Assembly (NCBI RefSeq): GCF_000337415.1
Contig: NZ_AOJD01000027.1
Location: forward strand, 87,606 to 139,215
Length of the DNA stretch: 51,610 nt
From: Halorubrum tebenquichense DSM 14210
GTDB lineage: Archaea > Halobacteriota > Halobacteria > Halobacteriales > Haloferacaceae
Reading direction: 5' to 3'
Part shown: in pieces, positions 1 through 51,610 of the stretch
How positions within the stretch are numbered: the first letter of the stretch is position 1
Layout of the letters: each line of letters starts with the position of its first letter
Translations under genes and position numbers: made by a program
The notes under the pieces: generated by a model
Seen by the model: the letters and a program-made list of their open reading frames with translations, nothing else
The model's database searches: none
What the model was told of the DNA's origin: nothing

Positions 1-20
1 GCGCTCGGAGAGCGCGAACC

Positions 21-235
21 GCGAGGCTGGGGAGGCGTGAGGTGCGGGGCGGGGAGGGACTCGAAGGGGCAGCCGGGCGGCGGGCGCAGGTGACGTAAGG
101 ACCACAGGAGCGAACGGAGTGAGCGACGAGGAGCGTGGTTCGAAACGGCTCCGCCGTTTCGTCATCACGAGACGCCGAAGGTGTCTCGAACGACAGCGAG
201 CGTGCGCCCGCCGCCCGGTTGGGGCTTCGGGAGTG
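21..235 (+). repeat. Dispersed GC-rich repeat, copy A
   Basis: This non-coding stretch matches a second copy in inverted orientation near 30591-30806. Blocks 22-47 and 56-75 are identical to the complements of 30781-30806 and 30743-30762, and the block near 199-230 (ending GGGGCTTCGG) matches the complement of about 30591-30622. Between the blocks sit two palindromes with 3-base loops: 141-161 (arms CGAAACGGC and GCCGTTTCG) and 168-188 (arms CGAGACGCC and GGTGTCTCG, one G-T pair). No protein-like frame with haloarchaeal codon use is apparent. The left end of the element may lie outside the window. Confidence 0.7.
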
Positions 236-316
236 TTCGTGTCGATCGGCGATTTATAAGCAGGATCACCATCGTACAGTCGCCCGGCTGAGGCTTCGGG
301 AGTGTTCGTGTCGATC
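212..316. repeat. Pair of 36-base direct repeats
   Basis: Bases 212-247 and 281-316 are near-identical (two differences in CGCCCGGTTGGGGCTTCGG versus CGCCCGGCTGAGGCTTCGG, then the same GAGTGTTCGTGTCGATC). They are 69 bases apart, and a TATA-like TTTATAAG (about 252-259) lies between them. The first unit is the end of repeat copy A, so the second is a local duplication of that end. Confidence 0.7.
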
Positions 317-401
317 AGTGACTCACGCAGTCACGACTACCCGGCAAGCGTCGCGAAAAAATGCGGATCTCGACGCGCGTAACGCGTCCTCTCGAACGCG
401 C

Positions 402-1001
402 TTACTCGAACAGTTCGACGGCCTGCTCGTAGCGGTCCGACGGTTCGTCCCAGTCGACGACCTCGAAGAAGTTGTCGACGAACTCGCCGCGGGCCGGGCC
501 GTAGTCGTGGTAGTAGGAGTGCTCCCAGACGTCGAGCGCCAGAATGGGGTGACCGCCCCAGACAGCGCCCTCGTCGTGGTTGTCGACCACGACGTTACGA
601 AGCTGATTCGAGAACGTGTCGTACACCAGAAGCGCCCAGCCGCTGGCCGCGGAGGCCGCCGCCTCGAACTCGCCCTTCCAGGCCTCGTACGAGCCGAAGT
701 CCTCCTCGATGCGGTCGGCCAGCGCTCCCTCGGGCTCGTCGCCGCCCTCCGGCGACATGTTCTGCCAGAACAGGTCGTGGAGGATGTGCCCCGAGGAGTT
801 GTGGGTCACGTTGCGGATGGCTCCGCCCGACGAAGAGAAGTCGTGCGAGTCACGGTTCTCTTCGAGCGTTTCCTCGGCGGAGTTCCAGCCGTTTACGTAC
901 CCTTGGTGGTGGGTATCGTGATGCCATTCGAGCACCTGCTCGGAGATGTGCGGTTCCAGCGCGTCGTAATCGTACGGTAGCGGATCGAGTTCGTAACTCA
1001 T
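402..1001 (-). CDS. sod: Mn/Fe superoxide dismutase
   Basis: Cytoplasmic superoxide dismutase converting superoxide to oxygen and hydrogen peroxide. The 199-residue length is normal for the Fe/Mn family. The N-terminal helical hairpin carries the first metal ligand (His27 in WHHDTHHQ) and His75 (HILHDLFW). The C-terminal domain supplies Asp157 and His161 in the signature LDVWEHSYY. Haloarchaeal enzymes of this type usually use manganese; the sequence alone does not settle the metal. The start is well supported: a Shine-Dalgarno-like AGGTGAT (minus strand, 1008-1014) lies six bases before the ATG. The gene stands alone, with tRNA-Ser upstream on the same strand. Confidence 0.96.
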   Translation of the reverse strand: MSYELDPLPYDYDALEPHISEQVLEWHHDTHHQGYVNGWNSAEETLEENRDSHDFSSSGGAIRNVTHNSSGHILHDLFWQNMSPEGGDEPEGALADRIEEDFGSYEAWKGEFEAAASAASGWALLVYDTFSNQLRNVVVDNHDEGAVWGGHPILALDVWEHSYYHDYGPARGEFVDNFFEVVDWDEPSDRYEQAVELFE

Positions 1002-1007
1002 GCTTGT

Positions 1008-1014
1008 ATCACCT
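1008..1014 (-). promoter_or_regulatory. Ribosome binding site of sod
   Basis: AGGTGAT on the minus strand is complementary to the 3' end of archaeal 16S rRNA and sits six bases before the sod ATG. It fixes the start codon. Confidence 0.65.
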
Positions 1015-1228
1015 ATTCATTACATGTGCCGGAACGCTGTTAAAGATAATGCGGTACGCGGTAGCATGCGACACCAGACGTGAGTGTTATCGGCCGTTTC
1101 CGCGGAGTAGCGGTGTTGTTGCGGTTCCGGGACCTCGGGGGCGGGCGATCGGATACCGTCCGTGATCGACAGACGGGAGCGACGAGTAACTGAAACTGGG
1201 TTCACGTCAGATCGGTCGCACGCTGATT

Positions 1229-1290
1229 CGAATCCCAGCAACCGCTCTCTGCTCACTATGTTCGCAGAGAAGCGGTGGGACTGGGATTCG
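1229..1290. repeat. Inverted repeat mirroring the tRNA-Ser 3' end
   Basis: Bases 1229-1252 (CGAATCCCAG, ACCGCT, CTCTGC) are an almost perfect reverse-complement partner of 1263-1290, which contains the 3' strand of the tRNA T arm, the acceptor end and the trailer. The loop is about 1253-1262. An inverted partial copy of the tRNA 3' end therefore lies directly downstream of the tRNA gene. It could act as a terminator or processing hairpin, or be a scar of integration at the tRNA. Confidence 0.7.
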
Positions 1291-1356
1291 AACCCAGGAA
1301 GCCGTGAGGCTACCTGCTTTCAAGGCAGGCGCAATGGGCCGCTCTGCCATCCCACC
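1273..1356 (-). tRNA. tRNA-Ser (anticodon UGA)
   Basis: Read on the minus strand, the gene has a 7-bp acceptor stem GGTGGGA/TCCCACC with discriminator G. The anticodon stem is CCTGC/GCAGG with loop CTTGAAA, giving anticodon TGA for UCA codons. A long variable arm (around CCTCACGG) is typical of class II serine tRNAs. The T arm is CTGGG-TTCGAAT-CCCAG. CCA is not encoded and no intron is seen. Confidence 0.95.
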
Positions 1357-1433
1357 ACACGTAACCGCTCGGCGTCGGCCGACTAAGTCGTGTCGGATCC
1401 GACGAAGCCGACGACCGCTCCGACCCGGGCCCG

Positions 1434-2189
1434 TCAGTCCCGAACTAGCCGCTGCTCGCCGTCCTCCGCGACGACGTCGAGGCCGTGTTGGTGGACGAAC
1501 GCCGCGGTGTAGTCCGGAACGACGCGCTCGGCGGCGAACCGCGCCCTGAGGATCGGCACCACGTCGAGGAGGTCCTCGCCGGTCTCCAGCGAGGGCGACG
1601 GCTCGACGAAGTCCACGGAACGGTCGGCGTCGCGGCCGCGCTCGGCGAGCGTCGGCAGCGCGGGGGCCTCGAACGCGCCGTCGAAGTCGATCGGCTCGGT
1701 GAAGCCGGCGAAGTACGCCCGGCCGTCCGTCGACGGGCCGAGCACGACCTCGGTCGTCCGGAGCTTCATCGCCGCGGAGTCGACGAGCGTGCGCGAGAGC
1801 AGCGGCGCGGTCGGCGTGACGACCGCGACCGAGTCGGCACCCTCCTCGCGCAGCAGGTGCGTGACGGTGTTGCCGGCGCGCGCGCCGAACGAGGAGCCGA
1901 CCTGCCGCTCGAAGCGAACGCCCTCGGTGCCGCCGAGCGTGTCCGCGACGAGCGTCCGGAGTTCCGCCTCCGCGCTCGTCTCGGTCCGATGCTCGGCGGG
2001 GAGGTGGTCCTCGGCCGGGTAGTTGACGAGGAGCTCGCCGCCGGAGCGCTCGACCGCGAGGACGGCGTCGCGGAACTGCGCCTCGTAGAGGTCGGCCGCC
2101 TCGGCGGGCGACAGCGGCGTCGACTCGGCGAGCGCGGTTCCGACGAGCCCCTCGCGGGGCGGGTTCGCCAGCAGGGCGACGACGGTCAT
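1434..2189 (-). CDS. DUF2064-like (glycosyltransferase-fold) protein
   Basis: A 251-residue soluble protein. It opens with a beta strand (TVVALLANPPREG) followed by a helical stretch rich in Ala and Glu. Its overall form recalls the DUF2064/TIGR04282 family, proteins with a nucleotide-diphospho-sugar transferase-like fold. The segment ADSVAVVTPTAPLLSR fits a central Rossmann-like strand and loop. No catalytic residues can be assigned with certainty. It lies just upstream of the tRNA and follows the IDI-like gene on the same strand with 55 bases between. The family name is from memory of haloarchaeal proteins and should be treated as tentative. Confidence 0.6.
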   Translation of the reverse strand: MTVVALLANPPREGLVGTALAESTPLSPAEAADLYEAQFRDAVLAVERSGGELLVNYPAEDHLPAEHRTETSAEAELRTLVADTLGGTEGVRFERQVGSSFGARAGNTVTHLLREEGADSVAVVTPTAPLLSRTLVDSAAMKLRTTEVVLGPSTDGRAYFAGFTEPIDFDGAFEAPALPTLAERGRDADRSVDFVEPSPSLETGEDLLDVVPILRARFAAERVVPDYTAAFVHQHGLDVVAEDGEQRLVRD

Positions 2190-2244
2190 ACCGGACCGCG
2201 GCGCGGGAGCGCCTTCAAGCCGCCGTTTTGGTTCGGGAAACCGC

Positions 2245-2859
2245 TCAGGAGAAGTCGCGTCGCATCGCGATCTCGAACCACGGACAGAGGCGGAGCTGGC
2301 GGTACAGCGCCGGGTTCTCGTGGAGGTGGTCGTAGTCGGCCCACAGCATGCCGCCGATCTCCTCCTCGTCGGGGTCGAGCGAGGTGTCGTCGAGGGTGAC
2401 CTTCAGCACTGCGCACACCTCCCACTCGACGCCCTCGTTGGGGTAGTAGCGCTTGTACTCGAACTTGTCCGTCACGCGGAGGTCGTCGTACTGGTCGGGC
2501 GCGATGCCGAGCTCCTCCTCGAGACGCTGCTCGGTGGCGTCCTCCTGCGACTGCCCCTCGACGGGGTGAGAGGCGACCGTGCCGTCCCAGTGGCCGTCCC
2601 ACAGCCGCTTGTTCGGCGCGCGCTGGGCCAGCAGGATCCGGCCCTCCGTGTCGAAGACGAGGCAGGTGAACGCGCGGTGACGGATCCCGTCGCCCGTGTG
2701 CGCGTCGAGGCGGTTCACCGTGTCCTGCGCGACGTCGTCGGGGTCGACCGCGATGACGTCCTGAAGCGCGTTCTCGTGGTCCGTGTCGCCCGTGTCGCCG
2801 GTCTCGCCTGCGCCGTCGCCGGCGGGGTCACCCGGCGCGGCCGCGTCTTCGGAACTCAT
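2245..2859 (-). CDS. idi: Type 1 isopentenyl-diphosphate isomerase-like Nudix protein
   Basis: Homologous to type 1 IPP isomerase, which interconverts IPP and DMAPP for archaeal lipids and carotenoids. Residues 1-35 are an acidic disordered head. The Nudix-like core carries EDATEQRLEEELGI (about 106-119), the catalytic-glutamate segment WEVCAVL (Glu147) and the C-terminal PWFEIAM. The usual catalytic cysteine (Cys67 of the E. coli enzyme, in SVCGHP) is replaced by Ala96 in TVASHP, so isomerase activity is uncertain. The start at MSSED was chosen because the in-frame extension upstream is Arg-rich and unlike the family. No other isomerase gene is in this window. Confidence 0.82.
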   Translation of the reverse strand: MSSEDAAAPGDPAGDGAGETGDTGDTDHENALQDVIAVDPDDVAQDTVNRLDAHTGDGIRHRAFTCLVFDTEGRILLAQRAPNKRLWDGHWDGTVASHPVEGQSQEDATEQRLEEELGIAPDQYDDLRVTDKFEYKRYYPNEGVEWEVCAVLKVTLDDTSLDPDEEEIGGMLWADYDHLHENPALYRQLRLCPWFEIAMRRDFS

Positions 2860-3011
2860 GCGCGTTACGTCGCGGACCAGGGCTAATAAGGGTTCGATAC
2901 GGCGGTCGGTGCCCCCGGTCTCGCGCGGGACCCGCGCGCGACTCGCTCTCACGCCCCCGAACCGACGGCGCTTCGACGCTCTTAACCGCGTCCCGGCGCT
3001 ACTTCGCGCGG

Positions 3012-4466
3012 ATGAGTAACCCGGCGCTCGACGTCGTCGAGTTCGTGTTGACGACGCACTTCTACACGCAGGACCGCGACCTCGACGAGAACGACCTGCC
3101 GCCGCGCTTCCGGCAGGTGTTCTGGTCGGCCGACGCCGCCGAGGACGCCCCCGGCGGCGTGGAGCGGCCGCTGAAGGCGACCGACGAGACCACCCGCACC
3201 GCGACGGGGGTCGACCGGCCGTGGGGGGCGGTCTCCGACCTCCTTTTCACCCAACGCACGGAGTTCTCCGGCGAGATCTCGCTGACCCAGCCGTCGATGG
3301 GGTTGGAGTGGTACCGCGACCGCGCGGACGACGACCGGATCGCCGGGAACCCGACGATCGTCGCCGCGCTGGAGGCCGCCGAGGACCTCGACGCGCCGGT
3401 GACCCGCGAGGAGGCCAGAGACGACGTGCGGCCGGTCCAGGCCGATCGCGTCTGGATCGACGCGCTGCTCGCGGAGTACTTCGACGAGGACGAGGACGGG
3501 GAGATGCTCGATCTGGTCAACGTCCGCGCGCCCGAAGAGATCGAGACGACGCTCGCCGACCTCGTCCTGACCGGCGATCAGGAGGGCGAGATACAGAAGA
3601 TCGTCAAGGCGATCGAACACCGCGAGTACCTCGCGGAGATCGGCCTCCGAGAGATCGGGAAGCTGCTGTTCGTCGGCCCGCCGGGAACCGGAAAGACGAC
3701 CGTGTCGCGCGCGCTCGCTCACGAGCTCGGACTCCCGTTCGTCGAAGTCAAGCTCTCGATGATCACGAGCCAGTACCTCGGCGAGACGTCGAAGAACGTC
3801 GAGAAGAGCTTCGAGGTCGCCAAGCGGCTCTCACCGTGCATCCTCTTCATCGACGAGTTCGACTCGGTGGCGAAGACGCGCCGCTCGGACGAACACGCCG
3901 CCCTCAAGCGCGCGGTCAACACCCTGCTGAAGTCGATCGACGAGGTGTCGCTCGTCCGCGACGAAGTGCTCCTCATCGGCGCGACGAACCACCCGGACCA
4001 GCTCGACGCGGCCGCGTGGCGGCGGTTCGACGAGATCGTCAACTTCCCCAAGCCGGACCGCGACATGCGCGCCGACATCCTCCGCGTGGTGACGAAGGAG
4101 ATGAAGATCGCCGACTTCGACCCCGAGGAGGTCGCCGACCGGACGAGCGGGCTCACCGGCTCCGACCTCCGGATGGTGCTCCGGGAGGCCGTCCTCGGCG
4201 CGCTCACCGAAGACCGGATGACGATCACGCAGGAGGACGTGATGGCGGCCGTCGAGGACTTCGAGGAGCGGGACAACCTCAAGAACATGGACATGATCGA
4301 CGGGGAGGGCGCGGAGGTGCTCGGCGAGACGGGGTCGAACGACGCCCACGACCACGGGGACCACGACCATGGCGAGCACGACCACGATCATGGCGAGGAC
4401 GGAGACGGCGGCGAGAGCGCGGACCCGACTCGCGGCGCGGAAGCGCGCGGTCGGACACAGGACTGA
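3012..4466 (+). CDS. AAA family ATPase with His-rich C-terminal tail
   Basis: A 484-residue single-AAA-domain ATPase. Residues 1-200 form a haloarchaeal N-domain I cannot assign. The AAA module follows: Walker A GPPGTGKT (about 222-229), Walker B ILFIDEFDS (about 278-286), sensor 1 IGATNH, and the arginine-finger motif RRFD. A C-terminal lid contains TGSDLRMVLREA. The module resembles Cdc48/proteasome-ATPase-type AAA domains, implying remodelling or unfolding of proteins. The last 50 residues are disordered, with alternating His and Asp/Gly (HDHGDHDHGEHDHDHG), which looks able to bind divalent metal. The substrate is unknown. No operon partner is adjacent; the next gene begins the A/T-richer island. 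Confidence 0.85.
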   Translation: MSNPALDVVEFVLTTHFYTQDRDLDENDLPPRFRQVFWSADAAEDAPGGVERPLKATDETTRTATGVDRPWGAVSDLLFTQRTEFSGEISLTQPSMGLEWYRDRADDDRIAGNPTIVAALEAAEDLDAPVTREEARDDVRPVQADRVWIDALLAEYFDEDEDGEMLDLVNVRAPEEIETTLADLVLTGDQEGEIQKIVKAIEHREYLAEIGLREIGKLLFVGPPGTGKTTVSRALAHELGLPFVEVKLSMITSQYLGETSKNVEKSFEVAKRLSPCILFIDEFDSVAKTRRSDEHAALKRAVNTLLKSIDEVSLVRDEVLLIGATNHPDQLDAAAWRRFDEIVNFPKPDRDMRADILRVVTKEMKIADFDPEEVADRTSGLTGSDLRMVLREAVLGALTEDRMTITQEDVMAAVEDFEERDNLKNMDMIDGEGAEVLGETGSNDAHDHGDHDHGEHDHDHGEDGDGGESADPTRGAEARGRTQD

Positions 4467-4794
4467 CGCGAGCGTTCGCGGTTACTGACGCCGGTTTTCG
4501 TGCGGGATGACACGGTTGAAGCTGCTCGTTCGAACACGAGACCGAGTGGGACGGCCGGGCGTTCGAGCGCATCTATATTTGATCTCTCGCAGGCACCTAG
4601 ATGAAGAGTATACAACCGGGATCTCGGATGAAGCCAGTCTTACTCTGACCCGTTGTCTTCCAGTGCGGTCTCTCTTCGCTGCCGATCTCAAACGGATATC
4701 GACACTCAGCATATACGGCTGCGAGTCTGATTGGTGTTAGATGCGGTGGAATCCACGAACCACCATTCGGCGACTCTCTCGGAAGGGGACCCCA
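4467..4794. other. Intergenic boundary of the accessory island
   Basis: This gap contains no convincing gene. Base composition falls here from the very GC-rich core to the more A/T-rich island, the change being clear after about 4570. A TATA-like ATATAC at 4711-4716 is placed to drive msrA. I saw no transposase remnant and no direct repeat matching the right end of the island. Confidence 0.5.
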
Positions 4795-5418
4795 ATGACA
4801 CTCACAGAAACGCAGATACGCGAGTATGACAGTCGTGCGATGGATAGCGCGGAGACTGCCACGGCAACGTTTGGAACCGGTTGTTTCTGGGGGCCAGATG
4901 CCCAGTTCGGGGCGATAGACGGCGTCGTTCGCACCCGTGTCGGCTACGCTGGCGGGACAGAAATCGACCCGACGTATCACGCGTTAGGCGACCACACAGA
5001 GGTGTTCCAAGTCGAATTCGACCCCGACACAATGACGTATCGAGACCTCCTGAATCGGGTGTTCCACTCGCACGACCCACAGCACCAGACCCGAAAGACG
5101 CAGTATCAGAATATCGTGTTCGCCGCGACAGAAGACCAGCGAGCAGTCCTGGATGAATTCCTCGCGACACGGGGCCTCACTGCCGAGGGGATCGGAACAC
5201 GCATCGAACAGCTCTCACGGTTCCATCCCGCTGAAGACTACCACCAGAAGTACAAGCTCCGGTCTGTCTCCTCGTTCATGGATGCGTTCGACGCGGCCGG
5301 ATACGGCGATGAGGAGTTGCGCGAGTCACCGACCGCTGCCAAGCTAAACGGGTACGCTGCCGGACACGATGTTGCTATCGCCGAGGATCTTCAGCCACCG
5401 GATCACGGGACGGCATAG
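4795..5418 (+). CDS. msrA: Peptide methionine sulfoxide reductase MsrA (one-cysteine type)
   Basis: Reduces methionine-S-sulfoxide in proteins, an oxidative repair role in the cytoplasm. The 207-residue protein has the MsrA active-site motif GCFWG, with catalytic Cys30 after a strand (TATATFGTG). Downstream are GVVRTRVGYAGG and the glutamate-containing segment DHTEVFQVEFDP, both family hallmarks. No other cysteine exists in the protein, so a resolving cysteine is missing and recycling must use another thiol. The start at MTLTET is preferred. An ATG at 4741 lies about 28 bases after a TATA-like element and could be a leaderless alternative, but its extra 18 residues look unlike the family. It is the first gene of the island. 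Confidence 0.93.
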   Translation: MTLTETQIREYDSRAMDSAETATATFGTGCFWGPDAQFGAIDGVVRTRVGYAGGTEIDPTYHALGDHTEVFQVEFDPDTMTYRDLLNRVFHSHDPQHQTRKTQYQNIVFAATEDQRAVLDEFLATRGLTAEGIGTRIEQLSRFHPAEDYHQKYKLRSVSSFMDAFDAAGYGDEELRESPTAAKLNGYAAGHDVAIAEDLQPPDHGTA

Positions 5419-5593
5419 ACTCCAGTGGGTTTGACGACAGACAGTACCGTCGGCGATGACGCCCTGACCAGTGTGTACGCGTCGCCTTGGTTCCGAAGCA
5501 GCATACTGATCGCTGGGAGGCAATGCCGCGATTTATGTGCGGGTCTCTCGTCGACTGACGTACGCACGGCGGCCTTCTGTCGCCCGCCCGACC

Positions 5594-6922
5594 ATGGACC
5601 GAACCGATGTGACCCCGGATCCTGACGCGTTGCTTGAGACGGCACTCACGGATCCTGAATCGTTCGACGCCGCCCGAACAGCGAGAGCGGTGGCCCAACT
5701 GGAACACGATGATCCGGAGGTTCAACGGGCGGCGTCGTGGGCGCTCAGATTTGTCGCCGCGGAGGCCCCGTCGCTTATGGAGAGCTGTACGAGACGCTTT
5801 CGACGGGCACTCGATGACCCCGATGCCCGTCCAGTCGTGTTGCGGACACTCGCAGTTGTCGCCGAACACAATCAGGAGGCCGTCGCAGCGACCGTCCAAA
5901 GCGCTGTCGAAGCGGGGATGATCGACCAGCTCGTCGGGCGGCGAGTCGTCGCCGGATACCAGCCGTCCGACTTGGGGGCTGGAGGCTCAGTCATCGCTGA
6001 TGAAGGAGACGAAACATCGGTGCCGACTGGGACGGCTGGATCAACGGTTGAGACCACTCCCGCAGAGTCCCGATCCGACGAGCGTCCGTCATCGTCGGTT
6101 GGGCATCCACCAGCCGATCCGCCGGCGAAACCGCCACAGCTCGACCGGTCGCTAGCTGCGTATGATCCGGTCCCTACGGGTGAACAAACTGTGTCGTCTT
6201 CGAACGCAGACGTCCGGTTCACTGTCGGCGGTCAAGAATTTACTGCGGTCCAGCAAGCGATACCGGCCGTAGGCACCACCGAAGGTGTGTTACAAGACGC
6301 GTTCGACCGGTGGCGTCGGATCGACGATCACGACGCCGTCGCCCGCCTCGTCGATCACGGAGTGCGACCAACACCATGGGCAATCTCTGAGCAAGGTGCC
6401 GTAGGCTCCGTCGTCGAACGGGAGACACCGCTTCCGCCGTTAGAAGCTCGCTGGGTGCTCTCTCGGATCGCGGACGCAGTCCATTACGCACACACTGCTG
6501 GTGTGGTCCATGGTGGACTCTTCCCGAAGTCGATCACGTTTGTGAGCGCGGTCGAAGACCCGGACGCGTGGGCGTACCCGCGGGTGAGCGATTGGGGCCT
6601 CCGTGAGGCGGTTGGATCACGCGACGATGATGCCGTGTCCCGCCAGCACGCAGCCCCCGAACATCTCGCCCCTGACCGGTTCGGTGACGTCGACGCTGCG
6701 ACAGACATCTACGGGATCGGGGTGATTGGGCATTTGCTGGTGACGGGCAACGCGCCGGATCGCGACGACGGAACAGTCCGTTTCCATCCGACAGGTGACC
6801 GCGCCATTCCGGACGACATCTCGATGATTCTCGCAAAGTGTCTCACAACGGCGAAGATGGAACGATATGCCTCTGCGGCCGCAATCCGTCGCGATCTGGC
6901 GACAGAGGGTCACAATGAGTGA
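5594..6922 (+). CDS. HEAT-like repeat plus protein-kinase-like (probable pseudokinase) protein
   Basis: A 442-residue soluble protein in three parts. Residues about 10-110 look like alpha-helical HEAT repeats (EVQRAASWALRFVA). Residues about 118-205 are Pro/Ser/Thr-rich linker. Residues about 215-440 resemble the C-lobe of a Ser/Thr protein kinase. The catalytic loop reads HGGLFPKSI (His306-Gly307-Gly308) where active kinases have HRDLKPxN, so the catalytic aspartate is lost. The DFG motif is DWG (Asp333) and APEHL matches the APE motif. A glycine-rich loop and VAIK lysine are not evident. It is probably a scaffold or sensor. Its end overlaps the next gene by eight bases, suggesting translational coupling. 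TTTATG at 5532-5537 may be its TATA element. Confidence 0.72.
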   Translation: MDRTDVTPDPDALLETALTDPESFDAARTARAVAQLEHDDPEVQRAASWALRFVAAEAPSLMESCTRRFRRALDDPDARPVVLRTLAVVAEHNQEAVAATVQSAVEAGMIDQLVGRRVVAGYQPSDLGAGGSVIADEGDETSVPTGTAGSTVETTPAESRSDERPSSSVGHPPADPPAKPPQLDRSLAAYDPVPTGEQTVSSSNADVRFTVGGQEFTAVQQAIPAVGTTEGVLQDAFDRWRRIDDHDAVARLVDHGVRPTPWAISEQGAVGSVVERETPLPPLEARWVLSRIADAVHYAHTAGVVHGGLFPKSITFVSAVEDPDAWAYPRVSDWGLREAVGSRDDDAVSRQHAAPEHLAPDRFGDVDAATDIYGIGVIGHLLVTGNAPDRDDGTVRFHPTGDRAIPDDISMILAKCLTTAKMERYASAAAIRRDLATEGHNE

Positions 6923-7733
6923 CTCGGTGGGGGTTGATCTGGCCGGCTTCATCGTGGATAGGGGACTCTCCAATCGAGCGTTCGATACAGTGCCATCCCT
7001 AGTCGGCGCGACGACGGCTCCGGTTGGGGGCGGTGTCACCCGGTTCGTTGCGGCTGTCCTCGTTTTGGCAGCCTGTCTCGGTGCGACATGGTACGCGCTC
7101 GTTAGCGCGAGACAGGCACCGCTCGATACGCTCGTGTGGCGCTACGTCGCGTTGTCGGCAGCTGTGGGGAGTGTGTTTGCTGGTCTGCTCATTATCGAAA
7201 CGGTGACCACGACTGTTGGAACCCTCGTCCAAGCGTTCCGTCTCCTCGCACAGCTCTTTTTTGCTGTCTTTTTAGCGCTCTCGCTCCGAGAGTTGTACTA
7301 CGCACAGCCAGCGACCTCCAGTGACGACGACCGGCTCTCGCTGTCGACCGCTCGTCGGATCGAGACCGGGTTCATGGTTCTCGCCTTGGTCCAGTTTCCA
7401 ATCGTTGTCTGGGTCGGGCCGACGGCGGTTGCGCAAGTGATTCTCGCCCTCGCTGCTGGAGCCTTCACGGTGTACGGTGTGTCGTTCGGACAGGCGATCC
7501 GCGCTCGGCGCGTCACTCGTGGGACGGTTCTCGATGCCACCGTCACCTACGTGATCGCAGTGTTGCTCTGCGTCGGTGCGGTGAGTGTCATGGAGGGAGC
7601 AGTTCTCACACCAATTCCGCGGCCAGCTATCGTCGGTGCTGTCAACGTTCTCTTGGCGATGACTGGATCGTTCTTGATCAGTCTGGTCATCCGGCTGAAA
7701 CGGAGCGTCGACGCTGGCGGTCGCACCAGTTGA
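6915..7733 (+). CDS. Seven-transmembrane protein of unknown function
   Basis: A 272-residue integral membrane protein with about seven hydrophobic segments, at roughly residues 43-64, 75-100, 105-125, 148-165, 168-190, 205-230 and 235-258, and short charged loops. No catalytic domain follows the membrane part. The layout resembles the membrane sensor module of some haloarchaeal histidine kinases without the kinase. The start ATG overlaps the last codons of the pseudokinase gene, so the two products are probably made together and may interact at the membrane. That partnership is inferred only from the overlap. Confidence 0.7.
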   Translation: MSDSVGVDLAGFIVDRGLSNRAFDTVPSLVGATTAPVGGGVTRFVAAVLVLAACLGATWYALVSARQAPLDTLVWRYVALSAAVGSVFAGLLIIETVTTTVGTLVQAFRLLAQLFFAVFLALSLRELYYAQPATSSDDDRLSLSTARRIETGFMVLALVQFPIVVWVGPTAVAQVILALAAGAFTVYGVSFGQAIRARRVTRGTVLDATVTYVIAVLLCVGAVSVMEGAVLTPIPRPAIVGAVNVLLAMTGSFLISLVIRLKRSVDAGGRTS

Positions 7734-8090
7734 ATCGAACCACTCCGTGGAAGGAAGAAGCGAGCTTACAAGCGTAAGTGGCAGTCCCCCGGAGCGGTAA
7801 TTGTGATAGATAAGCAGTTCCGAGCGATTCGAGACCTCGTGCCGAGCTGTCTCTGTGAGCGAGCAGAAATACGAGTATCCATACGGCGGGCTGAGTTGAG
7901 TCGCTTCGGTATTCACGGCGAATGTTAACATGAATCTGGCAGTTTGAGCACCAGACCCGGTCACTCTGACTCTGGACGACGTCAAAAGTGAATTCGAGCG
8001 TCTGTGATATCGGTTCTGAGAACTAATACTGCTGGTGAGTACGGTTATATGGCTGAGATTTCTAATATCCCAATAGGAGACCAGACAGTC
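7734..8090. other. Intergenic region before the membrane histidine kinase
   Basis: A/T-richer non-coding stretch. No RNA gene, repeat or insertion-sequence end was recognised. It presumably holds the promoter of the downstream kinase; GGTGAG (8034-8039) and AGGAGA (8075-8080) are candidate ribosome binding sites for two possible starts. Confidence 0.4.
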
Positions 8091-9230
8091 ATGAGTGGTA
8101 TACGGGATGTGAGAACTGGAACATTTCTGTTTGGAGTCCATATCATCTCTGCGCTGGGCCTCGTGGCGTATGTCCTCACCTACACCTGGGCACCGCCTAC
8201 GACTTACTGGGCACGCGCTTTTGCCACCGGATTTCCCGTTGTTGCGGCCATCGCTCTCGTCAGTTACCCGGTGTTGTTTCGTGATCGGGCTGGGCGACAC
8301 TTGCTGTTACATACCTCTGGCGTCGGGGGTGCCATTGGGGGATTCCTCGTCTCCACACCCGGCATCGGGGTGGTTTTCCAACAGGCTCAGATCGGTTCCC
8401 CTGTTATCAACCCAACTATCTTGTTGACCGAGTCGGCCATCGGAGGCATCCTCATTGGTGCCGCTGCTGGTCACTTCTATGGCCAATTTCTTATCGAACG
8501 GAAAGAACTCGCGGCGCAACGGGACCGTCTTGGCCAACACAAAGAACGGCTGACTGTCCTCAACCGAATTCTCCGTCATGACATTCGCAATCACATGAGT
8601 GTCGTTCTGGGCAACGTCACCCTTCTCTCCGATCGGCACGGGAAAGGAGAGTTACTGGAAAACATCGAGTCACACGGACAAAAAGTGGTTGAGATAAGCC
8701 AGAATGCCCGTCAGATAGAGACGACTCTAACAGAGGACGTACCGAGCGCGTCTGTCAATCTCGCCGACCTCGTACGTGACGGTGTCAAGGCGACGACGAT
8801 CGACATCGAAGGAGAAGCCGTTGACATTCGACTCCCCGAAGACGTGAACGTCCAGTCTAATGGCCATCTCGCTTCAGCCGTTCGGAACGTGATCGAGAAC
8901 GCGTTCGAACACAATGATAGCCAGAACCCGGAAGTCATAATCACCGCAACCGTCGACGCTGATATCGGTGAAGTCGAATTGCGAGTGGCGGACAACGGAC
9001 CTGGGATTCCAAAGCGAGAACGGAAAGCACTCGACAGCGGCGAAAACCAACTCCAACATAGCAACGGCCTTGGACTCTGGTTAACCCACTGGGTGATCGA
9101 AGACCTTGGCGGACAGGTCACGTTTCACTCCCGCGACCCACGCGGGACGGTGGTCACTTTTACGCTTCCGACAGTACCGGCCTCTTTTGAGACGGAGGCG
9201 GGTTCGACGAGTTCACGCTCACACCTCTGA
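8091..9230 (+). CDS. Membrane-bound sensor histidine kinase
   Basis: A 379-residue kinase. Four hydrophobic segments (FLFGVHIISALGLVAYVL, then about residues 45-65, 75-95 and 105-130) anchor it. A short coiled coil (ELAAQRDRLGQHKERL) leads to the H-box LRHDIRN with phospho-acceptor His163. The HATPase domain has the N-box NVIENAFEHND, G1 box VADNGPGIP and G2 box GLGLWLTHWVI. No response regulator is adjacent on the same strand. The start is uncertain: ATG 8091 has AGGAGA ten bases upstream; ATG 8049 in the same frame is the alternative. The C-terminus (SFETEAGSTSSRSHL) abuts a kinase pseudogene. Confidence 0.85.
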   Translation: MSGIRDVRTGTFLFGVHIISALGLVAYVLTYTWAPPTTYWARAFATGFPVVAAIALVSYPVLFRDRAGRHLLLHTSGVGGAIGGFLVSTPGIGVVFQQAQIGSPVINPTILLTESAIGGILIGAAAGHFYGQFLIERKELAAQRDRLGQHKERLTVLNRILRHDIRNHMSVVLGNVTLLSDRHGKGELLENIESHGQKVVEISQNARQIETTLTEDVPSASVNLADLVRDGVKATTIDIEGEAVDIRLPEDVNVQSNGHLASAVRNVIENAFEHNDSQNPEVIITATVDADIGEVELRVADNGPGIPKRERKALDSGENQLQHSNGLGLWLTHWVIEDLGGQVTFHSRDPRGTVVTFTLPTVPASFETEAGSTSSRSHL

Positions 9231-9984
9231 CTGGGAAGAGACGCTGATTGACCTCATGCGCGGCTGGGTGAGTGGTGAACTACAACAAGAGCAGGCACCC
9301 CCGGAGCGACAAACGCAAAACGAACAACTGGATGAGTTCGGACGCGTTGTGTCCCATGAGTTGCGAAGTCCGTTGAACGCCATTGAGGGGCGACTCGAGT
9401 TGGCGAAAGAAGCGTGTGACAGCGATCACCTTGGCCCCATTGACGACGCCGTTTCGCGAATGGAGTCGCTCATTGACAATCTGCTCGTATTGGCCCGCAC
9501 CGACGAACAGGTGTGTGAGTTGGAGACTGTAGATTTAGCTGAGATCGTGACAAGTTACTGACAGCGTGTGGCTACTGGAGATGCCACACACTTAGATGTC
9601 GAACAGCCGATCCGAGCAGACAGCAGTCGTCTCCAGCAACACCTCGAGAATTTCTCACGCAATGCGATTGAACACGGCGGTGACGATGTCGCTGTAACTA
9701 TCGACGAGTTAGATGACGGGTTCTCTGTCGAAGACCCCGGTCCCGGCGTTCCGGCAGACAATCGAGAGGCGGCATTTGGTGTAGGCTACTCTACGAGAGG
9801 GGATGGCACTGGATTCGGACTGAGTGTTGTCAAACGCGTCGCACAGGGCCACGGTCGGAGCGCTGTTGCGACAACCGGGGTTGAGAGTGGGGCCCGATTT
9901 GAGATCACCGGTGTTGCCTCCCAGAGTGAGTTCAGTTCGGTGTTCGAGAGGGGTACTATTCAGTTGAAAACTCGACACCAGTGA
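9229..9984 (+). pseudogene. Truncated GAF-histidine kinase with nonsense TGA
   Basis: A remnant of a haloarchaeal sensor kinase in a single frame. It opens at the tail of a GAF domain (DWEETLIDLMRGWVSGEL) without the rest of that domain. The H-box VVSHELRSPLNAIEG is intact. At 9559-9561 a TGA interrupts the frame; the paralogue encoded convergently at 9956 has tryptophan there (CWQTVETGD versus Y-stop-QRVATGD), so TGG to TGA is the simplest origin. Beyond the stop the HATPase domain continues intact (NAIEHGGDDVAVTI, GTGFGLSVVKRV, FEITGV). The first in-frame ATG is at 9256. Its end overlaps the convergent gene by 29 bases. Confidence 0.85.
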
Positions 9985-10747
9985 TTTCAAACCGCGTGCC
10001 GCCTCGGGACCCGTTGGTCACGCGAACGGTCCAGCCGTGGGCGTCGACGATCTGCCGTACGATTGGAAGACCGAAGCCCGTTCCCTCGTCGCTCGTCGTA
10101 TACCCGGCATCGAAGATCTGCTCTTGTTCATCAACAGGAATACCACCCCCGTCATCTTCGACGTAGAATCCCTCCTCTATGTCACCAACCCTGATCGTCA
10201 CGTCGTCACCGCCGTGTTCGACTGCGTTCCGAAACAAGTTCTCCAACACTTGCGCGAGTCGGCTTCGGTCGGCTCGGATTGTCCGCTCAGCCTCAGTGAC
10301 GAGGGTAGCGTCACCTGTCTCGACTGTTTGCCAACAGGCCTCTGTGAGACTATCCAAATTAACCGGCTCCGGATCGGTCACCTTGTCTCCCTCACGTGCC
10401 AACGCTAGCAGGTCGTCGATCAATGACTCCATCCGGTCGTGTGCTTTCGCTATTGCATCGAGAGAATCGCTCTCATACTTCTCTTGAACCAGCTCGAGGT
10501 GACCTTCGGCCACCCCCAACGGATTCTGGAGGTCGTGACTGACGATGCTGGCAAATTCGTCCAGGCGGTCCCGTTCCGCCCGGAGGCGTTGCCTTTGCAT
10601 TTCCAGTTCCATCTCATGGTCGACTCGATCGAGTACCGCTGTCAGGATCGTTGCGAGTAGTTCCGTGAGATACCGATCCGTTTTATCGAACGCGTTTGGT
10701 TCGGGCGAGGTTGTAACGAATATCCCGTGATCGCCGAGCGGGTACAC
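9956..10747 (-). CDS. C-terminal half of split kinase: GAF end plus histidine kinase
   Basis: This 263-residue open part contains the end of a GAF domain, a coiled coil (EMELEMQRQRLRAERDRLDEF broken at its end), the H-box IVSHDLQNPLG and a full HATPase domain (NLFRNAVEHGGDDV, VEDDGGGIPV, GTGFGLPIVRQIV). It begins at the first ATG after the nonsense codon, which need not be a real start; coding similarity extends up to the TGA at 10886. If translated it would be a soluble kinase without its sensor. It is closely related to the convergent pseudogene ending at 9984. Confidence 0.6.
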   Translation of the reverse strand: MYPLGDHGIFVTTSPEPNAFDKTDRYLTELLATILTAVLDRVDHEMELEMQRQRLRAERDRLDEFASIVSHDLQNPLGVAEGHLELVQEKYESDSLDAIAKAHDRMESLIDDLLALAREGDKVTDPEPVNLDSLTEACWQTVETGDATLVTEAERTIRADRSRLAQVLENLFRNAVEHGGDDVTIRVGDIEEGFYVEDDGGGIPVDEQEQIFDAGYTTSDEGTGFGLPIVRQIVDAHGWTVRVTNGSRGGTRFEITGVEFSTE

Positions 10748-10885
10748 GAGTCCGCTTCGCGTCGGCGTTTCAGCAGCGTCTATGGAATCGACGTCTTCGA
10801 TGTCGTCAATGACGACTGGGTCACCAGCCTCGAATACCGCCCAATTGAACTCATCGATAGTTCGTGACGGGGTCGTCCGATCGTA

Positions 10886-12292
10886 TCACGGGGCAGTACC
10901 CAATTGTTTCCGGACGCCGTCGGATACCGCAACCGGTTCGAGTACATTCGGGTTATCGCCGATGAGGTGAACACCAGTAAACGGAAGCCCGAGCGTCTGT
11001 TCTGCGATTTCGACAGTCGTTTCGGCGACCGCTTCGGTGGTCTCTGCGCGGATGAGATCCTGGGCTTGCTGTTGGAGGTCACGGGTCATCTCTCGGCGGT
11101 CTTCGCGGTCGGTAACGTCCTGATAGACCCAGAGATGACCGTTCCCATCAGGGAGTTCAAGCGGTCGGTAACTCCGTTCGAACGTTCGCCCATCACTGAC
11201 TGAGAGGACTTCCTGATCGACCGGAGTTCGATTCGCCACCAATTCGTTGATCCGATTAACAAATCTGTCCCCGCCGACAAATTGGTCGCTCAGCTGTGCG
11301 GCCAACCGTTCACAATCCGTGCCGACGACGGTGTCCGGTGGGTCGGGTATCTCGAACAGTTCCAACGCCCGTTCGTTGACCGTCAGCACGTTGCGGTTTT
11401 CGTCTTCTGCGAGAATCCCGACGGTGGCCGTTTCGAAGACTGTCGAGAGTACGGCGTTCGTTTCTTCGAGTTCCTGTTCGCGCTCCTGCTGCTCGGTGAT
11501 GTCGGTGATAAACCCTTCCAACGCTTCCAAGTCCCCATCGGCAGAGTAAATCCCCCGCCCGCGCTCCCACATCCACTTCGTCGTACCGTTTTTAGTGACG
11601 ATCCGATAAGTCACCTCGAACGAGCCGTCCCCAGAGAGCCCCTCTTGGACAGTGTTCCACATTGGTTCCCTGTCGTCGGGGTGGATGATTTCTGTCCCCC
11701 ACAGCACGTCGTTGTCTTCGAGCCTGTCGGCACGATACCCAGTCAAGTCCTCGACATCGCCGTCGACGGTTTCCATCGGCCACGCGGGGTCGTTTCGGCA
11801 CCGGTAGACCATTCCTGGAAGGTTGCTGATGAGCGTCTCTAACTGTCGCGTCTGTTCTTGTGCCAACTGCTGTGTTCGATGCCCATCGACGGCGTTCAGA
11901 ACCCGGTTAGCGAGCAGTTCGTACTGTTCGGTCCCGCTCTCTTTCTGGAGGTAGTCGGTAACACCGGCCGAGATTGCTTCGCTTGCCACCTCCTCTGAAC
12001 CCTTGCCGGTGAACAAAATAAACGGGATCTCAGGGTATTCATCGCGGACCTTTGTGAGAAACTGGATGCCGTTCTGGCCGGGCATATCGTAATCCGAAAT
12101 GATACAGTCGAACGTACCTTCAGCCAACTGGGTTAGACCGTCAGCGGCGCTGGTCGCTGCCTCGATACTGAATCGGTCATCTTTGCGTTTGAGATACGTG
12201 GCGGTCAGCTCTGCCACATCTGGCTCGTCATCAACATGGAGGACTCGAATCGACTGGAGTTCTGGTTCCATCTGTGATAAGCTAGAGGTCAT
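10886..12292 (-). CDS. N-terminal half of split kinase: receiver-PAS-PAS-partial GAF
   Basis: 468 residues. A response-regulator receiver domain (about 16-130) has the acidic pair DDE (21-23), phospho-acceptor Asp67 in ISDYDMPG and the conserved Lys in DYLQKES. Two PAS domains follow (about 155-275 and 285-400), the first ending in FITDITEQQ and the second in VYQDVTDRE. A GAF domain starts near residue 415 and is cut by the TGA. Such hybrid proteins normally receive phosphate from, or pass it to, other kinases. Without the kinase half this product could act only as a receiver/PAS protein. The start ATG at 12292 has an in-frame alternative seven codons later. Confidence 0.75.
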   Translation of the reverse strand: MTSSLSQMEPELQSIRVLHVDDEPDVAELTATYLKRKDDRFSIEAATSAADGLTQLAEGTFDCIISDYDMPGQNGIQFLTKVRDEYPEIPFILFTGKGSEEVASEAISAGVTDYLQKESGTEQYELLANRVLNAVDGHRTQQLAQEQTRQLETLISNLPGMVYRCRNDPAWPMETVDGDVEDLTGYRADRLEDNDVLWGTEIIHPDDREPMWNTVQEGLSGDGSFEVTYRIVTKNGTTKWMWERGRGIYSADGDLEALEGFITDITEQQEREQELEETNAVLSTVFETATVGILAEDENRNVLTVNERALELFEIPDPPDTVVGTDCERLAAQLSDQFVGGDRFVNRINELVANRTPVDQEVLSVSDGRTFERSYRPLELPDGNGHLWVYQDVTDREDRREMTRDLQQQAQDLIRAETTEAVAETTVEIAEQTLGLPFTGVHLIGDNPNVLEPVAVSDGVRKQLGTAP

Positions 12293-12431
12293 TTGGACTC
12301 CCCCACTATGTGACTGAGTATCATTCTGTTGTGGGATACTGTAACTGTACCGGCGCTATCGCTACTATCGAATATTATTCCGCGGAACGATGGAGCAAAT
12401 CAGCCGAGTAGTCGCCTTCGGTACCGAGCGA
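12293..12431. other. Right edge of the accessory island
   Basis: Short intergenic stretch where base composition returns to the GC-rich core (after about 12395). It holds a 10-base palindrome TTCCGCGGAA at 12378-12387 flanked by A/T-rich DNA. No insertion-sequence end or repeat of the left edge was seen. Confidence 0.4.
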
Positions 12432-13007
12432 TCATCGTCGAACGCCGACGACCGTGTAGCCGAAGCCGCGGTCGACGATCCGCGGGTCGAGGTCGACGGC
12501 GTCCATCGCGGCCGCGAGGTCGTCCGGGGTCAGGAAGCGCGAGTCCATCCCGATCGCGTGCTCGCCGGCGACGAGGAGCCGCCCGAGCGGGTGGTCCGGA
12601 TCGAACTCGCGGACGACGAGCGCGCCGCCGGGCGCGAGGACGCGGGCCGCCTCGGCGAGCGCGGCGTCGTGGTCCGGGAGGTGGTGGAACGCGTCGACGA
12701 CCGTCACCGCGTCGACGCTCGCGTCCCGGAGCGGCAGTCGCCCCGCGTCGGCGGCGAGACCGTCGAGTCCACGGGCGCGGCGCGCCCGGGAGAGCATCTC
12801 GACGGAGGCGTCGGCGACCGTGATCTCGGGACCGGTCAGCGCGGCCGCCGCGCGTCCCGACCCCCCGCCGACGTCGAGCAGGCGTTTGATCGGCCGCGTC
12901 GCGTGATCGAGGCCGGCGGCCAGCGCCGCGCCGTCCGCGGGCGGCATCGCGAGGTCGTACAGCGGGGCCACGCGGTCGAAGAACCCCACGTCGCCGAGTC
13001 CGTACAT
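12432..13007 (-). CDS. Class I SAM-dependent methyltransferase
   Basis: A 191-residue cytoplasmic protein with the class I methyltransferase fold. Motif I is LLDVGGGSGRAAAAL, motif II region ITVADASVEML, and the post-motif segment VDAVTVVDAFHHLPDHDAAL is typical of the UbiE/methyltransferase-11 group. The substrate cannot be told from sequence. The ATG was chosen because the protein begins MYGLGDVGFFDRVAPLYD, a usual family opening. It is divergent from the GNAT gene, with 72 bases between. Confidence 0.85.
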   Translation of the reverse strand: MYGLGDVGFFDRVAPLYDLAMPPADGAALAAGLDHATRPIKRLLDVGGGSGRAAAALTGPEITVADASVEMLSRARRARGLDGLAADAGRLPLRDASVDAVTVVDAFHHLPDHDAALAEAARVLAPGGALVVREFDPDHPLGRLLVAGEHAIGMDSRFLTPDDLAAAMDAVDLDPRIVDRGFGYTVVGVRR

Positions 13008-13079
13008 GGAGGGGTGAACTCCCGCGACGGACAAAGAGCCACCGACCCCGTTTAGGGGATCGCCCCCGTACGACGCCGC

Positions 13080-13682
13080 ATGGAGTACGCGCTCGTGTGT
13101 CGACCGGGCGAGGGCGCGACCCTGCGGCTCGACTACCGGGCGTTCGCGTACGCCGGGAAGTTCGTCGTCGGCGCGCCGGGCAAGTCCGTGATCCGCACGC
13201 CGGACGGGGGTCCGGCCGCGCCCGACTGGACGCCGGACGAGTCGCTGCCGGAGACGGTCGACCCCGACGCGTTCGAGGAGGACGTGATCGCGGCCGTCTC
13301 CTTCTCGGCCGACCGGACCGACCCCGACTGCTGCCGGCTGCGGTACGTCACGGTTCACGCCGCGCGGCGCGGCGAGGGGATCGGACCGCGGCTGATCGAC
13401 GAGACCGTCGCGGACCTGGCCGACGCCGGCTTCGACCGGGTGAAGATCGCCGTGAACAACCCGTTCGCCTACGAGGCGTGCCACAAGTGCGGGTTCGGGT
13501 ACACCGGCGAGCGAACGGGACTGGCCGAGCTGGAACTCGAACGCCCGGCCGGGACGCCCGCCCGCGTCGACCCCGAGCGATACCGCGAGGGCATGGCGGC
13601 GTTCCGCGAGACCGACGGCGAACTGAGCCGCGCCGAGCAGCGGTTCGTCGCCGAGCGAGCGGAGCGCGGGCCGCCGCGGTGA
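13080..13682 (+). CDS. GNAT family N-acetyltransferase
   Basis: A 200-residue protein. The acetyl-CoA binding motif A is seen as LRYVTVHAARRGEGIGPRLIDETV (about residues 87-110, containing the R/Q-x-x-G-x-G/A pattern RRGEGIG), and the C-terminal part FAYEACHKCGFGYTGE is the usual GNAT beta-bulge end. The protein also carries a long N-terminal region (1-75) and a C-terminal Glu/Arg-rich helix. Substrate unknown; it may acetylate a small molecule or a protein N-terminus. Its start lies 72 bases from the divergent methyltransferase. Confidence 0.82.
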   Translation: MEYALVCRPGEGATLRLDYRAFAYAGKFVVGAPGKSVIRTPDGGPAAPDWTPDESLPETVDPDAFEEDVIAAVSFSADRTDPDCCRLRYVTVHAARRGEGIGPRLIDETVADLADAGFDRVKIAVNNPFAYEACHKCGFGYTGERTGLAELELERPAGTPARVDPERYREGMAAFRETDGELSRAEQRFVAERAERGPPR

Positions 13683-13738
13683 CCCTGCGGGCGAGACGGA
13701 GGCGGGACCCGGTCGGGAGCCGAGACCGGAGACCGGCG

Positions 13739-14251
13739 TCAGTTGAGCGCCCAGATGGCGTAGTTGAGCGCGGTCGCGAAACAGACCCACGCGAGGTACG
13801 GAACGAGGAGCGCCGCGGCCCGGCGGTCGACGCGGTCGAAGGCGGCTATCGTCGCGACGACGAGCGGGAGGAGGAGGGCGAGGACGGCGAGACCGAGGTC
13901 GGCGCGTTCGAGCCCCCAGAACACGGGCGACCACGCGACGTTGAGGGCGAGTTGGACGCCGAACAGCGCGAGCGCAGTCCGCACCCGCCGCGTCGACGCC
14001 GCGCCGTCGCGGCCGGCGAGGGACACGAGCGCGGCCGCCGCGCCGAGCAGCGCGTACAGGATCGGCCAGACGACGCCGAACGCCCAGCCCGGCGGGTAGA
14101 ACGACGGCAGTTCCAGCGCCGCGAACCAGGCGCTCTGAGTGGTCGTGAACGGGACGCCGAGCGCGCCGATCAGGTTGACCCCGACCGCCGCGGCGGCGAT
14201 GCGGAGAGCGTCGCGTCGGTCCGGGTGCCGGGCGGTCTCGGTCGTCGCCAT
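13739..14251 (-). CDS. tspO: TspO/MBR family membrane protein
   Basis: A 170-residue, five-helix membrane protein of the tryptophan-rich sensory protein/peripheral benzodiazepine receptor family, which binds tetrapyrroles. Visible signatures are PSFYPPGWAFGVVWPILYALLG and the WSPVFWGLERADLGL segment, with Trp residues in the usual places, and the final LNYAIWALN. In halophiles it is often linked to light or oxygen responses; nothing adjacent confirms this here. It converges with the GNAT gene and follows the permease gene on the same strand. Confidence 0.9.
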   Translation of the reverse strand: MATTETARHPDRRDALRIAAAAVGVNLIGALGVPFTTTQSAWFAALELPSFYPPGWAFGVVWPILYALLGAAAALVSLAGRDGAASTRRVRTALALFGVQLALNVAWSPVFWGLERADLGLAVLALLLPLVVATIAAFDRVDRRAAALLVPYLAWVCFATALNYAIWALN

Positions 14252-14299
14252 GGGCGGGGTACGTCGGCGGCAGTGGTAAACCCCGACGCCGGATCCGGC

Positions 14300-15316
14300 T
14301 CAGATCGCGTCGTAGTCCTCGCGGAACGTCTCCAGCGTGGCCGCGAGCACGCCGATCACGATGGGACCGACGAACAGCCCGGTGAACCCGACCGAGTAGA
14401 TGCCCCCGAACACGCCGAGCAGGATGATCGCGGGGTTGAGATGCGCCTGCTGGTCGATGACGAGCGGGCGGGCGTAGTTGTCGACCATCGCGATCACCGC
14501 GACGCCGTAGACGGCGAGGAACACGCCGGCCGTCACCTGGTCGACGACCACGAGGTACGCGGCCGCCGGTCCCCAGACGAAGAACGCACCGATGAGCGGG
14601 AGCAGCGCCAGCACGGCCATCACGAACGTCCAAAACACCACGTTCGGGATCCCGGCGACCCACAGGCCGAGCCCGGCGACCAGTGCTTGGAGCAGCGCGA
14701 CGACGATGTGGCCGATGACGACGCCGCGCGTCATCACGTTGACGCGGTCGACGAGGTCGGCGGTGACCGCCGACGGCAGCGGGCTCGTCGCCCGGATCCA
14801 CTTGACGAACGCCGGGCCGTCGATGAGCGTGTAGTACACCAAAAAGAGCGCGAGCGACAGTCCGACCGAGGCCCGGATCGCCGTCGTGAGGACGCCGCTG
14901 AATCCGCCGAACAGCGTCTGGACGAGCTGCTGCCCGATCGTCTGGAGGATATCTCCGATCTCCGGGTTCTGTCCCGTCAGCGCGGCGATCTCCGCTTCGA
15001 TCGCCGCCACGTCGATGGCGGTGTCGCCGGCGGCGATGGCCGTGAGGTCGCGGACGAACACCCACGAGATGTACGCGAACGGGAGGATGACGGCGACGAT
15101 GGACGAGAGGATGAGGGTCAGCGCCGAGAGCATCTCGCCGAACCGCTCCGAGACGCGGCGTCGGAGCCGGCGGGTGAGCCGCCGGTGGAACGGGTAGAGA
15201 ACGAACGCGAGTATCGCCGAGGCGATGACGTACTCGGCGAACGGGAGGATGACGAAGAGAGTCAGGAGCGCGACCACGCCCATGAGGAGCAGGAGGAACG
15301 ATTGCCCGCGGTTCAT
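14300..15316 (-). CDS. AI-2E family (PerM-like) transporter
   Basis: A 338-residue polytopic membrane protein of the AI-2 exporter/PerM family. It has about eight membrane segments, a long central extramembrane stretch (about residues 95-150) and the conserved C-terminal block DNYARPLVIDQQAHLNPAIILLGVFGG followed by GFTGLFVGPIVIGVL (both segments are broken here only for naming). The substrate of archaeal members is not known. The start MNRGQSFLLLLMG places the first membrane helix near the N-terminus. Confidence 0.88.
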   Translation of the reverse strand: MNRGQSFLLLLMGVVALLTLFVILPFAEYVIASAILAFVLYPFHRRLTRRLRRRVSERFGEMLSALTLILSSIVAVILPFAYISWVFVRDLTAIAAGDTAIDVAAIEAEIAALTGQNPEIGDILQTIGQQLVQTLFGGFSGVLTTAIRASVGLSLALFLVYYTLIDGPAFVKWIRATSPLPSAVTADLVDRVNVMTRGVVIGHIVVALLQALVAGLGLWVAGIPNVVFWTFVMAVLALLPLIGAFFVWGPAAAYLVVVDQVTAGVFLAVYGVAVIAMVDNYARPLVIDQQAHLNPAIILLGVFGGIYSVGFTGLFVGPIVIGVLAATLETFREDYDAI

Positions 15317-15422
15317 GGGCGTCCGTGTCCCCGGCGGGTTATAAACGTCACCGGGAGAGACTCGATCGGTCCCGGACGCCGAGCGCCGAGAGAGGAGGGG
15401 AAACGGCCGGCAGTCGGCCGGG

Positions 15423-16019
15423 TCAGGCGCTCGCCTCGTCCTCGTCGAGTCCGGGCGCGGCGGCGGCGTCGACCTCGTCCGGCTCGTCCGTGTCGCCGCC
15501 GACGACCGTCTCGCCCTCGTCGGTCTGGACGTACACGTCGTCCGCGAAGCCGGCCAGCGCGTTCTCGTACTCGGGCTCGTCGAGTCGAGCGGGCGTCTCG
15601 GGTGCCCCGACGACGCCTCCGGCCGGGCGGAACTCGCCCAGCGGGTCGTCGATCGTGATCCCGTGGTCGGAGAAGAACCCCTCGTACCGGCGGTAGTGGG
15701 TCTCCAGCTCGTCGCCCGGGATCTCCATCATCTCCGTCCAGCCGTGGTTGAAGAAGTCGAAGTTCGCCTGGACGTGGGTGATCTCGCGGGCCTCGGCCTC
15801 GGGGAACCCGGCCTCCAGCGCGGCGACGTACGTGTCCATCGTCGCGTCGAAGAAGCTGTCGAGGTGGTCGCGGCGCTCTTCGCGGCGCTGTTCGTCCGCC
15901 TTGTTGAGGAAGATGCTCGTGTGGAGGTCGACGAGCTTGTCGTTCGCGACGTCGCCGACGACCGGCGTGGTCAACGCCTTCTTCGCGGCCCAGTGGCGGA
16001 TGTTCTGCCGGATTTTCAT
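15423..16019 (-). CDS. Conserved haloarchaeal protein (possibly DUF6149)
   Basis: 198 residues, soluble and helical. The N-terminal part is basic (MKIRQNIRHWAAKKAL), the middle is rich in Glu and aromatic residues (AREITHVQANFDFFNHGWTE), and the last 40 residues are an acidic Asp/Glu/Ala tail. I recall this as a conserved haloarchaeal family, perhaps DUF6149, with no known function. The start was placed at MKIRQN; the longer frame upstream is Pro/Ser/Arg-rich and unlike coding DNA. It is divergent from the DUF1684 gene. Confidence 0.7.
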   Translation of the reverse strand: MKIRQNIRHWAAKKALTTPVVGDVANDKLVDLHTSIFLNKADEQRREERRDHLDSFFDATMDTYVAALEAGFPEAEAREITHVQANFDFFNHGWTEMMEIPGDELETHYRRYEGFFSDHGITIDDPLGEFRPAGGVVGAPETPARLDEPEYENALAGFADDVYVQTDEGETVVGGDTDEPDEVDAAAAPGLDEDEASA

Positions 16020-16224
16020 ACGCGTCGTTGGGACGGGACGCTCTTGAATCTGTGGCGTCGGAACCGATCCCCCCGACCCGCTCCCGCCGCGAGCGGACGG
16101 CGGGCGGATTCGTGTGGGGACTGCGTGCGCGGATTCGCGCCTCGATCCGCGCGGGGGGATCGTGTGTGCGGTCGGCCCCGCCGCGGAACTGTTATTGCGC
16201 TTAGCGAACAATATTGTGGTAGAC

Positions 16225-16803
16225 ATGGCAACGAGCGAGGGCGGCGACGACTGGGCGGCGCAGGTGGAGGCACAGCGACGGGCGAAGATCCAACAGTTCC
16301 GCGAGTCGGCGCGGTCGCCGCTGCCGGTCTCGATGCGGGGCGACGCGTTCCCCGGGCTGGCGTACTTCGACCCGGACCCGGCGTACCGGTTCGAGCTCCC
16401 GCTTCACGAGCACGACGAGACGGAGACGGTGACCGTCGAGACGACCGCGGACGGCGAGCAGACGTACCGCCGCTGGGGCGAGTTCCGCTTCGAGGTTGAC
16501 GGCGAGCCGGTGACGCTTCAGGCGTACCGCCCGGCCGGCGGCGAGGACCGTCTCTGGGTGCCGTTCCGCGACGCGACCAGCGGCGACGAGACCTACGGCG
16601 CGGGCCGGTACCTCGATCTGGAGCCCGACCGCGACCGCGTCGACGGCGAGTGGGTGGTGGACTTCAACGTGGCGTACAACCCCACGTGCGCGTACAACCA
16701 CGCCTACGAGTGCCCGCTCGTGCCGGGCGAGAACTGGCTCGACGTCCCGATTCGGGCCGGCGAGAAGGACTTCCCCGGGGAGCCGGCCAGCGCGGACCAC
16801 TGA
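16225..16803 (+). CDS. DUF1684 domain-containing protein
   Basis: 192 residues with the DUF1684 hallmark NPTCAYNHAYECPLVPGENW near the C-terminus, preceded by a beta-rich region (FRFEVDGEPVTLQAYRP, LWVPFRDATSGDETYGAGRYL). The family is widespread in bacteria and haloarchaea, and its biochemical role is unknown. The start MATSEGGDDWAAQ follows an A/T-rich stretch (AACAATATTGTGG) that may include the promoter shared with the divergent upstream gene. Confidence 0.88.
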   Translation: MATSEGGDDWAAQVEAQRRAKIQQFRESARSPLPVSMRGDAFPGLAYFDPDPAYRFELPLHEHDETETVTVETTADGEQTYRRWGEFRFEVDGEPVTLQAYRPAGGEDRLWVPFRDATSGDETYGAGRYLDLEPDRDRVDGEWVVDFNVAYNPTCAYNHAYECPLVPGENWLDVPIRAGEKDFPGEPASADH

Positions 16804-16947
16804 CCGCCGACGAGAGTCACCGACGGCTGACTCGGGTCCGGCGGGAGAGCGGTGCCAGTGCGCGTTTCTCGGCGGTCGTGCGCCCCGTTCGCACGGGGGC
16901 GGACGCGGATGACAACCCACATTAGGCACGAATCCGAACGCCGAGAC

Positions 16948-18186
16948 ATGAGCGATTCGTACGTGATCATCGGTGACGGTATCGCGGGCGCGTCCGCGGC
17001 CGAGACGCTCCGCGAGGAAGCGCCGGACGCCGATATCACGGTTCTCACGGACGAGGGTGAGTCCCTCTACAACCGGATTCTGATCAAGGAGTACGCGAAG
17101 GGGAAACTCCCCGAGGCCCCGATATCGATCCATCAGGAGGACTGGTACGACGACCACGACGTCGACCTCCGGCTCAACACGGTCGTCGTCGACATCGACG
17201 TCGACGCGGACGCGGTCCACACCCACGAGGGCGAGACGTTCGAGTACGACAGCCTCCTGCTCGCGATCGGCGGTACGCCCCAGCAGCTCCCGGTCGAGAA
17301 CGCCGACGCCGACGGGATCCACCACTTCTGGACGTTCCAGGACGCCCGGCGGATCAAAGAGAGCGTCGAGGACGCCGAGAAGGCCGTCATCGTCGGCGCG
17401 GGCCTGCTCGGCATCGACTTCGCGGCCATCTGCGGCGCGCAGGACGTCGAGGCGAAGTACCTCATGCGCGGCGACAACTGGTGGCGCTACGCGCTCTCGG
17501 AGGAGGGCGCAGAGATCATGCACGAGGCGATGCGCGAGCGGGGCGTCGAGCCCGTCTTCAGCTCCGGCGTCGATCGCTTCGAGGTCGACGACGACGGCCA
17601 CGTCGAGGCCGCGGTCGACCCGAACGGCGAGCGCTACGAGTGCGACTTCGCGGGCGTCGCCATCGGGCTGAACTTCAACACCGAACTGGTCGAGGACACG
17701 CCGCTGGAGACGGACGACGGCATCGTCGTCGACGAGTTCATGCGGACCAACGTCGACAACGTGTACGCCGCGGGCGACATCACCACGTTCAACGACCTCA
17801 TCCTCGGCGAGCGGGCGAAGAACGGCTCGTGGGGATCGGCCAAAGAGCAGGGGACGGTCGCCGCCCGGAACATGATCGACTACGGCAGCGAGGAGTTCGA
17901 GTGGGTCTCCTCGTACTCGATCACGCACTTCGACTTCCCGTTCCTCTCCTTTGGCCACCCGACCCTCGGCGACGACTCGGTGGAGGCGACCACCGCCGAC
18001 GGCGAGTGGCGGCGCGTCGCGCTGAAGGACGGCAAGGTGGTCGGCGGCGTGCTCATCGGCGACCTCTCGCCGCAGTCCGCGTTCAAACAGCTGATGCGCG
18101 AGGGCCGCGACGTCAGCGACCACACGGACCTCCTCATGGAGCCCGGCTTCGCCGTCGACGACCTGCCGGCCTCGGCCGAGCAGTAG
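16948..18186 (+). CDS. FAD/NAD(P)-dependent oxidoreductase
   Basis: A 412-residue flavoprotein of the pyridine nucleotide-disulfide reductase fold. The N-terminal FAD Rossmann motif is GDGIAGASAAETL, the second dinucleotide motif is VIVGAGLLGIDFAAI and the C-terminal FAD motif is VYAAGDITTF. There is no redox-active cysteine pair, so it is closer to the rubredoxin/nitrite-reductase-type reductases than to disulfide reductases. The electron acceptor is unknown and no partner gene is adjacent. The start MSDSYVIIGDG is placed directly before the FAD motif, as usual; in-frame codons upstream are rejected. Confidence 0.88.
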   Translation: MSDSYVIIGDGIAGASAAETLREEAPDADITVLTDEGESLYNRILIKEYAKGKLPEAPISIHQEDWYDDHDVDLRLNTVVVDIDVDADAVHTHEGETFEYDSLLLAIGGTPQQLPVENADADGIHHFWTFQDARRIKESVEDAEKAVIVGAGLLGIDFAAICGAQDVEAKYLMRGDNWWRYALSEEGAEIMHEAMRERGVEPVFSSGVDRFEVDDDGHVEAAVDPNGERYECDFAGVAIGLNFNTELVEDTPLETDDGIVVDEFMRTNVDNVYAAGDITTFNDLILGERAKNGSWGSAKEQGTVAARNMIDYGSEEFEWVSSYSITHFDFPFLSFGHPTLGDDSVEATTADGEWRRVALKDGKVVGGVLIGDLSPQSAFKQLMREGRDVSDHTDLLMEPGFAVDDLPASAEQ

Positions 18187-18309
18187 TCGCGGACTGTCCG
18201 TTCGGGATCGGTGCCCGCGGCCCGGCCCGCGGCGGGATCGCCTCGGTCGCGTCGACCACCGGGCGACGGGGCAGGCCGCTTTTTACGCTGTGTGCGTTAG
18301 GGCGCGTGT

Positions 18310-20502
18310 ATGAGTCGGGGATCGACACACCCTCCAGACGACTTCTTCGCCTCCTTCGTGGAGGAGTGTTCCGACCCGGTCGTCTCCCTCGACCGCGAGG
18401 GAACGATCGTGTACGCGAATCCCGCCACCGATGCGGTTCTCGGCTACGATCCGACCGACCTCCGCGGCCGCGCCCTCGTCTCCCTCGTCGCGTCCGAGGC
18501 ACCGGACAAACGGACACAGTCGGTCCGAGAGCGACTCTCGCAGGCCGAAGGGCTGGACGGCCACGGAACCCTCTCGGTCCCGGTGAGGCACGCGGACGGC
18601 CACACCGTTACCTTCTCAGTACGGTTTCACGAGCACGCGCCCGGCGACGAAGTCGCGGATCACGGATGTGAGGACGGTTCCGAGGCGACGGCGGACGGTC
18701 CGGGCGCGGTCTACACGGGCGTCTTCCGAGACGGCGTGGAGGAGGTCGGCGGAGCGGTGACCGAAACGTTCCGGAACCTCGTCGAGCACGCCGGCCACGC
18801 CATCTACGTCACCGGCGTCGACGGGACGATCGAGTACGTCAATCCGGCGTTCACCGACCACACCGGCTACGACGCCGACGAGGCGCTGGGCGAGACGCCG
18901 GCGATCCTCAACTCCGGCGAGATGCCCGACGAGTACTTCGACGCGCTGTGGTCGACGCTGCTGGACGGCGAGGTGTGGGAGGAGGACATCGTCGACCGGC
19001 GGGACGACGGCGAGCTGTACCACGCCCATCAGACCATCGCCCCCGTCGTCGACGAGGACGGCGAGGTCTCGCGGTTCGTGGCCATCCAGACGGACATCAC
19101 CGAGCGGAAGGCCGCAATGGGACGGCTGAAACAGTACCGCGACATCGTCGAGCGGCTCGACGACCCCGTCCTCCTCCAGAACCGCGACGGCGAGTTCGAA
19201 CTGTTGAACGAGGCGGTGAGCGATTTCGCCGGCGTCGACCGCGAGGCGCTGTACGGCACCGACGAGTTCGCGTTCATGGGCTCGGAGGCGGCGGCGGCGA
19301 TCGACGAGCGGCGGCGGGCGGTGCTCGACACCGAGGAGATGGCCGAATACGAGATCACGCCGACGTTCCCGGAGAGCGGTCGCGAGGCGACGTTCAGCAC
19401 GCAGCGGTACCCCTACTACGACGCCGACGGCGACCTCGCCGGCACCTTCGCAATCTGTCGGAACATCACCGACCGCAAGGAGCACGAACGCGACCTCGAA
19501 CGGTACGAGCGCGCGATCAACGGCGCGACCGACCTCATCGCTGCGGTCGACCGGAACGGCCGGCTCCTGTTCGCGAATCCGCAGTACCGCGCGTACCACG
19601 GGATCGAGGGCCGCGACGTGACCGACCTCACCCTCGCTGACGTCGTCCCCGAGGGGAGCTACGAGCGGGTCGAGCGAGAGGTCGAACGCGCGCTCCGGGG
19701 CGAGGCGGTCGAGTATCGGACGACTCGGACGCACCCGACCCAAGGGAACCGGACGTTCGACGTGCGGTACTATCCGCTCGAGAGTCTCGGCGAAGAGAGC
19801 CCCGCCGGCGTCGTCGGCGTGCTCCGAGACATCACCGACAGCGAACACCGCGCGCGCCAGCTTCGGGTCGTCGACCGCGTGCTCCAGCACAACCTCCGGA
19901 ACGCCCTGACTGTCGTCCGGGGACGGGCGGAGCAGATCGTGGCGGGAGACGCCGACCCCGCTGCCGCCGAGTACATCGTCTCGCGAGCCGACGACCTGCT
20001 GGAGACGAGCGAGAAGGCACATCACATCACCGAGATACTGAGCGATGCGCCGGAGACCGAGCAGGTCGACGTCGGACGAGTGGCCCGGCAGATCGTCGCC
20101 ACCGCGGCCGAAGAGTTCCCGGACGCGACGATAGAGGCGTCCGGGCCGGACGACGGCGTCGCGAGGGCATCGGCGACGACGTGGCTCTCGCGGGCGGTGG
20201 ACGAGTTGGTCCGGAACGCGGTCCTCCACAGCGACCGGGACCGGCCCACGGTCGAGGTGTCAGTGGAGGTGAGCGCCGACTCGGTCGAACTCCGCGTCGC
20301 CGACGACGGCCCGGGATTGACCGGGATGAACCGAGACGTGCTCGTCGACGGGACGGCGATCGACGCGCTGTACCACGGCAGCGGTCTCGGGCTGTGGCTC
20401 GTCTACTGGGTCATCGAACAGTCCGGCGGCTCGGCGGCGGTCGAGAGCGCGGACCCGCGCGGCACCGTCGTCACGCTCACTTTCGCCCGGGCTGACGTCT
20501 GA
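18310..20502 (+). CDS. PAS-domain sensor histidine kinase (four PAS domains)
   Basis: A 730-residue soluble kinase without membrane segments. PAS domains lie at about residues 10-135 (with an acidic insertion), 155-270, 275-395 and 395-515; the second ends with the PAC motif FVAIQTDITERK and the third with FAICRNITDRK. The dimerisation helix has VLQHNLRNALTVV with phospho-acceptor His527. The HATPase domain follows (VDELVRNAVLHSD, VADDGPGLTG, GSGLGLWLVYWVIEQ). The HNLRN H-box and the G2 box resemble those of the island kinase at 8091. No response regulator is adjacent. The ATG is about 120 bases after the flavoprotein gene. Confidence 0.9.
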   Translation: MSRGSTHPPDDFFASFVEECSDPVVSLDREGTIVYANPATDAVLGYDPTDLRGRALVSLVASEAPDKRTQSVRERLSQAEGLDGHGTLSVPVRHADGHTVTFSVRFHEHAPGDEVADHGCEDGSEATADGPGAVYTGVFRDGVEEVGGAVTETFRNLVEHAGHAIYVTGVDGTIEYVNPAFTDHTGYDADEALGETPAILNSGEMPDEYFDALWSTLLDGEVWEEDIVDRRDDGELYHAHQTIAPVVDEDGEVSRFVAIQTDITERKAAMGRLKQYRDIVERLDDPVLLQNRDGEFELLNEAVSDFAGVDREALYGTDEFAFMGSEAAAAIDERRRAVLDTEEMAEYEITPTFPESGREATFSTQRYPYYDADGDLAGTFAICRNITDRKEHERDLERYERAINGATDLIAAVDRNGRLLFANPQYRAYHGIEGRDVTDLTLADVVPEGSYERVEREVERALRGEAVEYRTTRTHPTQGNRTFDVRYYPLESLGEESPAGVVGVLRDITDSEHRARQLRVVDRVLQHNLRNALTVVRGRAEQIVAGDADPAAAEYIVSRADDLLETSEKAHHITEILSDAPETEQVDVGRVARQIVATAAEEFPDATIEASGPDDGVARASATTWLSRAVDELVRNAVLHSDRDRPTVEVSVEVSADSVELRVADDGPGLTGMNRDVLVDGTAIDALYHGSGLGLWLVYWVIEQSGGSAAVESADPRGTVVTLTFARADV

Positions 20503-20595
20503 AACGCCAGTCACCGCGGTTCCGAACGCGAGACGAGCGGCGGTGCCGTTGCTCGCCGCGTAACGTTTATGATTAACCATGTTATATGGTATCGT

Positions 20596-20811
20596 ATGTC
20601 ACTTAGAGACACCGGGCGACGAGTACGGCTCCGCCGCACCGGCCGGGTTCCGTCCGACGCGTGCGTTCGACACTACGACGAACTGGATGACGACGAGCAG
20701 GGCGTGGTCCGAGAACTGGCAGGCAAGCCGTGGACGGCACCGGAGATCGGAGATCTCGACGACGGCGACGTGGTGAAGTTCACCGACTACTACCAGATCC
20801 GGTCGCGGTGA
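20596..20811 (+). CDS. Small conserved haloarchaeal protein (DUF7979-like)
   Basis: 71 residues, soluble, with a basic head (RDTGRRVRLRRTGRVPSDAC) and the pattern HYDELDDDEQ...DLDDGDVVKFTDYYQIR, which I recall from small haloarchaeal proteins of unknown function. A TATA-like TTTATGA at 20566-20572 is 30 bases before this ATG, supporting a leaderless transcript and this start rather than the in-frame ATG at 20569. It sits alone between a kinase gene and another small gene. Confidence 0.65.
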   Translation: MSLRDTGRRVRLRRTGRVPSDACVRHYDELDDDEQGVVRELAGKPWTAPEIGDLDDGDVVKFTDYYQIRSR

Positions 20812-20885
20812 GGTCGGGCGTTTCGCTCGACGCGTGACCTCCCCGGAAACGAAGTTGTTTTCGCCGGTGGGGAGTAAGCGGTTCC

Positions 20886-21302
20886 ATGGACAGCGGCGGA
20901 TCCACCGACATGACGCTGGCGTTCGAGTTGGAAGCGCTGAAGGCGCTCGCGGACCCCAACTCGGTGTTCAGCAACGCCCGACAGTGGACCGAGTACGTCG
21001 GCGTCGTCAGCGAGAAGCCAACCTACGTCGTCACGAACTTCACACGGAAACACCGCGTGCGACAGGACTTCTTCTCGGGGCCGCGCGGCGTCGAGGAGAG
21101 CTTGGAGAACATCAGCGGGCAGTTCGACACCGACCGGCACGTCTTCGTCGGGGTCGACGACGAGGACGAGGCCGTCGCCGAGGCGACCGGCTGGGAGTTC
21201 CTCCACGTCGAGGACGCCGCCGAGGCGGCCGGCTGGACGCTCGCGACCGGGGAGCCCGCGGACGAGACGACCGAGGAGCAGAATCGCGACGACTGGCCCT
21301 GA
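20886..21302 (+). CDS. Conserved haloarchaeal protein (DUF7124-like)
   Basis: 138 residues. The N-terminal two-thirds (ALADPNSVFSNARQW, YVGVVSEKPTYVVTNF, FFSGPRGVEESLENI, DRHVFVGVDDEDEA) match a strongly conserved haloarchaeal family of unknown function. The C-terminal 30 residues are acidic and variable. ATG is kept at MDSGGSTDM, with the in-frame MTLAFELEALKAL as alternative. It precedes the MoaB/Mog gene on the same strand with 92 bases between. Confidence 0.68.
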   Translation: MDSGGSTDMTLAFELEALKALADPNSVFSNARQWTEYVGVVSEKPTYVVTNFTRKHRVRQDFFSGPRGVEESLENISGQFDTDRHVFVGVDDEDEAVAEATGWEFLHVEDAAEAAGWTLATGEPADETTEEQNRDDWP

Positions 21303-21394
21303 ACGGCGGCGACGCTGTCGCACGGGGAGTTCGCGGCCCGGACGCCGCGCCGGCGACCGGGAGGTGTTTTGCGGAGGGCGACGAACGCGGAGTC

Positions 21395-22069
21395 ATGACT
21401 GACCGCGGCGAGCAGCACGACCACGGCGACGACGGGCAGGGGAACGACCACGACGGCCACGACCACGGCGACGGCCACGACCACGGCGAGGGTCACGATC
21501 ACCACCACCACGACGTCGACTCCGTCGCGGTCGCGGTCGTCACCGTGTCGTCGTCGCGGAGCGCGGACGAGGACCCGGCTGGCGACTACGTCGCGGCCGC
21601 CTTCAAGGAGGCGGGCCACGAAGTCGCCGTCCGGGAGCTGATACCGGACGACTACGACAGCGTACAGGGGACGGTCGACAGGCTGGCCCGACGCAAGGAC
21701 ACGGACGCGGTGGTCACCACCGGCGGCACGGGCGTCACGCCCGACGACGTGACGCCGGAGGCGGTCCGCGGGCTGTTCGCGAAGCCGCTCCCCGGGTTCG
21801 GCGAGCTGTTCCGCCGGCTCTCGTACGACGAGGTCGGGACGCGAACGATCGGGTCGCGCGCGACCGCCGGGATCGTCACCACGACGCCGGTGTTCTGCCT
21901 CCCCGGCTCGGAAAACGCGGTCCGGCTCGGCGTCGACGAGGTGATCCTGCCCGAGGTCGGCCACCTCGTCGGCCTCGCCGGGCGCGGAGTCGACGAACGC
22001 GGCGAAGAAGAAGTGGAACCTGAGGGAGAGAAGGCTGGAGAGGGGAAGGCGGAAGCGGACGACGCCTGA
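21395..22069 (+). CDS. moaB: MoaB/Mog family molybdenum cofactor protein with His-rich head
   Basis: A 224-residue protein of the MogA/MoaB molybdopterin-binding family, which adenylylates molybdopterin before metal insertion. The core begins at residue 42 ([17 protein letters not shown]). It has the binding motif [19 protein letters not shown] and a C-terminal [20 protein letters not shown], both family hallmarks. Residues 7-40 are a His/Asp/Gly-rich extension ([20 protein letters not shown]) absent from bacterial members, possibly a metal store or sensor. The C-terminal 25 residues are acidic and Lys/Glu-rich. No other moa/moe gene is in the window. Confidence 0.88.
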
Positions 22070-22081
22070 CGCGTCCGCCCT

Positions 22082-22675
22082 TCAGACCCCGGTGAGGAAG
22101 TTCCGGATGAGGTCGTGACCGGAGCCGGTCAGCACGCTCTCCGGGTGGAACTGGACCGCCTCGATCGGGTGCTCGCGGTGGCGGATCCCCATCACGATCG
22201 ACTCGCCGTCGTGGTCGGTCGTGGCCGAGACCGCGAACGCGTCGGGGACCTCGGTCGCCGCCAGCGAGTGATAGCGCCCGGCGCGGAACCCCTGATCTAA
22301 CCCGCGGAACACGCCCTCGCCGTCGTGGTCGACGCCGAACGCCTTCCCGTGGACCGGCTCTGGGGCGTGGCCGACGGTCCCGCCGTACTCGTGGACCGCG
22401 GCCTCCAGCCCGAGGCAGACGCCGAGCGTCGGGAGCCGCGGCGAGAGGTCGCGCAGCACCGGCATCGTCACGCCCACGTCGCGGTCGTTCTTCGGGTGGC
22501 CCGGTCCCGGGCTGACGATCACCGCGTCAGGGTCGGCCCCTTCGATCGCGTCGAGCGACGCGGTGTTCTTGAACACCTCGACGGCGACCGGCTCGCCGTC
22601 GATCCGCTGGTCGGAGACGTACTCAACGAGGTTGTAGGTGAACGAGTCGAAGTTGTCGACGACGACGACCTTCAT
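22082..22675 (-). CDS. trpG: Anthranilate synthase component II (glutamine amidotransferase)
   Basis: Supplies ammonia from glutamine to TrpE for anthranilate synthesis. The 197-residue class I amidotransferase begins [19 protein letters not shown]. It has an oxyanion/strand motif [13 protein letters not shown], the nucleophile Cys in LGVCLGLEA, and the catalytic His-Glu pair in VQFHPESVL. The residue after the nucleophile motif is Leu where many enzymes have His (GHQA). Its start overlaps the end of trpE by four bases. It is the last gene of trpDFEG. Confidence 0.95.
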
Positions 22676-24402
22676 CGCTCGCCCTCCGGGCCGGTGGCGA
22701 GCGGCCCCTCTCCGCTTTCGGTATCGCCGCCAGCGTCTTCGCCACCAGCGTCCTCACGGATCCGGTCGATCGCGGTCAACACGCCGTCCATCTTCTGTTC
22801 GGTCTCCTCGTACTCGGCGGCCGGGTCGGAGTCGGCGACGAGGCCCGCCCCGGCGCGGACGCTGACGGCGGTCTCGTCCGGACCGCTCGCGTCCGCCGGG
22901 GACTCGTCGAGCGTCGCGGTCCGGATCACGATCGCGAAGTCGGCGTCGCCGGTCCACGCGTAGTAGCCGACGCCGCCGCCGTACGCCTCCCTCGGCGTCG
23001 TTTCGAGGTCGTCGATGATCTCCATCGCCCGCACCTTCGGCGCGCCGGTGAGCGTCCCCGCGGGGAACGTCGCGCGCGTCGCGTCGAACGCGTCGGCGTC
23101 GCCCGCGAGCGTCCCCGTGACGGTCGACTCGATGTGCTGAACGTGGCTGTATTTTAAGACGTTCATGAACTCCTCGACGCGGACCGATCCCGGCTCGGAG
23201 ACGCGCCGCACGTCGTTTCGCGCGAGGTCGACGAGCATGGTGTGCTCGGCGCGCTCCTTCCCGTCGGCGAGCATCTCGCCCGCGAGCCGGCGGTCCTCGA
23301 CGGGGCTGGTCCCGCGCGGACAGGTCCCCGCGATGGGGTTCGAGACGATCCGATCGCCTTTCACCGACACGAGGGTCTCCGGGCTGGCACCGACGACGGT
23401 CCGGTCGTCGTGGCGCAGGACGTACATGTACGGCGAGGGGTTCACGTCGCGGAGCGCCGCGTACAGCCCGAGCGAGTCCGCCTCGCCGCGCAGTTCGCGG
23501 CTCCGCGAGATCACGCCCTGGTAGATGTCGCCGTCGAGGACGTGCCGCTTCGCGGTCCGGACGGCCTCCTCGTACTCCGCGCGGGGGTCCGCGGTCTCCT
23601 CGCGCACCCGGACGCCGTCCGGGTCCGGGGGCGCGGCCTCGCGCAGTTCGGTCGCGACGCGCTCGGCCTCGTCGACCAGGTCGTCGTACACCGCCGCCGG
23701 GTCGTCGTCGACGCCGATCACCGGGGTGAACACGAGCTCGGCGCTGTCCTCCTTCTCATCGAAGACGACGGTGCGGGTGGTCAGAGCGAACTCGGCGTCC
23801 GGGAACTCGGTCTCGGGGCGCTCGACGCCGACCTCCTCCAGCCAGAGGTCGTAGACGGCCTCGTACGCGAGGAACCCGACGAAGCCGCCCGAGAGGATCT
23901 GCCGGTCGGTGTCGGGGAACCCGCGCAGGCTCACGTCCGGGAACGCGGCCCGGATCCGGTCGACCGCGTCGCCGGCGTCGGGACCGAGACCCGGCGCTTG
24001 CGTCGCTCCGCCGCCGGCGTCCGGGTCGCCGACGAACTCGGCGGCCGGGCCGAGTTCCGTCACCTCCGTGCGGTCCGGGTGGACGGAGACGATCGCCTCC
24101 GGGTCGTAGCCGACGAACGAGTAGCGGGCGTGTCTGTCCGCCTTCCCCCCCGAGGTGAACGCGCCGTCGGGATCGCTGGAGGCGACCTTCTCGCCGGACT
24201 CGAGGAGGAACCCGTACGGCCCGTCGCCGACGAGGGTCGCGTACGCCGCGAGCGGCGTCACGTCGGCGTCGAGCGAGGCGGACGCGCGGACCACGACCGG
24301 CCTGTCGGCGTCCGCGGCGAGGTCGACGAACTCGGCCTTCGAGCGGTCGAGGAGGTGGTGGGCGGACGCGACGCGGTCGTCCGACGCCGTGCCGTCGGTC
24401 AT
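22672..24402 (-). CDS. trpE: Anthranilate synthase component I
   Basis: Converts chorismate to anthranilate using ammonia from TrpG. The 576-residue protein has an N-terminal domain (about 1-290, including YSFVGYDPEAIVSV) and a chorismate-binding domain with PEFPDAEFALTTR-like linker, DGDIYQGVISRSRE, VGASPETLVSV, NPIAGTCPRG, EHTMLVDLARND and FPAGTLTGAPKVRAM. The acidic Gly/Glu tail is typical of halophiles. The true start MTDGTASDD is four bases inside the end of trpF; the longer frame upstream is an out-of-frame reading of trpF. Feedback inhibition by tryptophan is usual in the family, but the site cannot be confirmed here. Confidence 0.96.
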   Translation of the reverse strand: MTDGTASDDRVASAHHLLDRSKAEFVDLAADADRPVVVRASASLDADVTPLAAYATLVGDGPYGFLLESGEKVASSDPDGAFTSGGKADRHARYSFVGYDPEAIVSVHPDRTEVTELGPAAEFVGDPDAGGGATQAPGLGPDAGDAVDRIRAAFPDVSLRGFPDTDRQILSGGFVGFLAYEAVYDLWLEEVGVERPETEFPDAEFALTTRTVVFDEKEDSAELVFTPVIGVDDDPAAVYDDLVDEAERVATELREAAPPDPDGVRVREETADPRAEYEEAVRTAKRHVLDGDIYQGVISRSRELRGEADSLGLYAALRDVNPSPYMYVLRHDDRTVVGASPETLVSVKGDRIVSNPIAGTCPRGTSPVEDRRLAGEMLADGKERAEHTMLVDLARNDVRRVSEPGSVRVEEFMNVLKYSHVQHIESTVTGTLAGDADAFDATRATFPAGTLTGAPKVRAMEIIDDLETTPREAYGGGVGYYAWTGDADFAIVIRTATLDESPADASGPDETAVSVRAGAGLVADSDPAAEYEETEQKMDGVLTAIDRIREDAGGEDAGGDTESGEGPLATGPEGER

Positions 24403-25043
24403 GCCAGTTCCATCTCCCGGCCCGCGTTGGCGACGAAGCGGGCCACCGCGTTGTGGTCCTTCCGCCCGCCCTCGATCTCGACGCCCGAGGCGACGTCGAC
24501 CGCGAACGGGTCGGCGACGCGCACCGCCTCGGCGACGTTGTCGGCCGTGAGGCCGCCGGCCAGCACGACGGGCGTGGTGAGTCGGGCGGCCAGCTCGCCG
24601 GTCGCGCGCCAGTCGTGCGTCTCGCCCGTGCCGCCCGCGCCGGAGTCGTCGGTGGAGTCGACCACCAGCGCGTCCACCGCGCCGTCGAACTCCTCCGCGC
24701 GGGCCGGGTCGTCGGCGTCGACCGTGAGCAGGACCTTGCGCTCCGTCTCGGCGCGGACGTACCGCAGTTCGTCGACGGTCCACTCGCCGTGGAGCTGGAT
24801 CGCGTCCGGCGCGGTCGTCCGGGCGAGTTCGACCGCGCGCTCGGCCGACTCGGGCATCGTCACCAGCGTCGCCGTGACGAACGCCGGGACGTCGGCGAGC
24901 AGCTCCGCGGCTTTCGCCGGGTCGACCTCGCGCGGCGAGTCGACCGGGGTCTCGGCGATGACGCCGACCGCGTCCGCGCCGGCCTCGACCGCGGCGCGGA
25001 GGTCGGCCCCGTTGGTGATCCCGCAGATCTTCACCCGCGCCAT
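24399..25043 (-). CDS. trpF: Phosphoribosylanthranilate isomerase
   Basis: Third step of tryptophan synthesis: Amadori rearrangement of phosphoribosylanthranilate. 214 residues, (beta/alpha)8 barrel. It opens MARVKICGITNGADL, with the catalytic Cys in KICG, then DAVGVIAETPVDSPREV, IQLHGEWTVDEL, and the phosphate-binding VVLAGGLTADNVAEAV and DVASGVEIEGGRKDH. It overlaps trpD by one base and trpE by four bases, so it is tightly coupled in the operon. Confidence 0.95.
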   Translation of the reverse strand: MARVKICGITNGADLRAAVEAGADAVGVIAETPVDSPREVDPAKAAELLADVPAFVTATLVTMPESAERAVELARTTAPDAIQLHGEWTVDELRYVRAETERKVLLTVDADDPARAEEFDGAVDALVVDSTDDSGAGGTGETHDWRATGELAARLTTPVVLAGGLTADNVAEAVRVADPFAVDVASGVEIEGGRKDHNAVARFVANAGREMELA

Positions 25044-26092
25044 CAGTCGCCGTCCTCCGCGGTCACGCCGGGCCCCCCATCGACCGGTTCGCCGTCGCCG
25101 CACAGCGCCGCGAACTTCTCGGCGGCCGCGCCGGTGTCGATCGCCTCGGCGGCGCGCTCGACGCCCGCCGCGAGCGACTCGGCCGCGCCGGCGACGTAGA
25201 TCGCCGCGCCGGCGTTCGCGAGGATCAGGTCCCGCTTCGCTCCCGTGACCGAGCCGTCGACGATCCCGCGCAGGTCGTCGGCGTTCTCCTCGGGGGTCCC
25301 GCCCGCGACCGCCTCGATCGGCGCGCGGTCGAGTCCGAGGTCCGCCGGCGTGATCGTGAACTCCGTCACCTCCTCGCCGTCGACCTCGGCTGCGACCGTG
25401 TCGTCGTGGATCCCGATCTCGTCCATCCCCGCGCCGTGGACGACCAGCGCGCGCTCGACCGGCATGTGCGCGAGCGACCGCGCGATGACCGGCACGAGGT
25501 CCGGGTCGTACACGCCGAGCACCTGCGCGTCGGCCCCGGCGGGGTTGGTGAGCGGCCCGAGGACGTTGAATATCGTCCGCATCCCCAGTTCCTTCCGCGG
25601 GCCGATGACGGCCTTCATCGCCGGGTGGAACACGGGCGCGAGCATGAAGCCGATCCCGTCCGACTCGATCGCCGCCTCGACGGCCGGGGGCTCGGCCTCG
25701 ACGTCGGCCCCCGCGACCTCCAGCACGTCGGCGCTCCCGGAGGAAGAAGAGACCGAGTAGTTGCCGTGTTTGGCGATCGGCACGCCCGCGCCCGCCGCGA
25801 CGATCGCGGCGGTCGTCGACACGTTGATCGTGTCGTAGTCGTCGCCGCCGGTGCCGCAGGTGTCGACGAGCGGCTCCCGGTCCGGCTCGATCGTCCGGGC
25901 GGCGTCGCGCATCCCCTGCGCGAAGCCGGCGATCTCCGCCTCGGTCTCGCCCTTCGTGCGGAGGGCGGCGAGCAGCGCGCCGATCTGCGCCTCCGTGGCG
26001 TCCTCGAAGACGAGCCGCGCGGCCTCGCGCGCCTCCTCGACAGTCAGATCCGCCCCGTCCGTCACGCGCTCGACCGTGTCGTTGAGATTCAT
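25043..26092 (-). CDS. trpD: Anthranilate phosphoribosyltransferase
   Basis: Second step of tryptophan synthesis: joins anthranilate to PRPP. 349 residues. The helical N-domain is followed by the PRPP-binding glycine-rich loop VDTCGTGGDDYDTINVST, then AKHGNYSVSSSSGSADVLE, FHPAMKAVIGPRKELGMRT and NVLGPLTNPAGA, all diagnostic. The start MNLNDTVERV has GGTGG a few bases upstream; residues further upstream in frame read through the operator region and are rejected. It is the first gene of trpDFEG, so the TGTACA boxes upstream control the whole operon. Confidence 0.96.
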   Translation of the reverse strand: MNLNDTVERVTDGADLTVEEAREAARLVFEDATEAQIGALLAALRTKGETEAEIAGFAQGMRDAARTIEPDREPLVDTCGTGGDDYDTINVSTTAAIVAAGAGVPIAKHGNYSVSSSSGSADVLEVAGADVEAEPPAVEAAIESDGIGFMLAPVFHPAMKAVIGPRKELGMRTIFNVLGPLTNPAGADAQVLGVYDPDLVPVIARSLAHMPVERALVVHGAGMDEIGIHDDTVAAEVDGEEVTEFTITPADLGLDRAPIEAVAGGTPEENADDLRGIVDGSVTGAKRDLILANAGAAIYVAGAAESLAAGVERAAEAIDTGAAAEKFAALCGDGEPVDGGPGVTAEDGD

Positions 26093-26124
26093 TGTGTCCA
26101 CCGATGTAGTATTCCGCGTTGTGA

Positions 26125-26140
26125 TGTACAAGTATGTACA
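26125..26140. promoter_or_regulatory. Paired TGTACA boxes (TrpY-type operator) of trpDFEG
   Basis: Two perfect TGTACA palindromes at 26125-26130 and 26135-26140, with a 4-base spacer, lie 33-48 bases upstream of trpD. The spacer and flanks read ACATACTT on the minus strand, a plausible TATA element, so a bound protein would cover it. TGTACA is the known recognition sequence (TRP box) of TrpY, the tryptophan-responsive repressor of Methanothermobacter. The use of the same site here is inferred; no trpY gene is in the window. Confidence 0.75.
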
Positions 26141-26260
26141 CCAATTTAACGCTGTCGTCGACGCGAGAACAGATGGCACGGAGCGGGGGGCGGGGTAGGA
26201 GCGAGATCGATTTAACTGGGAACCGGACGCGCGAACCGTCGGGAGAGCGCCGTCGCGCCG

Positions 26261-26965
26261 TTACTCAGCGTCGAGCGCGGTCGAGCCGTCGGCCTCGACG
26301 ACGACGACCGGGACCTCGGCGTCGCCGACGACCGTGTCGGTCGTGGAGCCGAAGACGAACCGGCCGACCGTCCCGGTCGTGGGCGCGCCGACGACGACCA
26401 GGTCGTAGTAGGGCGACTGCTCGACGACCGCGCCCGCCGCGGTCCGGTCCTCGACGAGCCACCGGTCGGCGCGGTCGAAGCCGCCGAGGCGCGACTCGGC
26501 CGCGTCGAGGAGCCGCTCGCCGGCCGCGGCGTAGTCGGTGTCCCGCGCGTCGTCCGGGCCAACGGCGGTTCCGGTCGCGTCGTCGCCGGGGCCGGCGTCG
26601 GCGAGCGCCGCGTCGGAGGGGACGACGTGGAACAGTTCGAGCCACGCGCCCGTCGCGGCCGCGATCTCCCTCGCGACGTCGACTGTCGCGCCGGAGTGTG
26701 GCCCGGGACCGACGGCGACGAGGACCGAGGAGACGCGGTCGGGCCGCTCCGCCCGCTCCGCGCCGTTCAGCGTCACGTCGGCCGCGGCGGCGACGTCGCT
26801 CGCGTCGTCGACCGCGGGTCCGATCACGGAGTCGCCGACCGCGGGCGAGTCGTCGGCGACAGCGGACCCACCGCTCGCCGTCGACTCGCTCGATCCGCCG
26901 CGAGCACCGCCGTTCGGGGTTCCGCCCTTCCGGGTGCTCCCGCCGTCGGCGTCGCTCCCGTTCAT
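26261..26965 (-). CDS. Universal stress protein (UspA) family protein
   Basis: 234 residues. The first 75 are a disordered Gly/Ser/Ala/Asp-rich head. The UspA fold follows from VSSVLVAVGPGPHSG, with the ATP-binding-type pattern VVGAPTTGTVGRFVFGSTTD near residues 200-220 and final strand VPVVVVEADG. UspA proteins bind nucleotide and take part in stress responses; the partner is unknown. It lies upstream of the trp operon on the same strand, separated by the trp control region. Confidence 0.85.
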   Translation of the reverse strand: MNGSDADGGSTRKGGTPNGGARGGSSESTASGGSAVADDSPAVGDSVIGPAVDDASDVAAAADVTLNGAERAERPDRVSSVLVAVGPGPHSGATVDVAREIAAATGAWLELFHVVPSDAALADAGPGDDATGTAVGPDDARDTDYAAAGERLLDAAESRLGGFDRADRWLVEDRTAAGAVVEQSPYYDLVVVGAPTTGTVGRFVFGSTTDTVVGDAEVPVVVVEADGSTALDAE

Positions 26966-27064
26966 ATCAGAACGTCCGACGCTCGTCAGATAAATCCCGT
27001 TGGTTCCGCGCTCGCTCGGAGGGAGCGCTCGGCCCCTGCGGCCCGGGGCCGAGGGGTTCGGACG

Positions 27065-28354
27065 TCACTCCCGGAAGAACTCCTCGCGCTCGAACGGTTC
27101 GTCCTCGCCCTCCACCGTCAGGACGTCGAGCGCGGTCACCTCGGCACCGACGCCGAGCAGGCCGGCGAGGCTCGGCTCCGTCCGGCCCTCGTCGCTCGAT
27201 ATCAGCTCCTTGATGTAGAGGCCGCCCTCCCCGCGGATCTCGACGGTGGCACGGCGGGGGTCGCCGTCGTCCGGTTCGGCGGTCGCCTCGTACACGTCGC
27301 GCTCGCGCGTCATGCTCGCGCGCCGGTGGTCGACTCGGTTCGGCGTGTACTGCTCGACGGTCGCCCCCTCCAGTTCGGCGACCGCGTCGGCGAGGGCGTC
27401 CGGGTCGACGTCGGCGTCGAAGCTCACCTGCGCGCGGTAGCGCTTGCCGGCGTCGTGTTCCTTCACGCGCTCGACCATGTCGTAGGTCGCGAGCCGGAGG
27501 CCCTCGACCTCGACCGCGCCGTCGGCGAACGCGTTGATGTCGGCCTGGAGGCGGTCGGTGTCGACCCGCCGCCGGCGCGGCTCCTCGATCTCGATCACGA
27601 ACGGTCGCCCGGTGCCGAGCATGAGCGCGTCGACGTCCTCGCGGCCCGCGCCGTGGAACGTCGCCTCCGTCCCGTCCATCACGTCCTCGACGACCGGCGC
27701 GGTGTACTCCTCGACGCTGTCGTCGTAGAGGTAGCCGGAGCCGCCGCAGTGGTCGCAGGGGTCCGCGCCCTGCCGCCCGGACCCCTTACACTCCCGGCAG
27801 GGCCACTCCGTCTGCGGGATGTCGCGCTCCAGTTTCCGGTACCGGCCGTAGACGAACGTCGAGTTCACCTTCGCGTCGATCTCGTCTTCCGCGAGGTCGA
27901 TCGTGAACTGGACGTCCGGACGGTCGAACGAGACCGCGGCGTCGGTGAGCCGGCCGACCCGCTTGCCGACCTCGCGGTTGAACTCCGACTTGAACGGCTC
28001 GCCCGCGTCCTCGTCGAGGCCGGCGTCGGCGCGCAGCAGGGCCTCGTTCTCCTCGATCAGCGGCGGCGGCCGCGTGCCGACGTTGTACGTGGCGAACTCG
28101 ACGCCCTCGACCGCCTCGGCGGCGCGGTCGGCCCACTCGTCGAACTCGGTACAACGGCCCTCGCACACCCAGCAGTCCGCCGTTTCGACCGGCTCGTGGT
28201 CCTCGTCGTCGCGCAGCGCGAGCGACACGCGGAGCGCCGAGCCGCGCTCGGCGTTCGACAGCCCGAAGCTCCGGTCCGCGACGAGTCGGCCGAGGCAGGC
28301 GTCGCACACCGGGCCGGTGTCGGTCGCGCGCGCCGCGACGTCGAGTACGTCCAT
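27065..28354 (-). CDS. pus10: tRNA pseudouridine synthase Pus10
   Basis: Makes pseudouridine at positions 54 and 55 of archaeal tRNA. 429 residues. The N-terminal THUMP-related region has zinc-ligand cysteines: CDACLGRL near residue 18, CWVCEGRC near 62, and a central CRECKGSG...CDHCGGSG cluster (about 185-205). The catalytic domain contains HGAGREDVDALMLGTGRPFV with the catalytic Asp in GREDVDA, and the C-terminal LYIKELISSDEGRTEPSL. The start MDVLDVAARATDTGPVCDAC was placed before the first CxxC. It is divergent from the endonuclease III gene. Confidence 0.94.
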   Translation of the reverse strand: MDVLDVAARATDTGPVCDACLGRLVADRSFGLSNAERGSALRVSLALRDDEDHEPVETADCWVCEGRCTEFDEWADRAAEAVEGVEFATYNVGTRPPPLIEENEALLRADAGLDEDAGEPFKSEFNREVGKRVGRLTDAAVSFDRPDVQFTIDLAEDEIDAKVNSTFVYGRYRKLERDIPQTEWPCRECKGSGRQGADPCDHCGGSGYLYDDSVEEYTAPVVEDVMDGTEATFHGAGREDVDALMLGTGRPFVIEIEEPRRRRVDTDRLQADINAFADGAVEVEGLRLATYDMVERVKEHDAGKRYRAQVSFDADVDPDALADAVAELEGATVEQYTPNRVDHRRASMTRERDVYEATAEPDDGDPRRATVEIRGEGGLYIKELISSDEGRTEPSLAGLLGVGAEVTALDVLTVEGEDEPFEREEFFRE

Positions 28355-28504
28355 ACGCCCACCAGCGCGGCGCGTGGTAACTGTCTTACTACTCGGACGG
28401 GAACGTCCGACTTCCGGTTGCGGGGAGCGGACGCGGGGCTTTCGGTCCGGGGAGCGGACGCGCGCAGTCGGATCGTTCAATGTCGCCCGGACGGAGGTGT
28501 TCGT

Positions 28505-29188
28505 ATGGGAACGCCGCTCGACACGCGCGAAGAGCAGGTCGCCGAGGTGCTCGACCGGCTCTACGAGGAGTACCCCGACTCGACCATCTCGCTCAACTAC
28601 TCGAACCGGCTGGAGCTGCTGATCGCCGTGATCCTCTCGGCGCAGTGTACCGACGAGCGCGTGAACGAGGTGTGCGCCGACCTGTTCGAGACGTACGAGA
28701 CGCCCGAAGACTACGCGAACGCGCCTCAAGAGGAGCTGGCGGAGGCGATCAACTCGATCACCTACTACAACAACAAGGCGAAGTACATCCGCTCGGCGTG
28801 CGCGGACATCGCGGAGGAACACGACGGCGAGGTGCCCGACACGATGTCCGAGCTGACGGACCTTGCGGGCGTGGGCCGCAAGACCGCCAACGTCGTCCTC
28901 CAGCACGGCCACGACGTCGTCGAGGGCATCGTCGTCGACACGCACGTCCAGCGGCTCACGCGTCGACTGGGAATCACCGAGGAGGAGCGGCCGGAGGCGA
29001 TCGAACGGGACCTGCTGGATATCGTCCCCGAGAGCGACTGGCAGCAGTTCACGCACCTCATGATCGACCACGGCCGCGCGACGTGCACCGCGATCAACCC
29101 CGACTGCGCGGACTGCGTCCTCGCCGACCTGTGCCCCTCGGAGAAGGGCGACGGCGACGTGGACTTAGCGAGCGGCGAGGCGTGGTAG
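28505..29188 (+). CDS. nth: Endonuclease III (DNA glycosylase/AP lyase)
   Basis: Base-excision repair enzyme that removes oxidised pyrimidines and cuts abasic sites. 227 residues. The helix-hairpin-helix LAGVGRKTANVVL carries catalytic Lys126, and Asp145 lies in VVDTHVQRL. The C-terminal [4Fe-4S] cluster uses C-x6-C-x2-C-x5-C (CTAINPDCADCVLADLC). The N-terminal SNRLELLIAVILSAQCTDERVN is typical. The acidic tail is halophilic. No partner gene is adjacent on the same strand. Confidence 0.96.
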   Translation: MGTPLDTREEQVAEVLDRLYEEYPDSTISLNYSNRLELLIAVILSAQCTDERVNEVCADLFETYETPEDYANAPQEELAEAINSITYYNNKAKYIRSACADIAEEHDGEVPDTMSELTDLAGVGRKTANVVLQHGHDVVEGIVVDTHVQRLTRRLGITEEERPEAIERDLLDIVPESDWQQFTHLMIDHGRATCTAINPDCADCVLADLCPSEKGDGDVDLASGEAW

Positions 29189-29290
29189 GCGAAAGGAGAC
29201 CGATAGCGTTCGGGGAGTGGTATTTAAAGGCCCCTCGGATGGTGGGAACCGGGCGAATCCGTCTCGCGGAGGGGGAACCCGGTTCTCGGT

Positions 29291-29325
29291 TTATATACTG
29301 AACCGGCGTATCCGTAAGTGAGGAG
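29291..29325 (+). promoter_or_regulatory. TATA element and ribosome binding site of the DoxX gene
   Basis: TTATATA at 29291-29297 is placed to start transcription near 29320. AGGAG at 29321-29325 lies seven bases before the ATG at 29333. Confidence 0.55.
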
Positions 29326-29332
29326 AGACACT

Positions 29333-29887
29333 ATGTCCACCAAAACCACAAACGAGTTCGGCGGGGAGTTCGGCGGCGTCACGCTGTTGGGGAAGGCGCA
29401 CTCGCTGTCGGCGCTGTTCATCGTCCTGCTCCGGGCGACGATCGGCGGGATGATCCTGTTCGCCGGCCTCGGGAAGGTCTCCGAGTGGCCGTTCGACGCG
29501 GCGGGCTACCTCGCGAACATCGACCCCGCGAGCCCGGTCAGCGGGCTGTACGCTGCGATGGCGTCGAACGCGGCGCTGATGGAGATCGTCAACGTCGTGG
29601 TCCCGGTCACGCAGCTGCTCATCGGCGTCGCGCTGATCGCCGGCGCGTTCGTCCGGCTGGCCGCGCTCGGCGGCGCGATGCAGATGATGCTGTTCTACCT
29701 CGGCGGGTGGAGCGGCGAGGCGCTCGCGCTGTTCGACTCGACGCTCGTCTACGCGGTCGTGTTCCTCACGGTCGCCGCGTTCGGTGCGGGCCGCGTCCTC
29801 GGTCTGGACGCCTACATCGAGCGGATCGAGGTCGGCGGGCAGGCGCTCGTCGAGAAGTTCCCCCGGCTCCGCTACGTCCTCGGCTGA
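29333..29887 (+). CDS. DoxX family membrane protein
   Basis: 184 residues with four hydrophobic segments: LSALFIVLLRATIGGMILFAG, VNVVVPVTQLLIGVALIAGAF, a middle one ending QMMLFYLGGW, and LVYAVVFLTVAAFGAGRVLGL. The layout GLGKVSEWPFDAAGYL between the first two, and the four-helix arrangement, match the DoxX/DoxD family first described as quinol oxidase subunits but now mostly of unknown role. AGGAG (29321-29325) and a TATA element (29291) support this start. Confidence 0.83.
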   Translation: MSTKTTNEFGGEFGGVTLLGKAHSLSALFIVLLRATIGGMILFAGLGKVSEWPFDAAGYLANIDPASPVSGLYAAMASNAALMEIVNVVVPVTQLLIGVALIAGAFVRLAALGGAMQMMLFYLGGWSGEALALFDSTLVYAVVFLTVAAFGAGRVLGLDAYIERIEVGGQALVEKFPRLRYVLG

Positions 29888-30006
29888 ACGGGACGTGGGG
29901 TCGGGTGTCGGGGAATCGGGCGCGTGACGGCGCGCCGCCGACTCGTTTTCCGATCGGTTCGCGGCTTTCGGTGATCCATTTTCTGCGGTCGAGCGAAAAC
30001 GCCGCT

Positions 30007-30438
30007 TCAGCCGTCAGTAACCGTAATATCGAACGATTCGCGGACCTCCCGGTCGGAGGCATCGTTCGGGAACACCACGACTCAGTACTGGTACTCGCCG
30101 GGGTCCGCAGTCTCTGCGACGGCGATGGGTACTCCGACGGTCACGTCGGTGCGTCGCGACCAGAACCACCGGGGCGGGTAAGAGTCTTCTCCGGAGTCCG
30201 GCGGCGGGGACACGCTCCGTTCCGAGGCGGCCGTCCCGATGGTGATTCCGTCCGGCGGCGGTCGAAAGTTGAAGCCGCCGATGTCGGTCGCGGAGACGGT
30301 GACGGTCGCTTCCTCGCCGAGTGGGATGGTCGGCGTGTCACCGTCAACCGTCGGGTTCCACTCGCCGTCGCCAGCACAGCCGGCCAGCGGGACCGTGCCG
30401 GCGGTGAGGAGGGCGGCGGCGAACCGGCGTCGATTCAT
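30007..30438 (-). pseudogene. Full reading frame of lipoprotein interrupted by TGA
   Basis: The lipoprotein frame is stopped by TGA at 30082-30084, but the same frame then continues for 24 codons (VVVFPNDASDREVRESF, DITVTDG) to a second stop at 30007-30009. Codon choice and the final beta-strand pattern of the extension fit the end of an Ig-like domain, so the ancestral protein was probably about 143 residues. A single-base change creating TGA explains the break. Confidence 0.7.
30082..30438 (-). CDS. Short Tat-type lipoprotein (truncated by TGA)
   Basis: 118 residues. The N-terminus has a twin-arginine signal (MNRRRFAAALLTAGTVPLAGC) with lipobox LAGC, Cys21 being the expected lipid anchor; haloarchaeal lipoproteins commonly use the Tat route. 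The mature part is short and beta-rich (ATVTVSATDIGGFNF, TDVTVGVPIAVAETADPGEY), like a single Ig-like domain. The function is unknown. The domain appears to lack its last strand because of the nonsense TGA. Confidence 0.72.
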   Translation of the reverse strand: MNRRRFAAALLTAGTVPLAGCAGDGEWNPTVDGDTPTIPLGEEATVTVSATDIGGFNFRPPPDGITIGTAASERSVSPPPDSGEDSYPPRWFWSRRTDVTVGVPIAVAETADPGEYQY

Positions 30439-30590
30439 ACTGCGTAGCTACGCTCAACGTGACAAATTCCTTGTGGAGAGGTGTGTCGGATTGTCGGTCG
30501 CTTCGTGGCTCGGTAGCTGCGAACTCGAATTCGCCACTTCGAACGCCCAGCCGCTCGCTACGACGCAGTCGCCGTCAACGGGACGACCGC

Positions 30591-30806
30591 CGAAGCCCCA
30601 GCCGCGAGGCGGGCGCACGCTCGGGGCGGTCCTCGCTCGGTCGCTTCGCTCCCTCCTGCGGTCCTACCGTCGTCGTCAGAACGCTCCGCGTTCTGATTGG
30701 CTCACGAGAGCTCGGCTTTCGTGAACGCCTGCGACCGCCTCGCGGCTGCCCCTTCGAGTCCCGCCCCACACCGCCCAGCACCGCACCTCACGCCTCCCCA
30801 GCCTCG
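30591..30806 (-). repeat. Dispersed GC-rich repeat, copy B (inverted)
   Basis: On the minus strand this 216-base segment has the same order of conserved blocks as copy A at 21-235: the block rc of 30781-30806, GGGACTCGAAGGGGCAGCCG (rc 30743-30762), GGACC-CAGGAG and GAGCGTGCGCCCGCC...GGGGCTTCGG. It contains two palindromes with 3-base loops, 30703-30723 (CACGAGAGC/GCTTTCGTG) and 30676-30696 (TCAGAACGC/GCGTTCTGA), whose sequences and positions differ from those of copy A. The wider gap 30439-31018 holds no recognised gene. Confidence 0.7.
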
Positions 30807-30876
30807 TCGACCGGTCTCGCTTCGCTCCGACCGGTCGACTCCCTCGCGCGTGCTGTCGCCGGCGCGTAGCGCCGGC
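30806..30876. repeat. Two strong palindromes next to repeat copy B
   Basis: GTCGACCGGT (30806-30815) and ACCGGTCGAC (30830-30839) form a perfect 10-bp stem with a 14-base loop. GCCGGCGC (30858-30865) and GCGCCGGC (30869-30876) form a perfect 8-bp stem with loop GTA. They could be terminators or part of the mobile repeat. Confidence 0.75.
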
Positions 30877-30986
30877 TGCCAGAGGGACCGGAGGCCCCTC
30901 GCTGTCTCGCGTCCTGCCGGGCGCTCACAGGCACGCGCCACCGTGAGAAATATTCGCTCGCCGACCACGCTTCCGCCTTCCAAGCC

Positions 30987-30993
30987 TTATAAG
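30987..30993 (+). promoter_or_regulatory. TATA element of gshA
   Basis: TTATAAG lies 26-32 bases before the gshA ATG at 31019, the spacing expected for a leaderless transcript. Confidence 0.6.
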
Positions 30994-31018
30994 ACCGCGC
31001 GACTGGTACGGGGCGGTA

Positions 31019-32098
31019 ATGGAACTGGGCTCGCGAGAGGCGTTCACCCGGATGGGGACGCTCGGCATCGAGGAGGAGTTCTACATCGTCGATGCCGAGG
31101 GCCGCCCGACCTCCGGGACCGACGACCTCGTCTACGGCCGCGACCCGCCCGCGGCGGTGCCGGAGGGGTTCGACCACGAGCTGTTCGAGTGTACCATCGA
31201 GGCGCAGACGGAACTGATCGAGGACCCGGCGAACGCCGAGGACGCGCTCGCGACCGTCCGCGAGGCGCTCGTCGACCACGCCGCGGCCGACGGGTATCGG
31301 ATCGCGGCCGCGGGCCTCCACCCGGCCGCGAAGTGGCGCGAACTCGACCACGTTCAGAAGCCTCGGTATCAGGCCCAGTTGGACCGAATTCAGTACCCGC
31401 AACACCGGAACACGACCGCGGGCCTCCACGTTCACGTCGGCGTCGACGACGCGGACAAGGCGGTGTGGGTCGCGAACCGCCTCCGGTGGCACTGTCCGAT
31501 TCTGCTCGCCTTATCGGCGAACTCCCCGTTCTGGAACGGGTTCGACACGGGGCTGGCCTCGGCCCGCGCGAAGGTGTTCGAGAACCTCCCGAACACCGGA
31601 ATTCCGTCGTCTTTCGACGACTTCGACGCGTTCCAGCGGTACGAGCGCCGGATGGTCGAGACGGACTCGATCGCTGACCGCGGCGAACTGTGGTTCGACG
31701 TGCGCCCGCACACCGGCCACGGCACCGTGGAGGTGCGCGCGCCCGACGCGCAGCGCGACCCCGAGGTGACCCTCGCCTTAGTCGAGTACGTCCGCGCCCT
31801 CGTCGTCGACTACGCGGAGCGGTACGAGGACGGCGAGTCGCCGCCGGCGCTGCGCCGCGAACTCCTCGACGAGAACAAGTGGCGCGCGATCCGCCGCGGC
31901 CACGACGCCTCGTTCGTCGACCGCGACGGGGAGGGGACCACCCCGCTCGGTGAGGTCGTCGACGCGGAGTGCGACCGCCTCGGAATCGACGGGATCCGCG
32001 AAGTGTACGAGTCGGAGAGCGGGGCCGCGCGCCAGCGCCGGATCCGGGAGGCGTCGGGCGTCGACGCGCTGTGTGCGGACCTCCTAGTTCGGCCCTGA
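31019..32098 (+). CDS. gshA: Glutamate-cysteine ligase (GCS2 family)
   Basis: Makes gamma-glutamylcysteine, the major low-molecular-weight thiol of haloarchaea. The 359-residue length fits haloarchaeal GshA. Motifs seen are [12 protein letters not shown] at the start, [24 protein letters not shown], the core [38 protein letters not shown] and [18 protein letters not shown], all from the GCS2/EgtA-like ATP-grasp-related family. The ATG is 26 bases after TTATAAG, so the message is probably leaderless. It lies just downstream of repeat copy B; the next gene on the same strand is a wHTH regulator. Confidence 0.92.
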
Positions 32099-32166
32099 CG
32101 GCGGCGTGTTTCGTCGGAACGAAAGCGACGAGAAACCCTTTTGGCCGAGTGGCCCCACCTTCCGCC

Positions 32167-32799
32167 ATGACCACGGACGATTCGCCCATCGATTCGACGG
32201 ACGACGCCGAGGAGTCGCCGACGGAACGGACGCGCGAGGAGCTACGAAAGACCAGGGAACGCCTCGGCGAGGGGGCCGACAGGGCGGTGAAGGGGTTCGA
32301 CGACAACGTCGTCGACCTGCTCGCGTGGGTCCTCGACACGGAGACCCGAGCGCGCATCTACGTCTACCTGCGGGACAACCCGAAGAGCACGAGCGACGAG
32401 GTCGCCGACGGCACCGGACTCTACCCCAGCACCGTCCGCGAGGCGCTCGCAGAACTCCACGACGAGGGCACCGTCGAGCGCGGCAAGCGGAAGGCCGAGG
32501 GCGCGGGCAACAACCCCTACGAGTACGAGGCCATCGCGCCGAGCGACCTCGTCCGCGGCGTCGTCGGCGACGTTCAGGCGGAGCTGAACGCCGTCTTCAA
32601 CCTCGACCGGCGGCTCGGCGGCGAGTCGCCCGACGGCGACGCCGAGCCGGTCCAGATCTCCGTTGACGGCGACGGAGACGAAGGCGGGGAAAGCGACGAC
32701 GACGCCCGCGAGGACGGAGACGACGCGGACGAGGGTGACGCGGACGACGACGGAAGCGACGAGGGGGACGGCGACGCGGACGACGACCGCGAGGCCTGA
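32167..32799 (+). CDS. Winged-helix transcriptional regulator
   Basis: 210 residues. The winged helix-turn-helix is at about residues 45-120: LLAWVLDTETRARIYVYLRD, STSDEVADGTGLYPSTVREALAELHDEGTVERG (the recognition helix being STVREALAELH). It resembles TrmB/ArsR-type DNA-binding domains of haloarchaea. Residues 130-160 may form a dimerisation helix. The last 55 residues are almost entirely Asp, Glu and Gly, an extreme acidic tail. The regulated gene is unknown; the upstream neighbour is gshA, a possible but unproven target. Confidence 0.8.
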   Translation: MTTDDSPIDSTDDAEESPTERTREELRKTRERLGEGADRAVKGFDDNVVDLLAWVLDTETRARIYVYLRDNPKSTSDEVADGTGLYPSTVREALAELHDEGTVERGKRKAEGAGNNPYEYEAIAPSDLVRGVVGDVQAELNAVFNLDRRLGGESPDGDAEPVQISVDGDGDEGGESDDDAREDGDDADEGDADDDGSDEGDGDADDDREA

Positions 32800-32877
32800 G
32801 CCGGCTCGCGGCTCGGTCTCGCGTCGCCCCGGCGGCAGTTCGGGACGTTTTAAGTTCGACCCCCGCAACGGGGAGAC

Positions 32878-33372
32878 ATGAACGTCGCGCTGGGTGGTAC
32901 GTTCGACCCCGTTCACGACGGCCACCGCAAGCTGTTCGAACGGGCGTTCGAGCTGGGTGACGTCACCGTCGGACTCACCGCCGACGACCTCGCGCCGGAC
33001 ACCCGACACGTCGAGCGGTACGTCCGGCCCTACGAGCAGCGTGAGCGCGACCTAGAGGCGGAGTTGGCCCCGCGGGCCGAGGAGAACGGCCGCGAGTACG
33101 AGATCCGGAAGCTGACCGAGCCGACCGGCATCGCGGTCGAGCCGGAGTTCGACGCGCTCGTCGTCTCCCCCGAGACGCGGGACGGCGGCGAGCGGATCAA
33201 CGAGATCCGCGCCGAACGCGGCCACGACCCCCTCGAACTGGTGATCGTCGACCACGTCGCGGCCGAGGACGGGGAGCGAATCTCCTCGACGCGGATCGTC
33301 GCGGGCGAGATCGACGAACACGGCAACCTCACCCCCGACCGCGAGGGTCGGGGCGCGACTCGGCCGGAATGA
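32878..33372 (+). CDS. coaD: Phosphopantetheine adenylyltransferase (archaeal)
   Basis: Fourth step of coenzyme A synthesis: transfers AMP from ATP to 4'-phosphopantetheine. 164 residues of the nucleotidyltransferase superfamily, with the HxGH motif in GGTFDPVHDGHRKLF and ISSTRIVAGEIDEHG near the C-terminus (the ISSTR motif). It lies downstream of the regulator on the same strand and overlaps the next gene by four bases. Confidence 0.94.
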   Translation: MNVALGGTFDPVHDGHRKLFERAFELGDVTVGLTADDLAPDTRHVERYVRPYEQRERDLEAELAPRAEENGREYEIRKLTEPTGIAVEPEFDALVVSPETRDGGERINEIRAERGHDPLELVIVDHVAAEDGERISSTRIVAGEIDEHGNLTPDREGRGATRPE

Positions 33373-33863
33373 CGGGCGGCGAGACGGCGAGCGGCGAGGC
33401 GGCGGGCGGTGAGACGGCGAGCGGCGAGGCGACGGACGGCACGGGCGGGCCCGGATCCGCATCCTTGCGGCGGATCCTCCTCGGCGAGACCGGCTTCGAG
33501 TGCGCGACGGTGTGGAGCGCGGTCGGGTTCGCCCTGTCGTACGTCGCCTTCGACGCGACCGCCGCGGCGGGCGTCGGCGCGCCGGCGACCGCCGGCGTCC
33601 TCGCCGCGGTGACGGCGCTCGGCGCGCTCGGGTTCGCCGCGACCGGCGGCGGCGTCCTCCCGACGGTGCTGCTCGCCTACGGTCCCCTGGCGGGCACGCT
33701 GCTCCGGGCGGCGGGACCGACGCCGTACGCCTCGCCGCTCGAGGCCGACGGCCCCTCTCTCCTCGCGGTCGCCGAACCGCTCGGCGTCGCGGTCGCCGCC
33801 GCGCTCGCGATCGGCGTCGCGGCCGCGGTGGTCGGCTACGCGGTCGGTCGGTCGGCCGACTGA
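33369..33863 (+). CDS. Small membrane protein of unknown function
   Basis: 164 residues. The first 30 are a Gly/Glu/Thr/Ala-rich head with an internal repeat (GGETASGEA twice). Three or four Ala/Gly/Val-rich hydrophobic segments follow (AVGFALSYVAFDATAAAG, AVTALGALGFAATGGGVLP, VAAALAIGVAAAVVGYAVG). No family recognised. The ATG overlaps the coaD stop, so it is co-translated with coaD, though no functional link is evident. Confidence 0.7.
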   Translation: MTGGETASGEAAGGETASGEATDGTGGPGSASLRRILLGETGFECATVWSAVGFALSYVAFDATAAAGVGAPATAGVLAAVTALGALGFAATGGGVLPTVLLAYGPLAGTLLRAAGPTPYASPLEADGPSLLAVAEPLGVAVAAALAIGVAAAVVGYAVGRSAD

Positions 33864-33889
33864 CCCGACCGCGGCGGACGCCCCCTCCC

Positions 33890-35341
33890 TCAGTCGTCGA
33901 GCGCTCCGTTCAGCACCTTCGCGGCGACGAGTATCGGATCCCACACCGGGCTGAACGGCGGCGCGTACGCGAGGTCCAACCGCTCGACCTCGGCGACGGT
34001 CATGTCCGCCTCGATCGCGGTCGCCAGCGTGTCGATCCGGATCGCCGCCCGGTCGGTCCCGACGATGCTTCCGCCCAGCAGCCGCCCCGTGTCGCGGTCG
34101 GCGACGAGCGTCACGTCGGTCTCGGCCGCGCCGGGGTAGTAGCCGGAGCGCGACCCGGCGGTCACCGTCTCGCTGACCGGATCGAACCCGGCCTCCGCCG
34201 CCGCCTCCGGGTCGAGCAGGCCGACGCGGGCGGCCTCCGTGTCGAACGCCTTCACCGCCGCGGTGCCGGCGATGTCGCCGACGGGCGTCGGGTCGCCCGC
34301 GACCGTCGCGCCGATGGCGCGGCCGGCGCGGTTCGCGGTGAGTCCGAGCGGGGTCCAGTCGGGTTCGCCGGTCACCGCGTGGCGCGCGGTCGCGCAGTCG
34401 CCCGCCGCGTACACGTCCGGGAGGTTCGTCCGGCCGCGGTCGTCGACCCGGACCGCCCCGCCCGCGCCGAGGTCGACGCCGGTCCCGTCGAGGAGGTCCG
34501 TGTTCGGCCGGATGCCGACGCCGACGACCGCCATGTCGACCGGAACCGTCTCGCCGCCGACCGCCGCGTCGGTCGATCCGGCGATCTCGATCGCCTCGAT
34601 CCGGTCGTCGCCGACGAGCGACTCGACCGGCGCGTCGGTGTGGACGGCGACGCCCTCCGCTTCGAGCGCCGCCTCGACGCGGGTCCCGACCGCCTCACCG
34701 AACGGGGAGAGGAGGTGCCCGGAGCGATGGAAGACGTGAACGTCGAGGCCGCGCTCCGCGAGCGCCTCCGCGACCTCGACGCCGACGTACCCGCCGCCCA
34801 CGACCGCCGCGGTCTCCGGCGCGGGCATCGCCGCGTTGCGGTCGACGCGCTCGCGGTCGACCGCGCTCACGTCCGCGCGGTCGGGGTCGTACGCGTCGGG
34901 CTCGGCCACGTACGCGTCGATGGCGGCCGCCGCGTCCATGTCGTGGAGGGTGAACGCGCCGTCGACGCCGCGCACGTCGAAGGGGCCGGTCGTCGCCCGC
35001 GCGCCGGTGGCGACGAGCAGGTCGTCGTACGCCTGCTCGTAGCGGTCGCCCGCGGCGGTCTCGACGGTGACGCGCTTCGCGTCGGGGTCGACGGCGACGA
35101 CCTCGCTCCCGCGTCGGAGGTCGATCCCCCGCTCGTCGACCTCGCTCGGCGACAGCGACAGGAGATCCGACATGCGGTCGACGTAGCCGGCGACGAAGTA
35201 GGGCATCCCGCAGTAGGCGTACGAGATCCACCGCCCCTTCTCGAAGACGACGACCTCGCGGTCTGGAGCCTCGCGGCGGAACTTGCTTGCCGCGCTCAAC
35301 CCCGCCGCGTCGGCACCGACGACCACGAACGGATCGGTCAT
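33890..35341 (-). CDS. FAD-dependent disulfide reductase (CoADR/Nox-like)
   Basis: 483 residues of the pyridine nucleotide-disulfide reductase superfamily. The FAD motif is VVVGADAAGLSAASK; the single active-site cysteine is Cys44 in AYCGMPYFVAGYV, as in CoA-disulfide reductase and NADH oxidase. The NAD(P)H motif is VVGGGYVGVEVAEAL, and the second FAD motif is VYAAGDCATARH. The C-terminal domain contains DLAYAPPFSPVWDP, typical of these enzymes. It could keep CoA or another thiol reduced; which thiol is not known. It is convergent with the small membrane protein gene. Confidence 0.88.
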   Translation of the reverse strand: MTDPFVVVGADAAGLSAASKFRREAPDREVVVFEKGRWISYAYCGMPYFVAGYVDRMSDLLSLSPSEVDERGIDLRRGSEVVAVDPDAKRVTVETAAGDRYEQAYDDLLVATGARATTGPFDVRGVDGAFTLHDMDAAAAIDAYVAEPDAYDPDRADVSAVDRERVDRNAAMPAPETAAVVGGGYVGVEVAEALAERGLDVHVFHRSGHLLSPFGEAVGTRVEAALEAEGVAVHTDAPVESLVGDDRIEAIEIAGSTDAAVGGETVPVDMAVVGVGIRPNTDLLDGTGVDLGAGGAVRVDDRGRTNLPDVYAAGDCATARHAVTGEPDWTPLGLTANRAGRAIGATVAGDPTPVGDIAGTAAVKAFDTEAARVGLLDPEAAAEAGFDPVSETVTAGSRSGYYPGAAETDVTLVADRDTGRLLGGSIVGTDRAAIRIDTLATAIEADMTVAEVERLDLAYAPPFSPVWDPILVAAKVLNGALDD

Positions 35342-35411
35342 AGCCGGACATCGGCGGGCCGAGTGAAAAAGTCACGCCGCGGGTGCGGTCCGAGCGCGCC
35401 GCCGTCGGCGG

Positions 35412-35855
35412 TCAGTCGTCGTCGCCGTCGGCCAGCCGCGAGAGCGTCTCGCGGGCGTTCGCGACGGCCTTCTCCTTTTTCGCCGGGTACGCCTCGACCT
35501 TCGTGCGCACGGTGAGCCCGGGGCCGAGCCGGACGTCCCCGCGGAACGCCGCCTGCTTGTCGAGGCGGAGGAAGAGCGCGCAGTTGTCGTCGACCCGCTC
35601 GTCGAGCTCGCCGAGGACGCGGTCGAGGTCCTCCAGCTCGGAGAGGCGGTCGAGCACGTGTCGCATCTCGTCGGCCCGCTCGACCCGCGCCGAGAGCACG
35701 ACGATCCGGTCCCCGTGATGGCCCACGTTCTCGTTGCGCTCGAGTTCGACGTCCTCCGGGAGGAGAGTGTACAGCGCCTGCTCGACGCGTTTCACGTCCT
35801 CGGTGGCGTACGAGAACGCGCGGAGGTCGACGTAGTGGAAGGGGACTTTCGGCAT
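35412..35855 (-). CDS. RNA-binding protein (COG1325, exosome-associated type)
   Basis: 147 residues. The N-terminal PKVPFHYVDLRAFSYATED and the segment HHGDRIVVLSARVERADEM match archaeal COG1325 proteins, predicted RNA-binding proteins related to exosome or ribosomal-protein L5-like folds. The C-terminal KVEAYPAKKEKAVANARETLSRL is a conserved basic helix. The following gene on the same strand is a small SH3-like protein upstream at 36065. Neighbouring genes for RNase P and Trm112 point to RNA metabolism. Confidence 0.82.
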   Translation of the reverse strand: MPKVPFHYVDLRAFSYATEDVKRVEQALYTLLPEDVELERNENVGHHGDRIVVLSARVERADEMRHVLDRLSELEDLDRVLGELDERVDDNCALFLRLDKQAAFRGDVRLGPGLTVRTKVEAYPAKKEKAVANARETLSRLADGDDD

Positions 35856-35876
35856 GCGAAAACGAGTGGGGCGGCG

Positions 35877-36065
35877 TTACTCCTCGCTCTCGACGGCGTC
35901 GAGCGCGTCCTCGGGGACGCCCGTCTCCTGGCCGTCTTCGAAGCTGACCGTGTACGTCGCGTCGCCGAACATCGTCTCCATCACCTGCGTGATCGTGCCC
36001 GACTCGCCGTCGTACTCGCTGTGTTTGTCGTGGAGCACGACCTCGTCTTCCTTCTCGAAGCTCAT
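35877..36065 (-). CDS. Small SH3-like protein (DUF1918-like)
   Basis: 62 residues, highly acidic. The sequence EKEDEVVLHDKHSEYDGE...TITQVMETMFGDATYTVSF is a small beta-barrel pattern found in many haloarchaeal genomes and resembles DUF1918. The ligand is unknown. It lies 21 bases upstream of the RNA-binding gene and is likely co-transcribed. The much longer frame upstream is a non-coding reading. Confidence 0.75.
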   Translation of the reverse strand: MSFEKEDEVVLHDKHSEYDGESGTITQVMETMFGDATYTVSFEDGQETGVPEDALDAVESEE

Positions 36066-36145
36066 GGCGTCTCGTTCCGCCGGGACGGTTAAAAGCGCCC
36101 GGATCCGCGCCGACGATCGCGGAGCGCGGCGGCGAGGAGACCGGC

Positions 36146-36739
36146 TCACGCCACCGCGAGCAGCGCCGCGCCGAACGCCACCATCAGCGCCAGCCCCACC
36201 GCGAGCCAGACGATCACGCTGTCGACGGCGAGCGCGAGCGCGACGCCCGCGGCGACCGCGAGGAATCCGAGAGCCGCGCCGGCGACGCCGCCGCGCCGGA
36301 CGAGGCGGTCGAGCGCGTTCACGGCGCGCTGCGCAGGCGGGGGATCCGGGCTGCGGTCCGGGGGCGCGGAGAGGGTCTCGTCGACGGCGACGGGCTCGTC
36401 GGGAGTTTCGTCCGACGGTTCGATCCTGACGTCGACGTAGCGCGTGTTCGATCCGTAGCCGGTGACGATCTTCAGTTTCCCGCGGACCGGCTCGTCGACG
36501 TCGGCGATCGAGACGTGAACGTGGCGGGTCCCCTCGTCGGCGACGAAGTGGTTGACCTCGTCGACCGCGGTCACCCGGTCGAGTTCGTCGTCGAAGTGGA
36601 GGTGGACGTGCGTCGAGCGCCCGGCGTTGTCGAGCACGACCGGAAACGGCCCGTCCGTCGCGAACGCGTCCGGCGCGTCGATGTCGTGGACCGCCTCCCC
36701 GTTCAGTTCGACGTCGAGTGTCGGCACGGTGGAGACCAC
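36146..36739 (-). CDS. Conserved haloarchaeal membrane-anchored protein
   Basis: 197 residues. Residues 1-105 are beta-rich and His-containing (THVHLHFDDEL, TRHVHVSIADVDEPVRGKL), a probable Ig-like domain. A Pro/Asp linker follows. Two C-terminal hydrophobic helices (GAALGFLAVAAGVALALAV and VIVWLAVGLALMVAFGAAL) anchor the protein. I recall this as a conserved haloarchaeal family (possibly DUF7524) but cannot confirm it. There is no signal peptide, so the beta domain may face the cytoplasm. Confidence 0.7.
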   Translation of the reverse strand: MVSTVPTLDVELNGEAVHDIDAPDAFATDGPFPVVLDNAGRSTHVHLHFDDELDRVTAVDEVNHFVADEGTRHVHVSIADVDEPVRGKLKIVTGYGSNTRYVDVRIEPSDETPDEPVAVDETLSAPPDRSPDPPPAQRAVNALDRLVRRGGVAGAALGFLAVAAGVALALAVDSVIVWLAVGLALMVAFGAALLAVA

Positions 36740-36832
36740 GACCCCGTATTAGAAAAAGATTCACACGGGCGAGGGGTTCGCCGCCGGCGTCTCGACCGGG
36801 GATGTCCCGGCGGCGACCGCCCGAACCGGACG

Positions 36833-37027
36833 CTACGCCGCCGCCTCCTCGCGCATGTCCGGCGGGAGGAGGTTCGGGATCCCGTCTTCGATCGGATAGG
36901 TCTCGCCGCACTCGGTACAGGTGAGCGTGCCGGCGAGGACCTCGTCGTCGTCCTCGTCGTCGACGTCGAGGTCGAGGGCCGCCTTGTCGAGCGGGCAGCA
37001 GATCACGTCCATCAGGGATTCCTTCAT
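36833..37027 (-). CDS. Trm112-like methyltransferase activator
   Basis: 64 residues. The pattern MDVICCPLDKAAL, LTCTECGETYPIEDGIPNLLP is the Trm112/YcaR-type small zinc-binding fold. Trm112 is the shared activating subunit of several tRNA, rRNA and protein methyltransferases in archaea. The zinc ligands would be Cys10/Cys11 and the CTEC pair. The start MKESLMDVICC is used, with the in-frame MDVICC as alternative. It is divergent from the RNase P gene. Confidence 0.88.
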   Translation of the reverse strand: MKESLMDVICCPLDKAALDLDVDDEDDDEVLAGTLTCTECGETYPIEDGIPNLLPPDMREEAAA

Positions 37028-37150
37028 ACCGTTCGATTGGATCGGACCGATAAAAAAGCGTGCGGGTCGCGGTCGCAGAAGCGGACGGGAGCGGCGCGCG
37101 ACGGACCGCGGATAGCAACGTCTTTTGCGGCGGGCCTCGGCCCACGTCAC

Positions 37151-37435
37151 ATGGGAATCCCGGCGGAGCGGATCGAGCGGCTGTTCGCGCTCGCCCGCGA
37201 GGCGGTCGTCGACGACGAGTACGACCGCGCCCGCCGGTACGTCGCCCGCGCGCGTCGGATCGCCGAGCGGAACCGCTGCGGCGTGCCGTCTGAACTCTCC
37301 AGGCGCGCCTGCGACGACTGCGCGGTCTACCTCCGACCCGGGAGGACGAGCCGCGTGCGGACGCGGTCCGGCCGCGTGGTCGTCCGGTGCCTGGAGTGCG
37401 GCTCGACGGCGCGGTATCCGTACGACGGGGAGTGA
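37151..37435 (+). CDS. rnp4: Ribonuclease P protein component 4 (Rpp21)
   Basis: 94 residues. The archaeal Rpp21 pattern is seen: N-terminal helical hairpin (IPAERIERLFALAREAV, YVARARRIAERNRCGVP), then a zinc ribbon with RRACDDCAVYLRPG and VVRCLECGSTARYPY (CxxC and CxxC). It binds Rpp29 and the specificity side of RNase P RNA in tRNA 5'-end processing. The ATG sits about 120 bases from the divergent Trm112-like gene. Confidence 0.93.
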   Translation: MGIPAERIERLFALAREAVVDDEYDRARRYVARARRIAERNRCGVPSELSRRACDDCAVYLRPGRTSRVRTRSGRVVVRCLECGSTARYPYDGE

Positions 37436-37453
37436 GCGGGCCCGGCGACGAAG

Positions 37454-38137
37454 TTACTCGCCGCGCTCTCGCAGTTCCGTGAGGACGGAGACCGTCCCGC
37501 CCATGAACCCCTCGTCGAGGACCGTCTCGGCCGCCTCGCGGGCCGCGTCGTCCGCGTTGGCGACCGCGTACGACTCGCCGGCGACGCCGAACGTCGAGAC
37601 GTCGTTCTCGCTGTCGCCGACCGCGACGAAGGCGGCGGGGTCGAGGCCGAGGGCCTCGGCGACGGCTTCGAGCGCCCGACCTTTGCTCACGCCGACCGAC
37701 TTGACGTGATAGGCGTAGCCGGTGTCGACGACCTCCACGTCGCCGCCCGCCGCCGCCGCGACCTCGCGTAAGAGCGCCTCGTCGGCGTCGGGCGACACCG
37801 CGACCTCCGTCTCGCGCCAGCGGTTCACCGTGTCGCCGTCGCCCCAGCCGACCTCGCCGCCGCGCTCGCGGAACGCCTCGACGACGGCCCGCGCCGCGTC
37901 CGGGTCGCCGACCGTCGTCGTCTCGCCGCCGACGTACGCGACGCCGCCGTTCTCCGCGATCACCGTCTCCTCGCGGCCGAGGAAGTGCGCCAGCGCGACC
38001 GGGTACGGGAACGCCTTCCCGGTGGCGAACACGACCGGGGCCTCCCACTCGGGTAACAGCTCGAAGACTCGCGGGTCGATCCGACCGGTCGGCGTCGTCA
38101 GCGTGCCGTCGATGTCGAGCGCGAGGGGCGGAACCAT
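37454..38137 (-). CDS. pgp: Phosphoglycolate phosphatase (HAD, archaeal type)
   Basis: 227 residues of the Cof-type HAD subfamily. The nucleophile motif is LALDIDGTLTTPTG (DxD), motif II lies in PVVFATGKAFPYP, the lysine motif in VSVGVSKGRALEAV region, and motif IV is VAVGDSENDVSTF. The length and motifs match the archaeal phosphoglycolate phosphatase family (TA0175 type). Specificity inside this family is variable. It is convergent with rnp4. Confidence 0.88.
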   Translation of the reverse strand: MVPPLALDIDGTLTTPTGRIDPRVFELLPEWEAPVVFATGKAFPYPVALAHFLGREETVIAENGGVAYVGGETTTVGDPDAARAVVEAFRERGGEVGWGDGDTVNRWRETEVAVSPDADEALLREVAAAAGGDVEVVDTGYAYHVKSVGVSKGRALEAVAEALGLDPAAFVAVGDSENDVSTFGVAGESYAVANADDAAREAAETVLDEGFMGGTVSVLTELRERGE

Positions 38138-38257
38138 ACCGGGAGTCGTCGCTTCGTCGGCAACTGTCTTCCGTTCGATAAAAGTGCGGACCGATCCGCC
38201 GCGAGCGTCCCCGAGCGCGTCGGTCGGGCCGGTCGGGATCGCCGGTCCGGACCGGCC

Positions 38258-39430
38258 TTATCCCGTCCGAGTGTGCCGGTCGAACAGCTCCCGGAAGACG
38301 ACGGTCGGGAACAGCGGCACGAGCCGGCTCGGGGGGCGGCCCTTGCCGTCGCTCCGGTGGACGGTGACGCGTTCGAGCAGGCCGGCGTCGGCGAGCTCGT
38401 AGAGGACGCGGCGCACCGTCGACGCCGAGAGGTCGACGCCCGGGCGCGCGGCGATCGTCTCCGTGGCCACGCCGACAGTCGACCGCTCCTCCTCGGAGAG
38501 CCCGGCGAGCTCGTAGAGGAGCCGCTGGCGGCTCTCGGGGAGCGCGAGGACGCGCCCCAGCGCGACGCAGGGGCGCGGCACGCCCTCGATCCCGGCGTCG
38601 ACGTCGGCCGAGCGCACCGTCGACGCGCCCGCCCGCTCCGCGCTGACCGCCGCGCCCATCACGGCCGCGAGCGCGTCGTGAGCGTCGCCCGCGGCCCACT
38701 CGACGACGTCGCGGATCTGGTCGTGCGAGAGCGCGTCGCGGCCGAGACCGGTCGAACACCGGCTCGTCAACAGCTCGACGAGGACGTGCCGGCGGTACTT
38801 CCCGAACTCGACCGTCGTCTCCGGCTCCCAGTCGATCGCGTCCGGCGGGTCGCGGCCGATACACGCCGGCACGAGCCGCTCGCCGACGTCCTCGAGCCAG
38901 TCGATGAGCGTCGTCGCCGGCGGCGTCTCGACCTCGTCGGTGTGGTCGACGGCGACGACGAGGTCCGGCCCGGTGCGCATCACGTCGCGCAGCGACTCGG
39001 CCAGCTCCTCGGTGCCGATCCCGTGGTCCGGGACCGGCTCGTCGCTCATCGCGGCCAGCATCGCGTGGTAGAGCCGGAACCGGGTCGACGCGTGCCGGGC
39101 GTCGACGTAGACGAACCCGGGGATGGTCGGCTCGACCGCTCGGGTCGTCGTCTGGATGGCCTGCCGCGGGCCGCTGTGGGTCGCGAGGCGGTCGAACAGC
39201 GCCGAGACGACCGCCGACTTCCCGCTCCCCTTCGGGCCGTACACGTAGAGGCTCGGCGGGAGCGACCCGGAGAACGCGGGCGCGAACACGTCGAGCAGGC
39301 GCTCGATCGCCGGCCCGCGGCCGACCGGAGACTCGGCGTGCGCGACGGGCGAGACGGCCTCGAAGTCCGCGAGGACGCTCAGGCCCGTGTCGTAGCCGAG
39401 CCGTCGCTCGATCCGGTCGTCGATGTTCAC
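38258..39430 (-). CDS. Orc1/Cdc6-like AAA ATPase
   Basis: 390 residues with the Orc1/Cdc6 architecture: AAA domain with Walker A YGPKGSGKS (about 65-72), then a C-terminal winged helix (PGVDLSASTVRRVLYELADAGLLERV). The Walker B position reads VVAVDHTDE, with His163 where Glu is expected, so ATP hydrolysis may be weak. The GTG start at 39430 is preferred over the upstream ATG at 39466 because GGAGG lies about seven bases before it. No set of origin-recognition-box repeats or A/T-rich unwinding element is visible beside it, so this looks like an orphan paralogue rather than an origin gene. Confidence 0.8.
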   Translation of the reverse strand: MNIDDRIERRLGYDTGLSVLADFEAVSPVAHAESPVGRGPAIERLLDVFAPAFSGSLPPSLYVYGPKGSGKSAVVSALFDRLATHSGPRQAIQTTTRAVEPTIPGFVYVDARHASTRFRLYHAMLAAMSDEPVPDHGIGTEELAESLRDVMRTGPDLVVAVDHTDEVETPPATTLIDWLEDVGERLVPACIGRDPPDAIDWEPETTVEFGKYRRHVLVELLTSRCSTGLGRDALSHDQIRDVVEWAAGDAHDALAAVMGAAVSAERAGASTVRSADVDAGIEGVPRPCVALGRVLALPESRQRLLYELAGLSEEERSTVGVATETIAARPGVDLSASTVRRVLYELADAGLLERVTVHRSDGKGRPPSRLVPLFPTVVFRELFDRHTRTG

Positions 39431-39668
39431 GGTTGACCCTCCGAGATAGCCGAACAAAACTGGCACGGAGCGGAGTCGGTTCGGTGCGGGTCGCCGTCGG
39501 TGGCGCTCGAGACGGCACCCCGGCGACGGCTGTCGCTCGCGGCGCTGCGTCGGTCGCGTGTCCGGTCTGGTCTCATTTGATCCGGCGGCTTGGTCGGGAA
39601 GGTGGTTTCACGTGAGAAGCGCCTCGAACGCGACGGAGCCGACGCGGCGTCGGCCCCCGCACGCGGGC

Positions 39669-40757
39669 TTAGAGGTACCCGGCGTTCGGCAGGACGCCGA
39701 GGATGGCGAGGACGCCCACGCCGAGCATCATGATCGCGATCGCCATCGCCGGCGGGTCCACGTGGGTCCCGGAGTGCGAGTAGAACAGCCGCTGGGTGAC
39801 CTCACCGACGAGGCCGCTGAGCGCGCCGAACGCGCCGGCCGCGAGCAGCGCGACGACGCTGCCCGCGACGGGCGCGACGACGACCGCGCCCGTCGCGCCG
39901 AGCAGCGTGATGTGGTGGGTCACCGGGATCTTCTCGACGCCGAGGTTCAAGAACAGCAGGCTCATCGCCGAGATGCCGTACCCGAGGAAGATGCTCCCCG
40001 TCTGGAGCCAGATGTACCCGCCGAGGATCCCGCCGACGAGTCCGATGACGGTGACGCCCGACCACTCGTACTGGTGCGGGAGCCACGGCTCGGTCGCCGG
40101 GCGGCCGGCGTGTTCCCCGTCGGCGTCGGCCTGCGGGTGGTCCTCGCCGCGCTCGAACGGCGACATGTCGAGCAGTCCGTCGCCCGCCGGCTTCCCGACG
40201 ATCGGGTAGCCGAACACGGGGCGCGCGAGGAACGCGGTCGCGAACACGGACACCGCGATGAAGTCGGTCGGCGGCGTTATCTCCAGCACGTTGAGGAAGA
40301 GCCCGTTGGCGAGTTGGGTGAACAGCATCCCGATGACGCCGAAGATCGCACCGACCGCGAGGATGTCGGGCTTCGTCCCGAACGCGTACGTGATGTCTTT
40401 CCCGAAGTGATACCCGCCGTCCGCGGGGTTCATCTCGGGGTACTTCTTGCCGGCGTACGCCGAGGCGGCCACGCCGCCCGCGAACGCGATATGCGGGCCG
40501 GTGATCGCCCCGAAGCCGATGACGCCGGTGATCCCGACGGCGAGCTCGCCGGCGGGCACCGCGTCGAGTTGGCCGACCTGGCTCTGGAGAATGTTGAGTC
40601 CCTCGCCGAGGAACACGACGAAGCCCGTGAAGATGAACGACGGCAGCGCGCCGAGCGCGGCACCGAACGCCCCGCCCGCCAGCGCGGTGATCAGGAGCAG
40701 CAGGAACTGCTCGACCTCCATCCCGATGACCGGGACCTGAAGCAGGAGGCCGCTCAT
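39669..40757 (-). CDS. Polytopic membrane protein, candidate glycerol permease
   Basis: 362 residues, about ten hydrophobic segments (for example QFLLLLITALAGGAFGAALG, ELAVGITGVIGFGAITGPH, LAVGAIFGVIGMLFTQLANG). A hydrophilic loop (about residues 205-230, acidic) splits the protein in half. It lacks the NPA motifs of the MIP/GlpF channels. In other haloarchaea the homologous gene also follows glpK in the glycerol gene cluster, and has been discussed as a glycerol uptake protein. Transport is therefore inferred from position only. Its start is directly after the glpK stop, so the two are co-transcribed. Confidence 0.75.
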   Translation of the reverse strand: MSGLLLQVPVIGMEVEQFLLLLITALAGGAFGAALGALPSFIFTGFVVFLGEGLNILQSQVGQLDAVPAGELAVGITGVIGFGAITGPHIAFAGGVAASAYAGKKYPEMNPADGGYHFGKDITYAFGTKPDILAVGAIFGVIGMLFTQLANGLFLNVLEITPPTDFIAVSVFATAFLARPVFGYPIVGKPAGDGLLDMSPFERGEDHPQADADGEHAGRPATEPWLPHQYEWSGVTVIGLVGGILGGYIWLQTGSIFLGYGISAMSLLFLNLGVEKIPVTHHITLLGATGAVVVAPVAGSVVALLAAGAFGALSGLVGEVTQRLFYSHSGTHVDPPAMAIAIMMLGVGVLAILGVLPNAGYL

Positions 40758-42296
40758 CTACTCGTCCTCCTCGTCGACCGCCCAGTCTTTCGACCGCTCG
40801 ACGGCGTCGTCCCAGCGGCTGTACAGCTTGTCGACCTCGGCCTGGTCCTTCTCGGGGGTGAACTCGCGGTCGACCTGCCAGTTGTCGCGGAGCTCGTCGA
40901 CGTTGTCCCAGTAGCCGACGGCGAGGCCGGCGGCGTAGGCGCTACCGAGCGCGGTGGTCTCGTCGACCTCCGGCCGCGCGATGTCCGTCTGGATGATGTC
41001 GGACTGGAGCTGACAGAGGAAGTTGTTCTTGACCGCGCCGCCGTCGACGCGGAGCGTCGTCGTCTCCACGCCGGAGTCGGCCTCCATGGCCTCGGCGATG
41101 TCGCGGGTCTGGTACGCGATTGATTCGAGCGTCGCGCGGACGATGTGCTCCTTGCTCGTGCCCCGGGTCATCCCGACGATGGTCCCGCGGGCGCGGCCGT
41201 CCCAGTGCGGCGCGCCGAGCCCCGTGAACGCCGGGACCATGTAGACGCCGTCGGTCGAGTCGACCGACCGCGCCAGCTCCGCGGTCTGGGCCGCGTTGTT
41301 GATCAGGTCGACGTCTTCGAGCCACTCGATGGCGGCCCCGGTGATGAAGATGGAGCCCTCCAGCGCGTACTGGACCGGCTCGCCGGACATCTGGAACCCG
41401 ACCGTCGTCAGCAGCCCGTGGTCGGACTTGACGGCCTCGTTGCCCGTGTTCATCAGGTAGAACGAGCCGGTGCCGTAGGTGTTCTTCGCGTCGCCCTCGT
41501 CGAAGCAGGTCTGCCCGAACAGGGCGGCCTGCTGATCGCCGAGCGCGCCCGCGACCGGGACCTCCTCGCCGAGGAAGCCGTCGGCGTCCGTGTGGCCGTA
41601 GTACTCCTCGTCGGAGGAGGGGCGCACCTCGGGGACCATCTCCCTCGGCACGTCGAACTCGTCTAAGAGCTCGTCGTCCCACTCCATCTCCCGGATGTTG
41701 TACAGCATCGTCCGGGAAGCGTTGGTGACGTCCGTGATGTGGTTGCCCGTCAGGTTGTAGATGAGCCACGCGTCGATGGTGCCCATCACGAGTTCGCCCG
41801 CGCGGGCCCGGTCGCGGAGGTCGCCGCCGCGCGAGCTCTGCATCTTGAGCGGCTCGGCGTTGTCGAGGATCCACTCCGTCTTTGTCGCTGAGAAGTACGC
41901 GTCGGCCTCGAGGCCGGTCTTCTCGCGGATCTCCTCGACTTTGTCGGCCTCCTGAAGCTCCTCGACGCGGTCGGTCGTCCGGCGGTCCTGCCACACCAAG
42001 GCGTTGTGGACGGGGCGGCCGGAGTCTTTGTCCCAGACGATCGTCGTCTCGCGCTGGTTGGTGATCCCGATCGCTTCGAGCTGGTCGGCGTCGAGTCCCG
42101 CGTCGGCGAGCCCGTCGAGGACCACTTCCTGGGTGTTCTCCCAGATCTCCATCGGGTCGTGCTCGACCCAGCCCGGGTTCGGGTAGATCTGTTCGTGCTG
42201 TTCGTAGGCGTTCGCGACGACCTGGCCCTCGTGGTCGAACACCATGAATCGGGTGCCGGTCGTCCCCTGGTCTATCGCACCGACGTACTGTGTCAT
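40758..42296 (-). CDS. glpK: Glycerol kinase
   Basis: Phosphorylates glycerol to sn-glycerol-3-phosphate. 512 residues, the normal FGGY-kinase length. Motifs seen are GAIDQGTTGTRFMVFDHEG (phosphate 1), INTITNQRETTIVWD-type GITNQRETTIVWD, the substrate loop QDRRT, GTIDAWLIYNLTG, and the C-terminal FGGY signature region TTLRVDGGAVKNNFLCQLQ. AGGAGGG (minus, 42306-42312) lies nine bases before the ATG. It is divergent from glpABC with a 380-base control region between, and heads a two-gene operon with the membrane protein. Confidence 0.97.
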   Translation of the reverse strand: MTQYVGAIDQGTTGTRFMVFDHEGQVVANAYEQHEQIYPNPGWVEHDPMEIWENTQEVVLDGLADAGLDADQLEAIGITNQRETTIVWDKDSGRPVHNALVWQDRRTTDRVEELQEADKVEEIREKTGLEADAYFSATKTEWILDNAEPLKMQSSRGGDLRDRARAGELVMGTIDAWLIYNLTGNHITDVTNASRTMLYNIREMEWDDELLDEFDVPREMVPEVRPSSDEEYYGHTDADGFLGEEVPVAGALGDQQAALFGQTCFDEGDAKNTYGTGSFYLMNTGNEAVKSDHGLLTTVGFQMSGEPVQYALEGSIFITGAAIEWLEDVDLINNAAQTAELARSVDSTDGVYMVPAFTGLGAPHWDGRARGTIVGMTRGTSKEHIVRATLESIAYQTRDIAEAMEADSGVETTTLRVDGGAVKNNFLCQLQSDIIQTDIARPEVDETTALGSAYAAGLAVGYWDNVDELRDNWQVDREFTPEKDQAEVDKLYSRWDDAVERSKDWAVDEEDE

Positions 42297-42305
42297 GTTG
42301 TGGAT

Positions 42306-42312
42306 CCCTCCT
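42306..42312 (-). promoter_or_regulatory. Ribosome binding site of glpK
   Basis: AGGAGGG on the minus strand, nine bases before the glpK ATG, is a strong match to the anti-Shine-Dalgarno sequence and shows a leadered message. Confidence 0.65.
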
Positions 42313-42496
42313 GTGGCGCTGGTCCGCGCGCGGCGGTGACCGGATCGCGCTCGCCGTCGAGGGCGACCCCGGTGTCGCGTTCGCTGCCGCGCCGCGCGCC
42401 CACCGAGTCAGCCCCGTCCGGAGCCGACTCGAGGCGGCCGCGAGGCGTTTCGAACCCGCCGCGACATATCTTCACGGAAGCTACCACGCCGGTCGT

Positions 42497-42525
42497 GAAC
42501 ATAATGTACTACCATAATAATGTTC
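42497..42525. promoter_or_regulatory. GAACAT inverted repeat in the glpK-glpA control region
   Basis: GAACAT (42497-42502) and ATGTTC (42520-42525) are perfect reverse complements 17 bases apart, in a notably A/T-rich part of the divergent region, 41-69 bases upstream of the glpA TATA element. It is a candidate operator for a dimeric regulator of glycerol genes. No regulator gene is adjacent. Confidence 0.5.
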
Positions 42526-42565
42526 CTGTTAAAATCCGAACTTCGAGCTGAGTGAAAAAGACTTG

Positions 42566-42573
42566 TATATAAA
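42566..42573 (+). promoter_or_regulatory. TATA element of glpABC
   Basis: TATATAAA with a purine-rich upstream stretch (GAAAAAG) is a textbook archaeal TATA/BRE. Transcription would start near 42597, leaving a leader of about 80 bases before glpA. Confidence 0.65.
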
Positions 42574-42676
42574 CGCACCGGCAGAGACAGGGATTACATT
42601 ACTTGAATGTCCCTGATAGTTATGGGTGGGACGGCTCGGGAGGTAAAGTAAAGTGGTCGTGGTCCAAGGGCCTCCC

Positions 42677-44488
42677 ATGGACAGACAAGTGGACGTCGTC
42701 GTCGTCGGTGGGGGGTCGACGGGGTGCGGCGTCGTCAGGGACCTGGCGCGACGGGGCCTCGACACGGTTCTCGTCGAGAAGGGGAACCTGACGCACGGAA
42801 CGACCGGCCGAATGCACGGCCTCCTCCACAGCGGGGGTCGGTACGCGGTCTCGGACCAGAAGAGCGCGGAGGAGTGCATCGAGGAGAACATGGTCCTCCG
42901 GGACATCGCGGCCCACTGCGTCGAGGAGACCGGTGGGCTGTTCGTCAAGCGGCCCGAGGACTCGGAGGAGTACTTCCAGGAGAAGCTGGAGGGGTGTCGC
43001 GCCTGCGACATCCCCGCGGAGGTGATCGACGGCGAGGAGGCGCGGCGGCGCGAGCCGTACCTCGCGCGCGACGTGGAGAAGGCCATCGCGCTGCCCGACG
43101 GCGCGGTCGACCCCTTCCGGCTCTGCGTGTCGAACGCCGCGGACGCCCGCGAGCACGGCGCGCGGATAGAGACCCACGCGCCGGTGACCGACGTGCTCGT
43201 CGAGGACGGCGAGGTCGTCGGCGTCGAGATCGAACACGAGACCGGGCCGGGCAAGCGGGTCCACCGCGAACCCGGCACCACCGAGGAGATCCGTGCGCGC
43301 CACGTCGTCAACGCGACCGGCGCGTGGGCGGGCAACATCGGCGAGATGGCCGGCGTCGACGTGGAGGTCCGCCCCTCGAAGGGCGTGATGACGGTGATGA
43401 ACACCCGACAGGTCGACACCGTGATCAACCGCTGCCGGCCGAAGGGCGACGCCGACATCATCGTTCCGCACGAGACCGCCTGTATCCTCGGCACGACCGA
43501 CGAGGAGGTCGACGACCCCGAGGACTACCCCGAGGAGGACTGGGAGGTCGACCTGATGATCGAGACGCTCTCGGAGCTGGTCCCGGCGCTCGAAGACGCC
43601 CGGACGCTCCGCTCCTTCTGGGGCGTCAGGCCGCTCTACGAGCCGCCGGGAACGGGCACCGAGGATCCGACCGACATCACCCGCGACTACTTCCTCCTGG
43701 ACCACGGCGACCGCGACGACCTCCCGGGGATGACGACCATCGTCGGCGGGAAGCTCACCACCTACCGGATGATGGCCGAGTCCATCTCCGATCACGTCTG
43801 CGAGACGCTCGGCCACGAGGCGACCTGCGACACGGCCGACGCGCCGCTGCCGGGCTCCGAGAACCCCGCGCGGATGGAGGAGCTGATGGACGAGTTCGGC
43901 CTCCGCTCGCCCGTCGCCCGCCGCTCGGGCCAGCGGCTCGGTTCCCGAGCGGACGACGTGCTCGACGAGTACGACCCGAACCCGATCGTCTGTAACTGCG
44001 AGAGCGTCACCCGCGCAGAGGTTCAGGACGCCGTCGACGAGGCGGGTTCCGACCTCAACGCGGTCCGCCTGCGGACCCGCGCCTCGATGGGGAACTGTCA
44101 GGGCGGCTTCTGCACCCATCGGATCGCGTCGGAACTGGCACAGGAGTACCCGGAGCCGGTGGTCCGCGACGCGGAGGACGAGCTGTACCAGGAGCGCTGG
44201 AAGGGCCAGCGCCACGCCCTGTGGGGCGAGCAGCTCTCGCAGGCGATGTTGAACCACATGCTCCACGCGACCACGATGAACCGCGACGGAGACCCGGCGA
44301 ACCTCGACGAGTCGGTCGACTTCGACGCGTTCGACGCCGGGGCGGGATCGCCGGACGCGAGCGGTTCGGGGAGCGACGAGGCCGGGTCGACCGGAACCGC
44401 GGCCGCAGACGGCGGTCGCGCAACGGGCGACGCGAGCGCCGACGGGGGTCGCGCAACGGGCGACGCGACCGCGGACGGGGGACGCTGA
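42677..44488 (+). CDS. glpA: Anaerobic-type glycerol-3-phosphate dehydrogenase subunit A
   Basis: Catalytic flavoprotein oxidising sn-glycerol-3-phosphate to dihydroxyacetone phosphate. 603 residues. The FAD motif is [19 protein letters not shown], then [21 protein letters not shown] and the C-terminal FAD loop [18 protein letters not shown]. The BFD-like [2Fe-2S] domain follows, with cysteines in [13 protein letters not shown] and [12 protein letters not shown]. The last 70 residues are disordered with a repeated [10 protein letters not shown] unit. The start [13 protein letters not shown] is preferred over the upstream in-frame ATG at 42653. Its stop overlaps the glpB start by one base. Confidence 0.95.
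44408..44485 (+). repeat. 33-bp tandem repeat at the end of glpA
   Basis: Two full 33-base units (44408-44440, 44441-44473) and a partial third encode the Asp-Gly-Gly-Arg/Ala-Thr-Gly-Asp tail of GlpA. The unit length is a multiple of three, so the repeat can change copy number without breaking the frame. Confidence 0.85.
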
Positions 44489-45867
44489 TGGCGATAACCA
44501 GCGACGTCCTCGTGGTCGGCGGCGGCCTCGCCGCGGTGACCGCGGCGGTCTCGGCCGCCCGCGAGGGCGCTGACGTGCGGCTCGTCTCCCACAAGGCGAG
44601 CACGCTGCGGCAGGCCTCCGGGCTGATCGACGCGCTCGGCTACGTCCCGGCGACGGAGCCGGCGAAGCCCCTCCGCGACGGGCCGCCGACCGCGGGCCGG
44701 AACCTCGATCCCGACGAGTGGCCGGACCCCGAGGGACCGCTCGCGGACCCCTTCGAGGCGATCGATCGGCTCCCCGAGTCGCACCCGTACCGGATCGCGG
44801 GGAGCGACGCGCTCCGCGACGGGCTCGACCTGTTCGACGACCTCGCGGGGGACGCGTACCGCGGGGGCCACACCGACCGCAACGCCCTCGTGCCGACGTT
44901 CGGCGGCGCGGTGAAGCCGACCGCGCGGTACCCGGCGGCGGCCGAGGCCGGCCTCGCGAGCGACGACCGGCCCGCGCTGATCGTCGGGTTCCGGTCGCTG
45001 ACGGAGTACGACGCGCGGGCCTTCGCGGGACGCTTGGAGGCCGCGGGCGTCCCGTTCGACGCCGCCGGCGCGGAGGTGGAGTTCGCGGAGGCCTTCCGCG
45101 CCGACGCGAAGATCACCCGCGTCGCGAAGGCCCTCGACCACGACGAGGAAATCGACGGCGTCCCGGCCCGCGAGGCGCTCGCGAAGGCGGTTGCCCCGCA
45201 CCTCCACGACGTGGTCGACGGGTCGGGCGGCGTCGACCGCGTCGAGCGCGTCGGCTTCCCGGCGTTCCTCGGCGACGACGAGGGCGAGGCGGTCCGCGCC
45301 GAACTCGCGGAGCGGCTCGGCGCGGACGTGTTCGAGATCCCGATGGGGCCGCCGAGCCTCCCCGGGCTCCGCCTGGAGGACCGGCTCTTCGACGCGCTCG
45401 ACGCCGAGGGCGTCCGGTTCGAGACCGGCAACCCCGTGGTCGGCGTCGAGTCCGCCGCCGACGGCCGCGTGGAGACCGTCGCGGTCGACCGGAAGGGCCG
45501 GACGGCTCCGTACGGTGCCGACGCGTTCGTGCTGGCGACCGGCGGCCTCGTCGGGAAGGGGCTCGACTCGGACCGCGAGGGCGTCCGCGAGCCGGTGTTC
45601 GACCTGTTCGTCGACCAGCCCGACGACCGGTACGAGTGGTTCGTCGACGACGCGTTCGGCGACCAGCCGTACGCGCGGTTCGGGGTGCGACCCGACGAGC
45701 GGATGCGGCCCGTGGACGGCGACGGAGCGGTACAGTACGAGAACGTGTTCGCGGCCGGCGGCGTCGTCGGCGGCGCGGACGCGGCGAGGGAGAAGTCCGC
45801 GAGCGGGGTGTCGCTCGCGACCGGCATCGTGGCCGGGCGGCAGGCGGCGACGGAGGCGACACAATGA
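44488..45867 (+). CDS. glpB: Anaerobic-type glycerol-3-phosphate dehydrogenase subunit B
   Basis: Second flavoprotein subunit of the GlpABC complex. 459 residues. The FAD motif is DVLVVGGGLAAVTAAVSAA at the start; the C-terminal FAD region contains VFAAGGVVGGADAAREKSASGVSL. Other conserved segments are ASGLIDALGYVP, VPTFGGAVKPTARYP and PMGPPSLPGLRLEDRLF. It probably passes electrons between GlpA and GlpC. Its ATG overlaps the glpA stop by one base and its stop overlaps the glpC start by four. Confidence 0.93.
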   Translation: MAITSDVLVVGGGLAAVTAAVSAAREGADVRLVSHKASTLRQASGLIDALGYVPATEPAKPLRDGPPTAGRNLDPDEWPDPEGPLADPFEAIDRLPESHPYRIAGSDALRDGLDLFDDLAGDAYRGGHTDRNALVPTFGGAVKPTARYPAAAEAGLASDDRPALIVGFRSLTEYDARAFAGRLEAAGVPFDAAGAEVEFAEAFRADAKITRVAKALDHDEEIDGVPAREALAKAVAPHLHDVVDGSGGVDRVERVGFPAFLGDDEGEAVRAELAERLGADVFEIPMGPPSLPGLRLEDRLFDALDAEGVRFETGNPVVGVESAADGRVETVAVDRKGRTAPYGADAFVLATGGLVGKGLDSDREGVREPVFDLFVDQPDDRYEWFVDDAFGDQPYARFGVRPDERMRPVDGDGAVQYENVFAAGGVVGGADAAREKSASGVSLATGIVAGRQAATEATQ

Positions 45868-47411
45868 CACGACACACGGACGACGACGGGAGTGCGGAGG
45901 AGTCGAGCGAGGACGACCGCGGTAACGGACGCGGCCGCGGCGAGCCGGCCCCGGGCGTGCCGGAGGCCGGCCGCGACGAGCAGCCGTCGATATTCGTCCC
46001 CGACGACGGGGAGGTCCCGGAGTCGGACGCGGTCGGCGCGCGCGACTCGGAGGCCGCCGCGGGCGGAGACGACGCCGCGGCGCGCGCCGCCACCGACGGC
46101 GGCGTCGAGAGCGCGACCGGCGGGACCGACTCGACGGACCTCGACCCCGACGCGTACGATCCGGTCGACGTGTTCCCCGGCGGCGACCTCGACCTCCGCG
46201 AGGGGGCCGACTCCTGTTACAAGTGCACGAGCTGTGACACCTCCTGTCCGGTCGCGGAGGTCGACGACGAGTTCCCCGGCCCGAAGTTCCAGGGGCCGGA
46301 ACAGTGGCGGCTCAAGCGGAAGGGGGACCACGACATCGACGAGTCGATCACCTCCTGTTCGAACTGTATGCGGTGTGACGACGCCTGCCCGTCCTCGGTG
46401 CCGCTCTCGCAGATGCACAACGAGGCGCGCGGGCAGTTCGTCGAGCGCCAGATGGAGAAGCTCTCGGTCGAGTACATTCGGAACCGCCTGTTGGCGAACT
46501 ACCGCACGTCGGCGCGGCTCGCGAGCATGTTCCCGCGGACGGCCTCGTTCGCGATGAACTTCGGGCCGGCGCGGTGGGCGATGGAGAAGGTGATGGGGAT
46601 CCCCAAGGAGCGCGACTTCCCCGAGTTCGCCACGGAGACGTTCCGCGAGTGGTGGAAGGCGCGCGGCGGCGCGAAGGTGGAGAACCCGGACAAGCGCGTG
46701 GCGTACTTCCACGGCTGCTACTCCAACTACAACACCCCCGAGGTCGGCAAGGCGATGGTCCGCGTCTACGAGCACTTCGGCTACGAGGTGATGGTGCCCC
46801 CGCAGAAGTGCTCGGGGACGCCGATGTTCGCGAACGGCATGCTGGACGACGCTCGGCGACACGCCGAGACGAACGTCGAGAACCTCGTCGAGGCCATCGG
46901 CGAGGGCGCGGACGTGATCGCCTCCTGTACCTCCTGTTCGATGTCGCTGCGGCAGGAGTACCCCGAACTGTTCGACCTCCACGGGATCGAGGACCTGGCG
47001 GAACACACCTTCGAGGCGATGGAGTACCTCCGCATCCACGAGGACCTCGAAGGCGAACTCGACGCGGCTGGCGGGCCCGACGAGGAGCGCGAACTCGCGT
47101 ACCACGCGCCGTGTCACGCCCGGAATCAGGGGCTCGCCCGGCAGGCCGTCGAGACGTTCCGCGACGTCGACGGCGTCACCGTGGAGGACGTCGGCGACTC
47201 CTGTTCGGGGATCTCCGGCACCTACGGCTGGAAGGAGGAGAAGTACGAGAAGTCGATGGAGATCGGCGAGGAGATGTTCGAACACATGGAAGACGCCGAG
47301 GGCGACGTGGGGATGACCGAGTGCCCGACCTGCGCGATGCAGATGGAACACGGCACCGGTTACGAGATCGAACACCCACTCCAGCTGCTGGAAGACTCGC
47401 TGGGCGCGTAG
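45864..47411 (+). CDS. glpC: Anaerobic-type glycerol-3-phosphate dehydrogenase subunit C
   Basis: Iron-sulfur subunit that takes the electrons to the membrane quinone pool. 515 residues; the first 105 are an acidic disordered extension not found in bacterial GlpC. Two [4Fe-4S] motifs follow, CYKCTSCDTSCPV and CSNCMRCDDACPS. Two cysteine-rich domains come next (FHGCYSNYN, CSGTPMF, CTSCSMSL; HAPCHARNQG, DSCSGISGTYG, CPTCAMQM). The complex is expected to be anchored through these domains rather than a membrane helix. Last gene of glpABC. Confidence 0.94.
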   Translation: MTRHTDDDGSAEESSEDDRGNGRGRGEPAPGVPEAGRDEQPSIFVPDDGEVPESDAVGARDSEAAAGGDDAAARAATDGGVESATGGTDSTDLDPDAYDPVDVFPGGDLDLREGADSCYKCTSCDTSCPVAEVDDEFPGPKFQGPEQWRLKRKGDHDIDESITSCSNCMRCDDACPSSVPLSQMHNEARGQFVERQMEKLSVEYIRNRLLANYRTSARLASMFPRTASFAMNFGPARWAMEKVMGIPKERDFPEFATETFREWWKARGGAKVENPDKRVAYFHGCYSNYNTPEVGKAMVRVYEHFGYEVMVPPQKCSGTPMFANGMLDDARRHAETNVENLVEAIGEGADVIASCTSCSMSLRQEYPELFDLHGIEDLAEHTFEAMEYLRIHEDLEGELDAAGGPDEERELAYHAPCHARNQGLARQAVETFRDVDGVTVEDVGDSCSGISGTYGWKEEKYEKSMEIGEEMFEHMEDAEGDVGMTECPTCAMQMEHGTGYEIEHPLQLLEDSLGA

Positions 47412-47528
47412 GCGGTCGACCGAGCGGTCCGGAAGAGCCGTCGCCGCGGACCGGATTCGGACGCGCCACCGCCGCGGGGCGCGTCGACGATCGAATCCGT
47501 TCTCAGACGCGATAACTGCGCGGGAATC

Positions 47529-47534
47529 CTTATG
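47529..47534 (+). promoter_or_regulatory. TATA-like element of the DICT gene
   Basis: CTTATG lies about 30 bases before the GTG start at 47561, the spacing expected for a leaderless transcript. Confidence 0.45.
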
Positions 47535-47560
47535 CGTCGAACCCGATCAGTGCGGACTAC

Positions 47561-48625
47561 GTGACTCTCGAACAGTTTCTCGATCGCTTCGACGGGCCCG
47601 AGCGCTCCGTGGTCGTCGTCAACCGAACCGACCCGGACCCAGTGTTGAACATGCTCGTGGACACCTTCGGCGACGACGTAATGCGAGTGGTCGACGGCCG
47701 CGGAACCGACGGCGCGGGCGACGGCCGCGGAACCGACGGCGCGGGCGACGGCCGCGTAACCGACGGCGCGGGCGACGGCCGCGTAACCGACGGCGCGGGC
47801 GACGGCCGCGTAACGGAGAGGGCCGGACCCGTCGATGCGAGCCGGAACGTCGGCCTGACGGCCGAGGAGCTGACCGGCTACGCCGGTGTCGACGGGGACG
47901 ACGAGGTCGTCCCCTCGCTCGACGTGGAGGTGCTCCGCCGGCGCGACGACATCCCCTTCGACGGCGGCACTCCGGACGACATCGAGAACCTCGTCCTGCT
48001 GATGGAGGACGGGGAGGTCGTCGCCGGCTCGACGCTCAGCGAACTGGGCGACGCGGTGCTGTTCGTCAACTCCGACCTGTACACCACGGGGAGCCGGTCG
48101 CTGGACGACGTGGACCTCCCGTCGGTGATAAGCGGCCTCAACGACGCGACGTTCACGCTCCGCGGCTATCCAGAGTCCAACCGCCAGAAGCTCCTCCTCA
48201 TCACCATCTCTCGGTTCATCGAGCGGGTGGCGTGGACCGCCGGCGACGGCACGCTCCGCTCGTCGTTCCAGCGGCTCTCGCGCATCGACGACGAGGTCGG
48301 CACGCGGGCCGTCTACGAGCGCATCGCCGACACCGGCGTCGACGCGCACCTCTACGGGGTCCCGGACGACCTCCCGGACGACCTCGACGCGGTGATCCAC
48401 GCCGGCGAGGACCCGGACTTCACCGACAGCTGGTTCGTCGTGTACCGACCGCCGGAGGGGCCGCACACGGCCGAAAGCGACCCGGGGAGCGACCTCAAGC
48501 GCGGGATCGAGGGGGGTGTCGCGCTCCTCGCGGTCGAGGCGGAACCCCGGGTCTGGCGCGGCCTCTGGACGTTCGACGCGGACCGGGTCTCGCGGGTGAA
48601 CCGGTACGTCGAGCGGAACCTTTAG
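47561..48625 (+). CDS. DICT-type sensory domain protein with internal minisatellite
   Basis: 354 residues, starting at GTG. The frame MTLEQFLDRFDGPERSVVVVNRTDPDPVLNML opens it, and the C-terminal half (QKLLLITISRFIERVAWTAGDGTL, RAVYERIADTGVDAHLYGVP, SWFVVYRPPEG) matches the DICT (diguanylate cyclase and two-component) sensory domain in haloarchaeal proteins. Between them a 27-bp repeat encodes DGRVTDGAG about 4.5 times (residues about 45-85), a flexible linker that can vary in length. No output domain is attached. A TATA-like CTTATG is 30 bases before the GTG. It follows glpC on the same strand after 149 bases. Confidence 0.78.
   Translation: MTLEQFLDRFDGPERSVVVVNRTDPDPVLNMLVDTFGDDVMRVVDGRGTDGAGDGRGTDGAGDGRVTDGAGDGRVTDGAGDGRVTERAGPVDASRNVGLTAEELTGYAGVDGDDEVVPSLDVEVLRRRDDIPFDGGTPDDIENLVLLMEDGEVVAGSTLSELGDAVLFVNSDLYTTGSRSLDDVDLPSVISGLNDATFTLRGYPESNRQKLLLITISRFIERVAWTAGDGTLRSSFQRLSRIDDEVGTRAVYERIADTGVDAHLYGVPDDLPDDLDAVIHAGEDPDFTDSWFVVYRPPEGPHTAESDPGSDLKRGIEGGVALLAVEAEPRVWRGLWTFDADRVSRVNRYVERNL
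47693..47813 (+). repeat. 27-bp tandem repeat in the DICT gene
   Basis: Four full units start at 47693, 47720, 47747 and 47774, with a partial fifth from 47801. The first two have GGAACC and the last two GTAACC in the same place. The repeat keeps the reading frame and encodes DGRGTDGAG or DGRVTDGAG. Confidence 0.93.
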
Positions 48626-48706
48626 CGGAGTCGTCACTTTCGTCCCGGTCGGATCTCGCCGTATCCAACCCGTGCGTTCATATCCTCGGAGCGGTGACGG
48701 GCGGCC

Positions 48707-50113
48707 ATGTTCACGGAGCGGTCCGCCCTCGTCGACGACGGACGTCCGATGCGCGGGTACGGCGTCGCGGTGACCCCCGGCCGCGACGGACCGCTCGTCT
48801 TCGTCGCCGGCTACGGCGAGCCGAACCGGCTGTACGCCCGCGAGGGCGACCGCTTTTCCGACACCGCCTGCGGTATCGTCGCCGACGGGACGCGCCACGG
48901 GATGGGCGTGTGCGCGGCCGACCTCGACGCCGACGGCTGCGAGGAGGTGTACGTCCACAACTGCGCGCGCGGCGTCGACGGCGGTGACCCCGACCTCCTC
49001 CTCAGCCGGCTGGAGTCCGACCGGTACCGCTGGACCGACGTGTTCGCCCGCGAGGTGAACGCCGACCGCCTCGACGTGCGCGCCGGGCGCTCGGTCGCCG
49101 CGCTCGACCGCCTTGGCACGGGCCGGTACGGGGTCGCCGTCTCCGGCTACGCCGCCCCGCTCGCGTTCTACGAGCTCGGCGACGACGGCGAGGTCACCGA
49201 CATGGCCGAGGCGGTCGGGCTGGAGGTAGCGGGCGGCTGTCGGTCGCTGCTCGCGGTCCCGTACCGCTCCCGCGAGGGGGACCTGTTCGCGGGCGTCGAA
49301 GGGGGACCGAACCGGCTGTTCAGCAACCGCGACGGCCACTACGCCCGCACCGACGGCGGCCCGGTCCTCTCCGATCCCGGCGGGGACACGCGGGGGGCCG
49401 CGATCGTCGACGAGGGCGGGACGTTCGCGCTCGCGGTCGGCAACGAGTCGGCCCCGAGCCGGCTGCTGCGCTGCGCGCCCGACGGCGGGTACGAGGACGT
49501 GGCTCCTCCCGCGCTTCGCGACGCCGGCGCGGTCCGGACCGTCGTCGCCGCGGACTTCGACAACGACGGGCGCGAGGAGCTGTTCTTCAACGTCTGCGGC
49601 GGGGAGAACCGGCTGTTCGAGCGGGTCGACGGCCCCGACGGGCGCTCGCGCTGGGAGCCCGTGGATCTCGGCGCGGCCGCGGAGCCGGACGGGTTCGGCA
49701 CCGGGGCGGTGGCGGCCGACCTCGACGGCGACGGCGCGCTCGAACTCCTCGTCGTCCACGGCGAGGTCGCCGCCCAGCCGGTGACGGCCTACGGCGACCC
49801 GGACGCGCCCGACGCCGGATGGCTCCGCGTGCGCCCCACCACGCGCCACGGCGCGCCGGCCCGCGGGGCCGTCGTCACGCTGGAGACCGCCGAGGGGGTT
49901 CAGCGCCGGACAGTCGACGCGGGCGGCGGCTGCCTCTGCCAGACGGAGCCGGTCGCCCACTTCGGTCTCGCGCACGCGGAGCCGCTGCGCGTGGACGTGC
50001 GGTGGTCGGACGGGCGCGAGCGGACCGTCGTCGGACCCAGCGCGGACCAAGAGATCACGGTCAGACACCCGTCGCGGAAGGCGACCGACCGCGACGTTCG
50101 GACGACGCGGTAG
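48707..50113 (+). CDS. FG-GAP/VCBS repeat protein with ASPIC/UnbV domain
   Basis: 468 residues with calcium-binding-like FG-GAP motifs at CAADLDADGCEEVYVHN, VAADFDNDGREELFFNV and VAADLDGDGALELLVVHG, implying a beta-propeller. The C-terminal ASPIC/UnbV domain is RGAVVTLETAEGVQRRTVDAGG...HFGLAHAEPLRVDVRWSDG. Such CRTAC-type proteins are usually secreted, but this one has no signal peptide: it begins MFTERSALVDDGRPMRG. It may act in the cytoplasm, or the export signal is non-classical. No partner gene is evident. Confidence 0.82.
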   Translation: MFTERSALVDDGRPMRGYGVAVTPGRDGPLVFVAGYGEPNRLYAREGDRFSDTACGIVADGTRHGMGVCAADLDADGCEEVYVHNCARGVDGGDPDLLLSRLESDRYRWTDVFAREVNADRLDVRAGRSVAALDRLGTGRYGVAVSGYAAPLAFYELGDDGEVTDMAEAVGLEVAGGCRSLLAVPYRSREGDLFAGVEGGPNRLFSNRDGHYARTDGGPVLSDPGGDTRGAAIVDEGGTFALAVGNESAPSRLLRCAPDGGYEDVAPPALRDAGAVRTVVAADFDNDGREELFFNVCGGENRLFERVDGPDGRSRWEPVDLGAAAEPDGFGTGAVAADLDGDGALELLVVHGEVAAQPVTAYGDPDAPDAGWLRVRPTTRHGAPARGAVVTLETAEGVQRRTVDAGGGCLCQTEPVAHFGLAHAEPLRVDVRWSDGRERTVVGPSADQEITVRHPSRKATDRDVRTTR

Positions 50114-50227
50114 CGGGCGACTGCCGACCGCGACGCTCGGACGGCCCCGGCTGAAGGGACCGCCACGGCCGTGGCCAGAACTGCCGGCCTTCGCGGGTTC
50201 AAGTGTCCGGGGGGCACACGAGACGGT

Positions 50228-50428
50228 ATGGTGGATCCGACCTCGGAGCTCGAGGAGGACGTCGACGAGGAATCCGCGCCGCGCTGCGCGGCGTGCGGCG
50301 AGCCGGCGCTGGGCGTCGGTCGACGAACGGTGACGTGGGTCGAGGACGGCGACGCCGTCCATCGACGGTTCTGCTCGGAGGCGTGCCGCGGAGCATGGGA
50401 GGACGAGCGCCCGTCGGCGGACGGATAG
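50228..50428 (+). CDS. Small zinc-binding protein (DUF7576-like)
   Basis: 66 residues. A CxxC (CAACGEPAL) and a distal C-x3-C (FCSEACRGAW) could form one treble-clef/TRASH-like zinc site. The acidic head DPTSELEEDVDEESAP is typical of halophiles. I recall similar small haloarchaeal proteins (DUF7576) of unknown role. The start MVDPTS is preferred over an upstream in-frame ATG. It lies 76 bases before SBDS on the same strand. Confidence 0.75.
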   Translation: MVDPTSELEEDVDEESAPRCAACGEPALGVGRRTVTWVEDGDAVHRRFCSEACRGAWEDERPSADG

Positions 50429-50503
50429 ACGCACAGAGTGACCGAAGTCGGCGGACCGCAATCGGCGGGAGGCTTTTTGCCCGCGGGGGTGGTAGCCTCC
50501 GGT

Positions 50504-51229
50504 ATGATATCGCTCGACGAGGCCGTGACGGCCCGACTGGAGTCACACGGGGAGCGCTTCGAGGTCCTGATCGACCCCGACGCCGCGCTCGCGATCAAAC
50601 GCGGCGAGTTCGAGGGGGACTTAGAGGAAGTCATCGCCGCGGAGGACATCTTCGAGAACGCCTCGCGCGGGGACCGTCCCACGGAGGAGGACTTAGAGAC
50701 CGTCTTCGGCACCACGGAGCCGCTGGATATCATTCCGGAGGTCGTCGAGCGCGGCGAGATCCAGATCACCGCCGAGCAGCGCGCGGAGATGCAAGAGCGG
50801 AAGCACAACCAGCTCGTCACCACTATCACGCGCAACGCGGTGAACCCGCAGATGGACGACTCGCCGCACCCGCCGGAGCGGATCGAGCGCGCCTTGGAAG
50901 AGGCTGGGTTCCAGATCGACCCGATGGAACCGGTGGAGAACCAGGTCGACGACGCGCTCGACGCGTTGCGCCCGGTGATCCCGATCCGGTTCGAGGAGGT
51001 GACGATGGCGGTCCAGCTTCCGGCCGACTACGCGGGATCCGGGCAAGCGCAGATCAGGGAGTTCGGCGACCTCGAACGCGAGGAGTGGCAGAACGACGGC
51101 TCGTGGGTCGGCGTGCTCACCTTCTCGGCGGGGCTTCAAAACGAGCTCTACGACCTCGTCAACGAGGTCACTTCGGGCGAGGGCGACGCCCGCGTGGTCA
51201 AGGACAAAGACGAGATCCGAACCCGATAG
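50504..51229 (+). CDS. Ribosome maturation protein SBDS
   Basis: 241 residues of the archaeal SBDS family, which helps release the anti-association factor from the large subunit. It has the FYSH-like N-domain (MISLDEAVTARLESHGERFEVLIDPDAALAIKRG, read in parts), the conserved ENASRGDRPTEEDLETVFGTTEP-like segment, a central helical domain (QITAEQRAEMQERKHNQLVT, PHPPERIERALEEAGFQID) and a C-terminal RRM-like domain (RPVIPIRFEEVTMAVQLPADYAG). The start MISLDEAVT was chosen as the family start; the longer frame is rejected. Confidence 0.95.
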   Translation: MISLDEAVTARLESHGERFEVLIDPDAALAIKRGEFEGDLEEVIAAEDIFENASRGDRPTEEDLETVFGTTEPLDIIPEVVERGEIQITAEQRAEMQERKHNQLVTTITRNAVNPQMDDSPHPPERIERALEEAGFQIDPMEPVENQVDDALDALRPVIPIRFEEVTMAVQLPADYAGSGQAQIREFGDLEREEWQNDGSWVGVLTFSAGLQNELYDLVNEVTSGEGDARVVKDKDEIRTR

Positions 51230-51330
51230 CGCCGTCCGACCGCCTGTTCCTGCCGCCGAATTCGACCGTGACCCGCCGCAGTTTCACCGCCTCCGGGAGC
51301 TTGATACCCGCGGGACGCGGCGCGGGTAGC

Positions 51331-51610
51331 ATGCATCCACGCGCGGCGGAGTTCGCGGAACGGGCGCGGAAACGGTACGGAGTTGACCTCGACGCGCTGG
51401 AGTACGAGGCGGGGACGGAGACGGCGGCAGCCGCGGCCGACGCCGTCGGCTGCGAGACGGGCGCGATCGCCTCGACCATCGTCGTGTCGCTCTCCGGCGG
51501 CGACCGTGGTTCGCCGAACGACCTCGCGGCCGCGATCACGAGCGGCGCGAACCGGCTGGACCTCGACGCCGTCGCCGACCACTTCGGGGCCGACGCCGCC
51601 GCGATGGGCG
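51331..51610 (+). CDS. YbaK/EbsC-type aminoacyl-tRNA deacylase (partial)
   Basis: The first 93 residues of a gene that runs out of the window. MHPRAAEFAERARKRYGVDLD, then TETAAAAADAVGCETGAIASTIVVSL matches the start of the YbaK/prolyl-tRNA synthetase-associated domain, which clears mischarged tRNA. The C-terminal catalytic part is not visible, so specificity cannot be told. It follows SBDS on the same strand. Confidence 0.82.
   Translation, partial: MHPRAAEFAERARKRYGVDLDALEYEAGTETAAAAADAVGCETGAIASTIVVSLSGGDRGSPNDLAAAITSGANRLDLDAVADHFGADAAAMG

Follow-up and report, generated by a model that had tools for sequence, protein, structure and literature searches.

The 51,610-nucleotide stretch of the Halorubrum tebenquichense DSM 14210 genome analysed here (the window; contig NZ_AOJD01000027.1, positions 87,606 to 139,215) holds two copies of a dispersed repeat that is found throughout the class Halobacteria. 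We interpret this element as a non-coding, transposase-free repeat whose plus strand is folded, most likely as an RNA transcript about 300 nt long. There are no transcript data, and we put the probability of this reading at about 0.5. Its copy number, its fold, its strand polarity in Halorubrum, its fixed intergenic sites, the conservation of its core above the flanks, and the exchange, loss and inversion of its hairpin modules were observed.

Architecture of the element and of its two copies in the window

The element begins with TTATAAAC-N-GAACT-GCGGTGGCGCGTGCC, followed by a hairpin and by GCACGCGCGAGGGA, which closes the first stem. A second 5' hairpin (GTCG...CGAC) leads to GAGGCTGGGGAGGCGTGAGGTGCGG and a G-rich linker, and then to the core (GGGACTCGAAGGGGCAG...CTGGGGCTTCGG). 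The core is a single long hairpin made of a CGAAG/CTTCG helix, a GGG x GGG internal loop that is invariant (54/54 copies), a variable stem and GCACC/GGAGC-type pairs; its terminal stem is built of 2-bp blocks separated by GA-rich internal loops. The tail comprises zero to several units of about 62 bp, each repeating the 3' arm of the core and often including TTTATAAG. G-tracts are conserved around the GGG x GGG loop (e.g., window positions 49-69 and 221-224), and a G-quadruplex is conceivable in the KCl-rich cytoplasm.

Copy A lies on the plus strand. It starts about 38 bases upstream of window base 1 (L001), with an N in the assembly intervening, and of the second 5'-domain hairpin only the 3' part remains inside the window (1-22). 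The block GAGGCTGGGGAGGCGTGAGGTGCGG with its G-rich linker follows at 23-55, supported by the alignment of copies, and the core hairpin at 56-230, supported by RNAalifold and pair counts. Within the core, CGAAG (62-66) pairs with CTTCG (225-229), GGG (67-69) faces GGG (222-224), and the long stem joins AGCCGGGCGGCGGGCGCA (71-88) to TGCGCCCGCCGCCCGGTT (203-220). Folded as a single sequence, this core has a z of -5.6. A double-hairpin module occupies 141-188. Its first hairpin (141-161) is a perfect 9-3-9 palindrome (141-149/153-161, loop TCC), and its second (168-188) is a 9-3-9 palindrome with one G.T pair (168-176/180-188, loop GAA). The tail (231-330) carries the TTTATAAG box at 252-259 and a second unit that repeats the 3' end of the core.

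Copy B lies on the minus strand. In its 5' domain (30857-30943), GGCGCGTGC (30939-30931) can pair with GCACGCGC (30853-30846), and a reverse-complemented double-hairpin module is found at 30902-30857. The second 5'-domain hairpin (GTCGACCGGTC...GACCGGTCGAC) spans 30806-30839, and the conserved linker and core hairpin span 30591-30805, with the stem formed by 30747-30730 and 30617-30600. The core module (30676-30724) again consists of two hairpins. The one at 30724-30702 has 10-nt arms with one A.C mismatch and loop CGA (30724-30715/30711-30702), and the one at 30696-30676 is a perfect 9-3-9 palindrome with loop GGA (30696-30688/30684-30676). A degraded tail unit (GTAGCGAGCGGCTGGGCGTTCGAAG) ends the copy (30536-30590). 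Two occurrences of the 20-mer GGGACTCGAAGGGGCAGYCG fall within the window, a number equalled in 1 of 100 shuffles.

The preliminary description of this DNA had reported blocks shared in the same order by both copies, with palindromes 3' of CAGGAG in copy A and 5' of it in copy B. Direct reading bears out both points, the blocks being GAGGCTGGGGAGGCGTGAGGTGCGG, GGGACTCGAAGGGGCAGCC, CAGGAG, GAGCGTGCGCCCGCC and TGGGGCTTCGG. It had drawn both copies too short, copy A beginning before the window and copy B reaching about 30943. All four palindromes have the 3-base loops that it gave them; the 9-bp arms are perfect in two only, a third having one G.T pair and the fourth 10-nt arms with an A.C. It had overlooked the two further hairpins in the 5' domain of copy B, as well as the pairing of the outer blocks into a long stem in both copies. 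The duplication that it saw in the tail of copy A (212-247 and 281-316) is real and belongs to the tandem series of tail units found in many copies.

Copy number, distribution and genomic setting

The two copies known at the outset proved to be members of a large family. BLAST with copy A returned at least 86 matching stretches in the H. tebenquichense genome (40 of 183 candidates scored), and a search with GGGACTCGAAGGGGCAGYCG that allowed up to 3 mismatches gave 109 matches, compared with 6 for the reversed control. A set of 101 distinct anchor matches was fetched and oriented, one of which (L112) resembles a chance match. This draft genome thus has about 100 copies of about 300 bases each. 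In a complete congeneric genome (G022), at least 150 copies were found, about one per 20 kb (150/150 scored candidates with E <= 2.6e-16). When 292 Halobacteria genomes from 77 genera were scanned with a covariance model of the 119-nt core (R1), 218 genomes and 61 genera proved to contain the element, with copies per genome ranging from 1 to at least dozens; named Halorubrum species are among the carriers. In a phylum-wide sample, all 30 matching genomes belonged to the same order or closer, and no core was found outside the class. A plasmid search gave six partial matches, each in a haloarchaeal replicon, and a phage collection gave none. Rfam scans placed no family over the element at gathering score, and no published description of it was found by topic or by sequence string. 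Cores from other genera have the sequence GGGACTGAAAGGGGC...GGGGGCTTTCG and are frequently arranged in head-to-head pairs, some of them separated by only 31-36 bp. Contig ends C34, C38, C40, C56, C58 and C74 of the H. tebenquichense assembly (G000) and the N before window base 1 fall within copies of the element, indicating that the repeat probably breaks up the draft assembly.

Among 84 copies with callable neighbours, 25 lie between convergent genes and 46 between co-directional genes, and the gene beyond the 3' end of the element points toward it in 56 cases vs. 28 (p = 0.003). Genes were called by a simple codon-score script, so these context counts are approximate. In the complete genome, 13 pairs of neighbouring copies are less than 3 kb apart and 10 of them are convergent (p = 1e-4 against 25%). 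Each close pair flanks one or a few ordinary genes, read as hisA, msrA, srp54 and cysS among others; no transposase was found in the segments between close copies, which hold housekeeping genes instead. Close pairs whose 3' ends face each other include 358928+/360386-, 1630372+/1632257- and 2665987+/2667819- on G022:C1, and L046 and L082 in the H. tebenquichense genome. The spacing of copies is more even than random, with 18 gaps below 5 kb against 33 expected.

About a quarter of the copies carry a TATA-like box at a fixed spacing, -25 to -16 relative to GGCGCG, with near-zero background, and a second one lies 20-34 nt past the core in 28 of 97. These boxes could be promoters or terminal repeats. 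We considered whether the 5' box is the promoter of the upstream gene and dropped the idea: where neighbours were callable, the upstream gene mostly points towards the TATA-bearing copies. Transcription starts about 25 nt downstream of a TATA box. The 5' box precedes the first stem by only about 20 nt, so a start at that distance would land just within the stem; this counts against the RNA reading, as do the boxes past the 3' end, with which the 5' boxes could form terminal repeats and not promoters. Where the box is retained, it may drive an RNA that would begin near GGCGCGTGCC and end near CTTCGG.

Base pairing, strand polarity and hairpin turnover

The fold is conserved while the sequence changes, as first proposed from two copies. 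In 54 cores of the H. tebenquichense genome, 98.7% of cells are paired and 25 of 35 pairs show two-sided changes. The covariation score is 0.443, compared with 0.150 for shuffled alignments (0/500 shuffles reach it). When the partner was slid by 1-3 columns, only 27-43% of cells paired and the covariation was at most 0.069. In 39 cores from other genera, no two stems are alike, and all four Watson-Crick pairs are seen at most positions. The shuffle control ignores the relatedness of the copies, no phylogeny correction having been applied.

Isolated mismatches reveal a strand polarity. In 254 Halorubrum cores, isolated G.U outnumber A.C by 56 to 16 (p = 2e-6), and by 50 to 16 when distinct stems are counted (p = 3e-5); in other genera, the counts are 9 and 5, which is not significant. 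A strand-symmetric DNA process would give equality, so the excess points to selection acting on the plus strand, be it in the form of RNA or of single-stranded DNA. A folded plus strand is also favoured by the GA-rich internal loops and by the invariant GGG x GGG loop. Covariation above background together with single-strand polarity was our criterion for a structured RNA, and it is met, with the caveat about the shuffles. Taken together, the pairing, the covariation and the G.U excess suggest that selection acts on the plus strand in a folded, single-stranded form, most likely RNA.

The long core stem covaries base by base; in the palindromes, much of the apparent change is wholesale replacement of hairpins and not base-by-base covariation of their arms. 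The 101 regions contain 49 perfect hairpins (arms of at least 8 bp) with a 3-nt loop, 33 of them with 9-bp arms, compared with at most 14 such hairpins for any other loop length and none with a 3-nt loop in shuffled sequence. Apart from the single hairpin of the 5' domain, hairpins tend to pair up into modules of about 45-60 bp with arms of 8-10 bp, which are found at a few recurrent positions within peripheral loops of the folded element. One module is common to L005 and copy B, at different sites and reverse-complemented in B. Hairpin alleles are common to several copies and are unlinked to the core stem or the inner hairpin, although the pairs are few and the evidence is weak. We infer that such unlinked sharing is expected from gene conversion between copies, with the conserved blocks as anchors.

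Orthologous sites document gain, loss and inversion of whole hairpins. G313 lacks both big hairpins of its orthologue G137 and retains GAAAGCCCCTTTC, a remnant that matches slippage between GCCCC/GGGGC repeats, and the G318 orthologue keeps one hairpin of two. In L398, the G043 orthologue of copy B, the core interior is inverted between the stem arms, double-hairpin module included. These events and the allele sharing accord with the initial proposal of a recombining element. Identical conserved blocks on either side of variable hairpins would permit palindromes to be swapped, and whole hairpins may be replaced without loss of pairing through gene conversion between copies, slippage at GGGGC direct repeats, and inversion of the DNA that the stem arms enclose. 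The inverted core of L398 counts against the RNA reading, as a sequence-specific RNA should not tolerate inversion. In close species of genus g25, one intergenic site (L320 vs. L321, L323, L324 and L327) carries two hairpins, a single hairpin, only the inverted ends or no element at all, so that hairpin loss and gain can be followed there as a natural series.

Mobility, alternative explanations and known relatives

The copy A site carries the element in about 10 Halorubrum species and lacks it in six more distant ones, and the copy B site carries it, in identical orientation, in about 13 of 30 inspected genomes, our own included. Across 16 orthologous pairs, mean identity is 0.86 for the core, 0.77 for other intergenic DNA and 0.91 for genes, and the core exceeds other intergenic DNA in 14 of the 16. 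The pairs were selected because the element is present in both members, and one self match was removed. Paralogues within the H. tebenquichense genome have a median identity of 78% and none exceeds 93%, so there is no sign of recent transposition. In genus g25, the element has inverted ends (AACACCACGAAAG...CTTTCGTGGTGTT) and shows presence or absence at one site, with no obvious target duplication by eye; the flanks of empty Halorubrum sites are too diverged to give exact boundaries or to reveal a target duplication. The mobility claimed in the preliminary description is therefore supported for the past and not for recent times. Site sharing, core conservation and paralogue divergence indicate an old family, once mobile, now mostly inherited in place and conserved above background. 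The element may have spread as a small mobile repeat mobilised in trans, and we infer that it now descends mostly vertically, its fold presumably maintained by selection. In other genera, some cores (L289/L308, L277) lie within a short element with ends TGTTCAGATAAG...CTTATCTGAACA that resembles a MITE of an unidentified transposon.

The main rival, a serious contender to which we give about one chance in three, is that the element is purely selfish DNA, a non-autonomous small mobile repeat whose single-stranded hairpin is recognised by a trans-supplied enzyme, without any RNA function. The inverted ends and the presence/absence site in g25 fit this explanation, as do the head-to-head core pairs of other genera. 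Tandem tails and inverted hairpins arise at the DNA level, and single-stranded DNA also tolerates G.T better than A.C. Against it stand the lack of recent duplicates, the long retention at orthologous sites with a core conserved above its flanks, and the failure to find an autonomous partner: tnpB is not one, and no gene was found between long inverted-end pairs in g25.

We regard it as improbable, but not negligible, that the pairing is a mutational artefact, in which template switching at quasipalindromes corrects one arm against the other and yields covariation without selection. Hairpin replacement, precise loss and inversion do indicate that the DNA forms hairpins. However, arm correction would remove mismatches, yet the GGG x GGG loop persists in all 54 cores examined and the GA-rich loops are kept; the process is also strand-symmetric and predicts G.U equal to A.C, contrary to the 56 vs. 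16 observed.

The closest known elements are the transposase-free SMR and PATE repeats of Haloquadratum. SMR-A of Haloquadratum walsbyi is about 110 bp long, with prominent inverted terminal repeats, no transposase and a high copy number; its insertion targets are palindromes near the termini of IS605-type elements or PATEs, which it enters without target duplication, and its mobilisation is unexplained (Dyall-Smith et al. 2011, PMC3119063). PATEs (palindrome-associated transposable elements) have ends in common with IS605 transposons and no inverted ends (PMC3119063). Our element resembles SMR-A in being haloarchaeal, in size and inverted repeats (the 119-nt core closes as one hairpin), in its high copy number without transposase, and in its setting in short palindromes (GAAAG-GGG-CTTTC). 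It differs in having no tnpB link, with no core near 30 tnpB loci, and in three features not described in PMC3119063: stems that covary in individual copies, retention at orthologous sites and a class-wide distribution. Because the test for IS605-type insertion failed, we do not file the element as SMR-A, although it works like the SMR/PATE group.

Direct derivation from IS200/IS605 (TnpA/TnpB) transposons, as a PATE or an omega-RNA, appears very unlikely. The element shares with PATEs, known in Haloquadratum (PMC3119063), the absence of a transposase, terminal palindromes and an intergenic location, and its hairpin ends and class-wide haloarchaeal distribution would suit either origin. Ends shared with tnpA/tnpB elements were not found, only tnpB having been examined, and the g25 form has the inverted ends that PATEs lack. 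Moreover, tnpB matches number only 4 in the H. tebenquichense genome, compared with about 100 copies of the element, and one in G009, and the core model reached a best E of only 0.011 at the 30 tnpB loci.

Other repeat classes fit less closely. Like MITEs, the element is short, non-coding and of high copy number, with inverted ends in its g25 form, but no parent transposon and no obvious target duplication was found in g25, and the long folded core hairpin has conserved internal loops. REP/BIME and ERIC sequences are bacterial palindromic intergenic repeats of about a hundred copies, long retained; they belong to another domain and differ in size, whereas the present element is nested and modular, with stems unique to each copy. 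Covariation and G.U tolerance recall the structured RNAs of Rfam, from which the element is set apart by the missing gathering-score match and the lack of transcript evidence.

Decayed or hidden genes can be dismissed, as initially suggested: a GTG ORF (135-980, plus strand) does cross the 3' part of copy A, but it is antisense to superoxide dismutase (402-1001, minus strand), which adjoins the copy A site, the core lengths (111, 117-121 and 127) are not in steps of three and break any frame, and substitutions track base pairing.

In the best-stocked haloarchaeal genomes, the element makes up about 1% or more of the DNA (about 300 bp x 100-150 copies in 3 Mb), and its covariation is on the scale of a major RNA family, though neither Rfam nor the literature searched includes it. 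Tentatively, and with the odds against it, the copies may constitute an undescribed class-wide family of structured RNAs that number from 1 to at least 150 in a genome and in many cases have their own promoter-like box, with interchangeable hairpin cassettes, selection at each locus and a shared cellular function at transcription-unit boundaries, such as bracketing single housekeeping genes. The hundreds of loci in dozens of species are natural replicates for the retention of a fold under sequence turnover and for hairpin gain, loss and inversion in archaea. The element also bears on the question of whether the intergenic repeats of archaea are selfish DNA or serve as functional RNAs.

Follow-up and report, generated by a model that had tools for sequence, protein, structure and literature searches.

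A HEAT-repeat pseudokinase gene linked to the gene of a seven-helix membrane protein in haloarchaea

In a stretch of 51,610 nucleotides from Halorubrum tebenquichense DSM 14210, referred to here as the window, a gene for a HEAT-repeat pseudokinase runs directly into a gene for a seven-helix membrane protein, and the same arrangement recurs across other haloarchaeal genomes. This linkage of the two genes, together with the loss of catalytic residues from the kinase-like domain, is a solid finding by computation. We give about an even chance (roughly 0.5) to the reading that the genes form a conserved haloarchaeal two-gene module, in which a soluble HEAT-pseudokinase adaptor docked on the membrane protein would relay changes in that protein to a target. 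With this pair, a non-catalytic role of a pseudokinase could be tested in an archaeon using a single partner and a single gene deletion.

Gene linkage and co-inheritance

The pseudokinase gene (442 amino acids) occupies positions 5594..6922 of the window on the + strand and was identified by a Pfam Pkinase match of 1.9e-9, above the cut-off and chiefly to the C-lobe, as well as by relatives that likewise adjoin a membrane gene. The membrane protein gene (272 amino acids, + strand, 6915..7733) belongs to an unnamed family and was assigned by hydropathy and by the helices in a structure model, there being no Pfam match of any weight. As an earlier note on this DNA had stated, the second gene begins within the first: the two overlap by 8 nt (6915..6922, + strand), with the true ATG at 6915, and the identical -8 overlap is found in six relatives (L003, L006, L069, L073, L075 and L126). 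The longest open reading frame would start at 6867, but this start was rejected, since in relatives the gene starts close to the kinase stop codon or right at it. Spacing in relatives consists of overlaps of 4-11 nt or short gaps; in Haladaptataceae the gaps are mostly about 0.3-0.6 kb, with some of only 30-131 nt.

We surveyed 392 genomes of the window organism's order. Of these, 100 matched the kinase profile (E<=1e-60) and 131 matched the membrane profile (E<=1e-5). Dividing the membrane-gene places by score, with 8 fragment rows excluded, gave 89 places, from 87 genomes, in clade A and 46 in clade B. The earlier note had named beforehand, as its refuting test, a failure of the two genes to co-occur in other archaea; instead, the pseudokinase gene lies directly upstream, on the same strand and within 2 kb, at 82 of the 89 clade A places, whereas none of the 46 clade B places has a kinase within 5 kb. 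The seven clade A exceptions differ among themselves. One falls at a contig edge where a kinase fragment is present (G165), another has a broken kinase (G190), and a third carries the membrane gene without a kinase at E<=1e-60 (G298); G182 and a second copy in G244 also have no linked kinase. In the remaining two genomes both genes are present but apart, by about 92 kb in G017 and by about 3.5 kb on opposite strands in G147, so the two need not adjoin each other. Matches in a sample drawn from the whole phylum came from 27 of 392 genomes, every one of them in the same order. The pair is also patchy, and thus dispensable, as most sampled genomes of the same genus have no full-length match. Genes flanking the pair vary between families, indicating that the linkage does not reflect synteny of the whole region, and the clearer gene calls revealed no third gene conserved near the pair, neighbourhood clustering being noisy with shadow frames.

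Several features of individual loci deserve mention. In the window the pair is followed by a histidine kinase, which was not seen at this place in six Halorubrum-type loci (L069, L003, L005, L006, L070 and L071). In Haladaptataceae, 17 of 20 loci have a REC-HalX regulator 1.1-6.6 kb beyond the membrane gene on its downstream side (e.g. L091:10024-10590), as against 1 of 45 other loci, and the regulator is therefore treated as lineage-specific; it is also present in the two genomes whose kinase has moved off. In Halorubrum ezzemoulense DSM 17463 (L007:7060-7957) the kinase frame is interrupted, its two matching parts lying about 0.9 kb apart. Positions 4500-12400 of the window, which contain the pair and several histidine kinases, have a lower G+C content (about 0.54-0.64) than the whole window (0.686). 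Within them, 9106-9984 holds two successive reading frames in the same phase split by an in-frame stop, the first with part of HisKA, apparently a broken histidine kinase. On Halorussus and Haladaptatus plasmids, public records annotate the two genes as 'HEAT repeat domain-containing protein' and 'hypothetical protein'; those of Halomicrococcus are labelled 'protein kinase' and 'hypothetical protein' and are non-adjacent.

Trees of 59 kinases and of their 59 membrane proteins are congruent, with a distance correlation of r = 0.90, whereas 2000 permutations gave no value above 0.16. They have 38 of 56 splits in common, 29 of which are supported in both, and the two supported conflicts both lie among close relatives. 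Shared species history alone would explain some of this congruence, but not two placements that disagree with taxonomy and recur in both trees: G051 and G244, of family f4, fall with f1 (support 0.935 and 0.998), and G251, of f1, falls with f10 members (0.988 and 0.993). Thus, the two genes seem to travel together. Purifying selection acts on both: over eight close pairs, dN/dS is 0.14-0.40 in the kinase gene and 0.11-0.39 in the membrane gene. When the window was compared with three relatives, the HEAT region had the lowest dN of three regions of the kinase gene.

Loss of catalytic residues and the HEAT region

The kinase-like domain (about residues 205-437; 6206..6904, + strand) has a degenerate N-lobe and was recognised by Pkinase and PknB matches. 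All 33 family members examined match Pkinase at E<=1, and the above-cut-off match of the window protein places it in the protein kinase-like superfamily of Hanks type. Inspection of the motifs and the family alignment bear out the earlier reading of HGG in place of HRD (6509..6517, + strand) and extend it to a loss of catalytic residues throughout the family. We aligned 59 kinases from membrane-gene loci, 58 of them linked and L089 unlinked. Not one of the 59 retains the HRD Asp. At the catalytic-loop Lys position, mostly Asp or Arg is found, Asp occurring in 20 of 59 as H-x-x-x-D-P, and the Asn position retains Asn in just 9; the window protein has Phe and Ser, respectively, at these positions. 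By alignment, DWG at 6590..6598 (+ strand) is the equivalent of DFG, and active relatives also have the DWG form; its Asp is kept in 28 of the 59. Active relatives have a GSGG loop, a beta3 Lys and an alphaC Glu, none of which was seen in the aligned N-lobes of the pseudokinases. Seven further kinases adjoining a membrane gene, beyond the 59, likewise have no HRD Asp, and the 13 kinases of the same order that retain it in the same alignment all retain the Lys and Asn as well; none of these 13 adjoins a membrane gene.

Missing the HRD Asp, catalytic-loop Lys and Asn, the window protein does not qualify as an active Hanks kinase; by its motifs it is a pseudokinase, that is, a kinase-like domain with the catalytic motifs lost, although the model of its fold is of low confidence. 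From these substitutions we infer that catalytic activity has been lost, probably along with ATP binding. Such loss also occurs outside the pair, the HRD Asp being missing in nine solo paralogues (L153-L161) and in two other unpaired kinases (L032 and L167) as well. The nine paralogues make up a second lineage of pseudokinases, one that lacks a membrane partner, and their host genomes also have the pair or the membrane gene. PADLOC matches were set aside as a kinase domain resembling other kinases.

A HEAT-like helical region lies at the N-terminus (about residues 1-125; 5594..5968, + strand). The HEAT repeats described in the earlier note are clear across the family, where HEAT_EZ matches 24 of 33 members and HEAT_2 23 of 33 at E<=1 (best 3e-11), whereas in the window protein alone they stay below the cut-off (HEAT_EZ 0.015, Arm 0.009). 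Seven helices fill this region in an AlphaFold model, and two relatives are publicly annotated as 'HEAT repeat domain-containing protein'. The AlphaFold models of the membrane protein and the pseudokinase were built on shallow alignments (6 and 5 rows, respectively, from the window and L003-L007) and are of low confidence, with pLDDT of 46.9 and 35.7. HEAT solenoids are used in assembly as well as in signalling.

The membrane protein, its inner face and the role of the pair

Seven membrane spans were fitted by hydropathy, and seven long helices appear in the low-confidence model, in agreement with the earlier description of a seven-helix membrane protein without a soluble output domain. The same description called the protein sensor-like. 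We found no sensor homology, and an hhalign profile comparison with the seven-helix histidine-kinase domain HisKA_7TM (PF16927), which had no Pfam match in 35 members of the membrane family, gave a probability of 1%. The Pfam scan of these 35 members returned no named family. Profile searches of Pfam, NCBIfam and the PDB with the membrane protein gave only scattered weak matches, beyond which no transporter or secretion family was found, and phages gave no match. Charge counts predict that the loops between helices 1-2, 3-4 and 5-6 and the C-terminus lie inside. With helix limits set by hand from hydropathy and the model, the inner loops are more conserved than the outer ones (mean 2.13 versus 1.30 bits, p = 0.001).

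Profile comparison joins the membrane family to its sister, clade B, at 100%. R125, T204 and Y77 are common to both clades, and E126, R147, E150, D207 and R/K260 are kept in most clade A proteins: all five of these inner-face charges occur in 46 of 59, at least four in 48 and three in 11. In clade B, all five are replaced by uncharged residues in the 12 of 12 proteins examined, a sample made up of 11 of the 46 clade B places and L127 (G298), which was counted in clade A by score. These clade-specific charges fit a face on which the kinase would dock, but they could also reflect general divergence. In place of a kinase, the sister-clade genes at L142:8247-10139 and L145:8170-10164 have a trypsin-PDZ protein or a multicopper oxidase as their neighbour.

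Taken together, the linkage and co-inheritance of the pair point to an undescribed membrane-bound complex in haloarchaea, in which the membrane partner bears no family name. Complex formation by the two proteins is likely, and we are fairly confident that they physically dock. In the proposed mechanism, the conserved charged face of the membrane-embedded seven-helix protein would point into the cytosol, and the HEAT-pseudokinase, a soluble adaptor, would dock there. By way of its HEAT solenoid, the pseudokinase could then relay changes in its membrane partner to a target encoded elsewhere. A sensor role for the membrane protein and an adaptor role for the pseudokinase are plausible; given docking, we regard signalling and a structural role as evenly balanced. 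More tentatively, and with the odds somewhat against it, the pair may represent a new class of archaeal transmembrane signalling that is free of phosphorylation, with a seven-helix receptor of an unnamed family and a dedicated soluble HEAT-pseudokinase carried as a transferred two-gene cassette.

The main rival to the relay module is a structural or transport role, in which the pseudokinase would be the assembly platform of a membrane machine and no signalling would take place. We hold this to be unlikely on balance, but the absence of sensor homology in the membrane protein speaks for it, as does the use of HEAT solenoids in assembly. According to PMC12599244, moreover, the best-known prokaryotic pseudokinases, EssB/YukC and MviN, serve as membrane scaffolds. 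A machine of this kind is harder to reconcile with the variable flanks, with the failure to recognise a conserved third gene, and with the transporter and secretion searches, which yielded nothing beyond scattered weak matches. Could the domain instead be an active non-canonical kinase or nucleotidyl-transferase with its catalytic residues relocated? The recurrent Asp at the Lys position and the DWG Asp kept in nearly half of the alignment would suit such an enzyme; yet the universal loss of the HRD Asp, the missing N-lobe elements, and the Phe and Ser of the window protein make it very improbable.

As eukaryotic pseudokinases do for their siblings, the protein might also serve as the allosteric partner of an active Hanks-type kinase, and active relatives with HLDLKPEN do exist in other genomes of the order. 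However, in the window genome (99.7% complete) the sole Pkinase match above the cut-off is the pseudokinase itself, the second match being a RIO-type protein, which argues against a sibling-kinase activator there and makes this reading very improbable. Finally, the patchiness within the genus and the interrupted kinase of L007 would be expected of a decaying kinase that happens to lie next to an unrelated membrane gene, but this is largely excluded by the linkage, by purifying selection on both genes and by the congruent trees.

Comparison with known systems

We found no description of the pair, or of a comparable haloarchaeal pseudokinase, in the accessible parts of the literature searched, which included PMC12599244, PMC7226565, PMC5682000, PMC5847659 and PMC12704722 and left most subscription journals outside its scope. 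The closest likeness is to EssB/YukC, which PMC12599244 describes as a pseudokinase of Firmicutes type VII secretion with degraded motifs that acts at the membrane together with an integral membrane protein. Both are prokaryotic pseudokinases with degraded catalytic motifs, and work with a membrane partner, known for EssB/YukC, is predicted here. However, EssB has its own transmembrane helix and a secretion gene set, whereas the haloarchaeal pseudokinase is predicted to be soluble, with a HEAT-like N-terminus, and is linked to a single seven-helix protein. Among the listed neighbours of the pair, we recognised no genes of type VII secretion. The actinobacterial pseudokinases MviN/ActPs3 are likewise tied to a polytopic membrane protein, according to the same source. 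In MviN the pseudokinase domain lies within the transmembrane protein itself, while the haloarchaeal proteins are encoded by separate, overlapping genes. HisKA_7TM also has about seven helices and is common in the same genomes, but apart from the negligible profile similarity noted above, the membrane protein has no fused kinase.

The nearest active relatives that we found are the haloarchaeal Hanks-type kinases with HLDLKPEN, which have the same kinase domain family; one of them, in G103 (L168), also matches the kinase-family profile N-terminal to its kinase domain. In contrast to the pseudokinase, these enzymes keep the GSGG loop, beta3 Lys, alphaC Glu, HLD, Lys, Asn and DWG, and they stand apart from the membrane gene in every case. 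The pair is clearly distinct both from its active relatives and from the kinase-free sister clade of membrane proteins, either of which can be used as a control.
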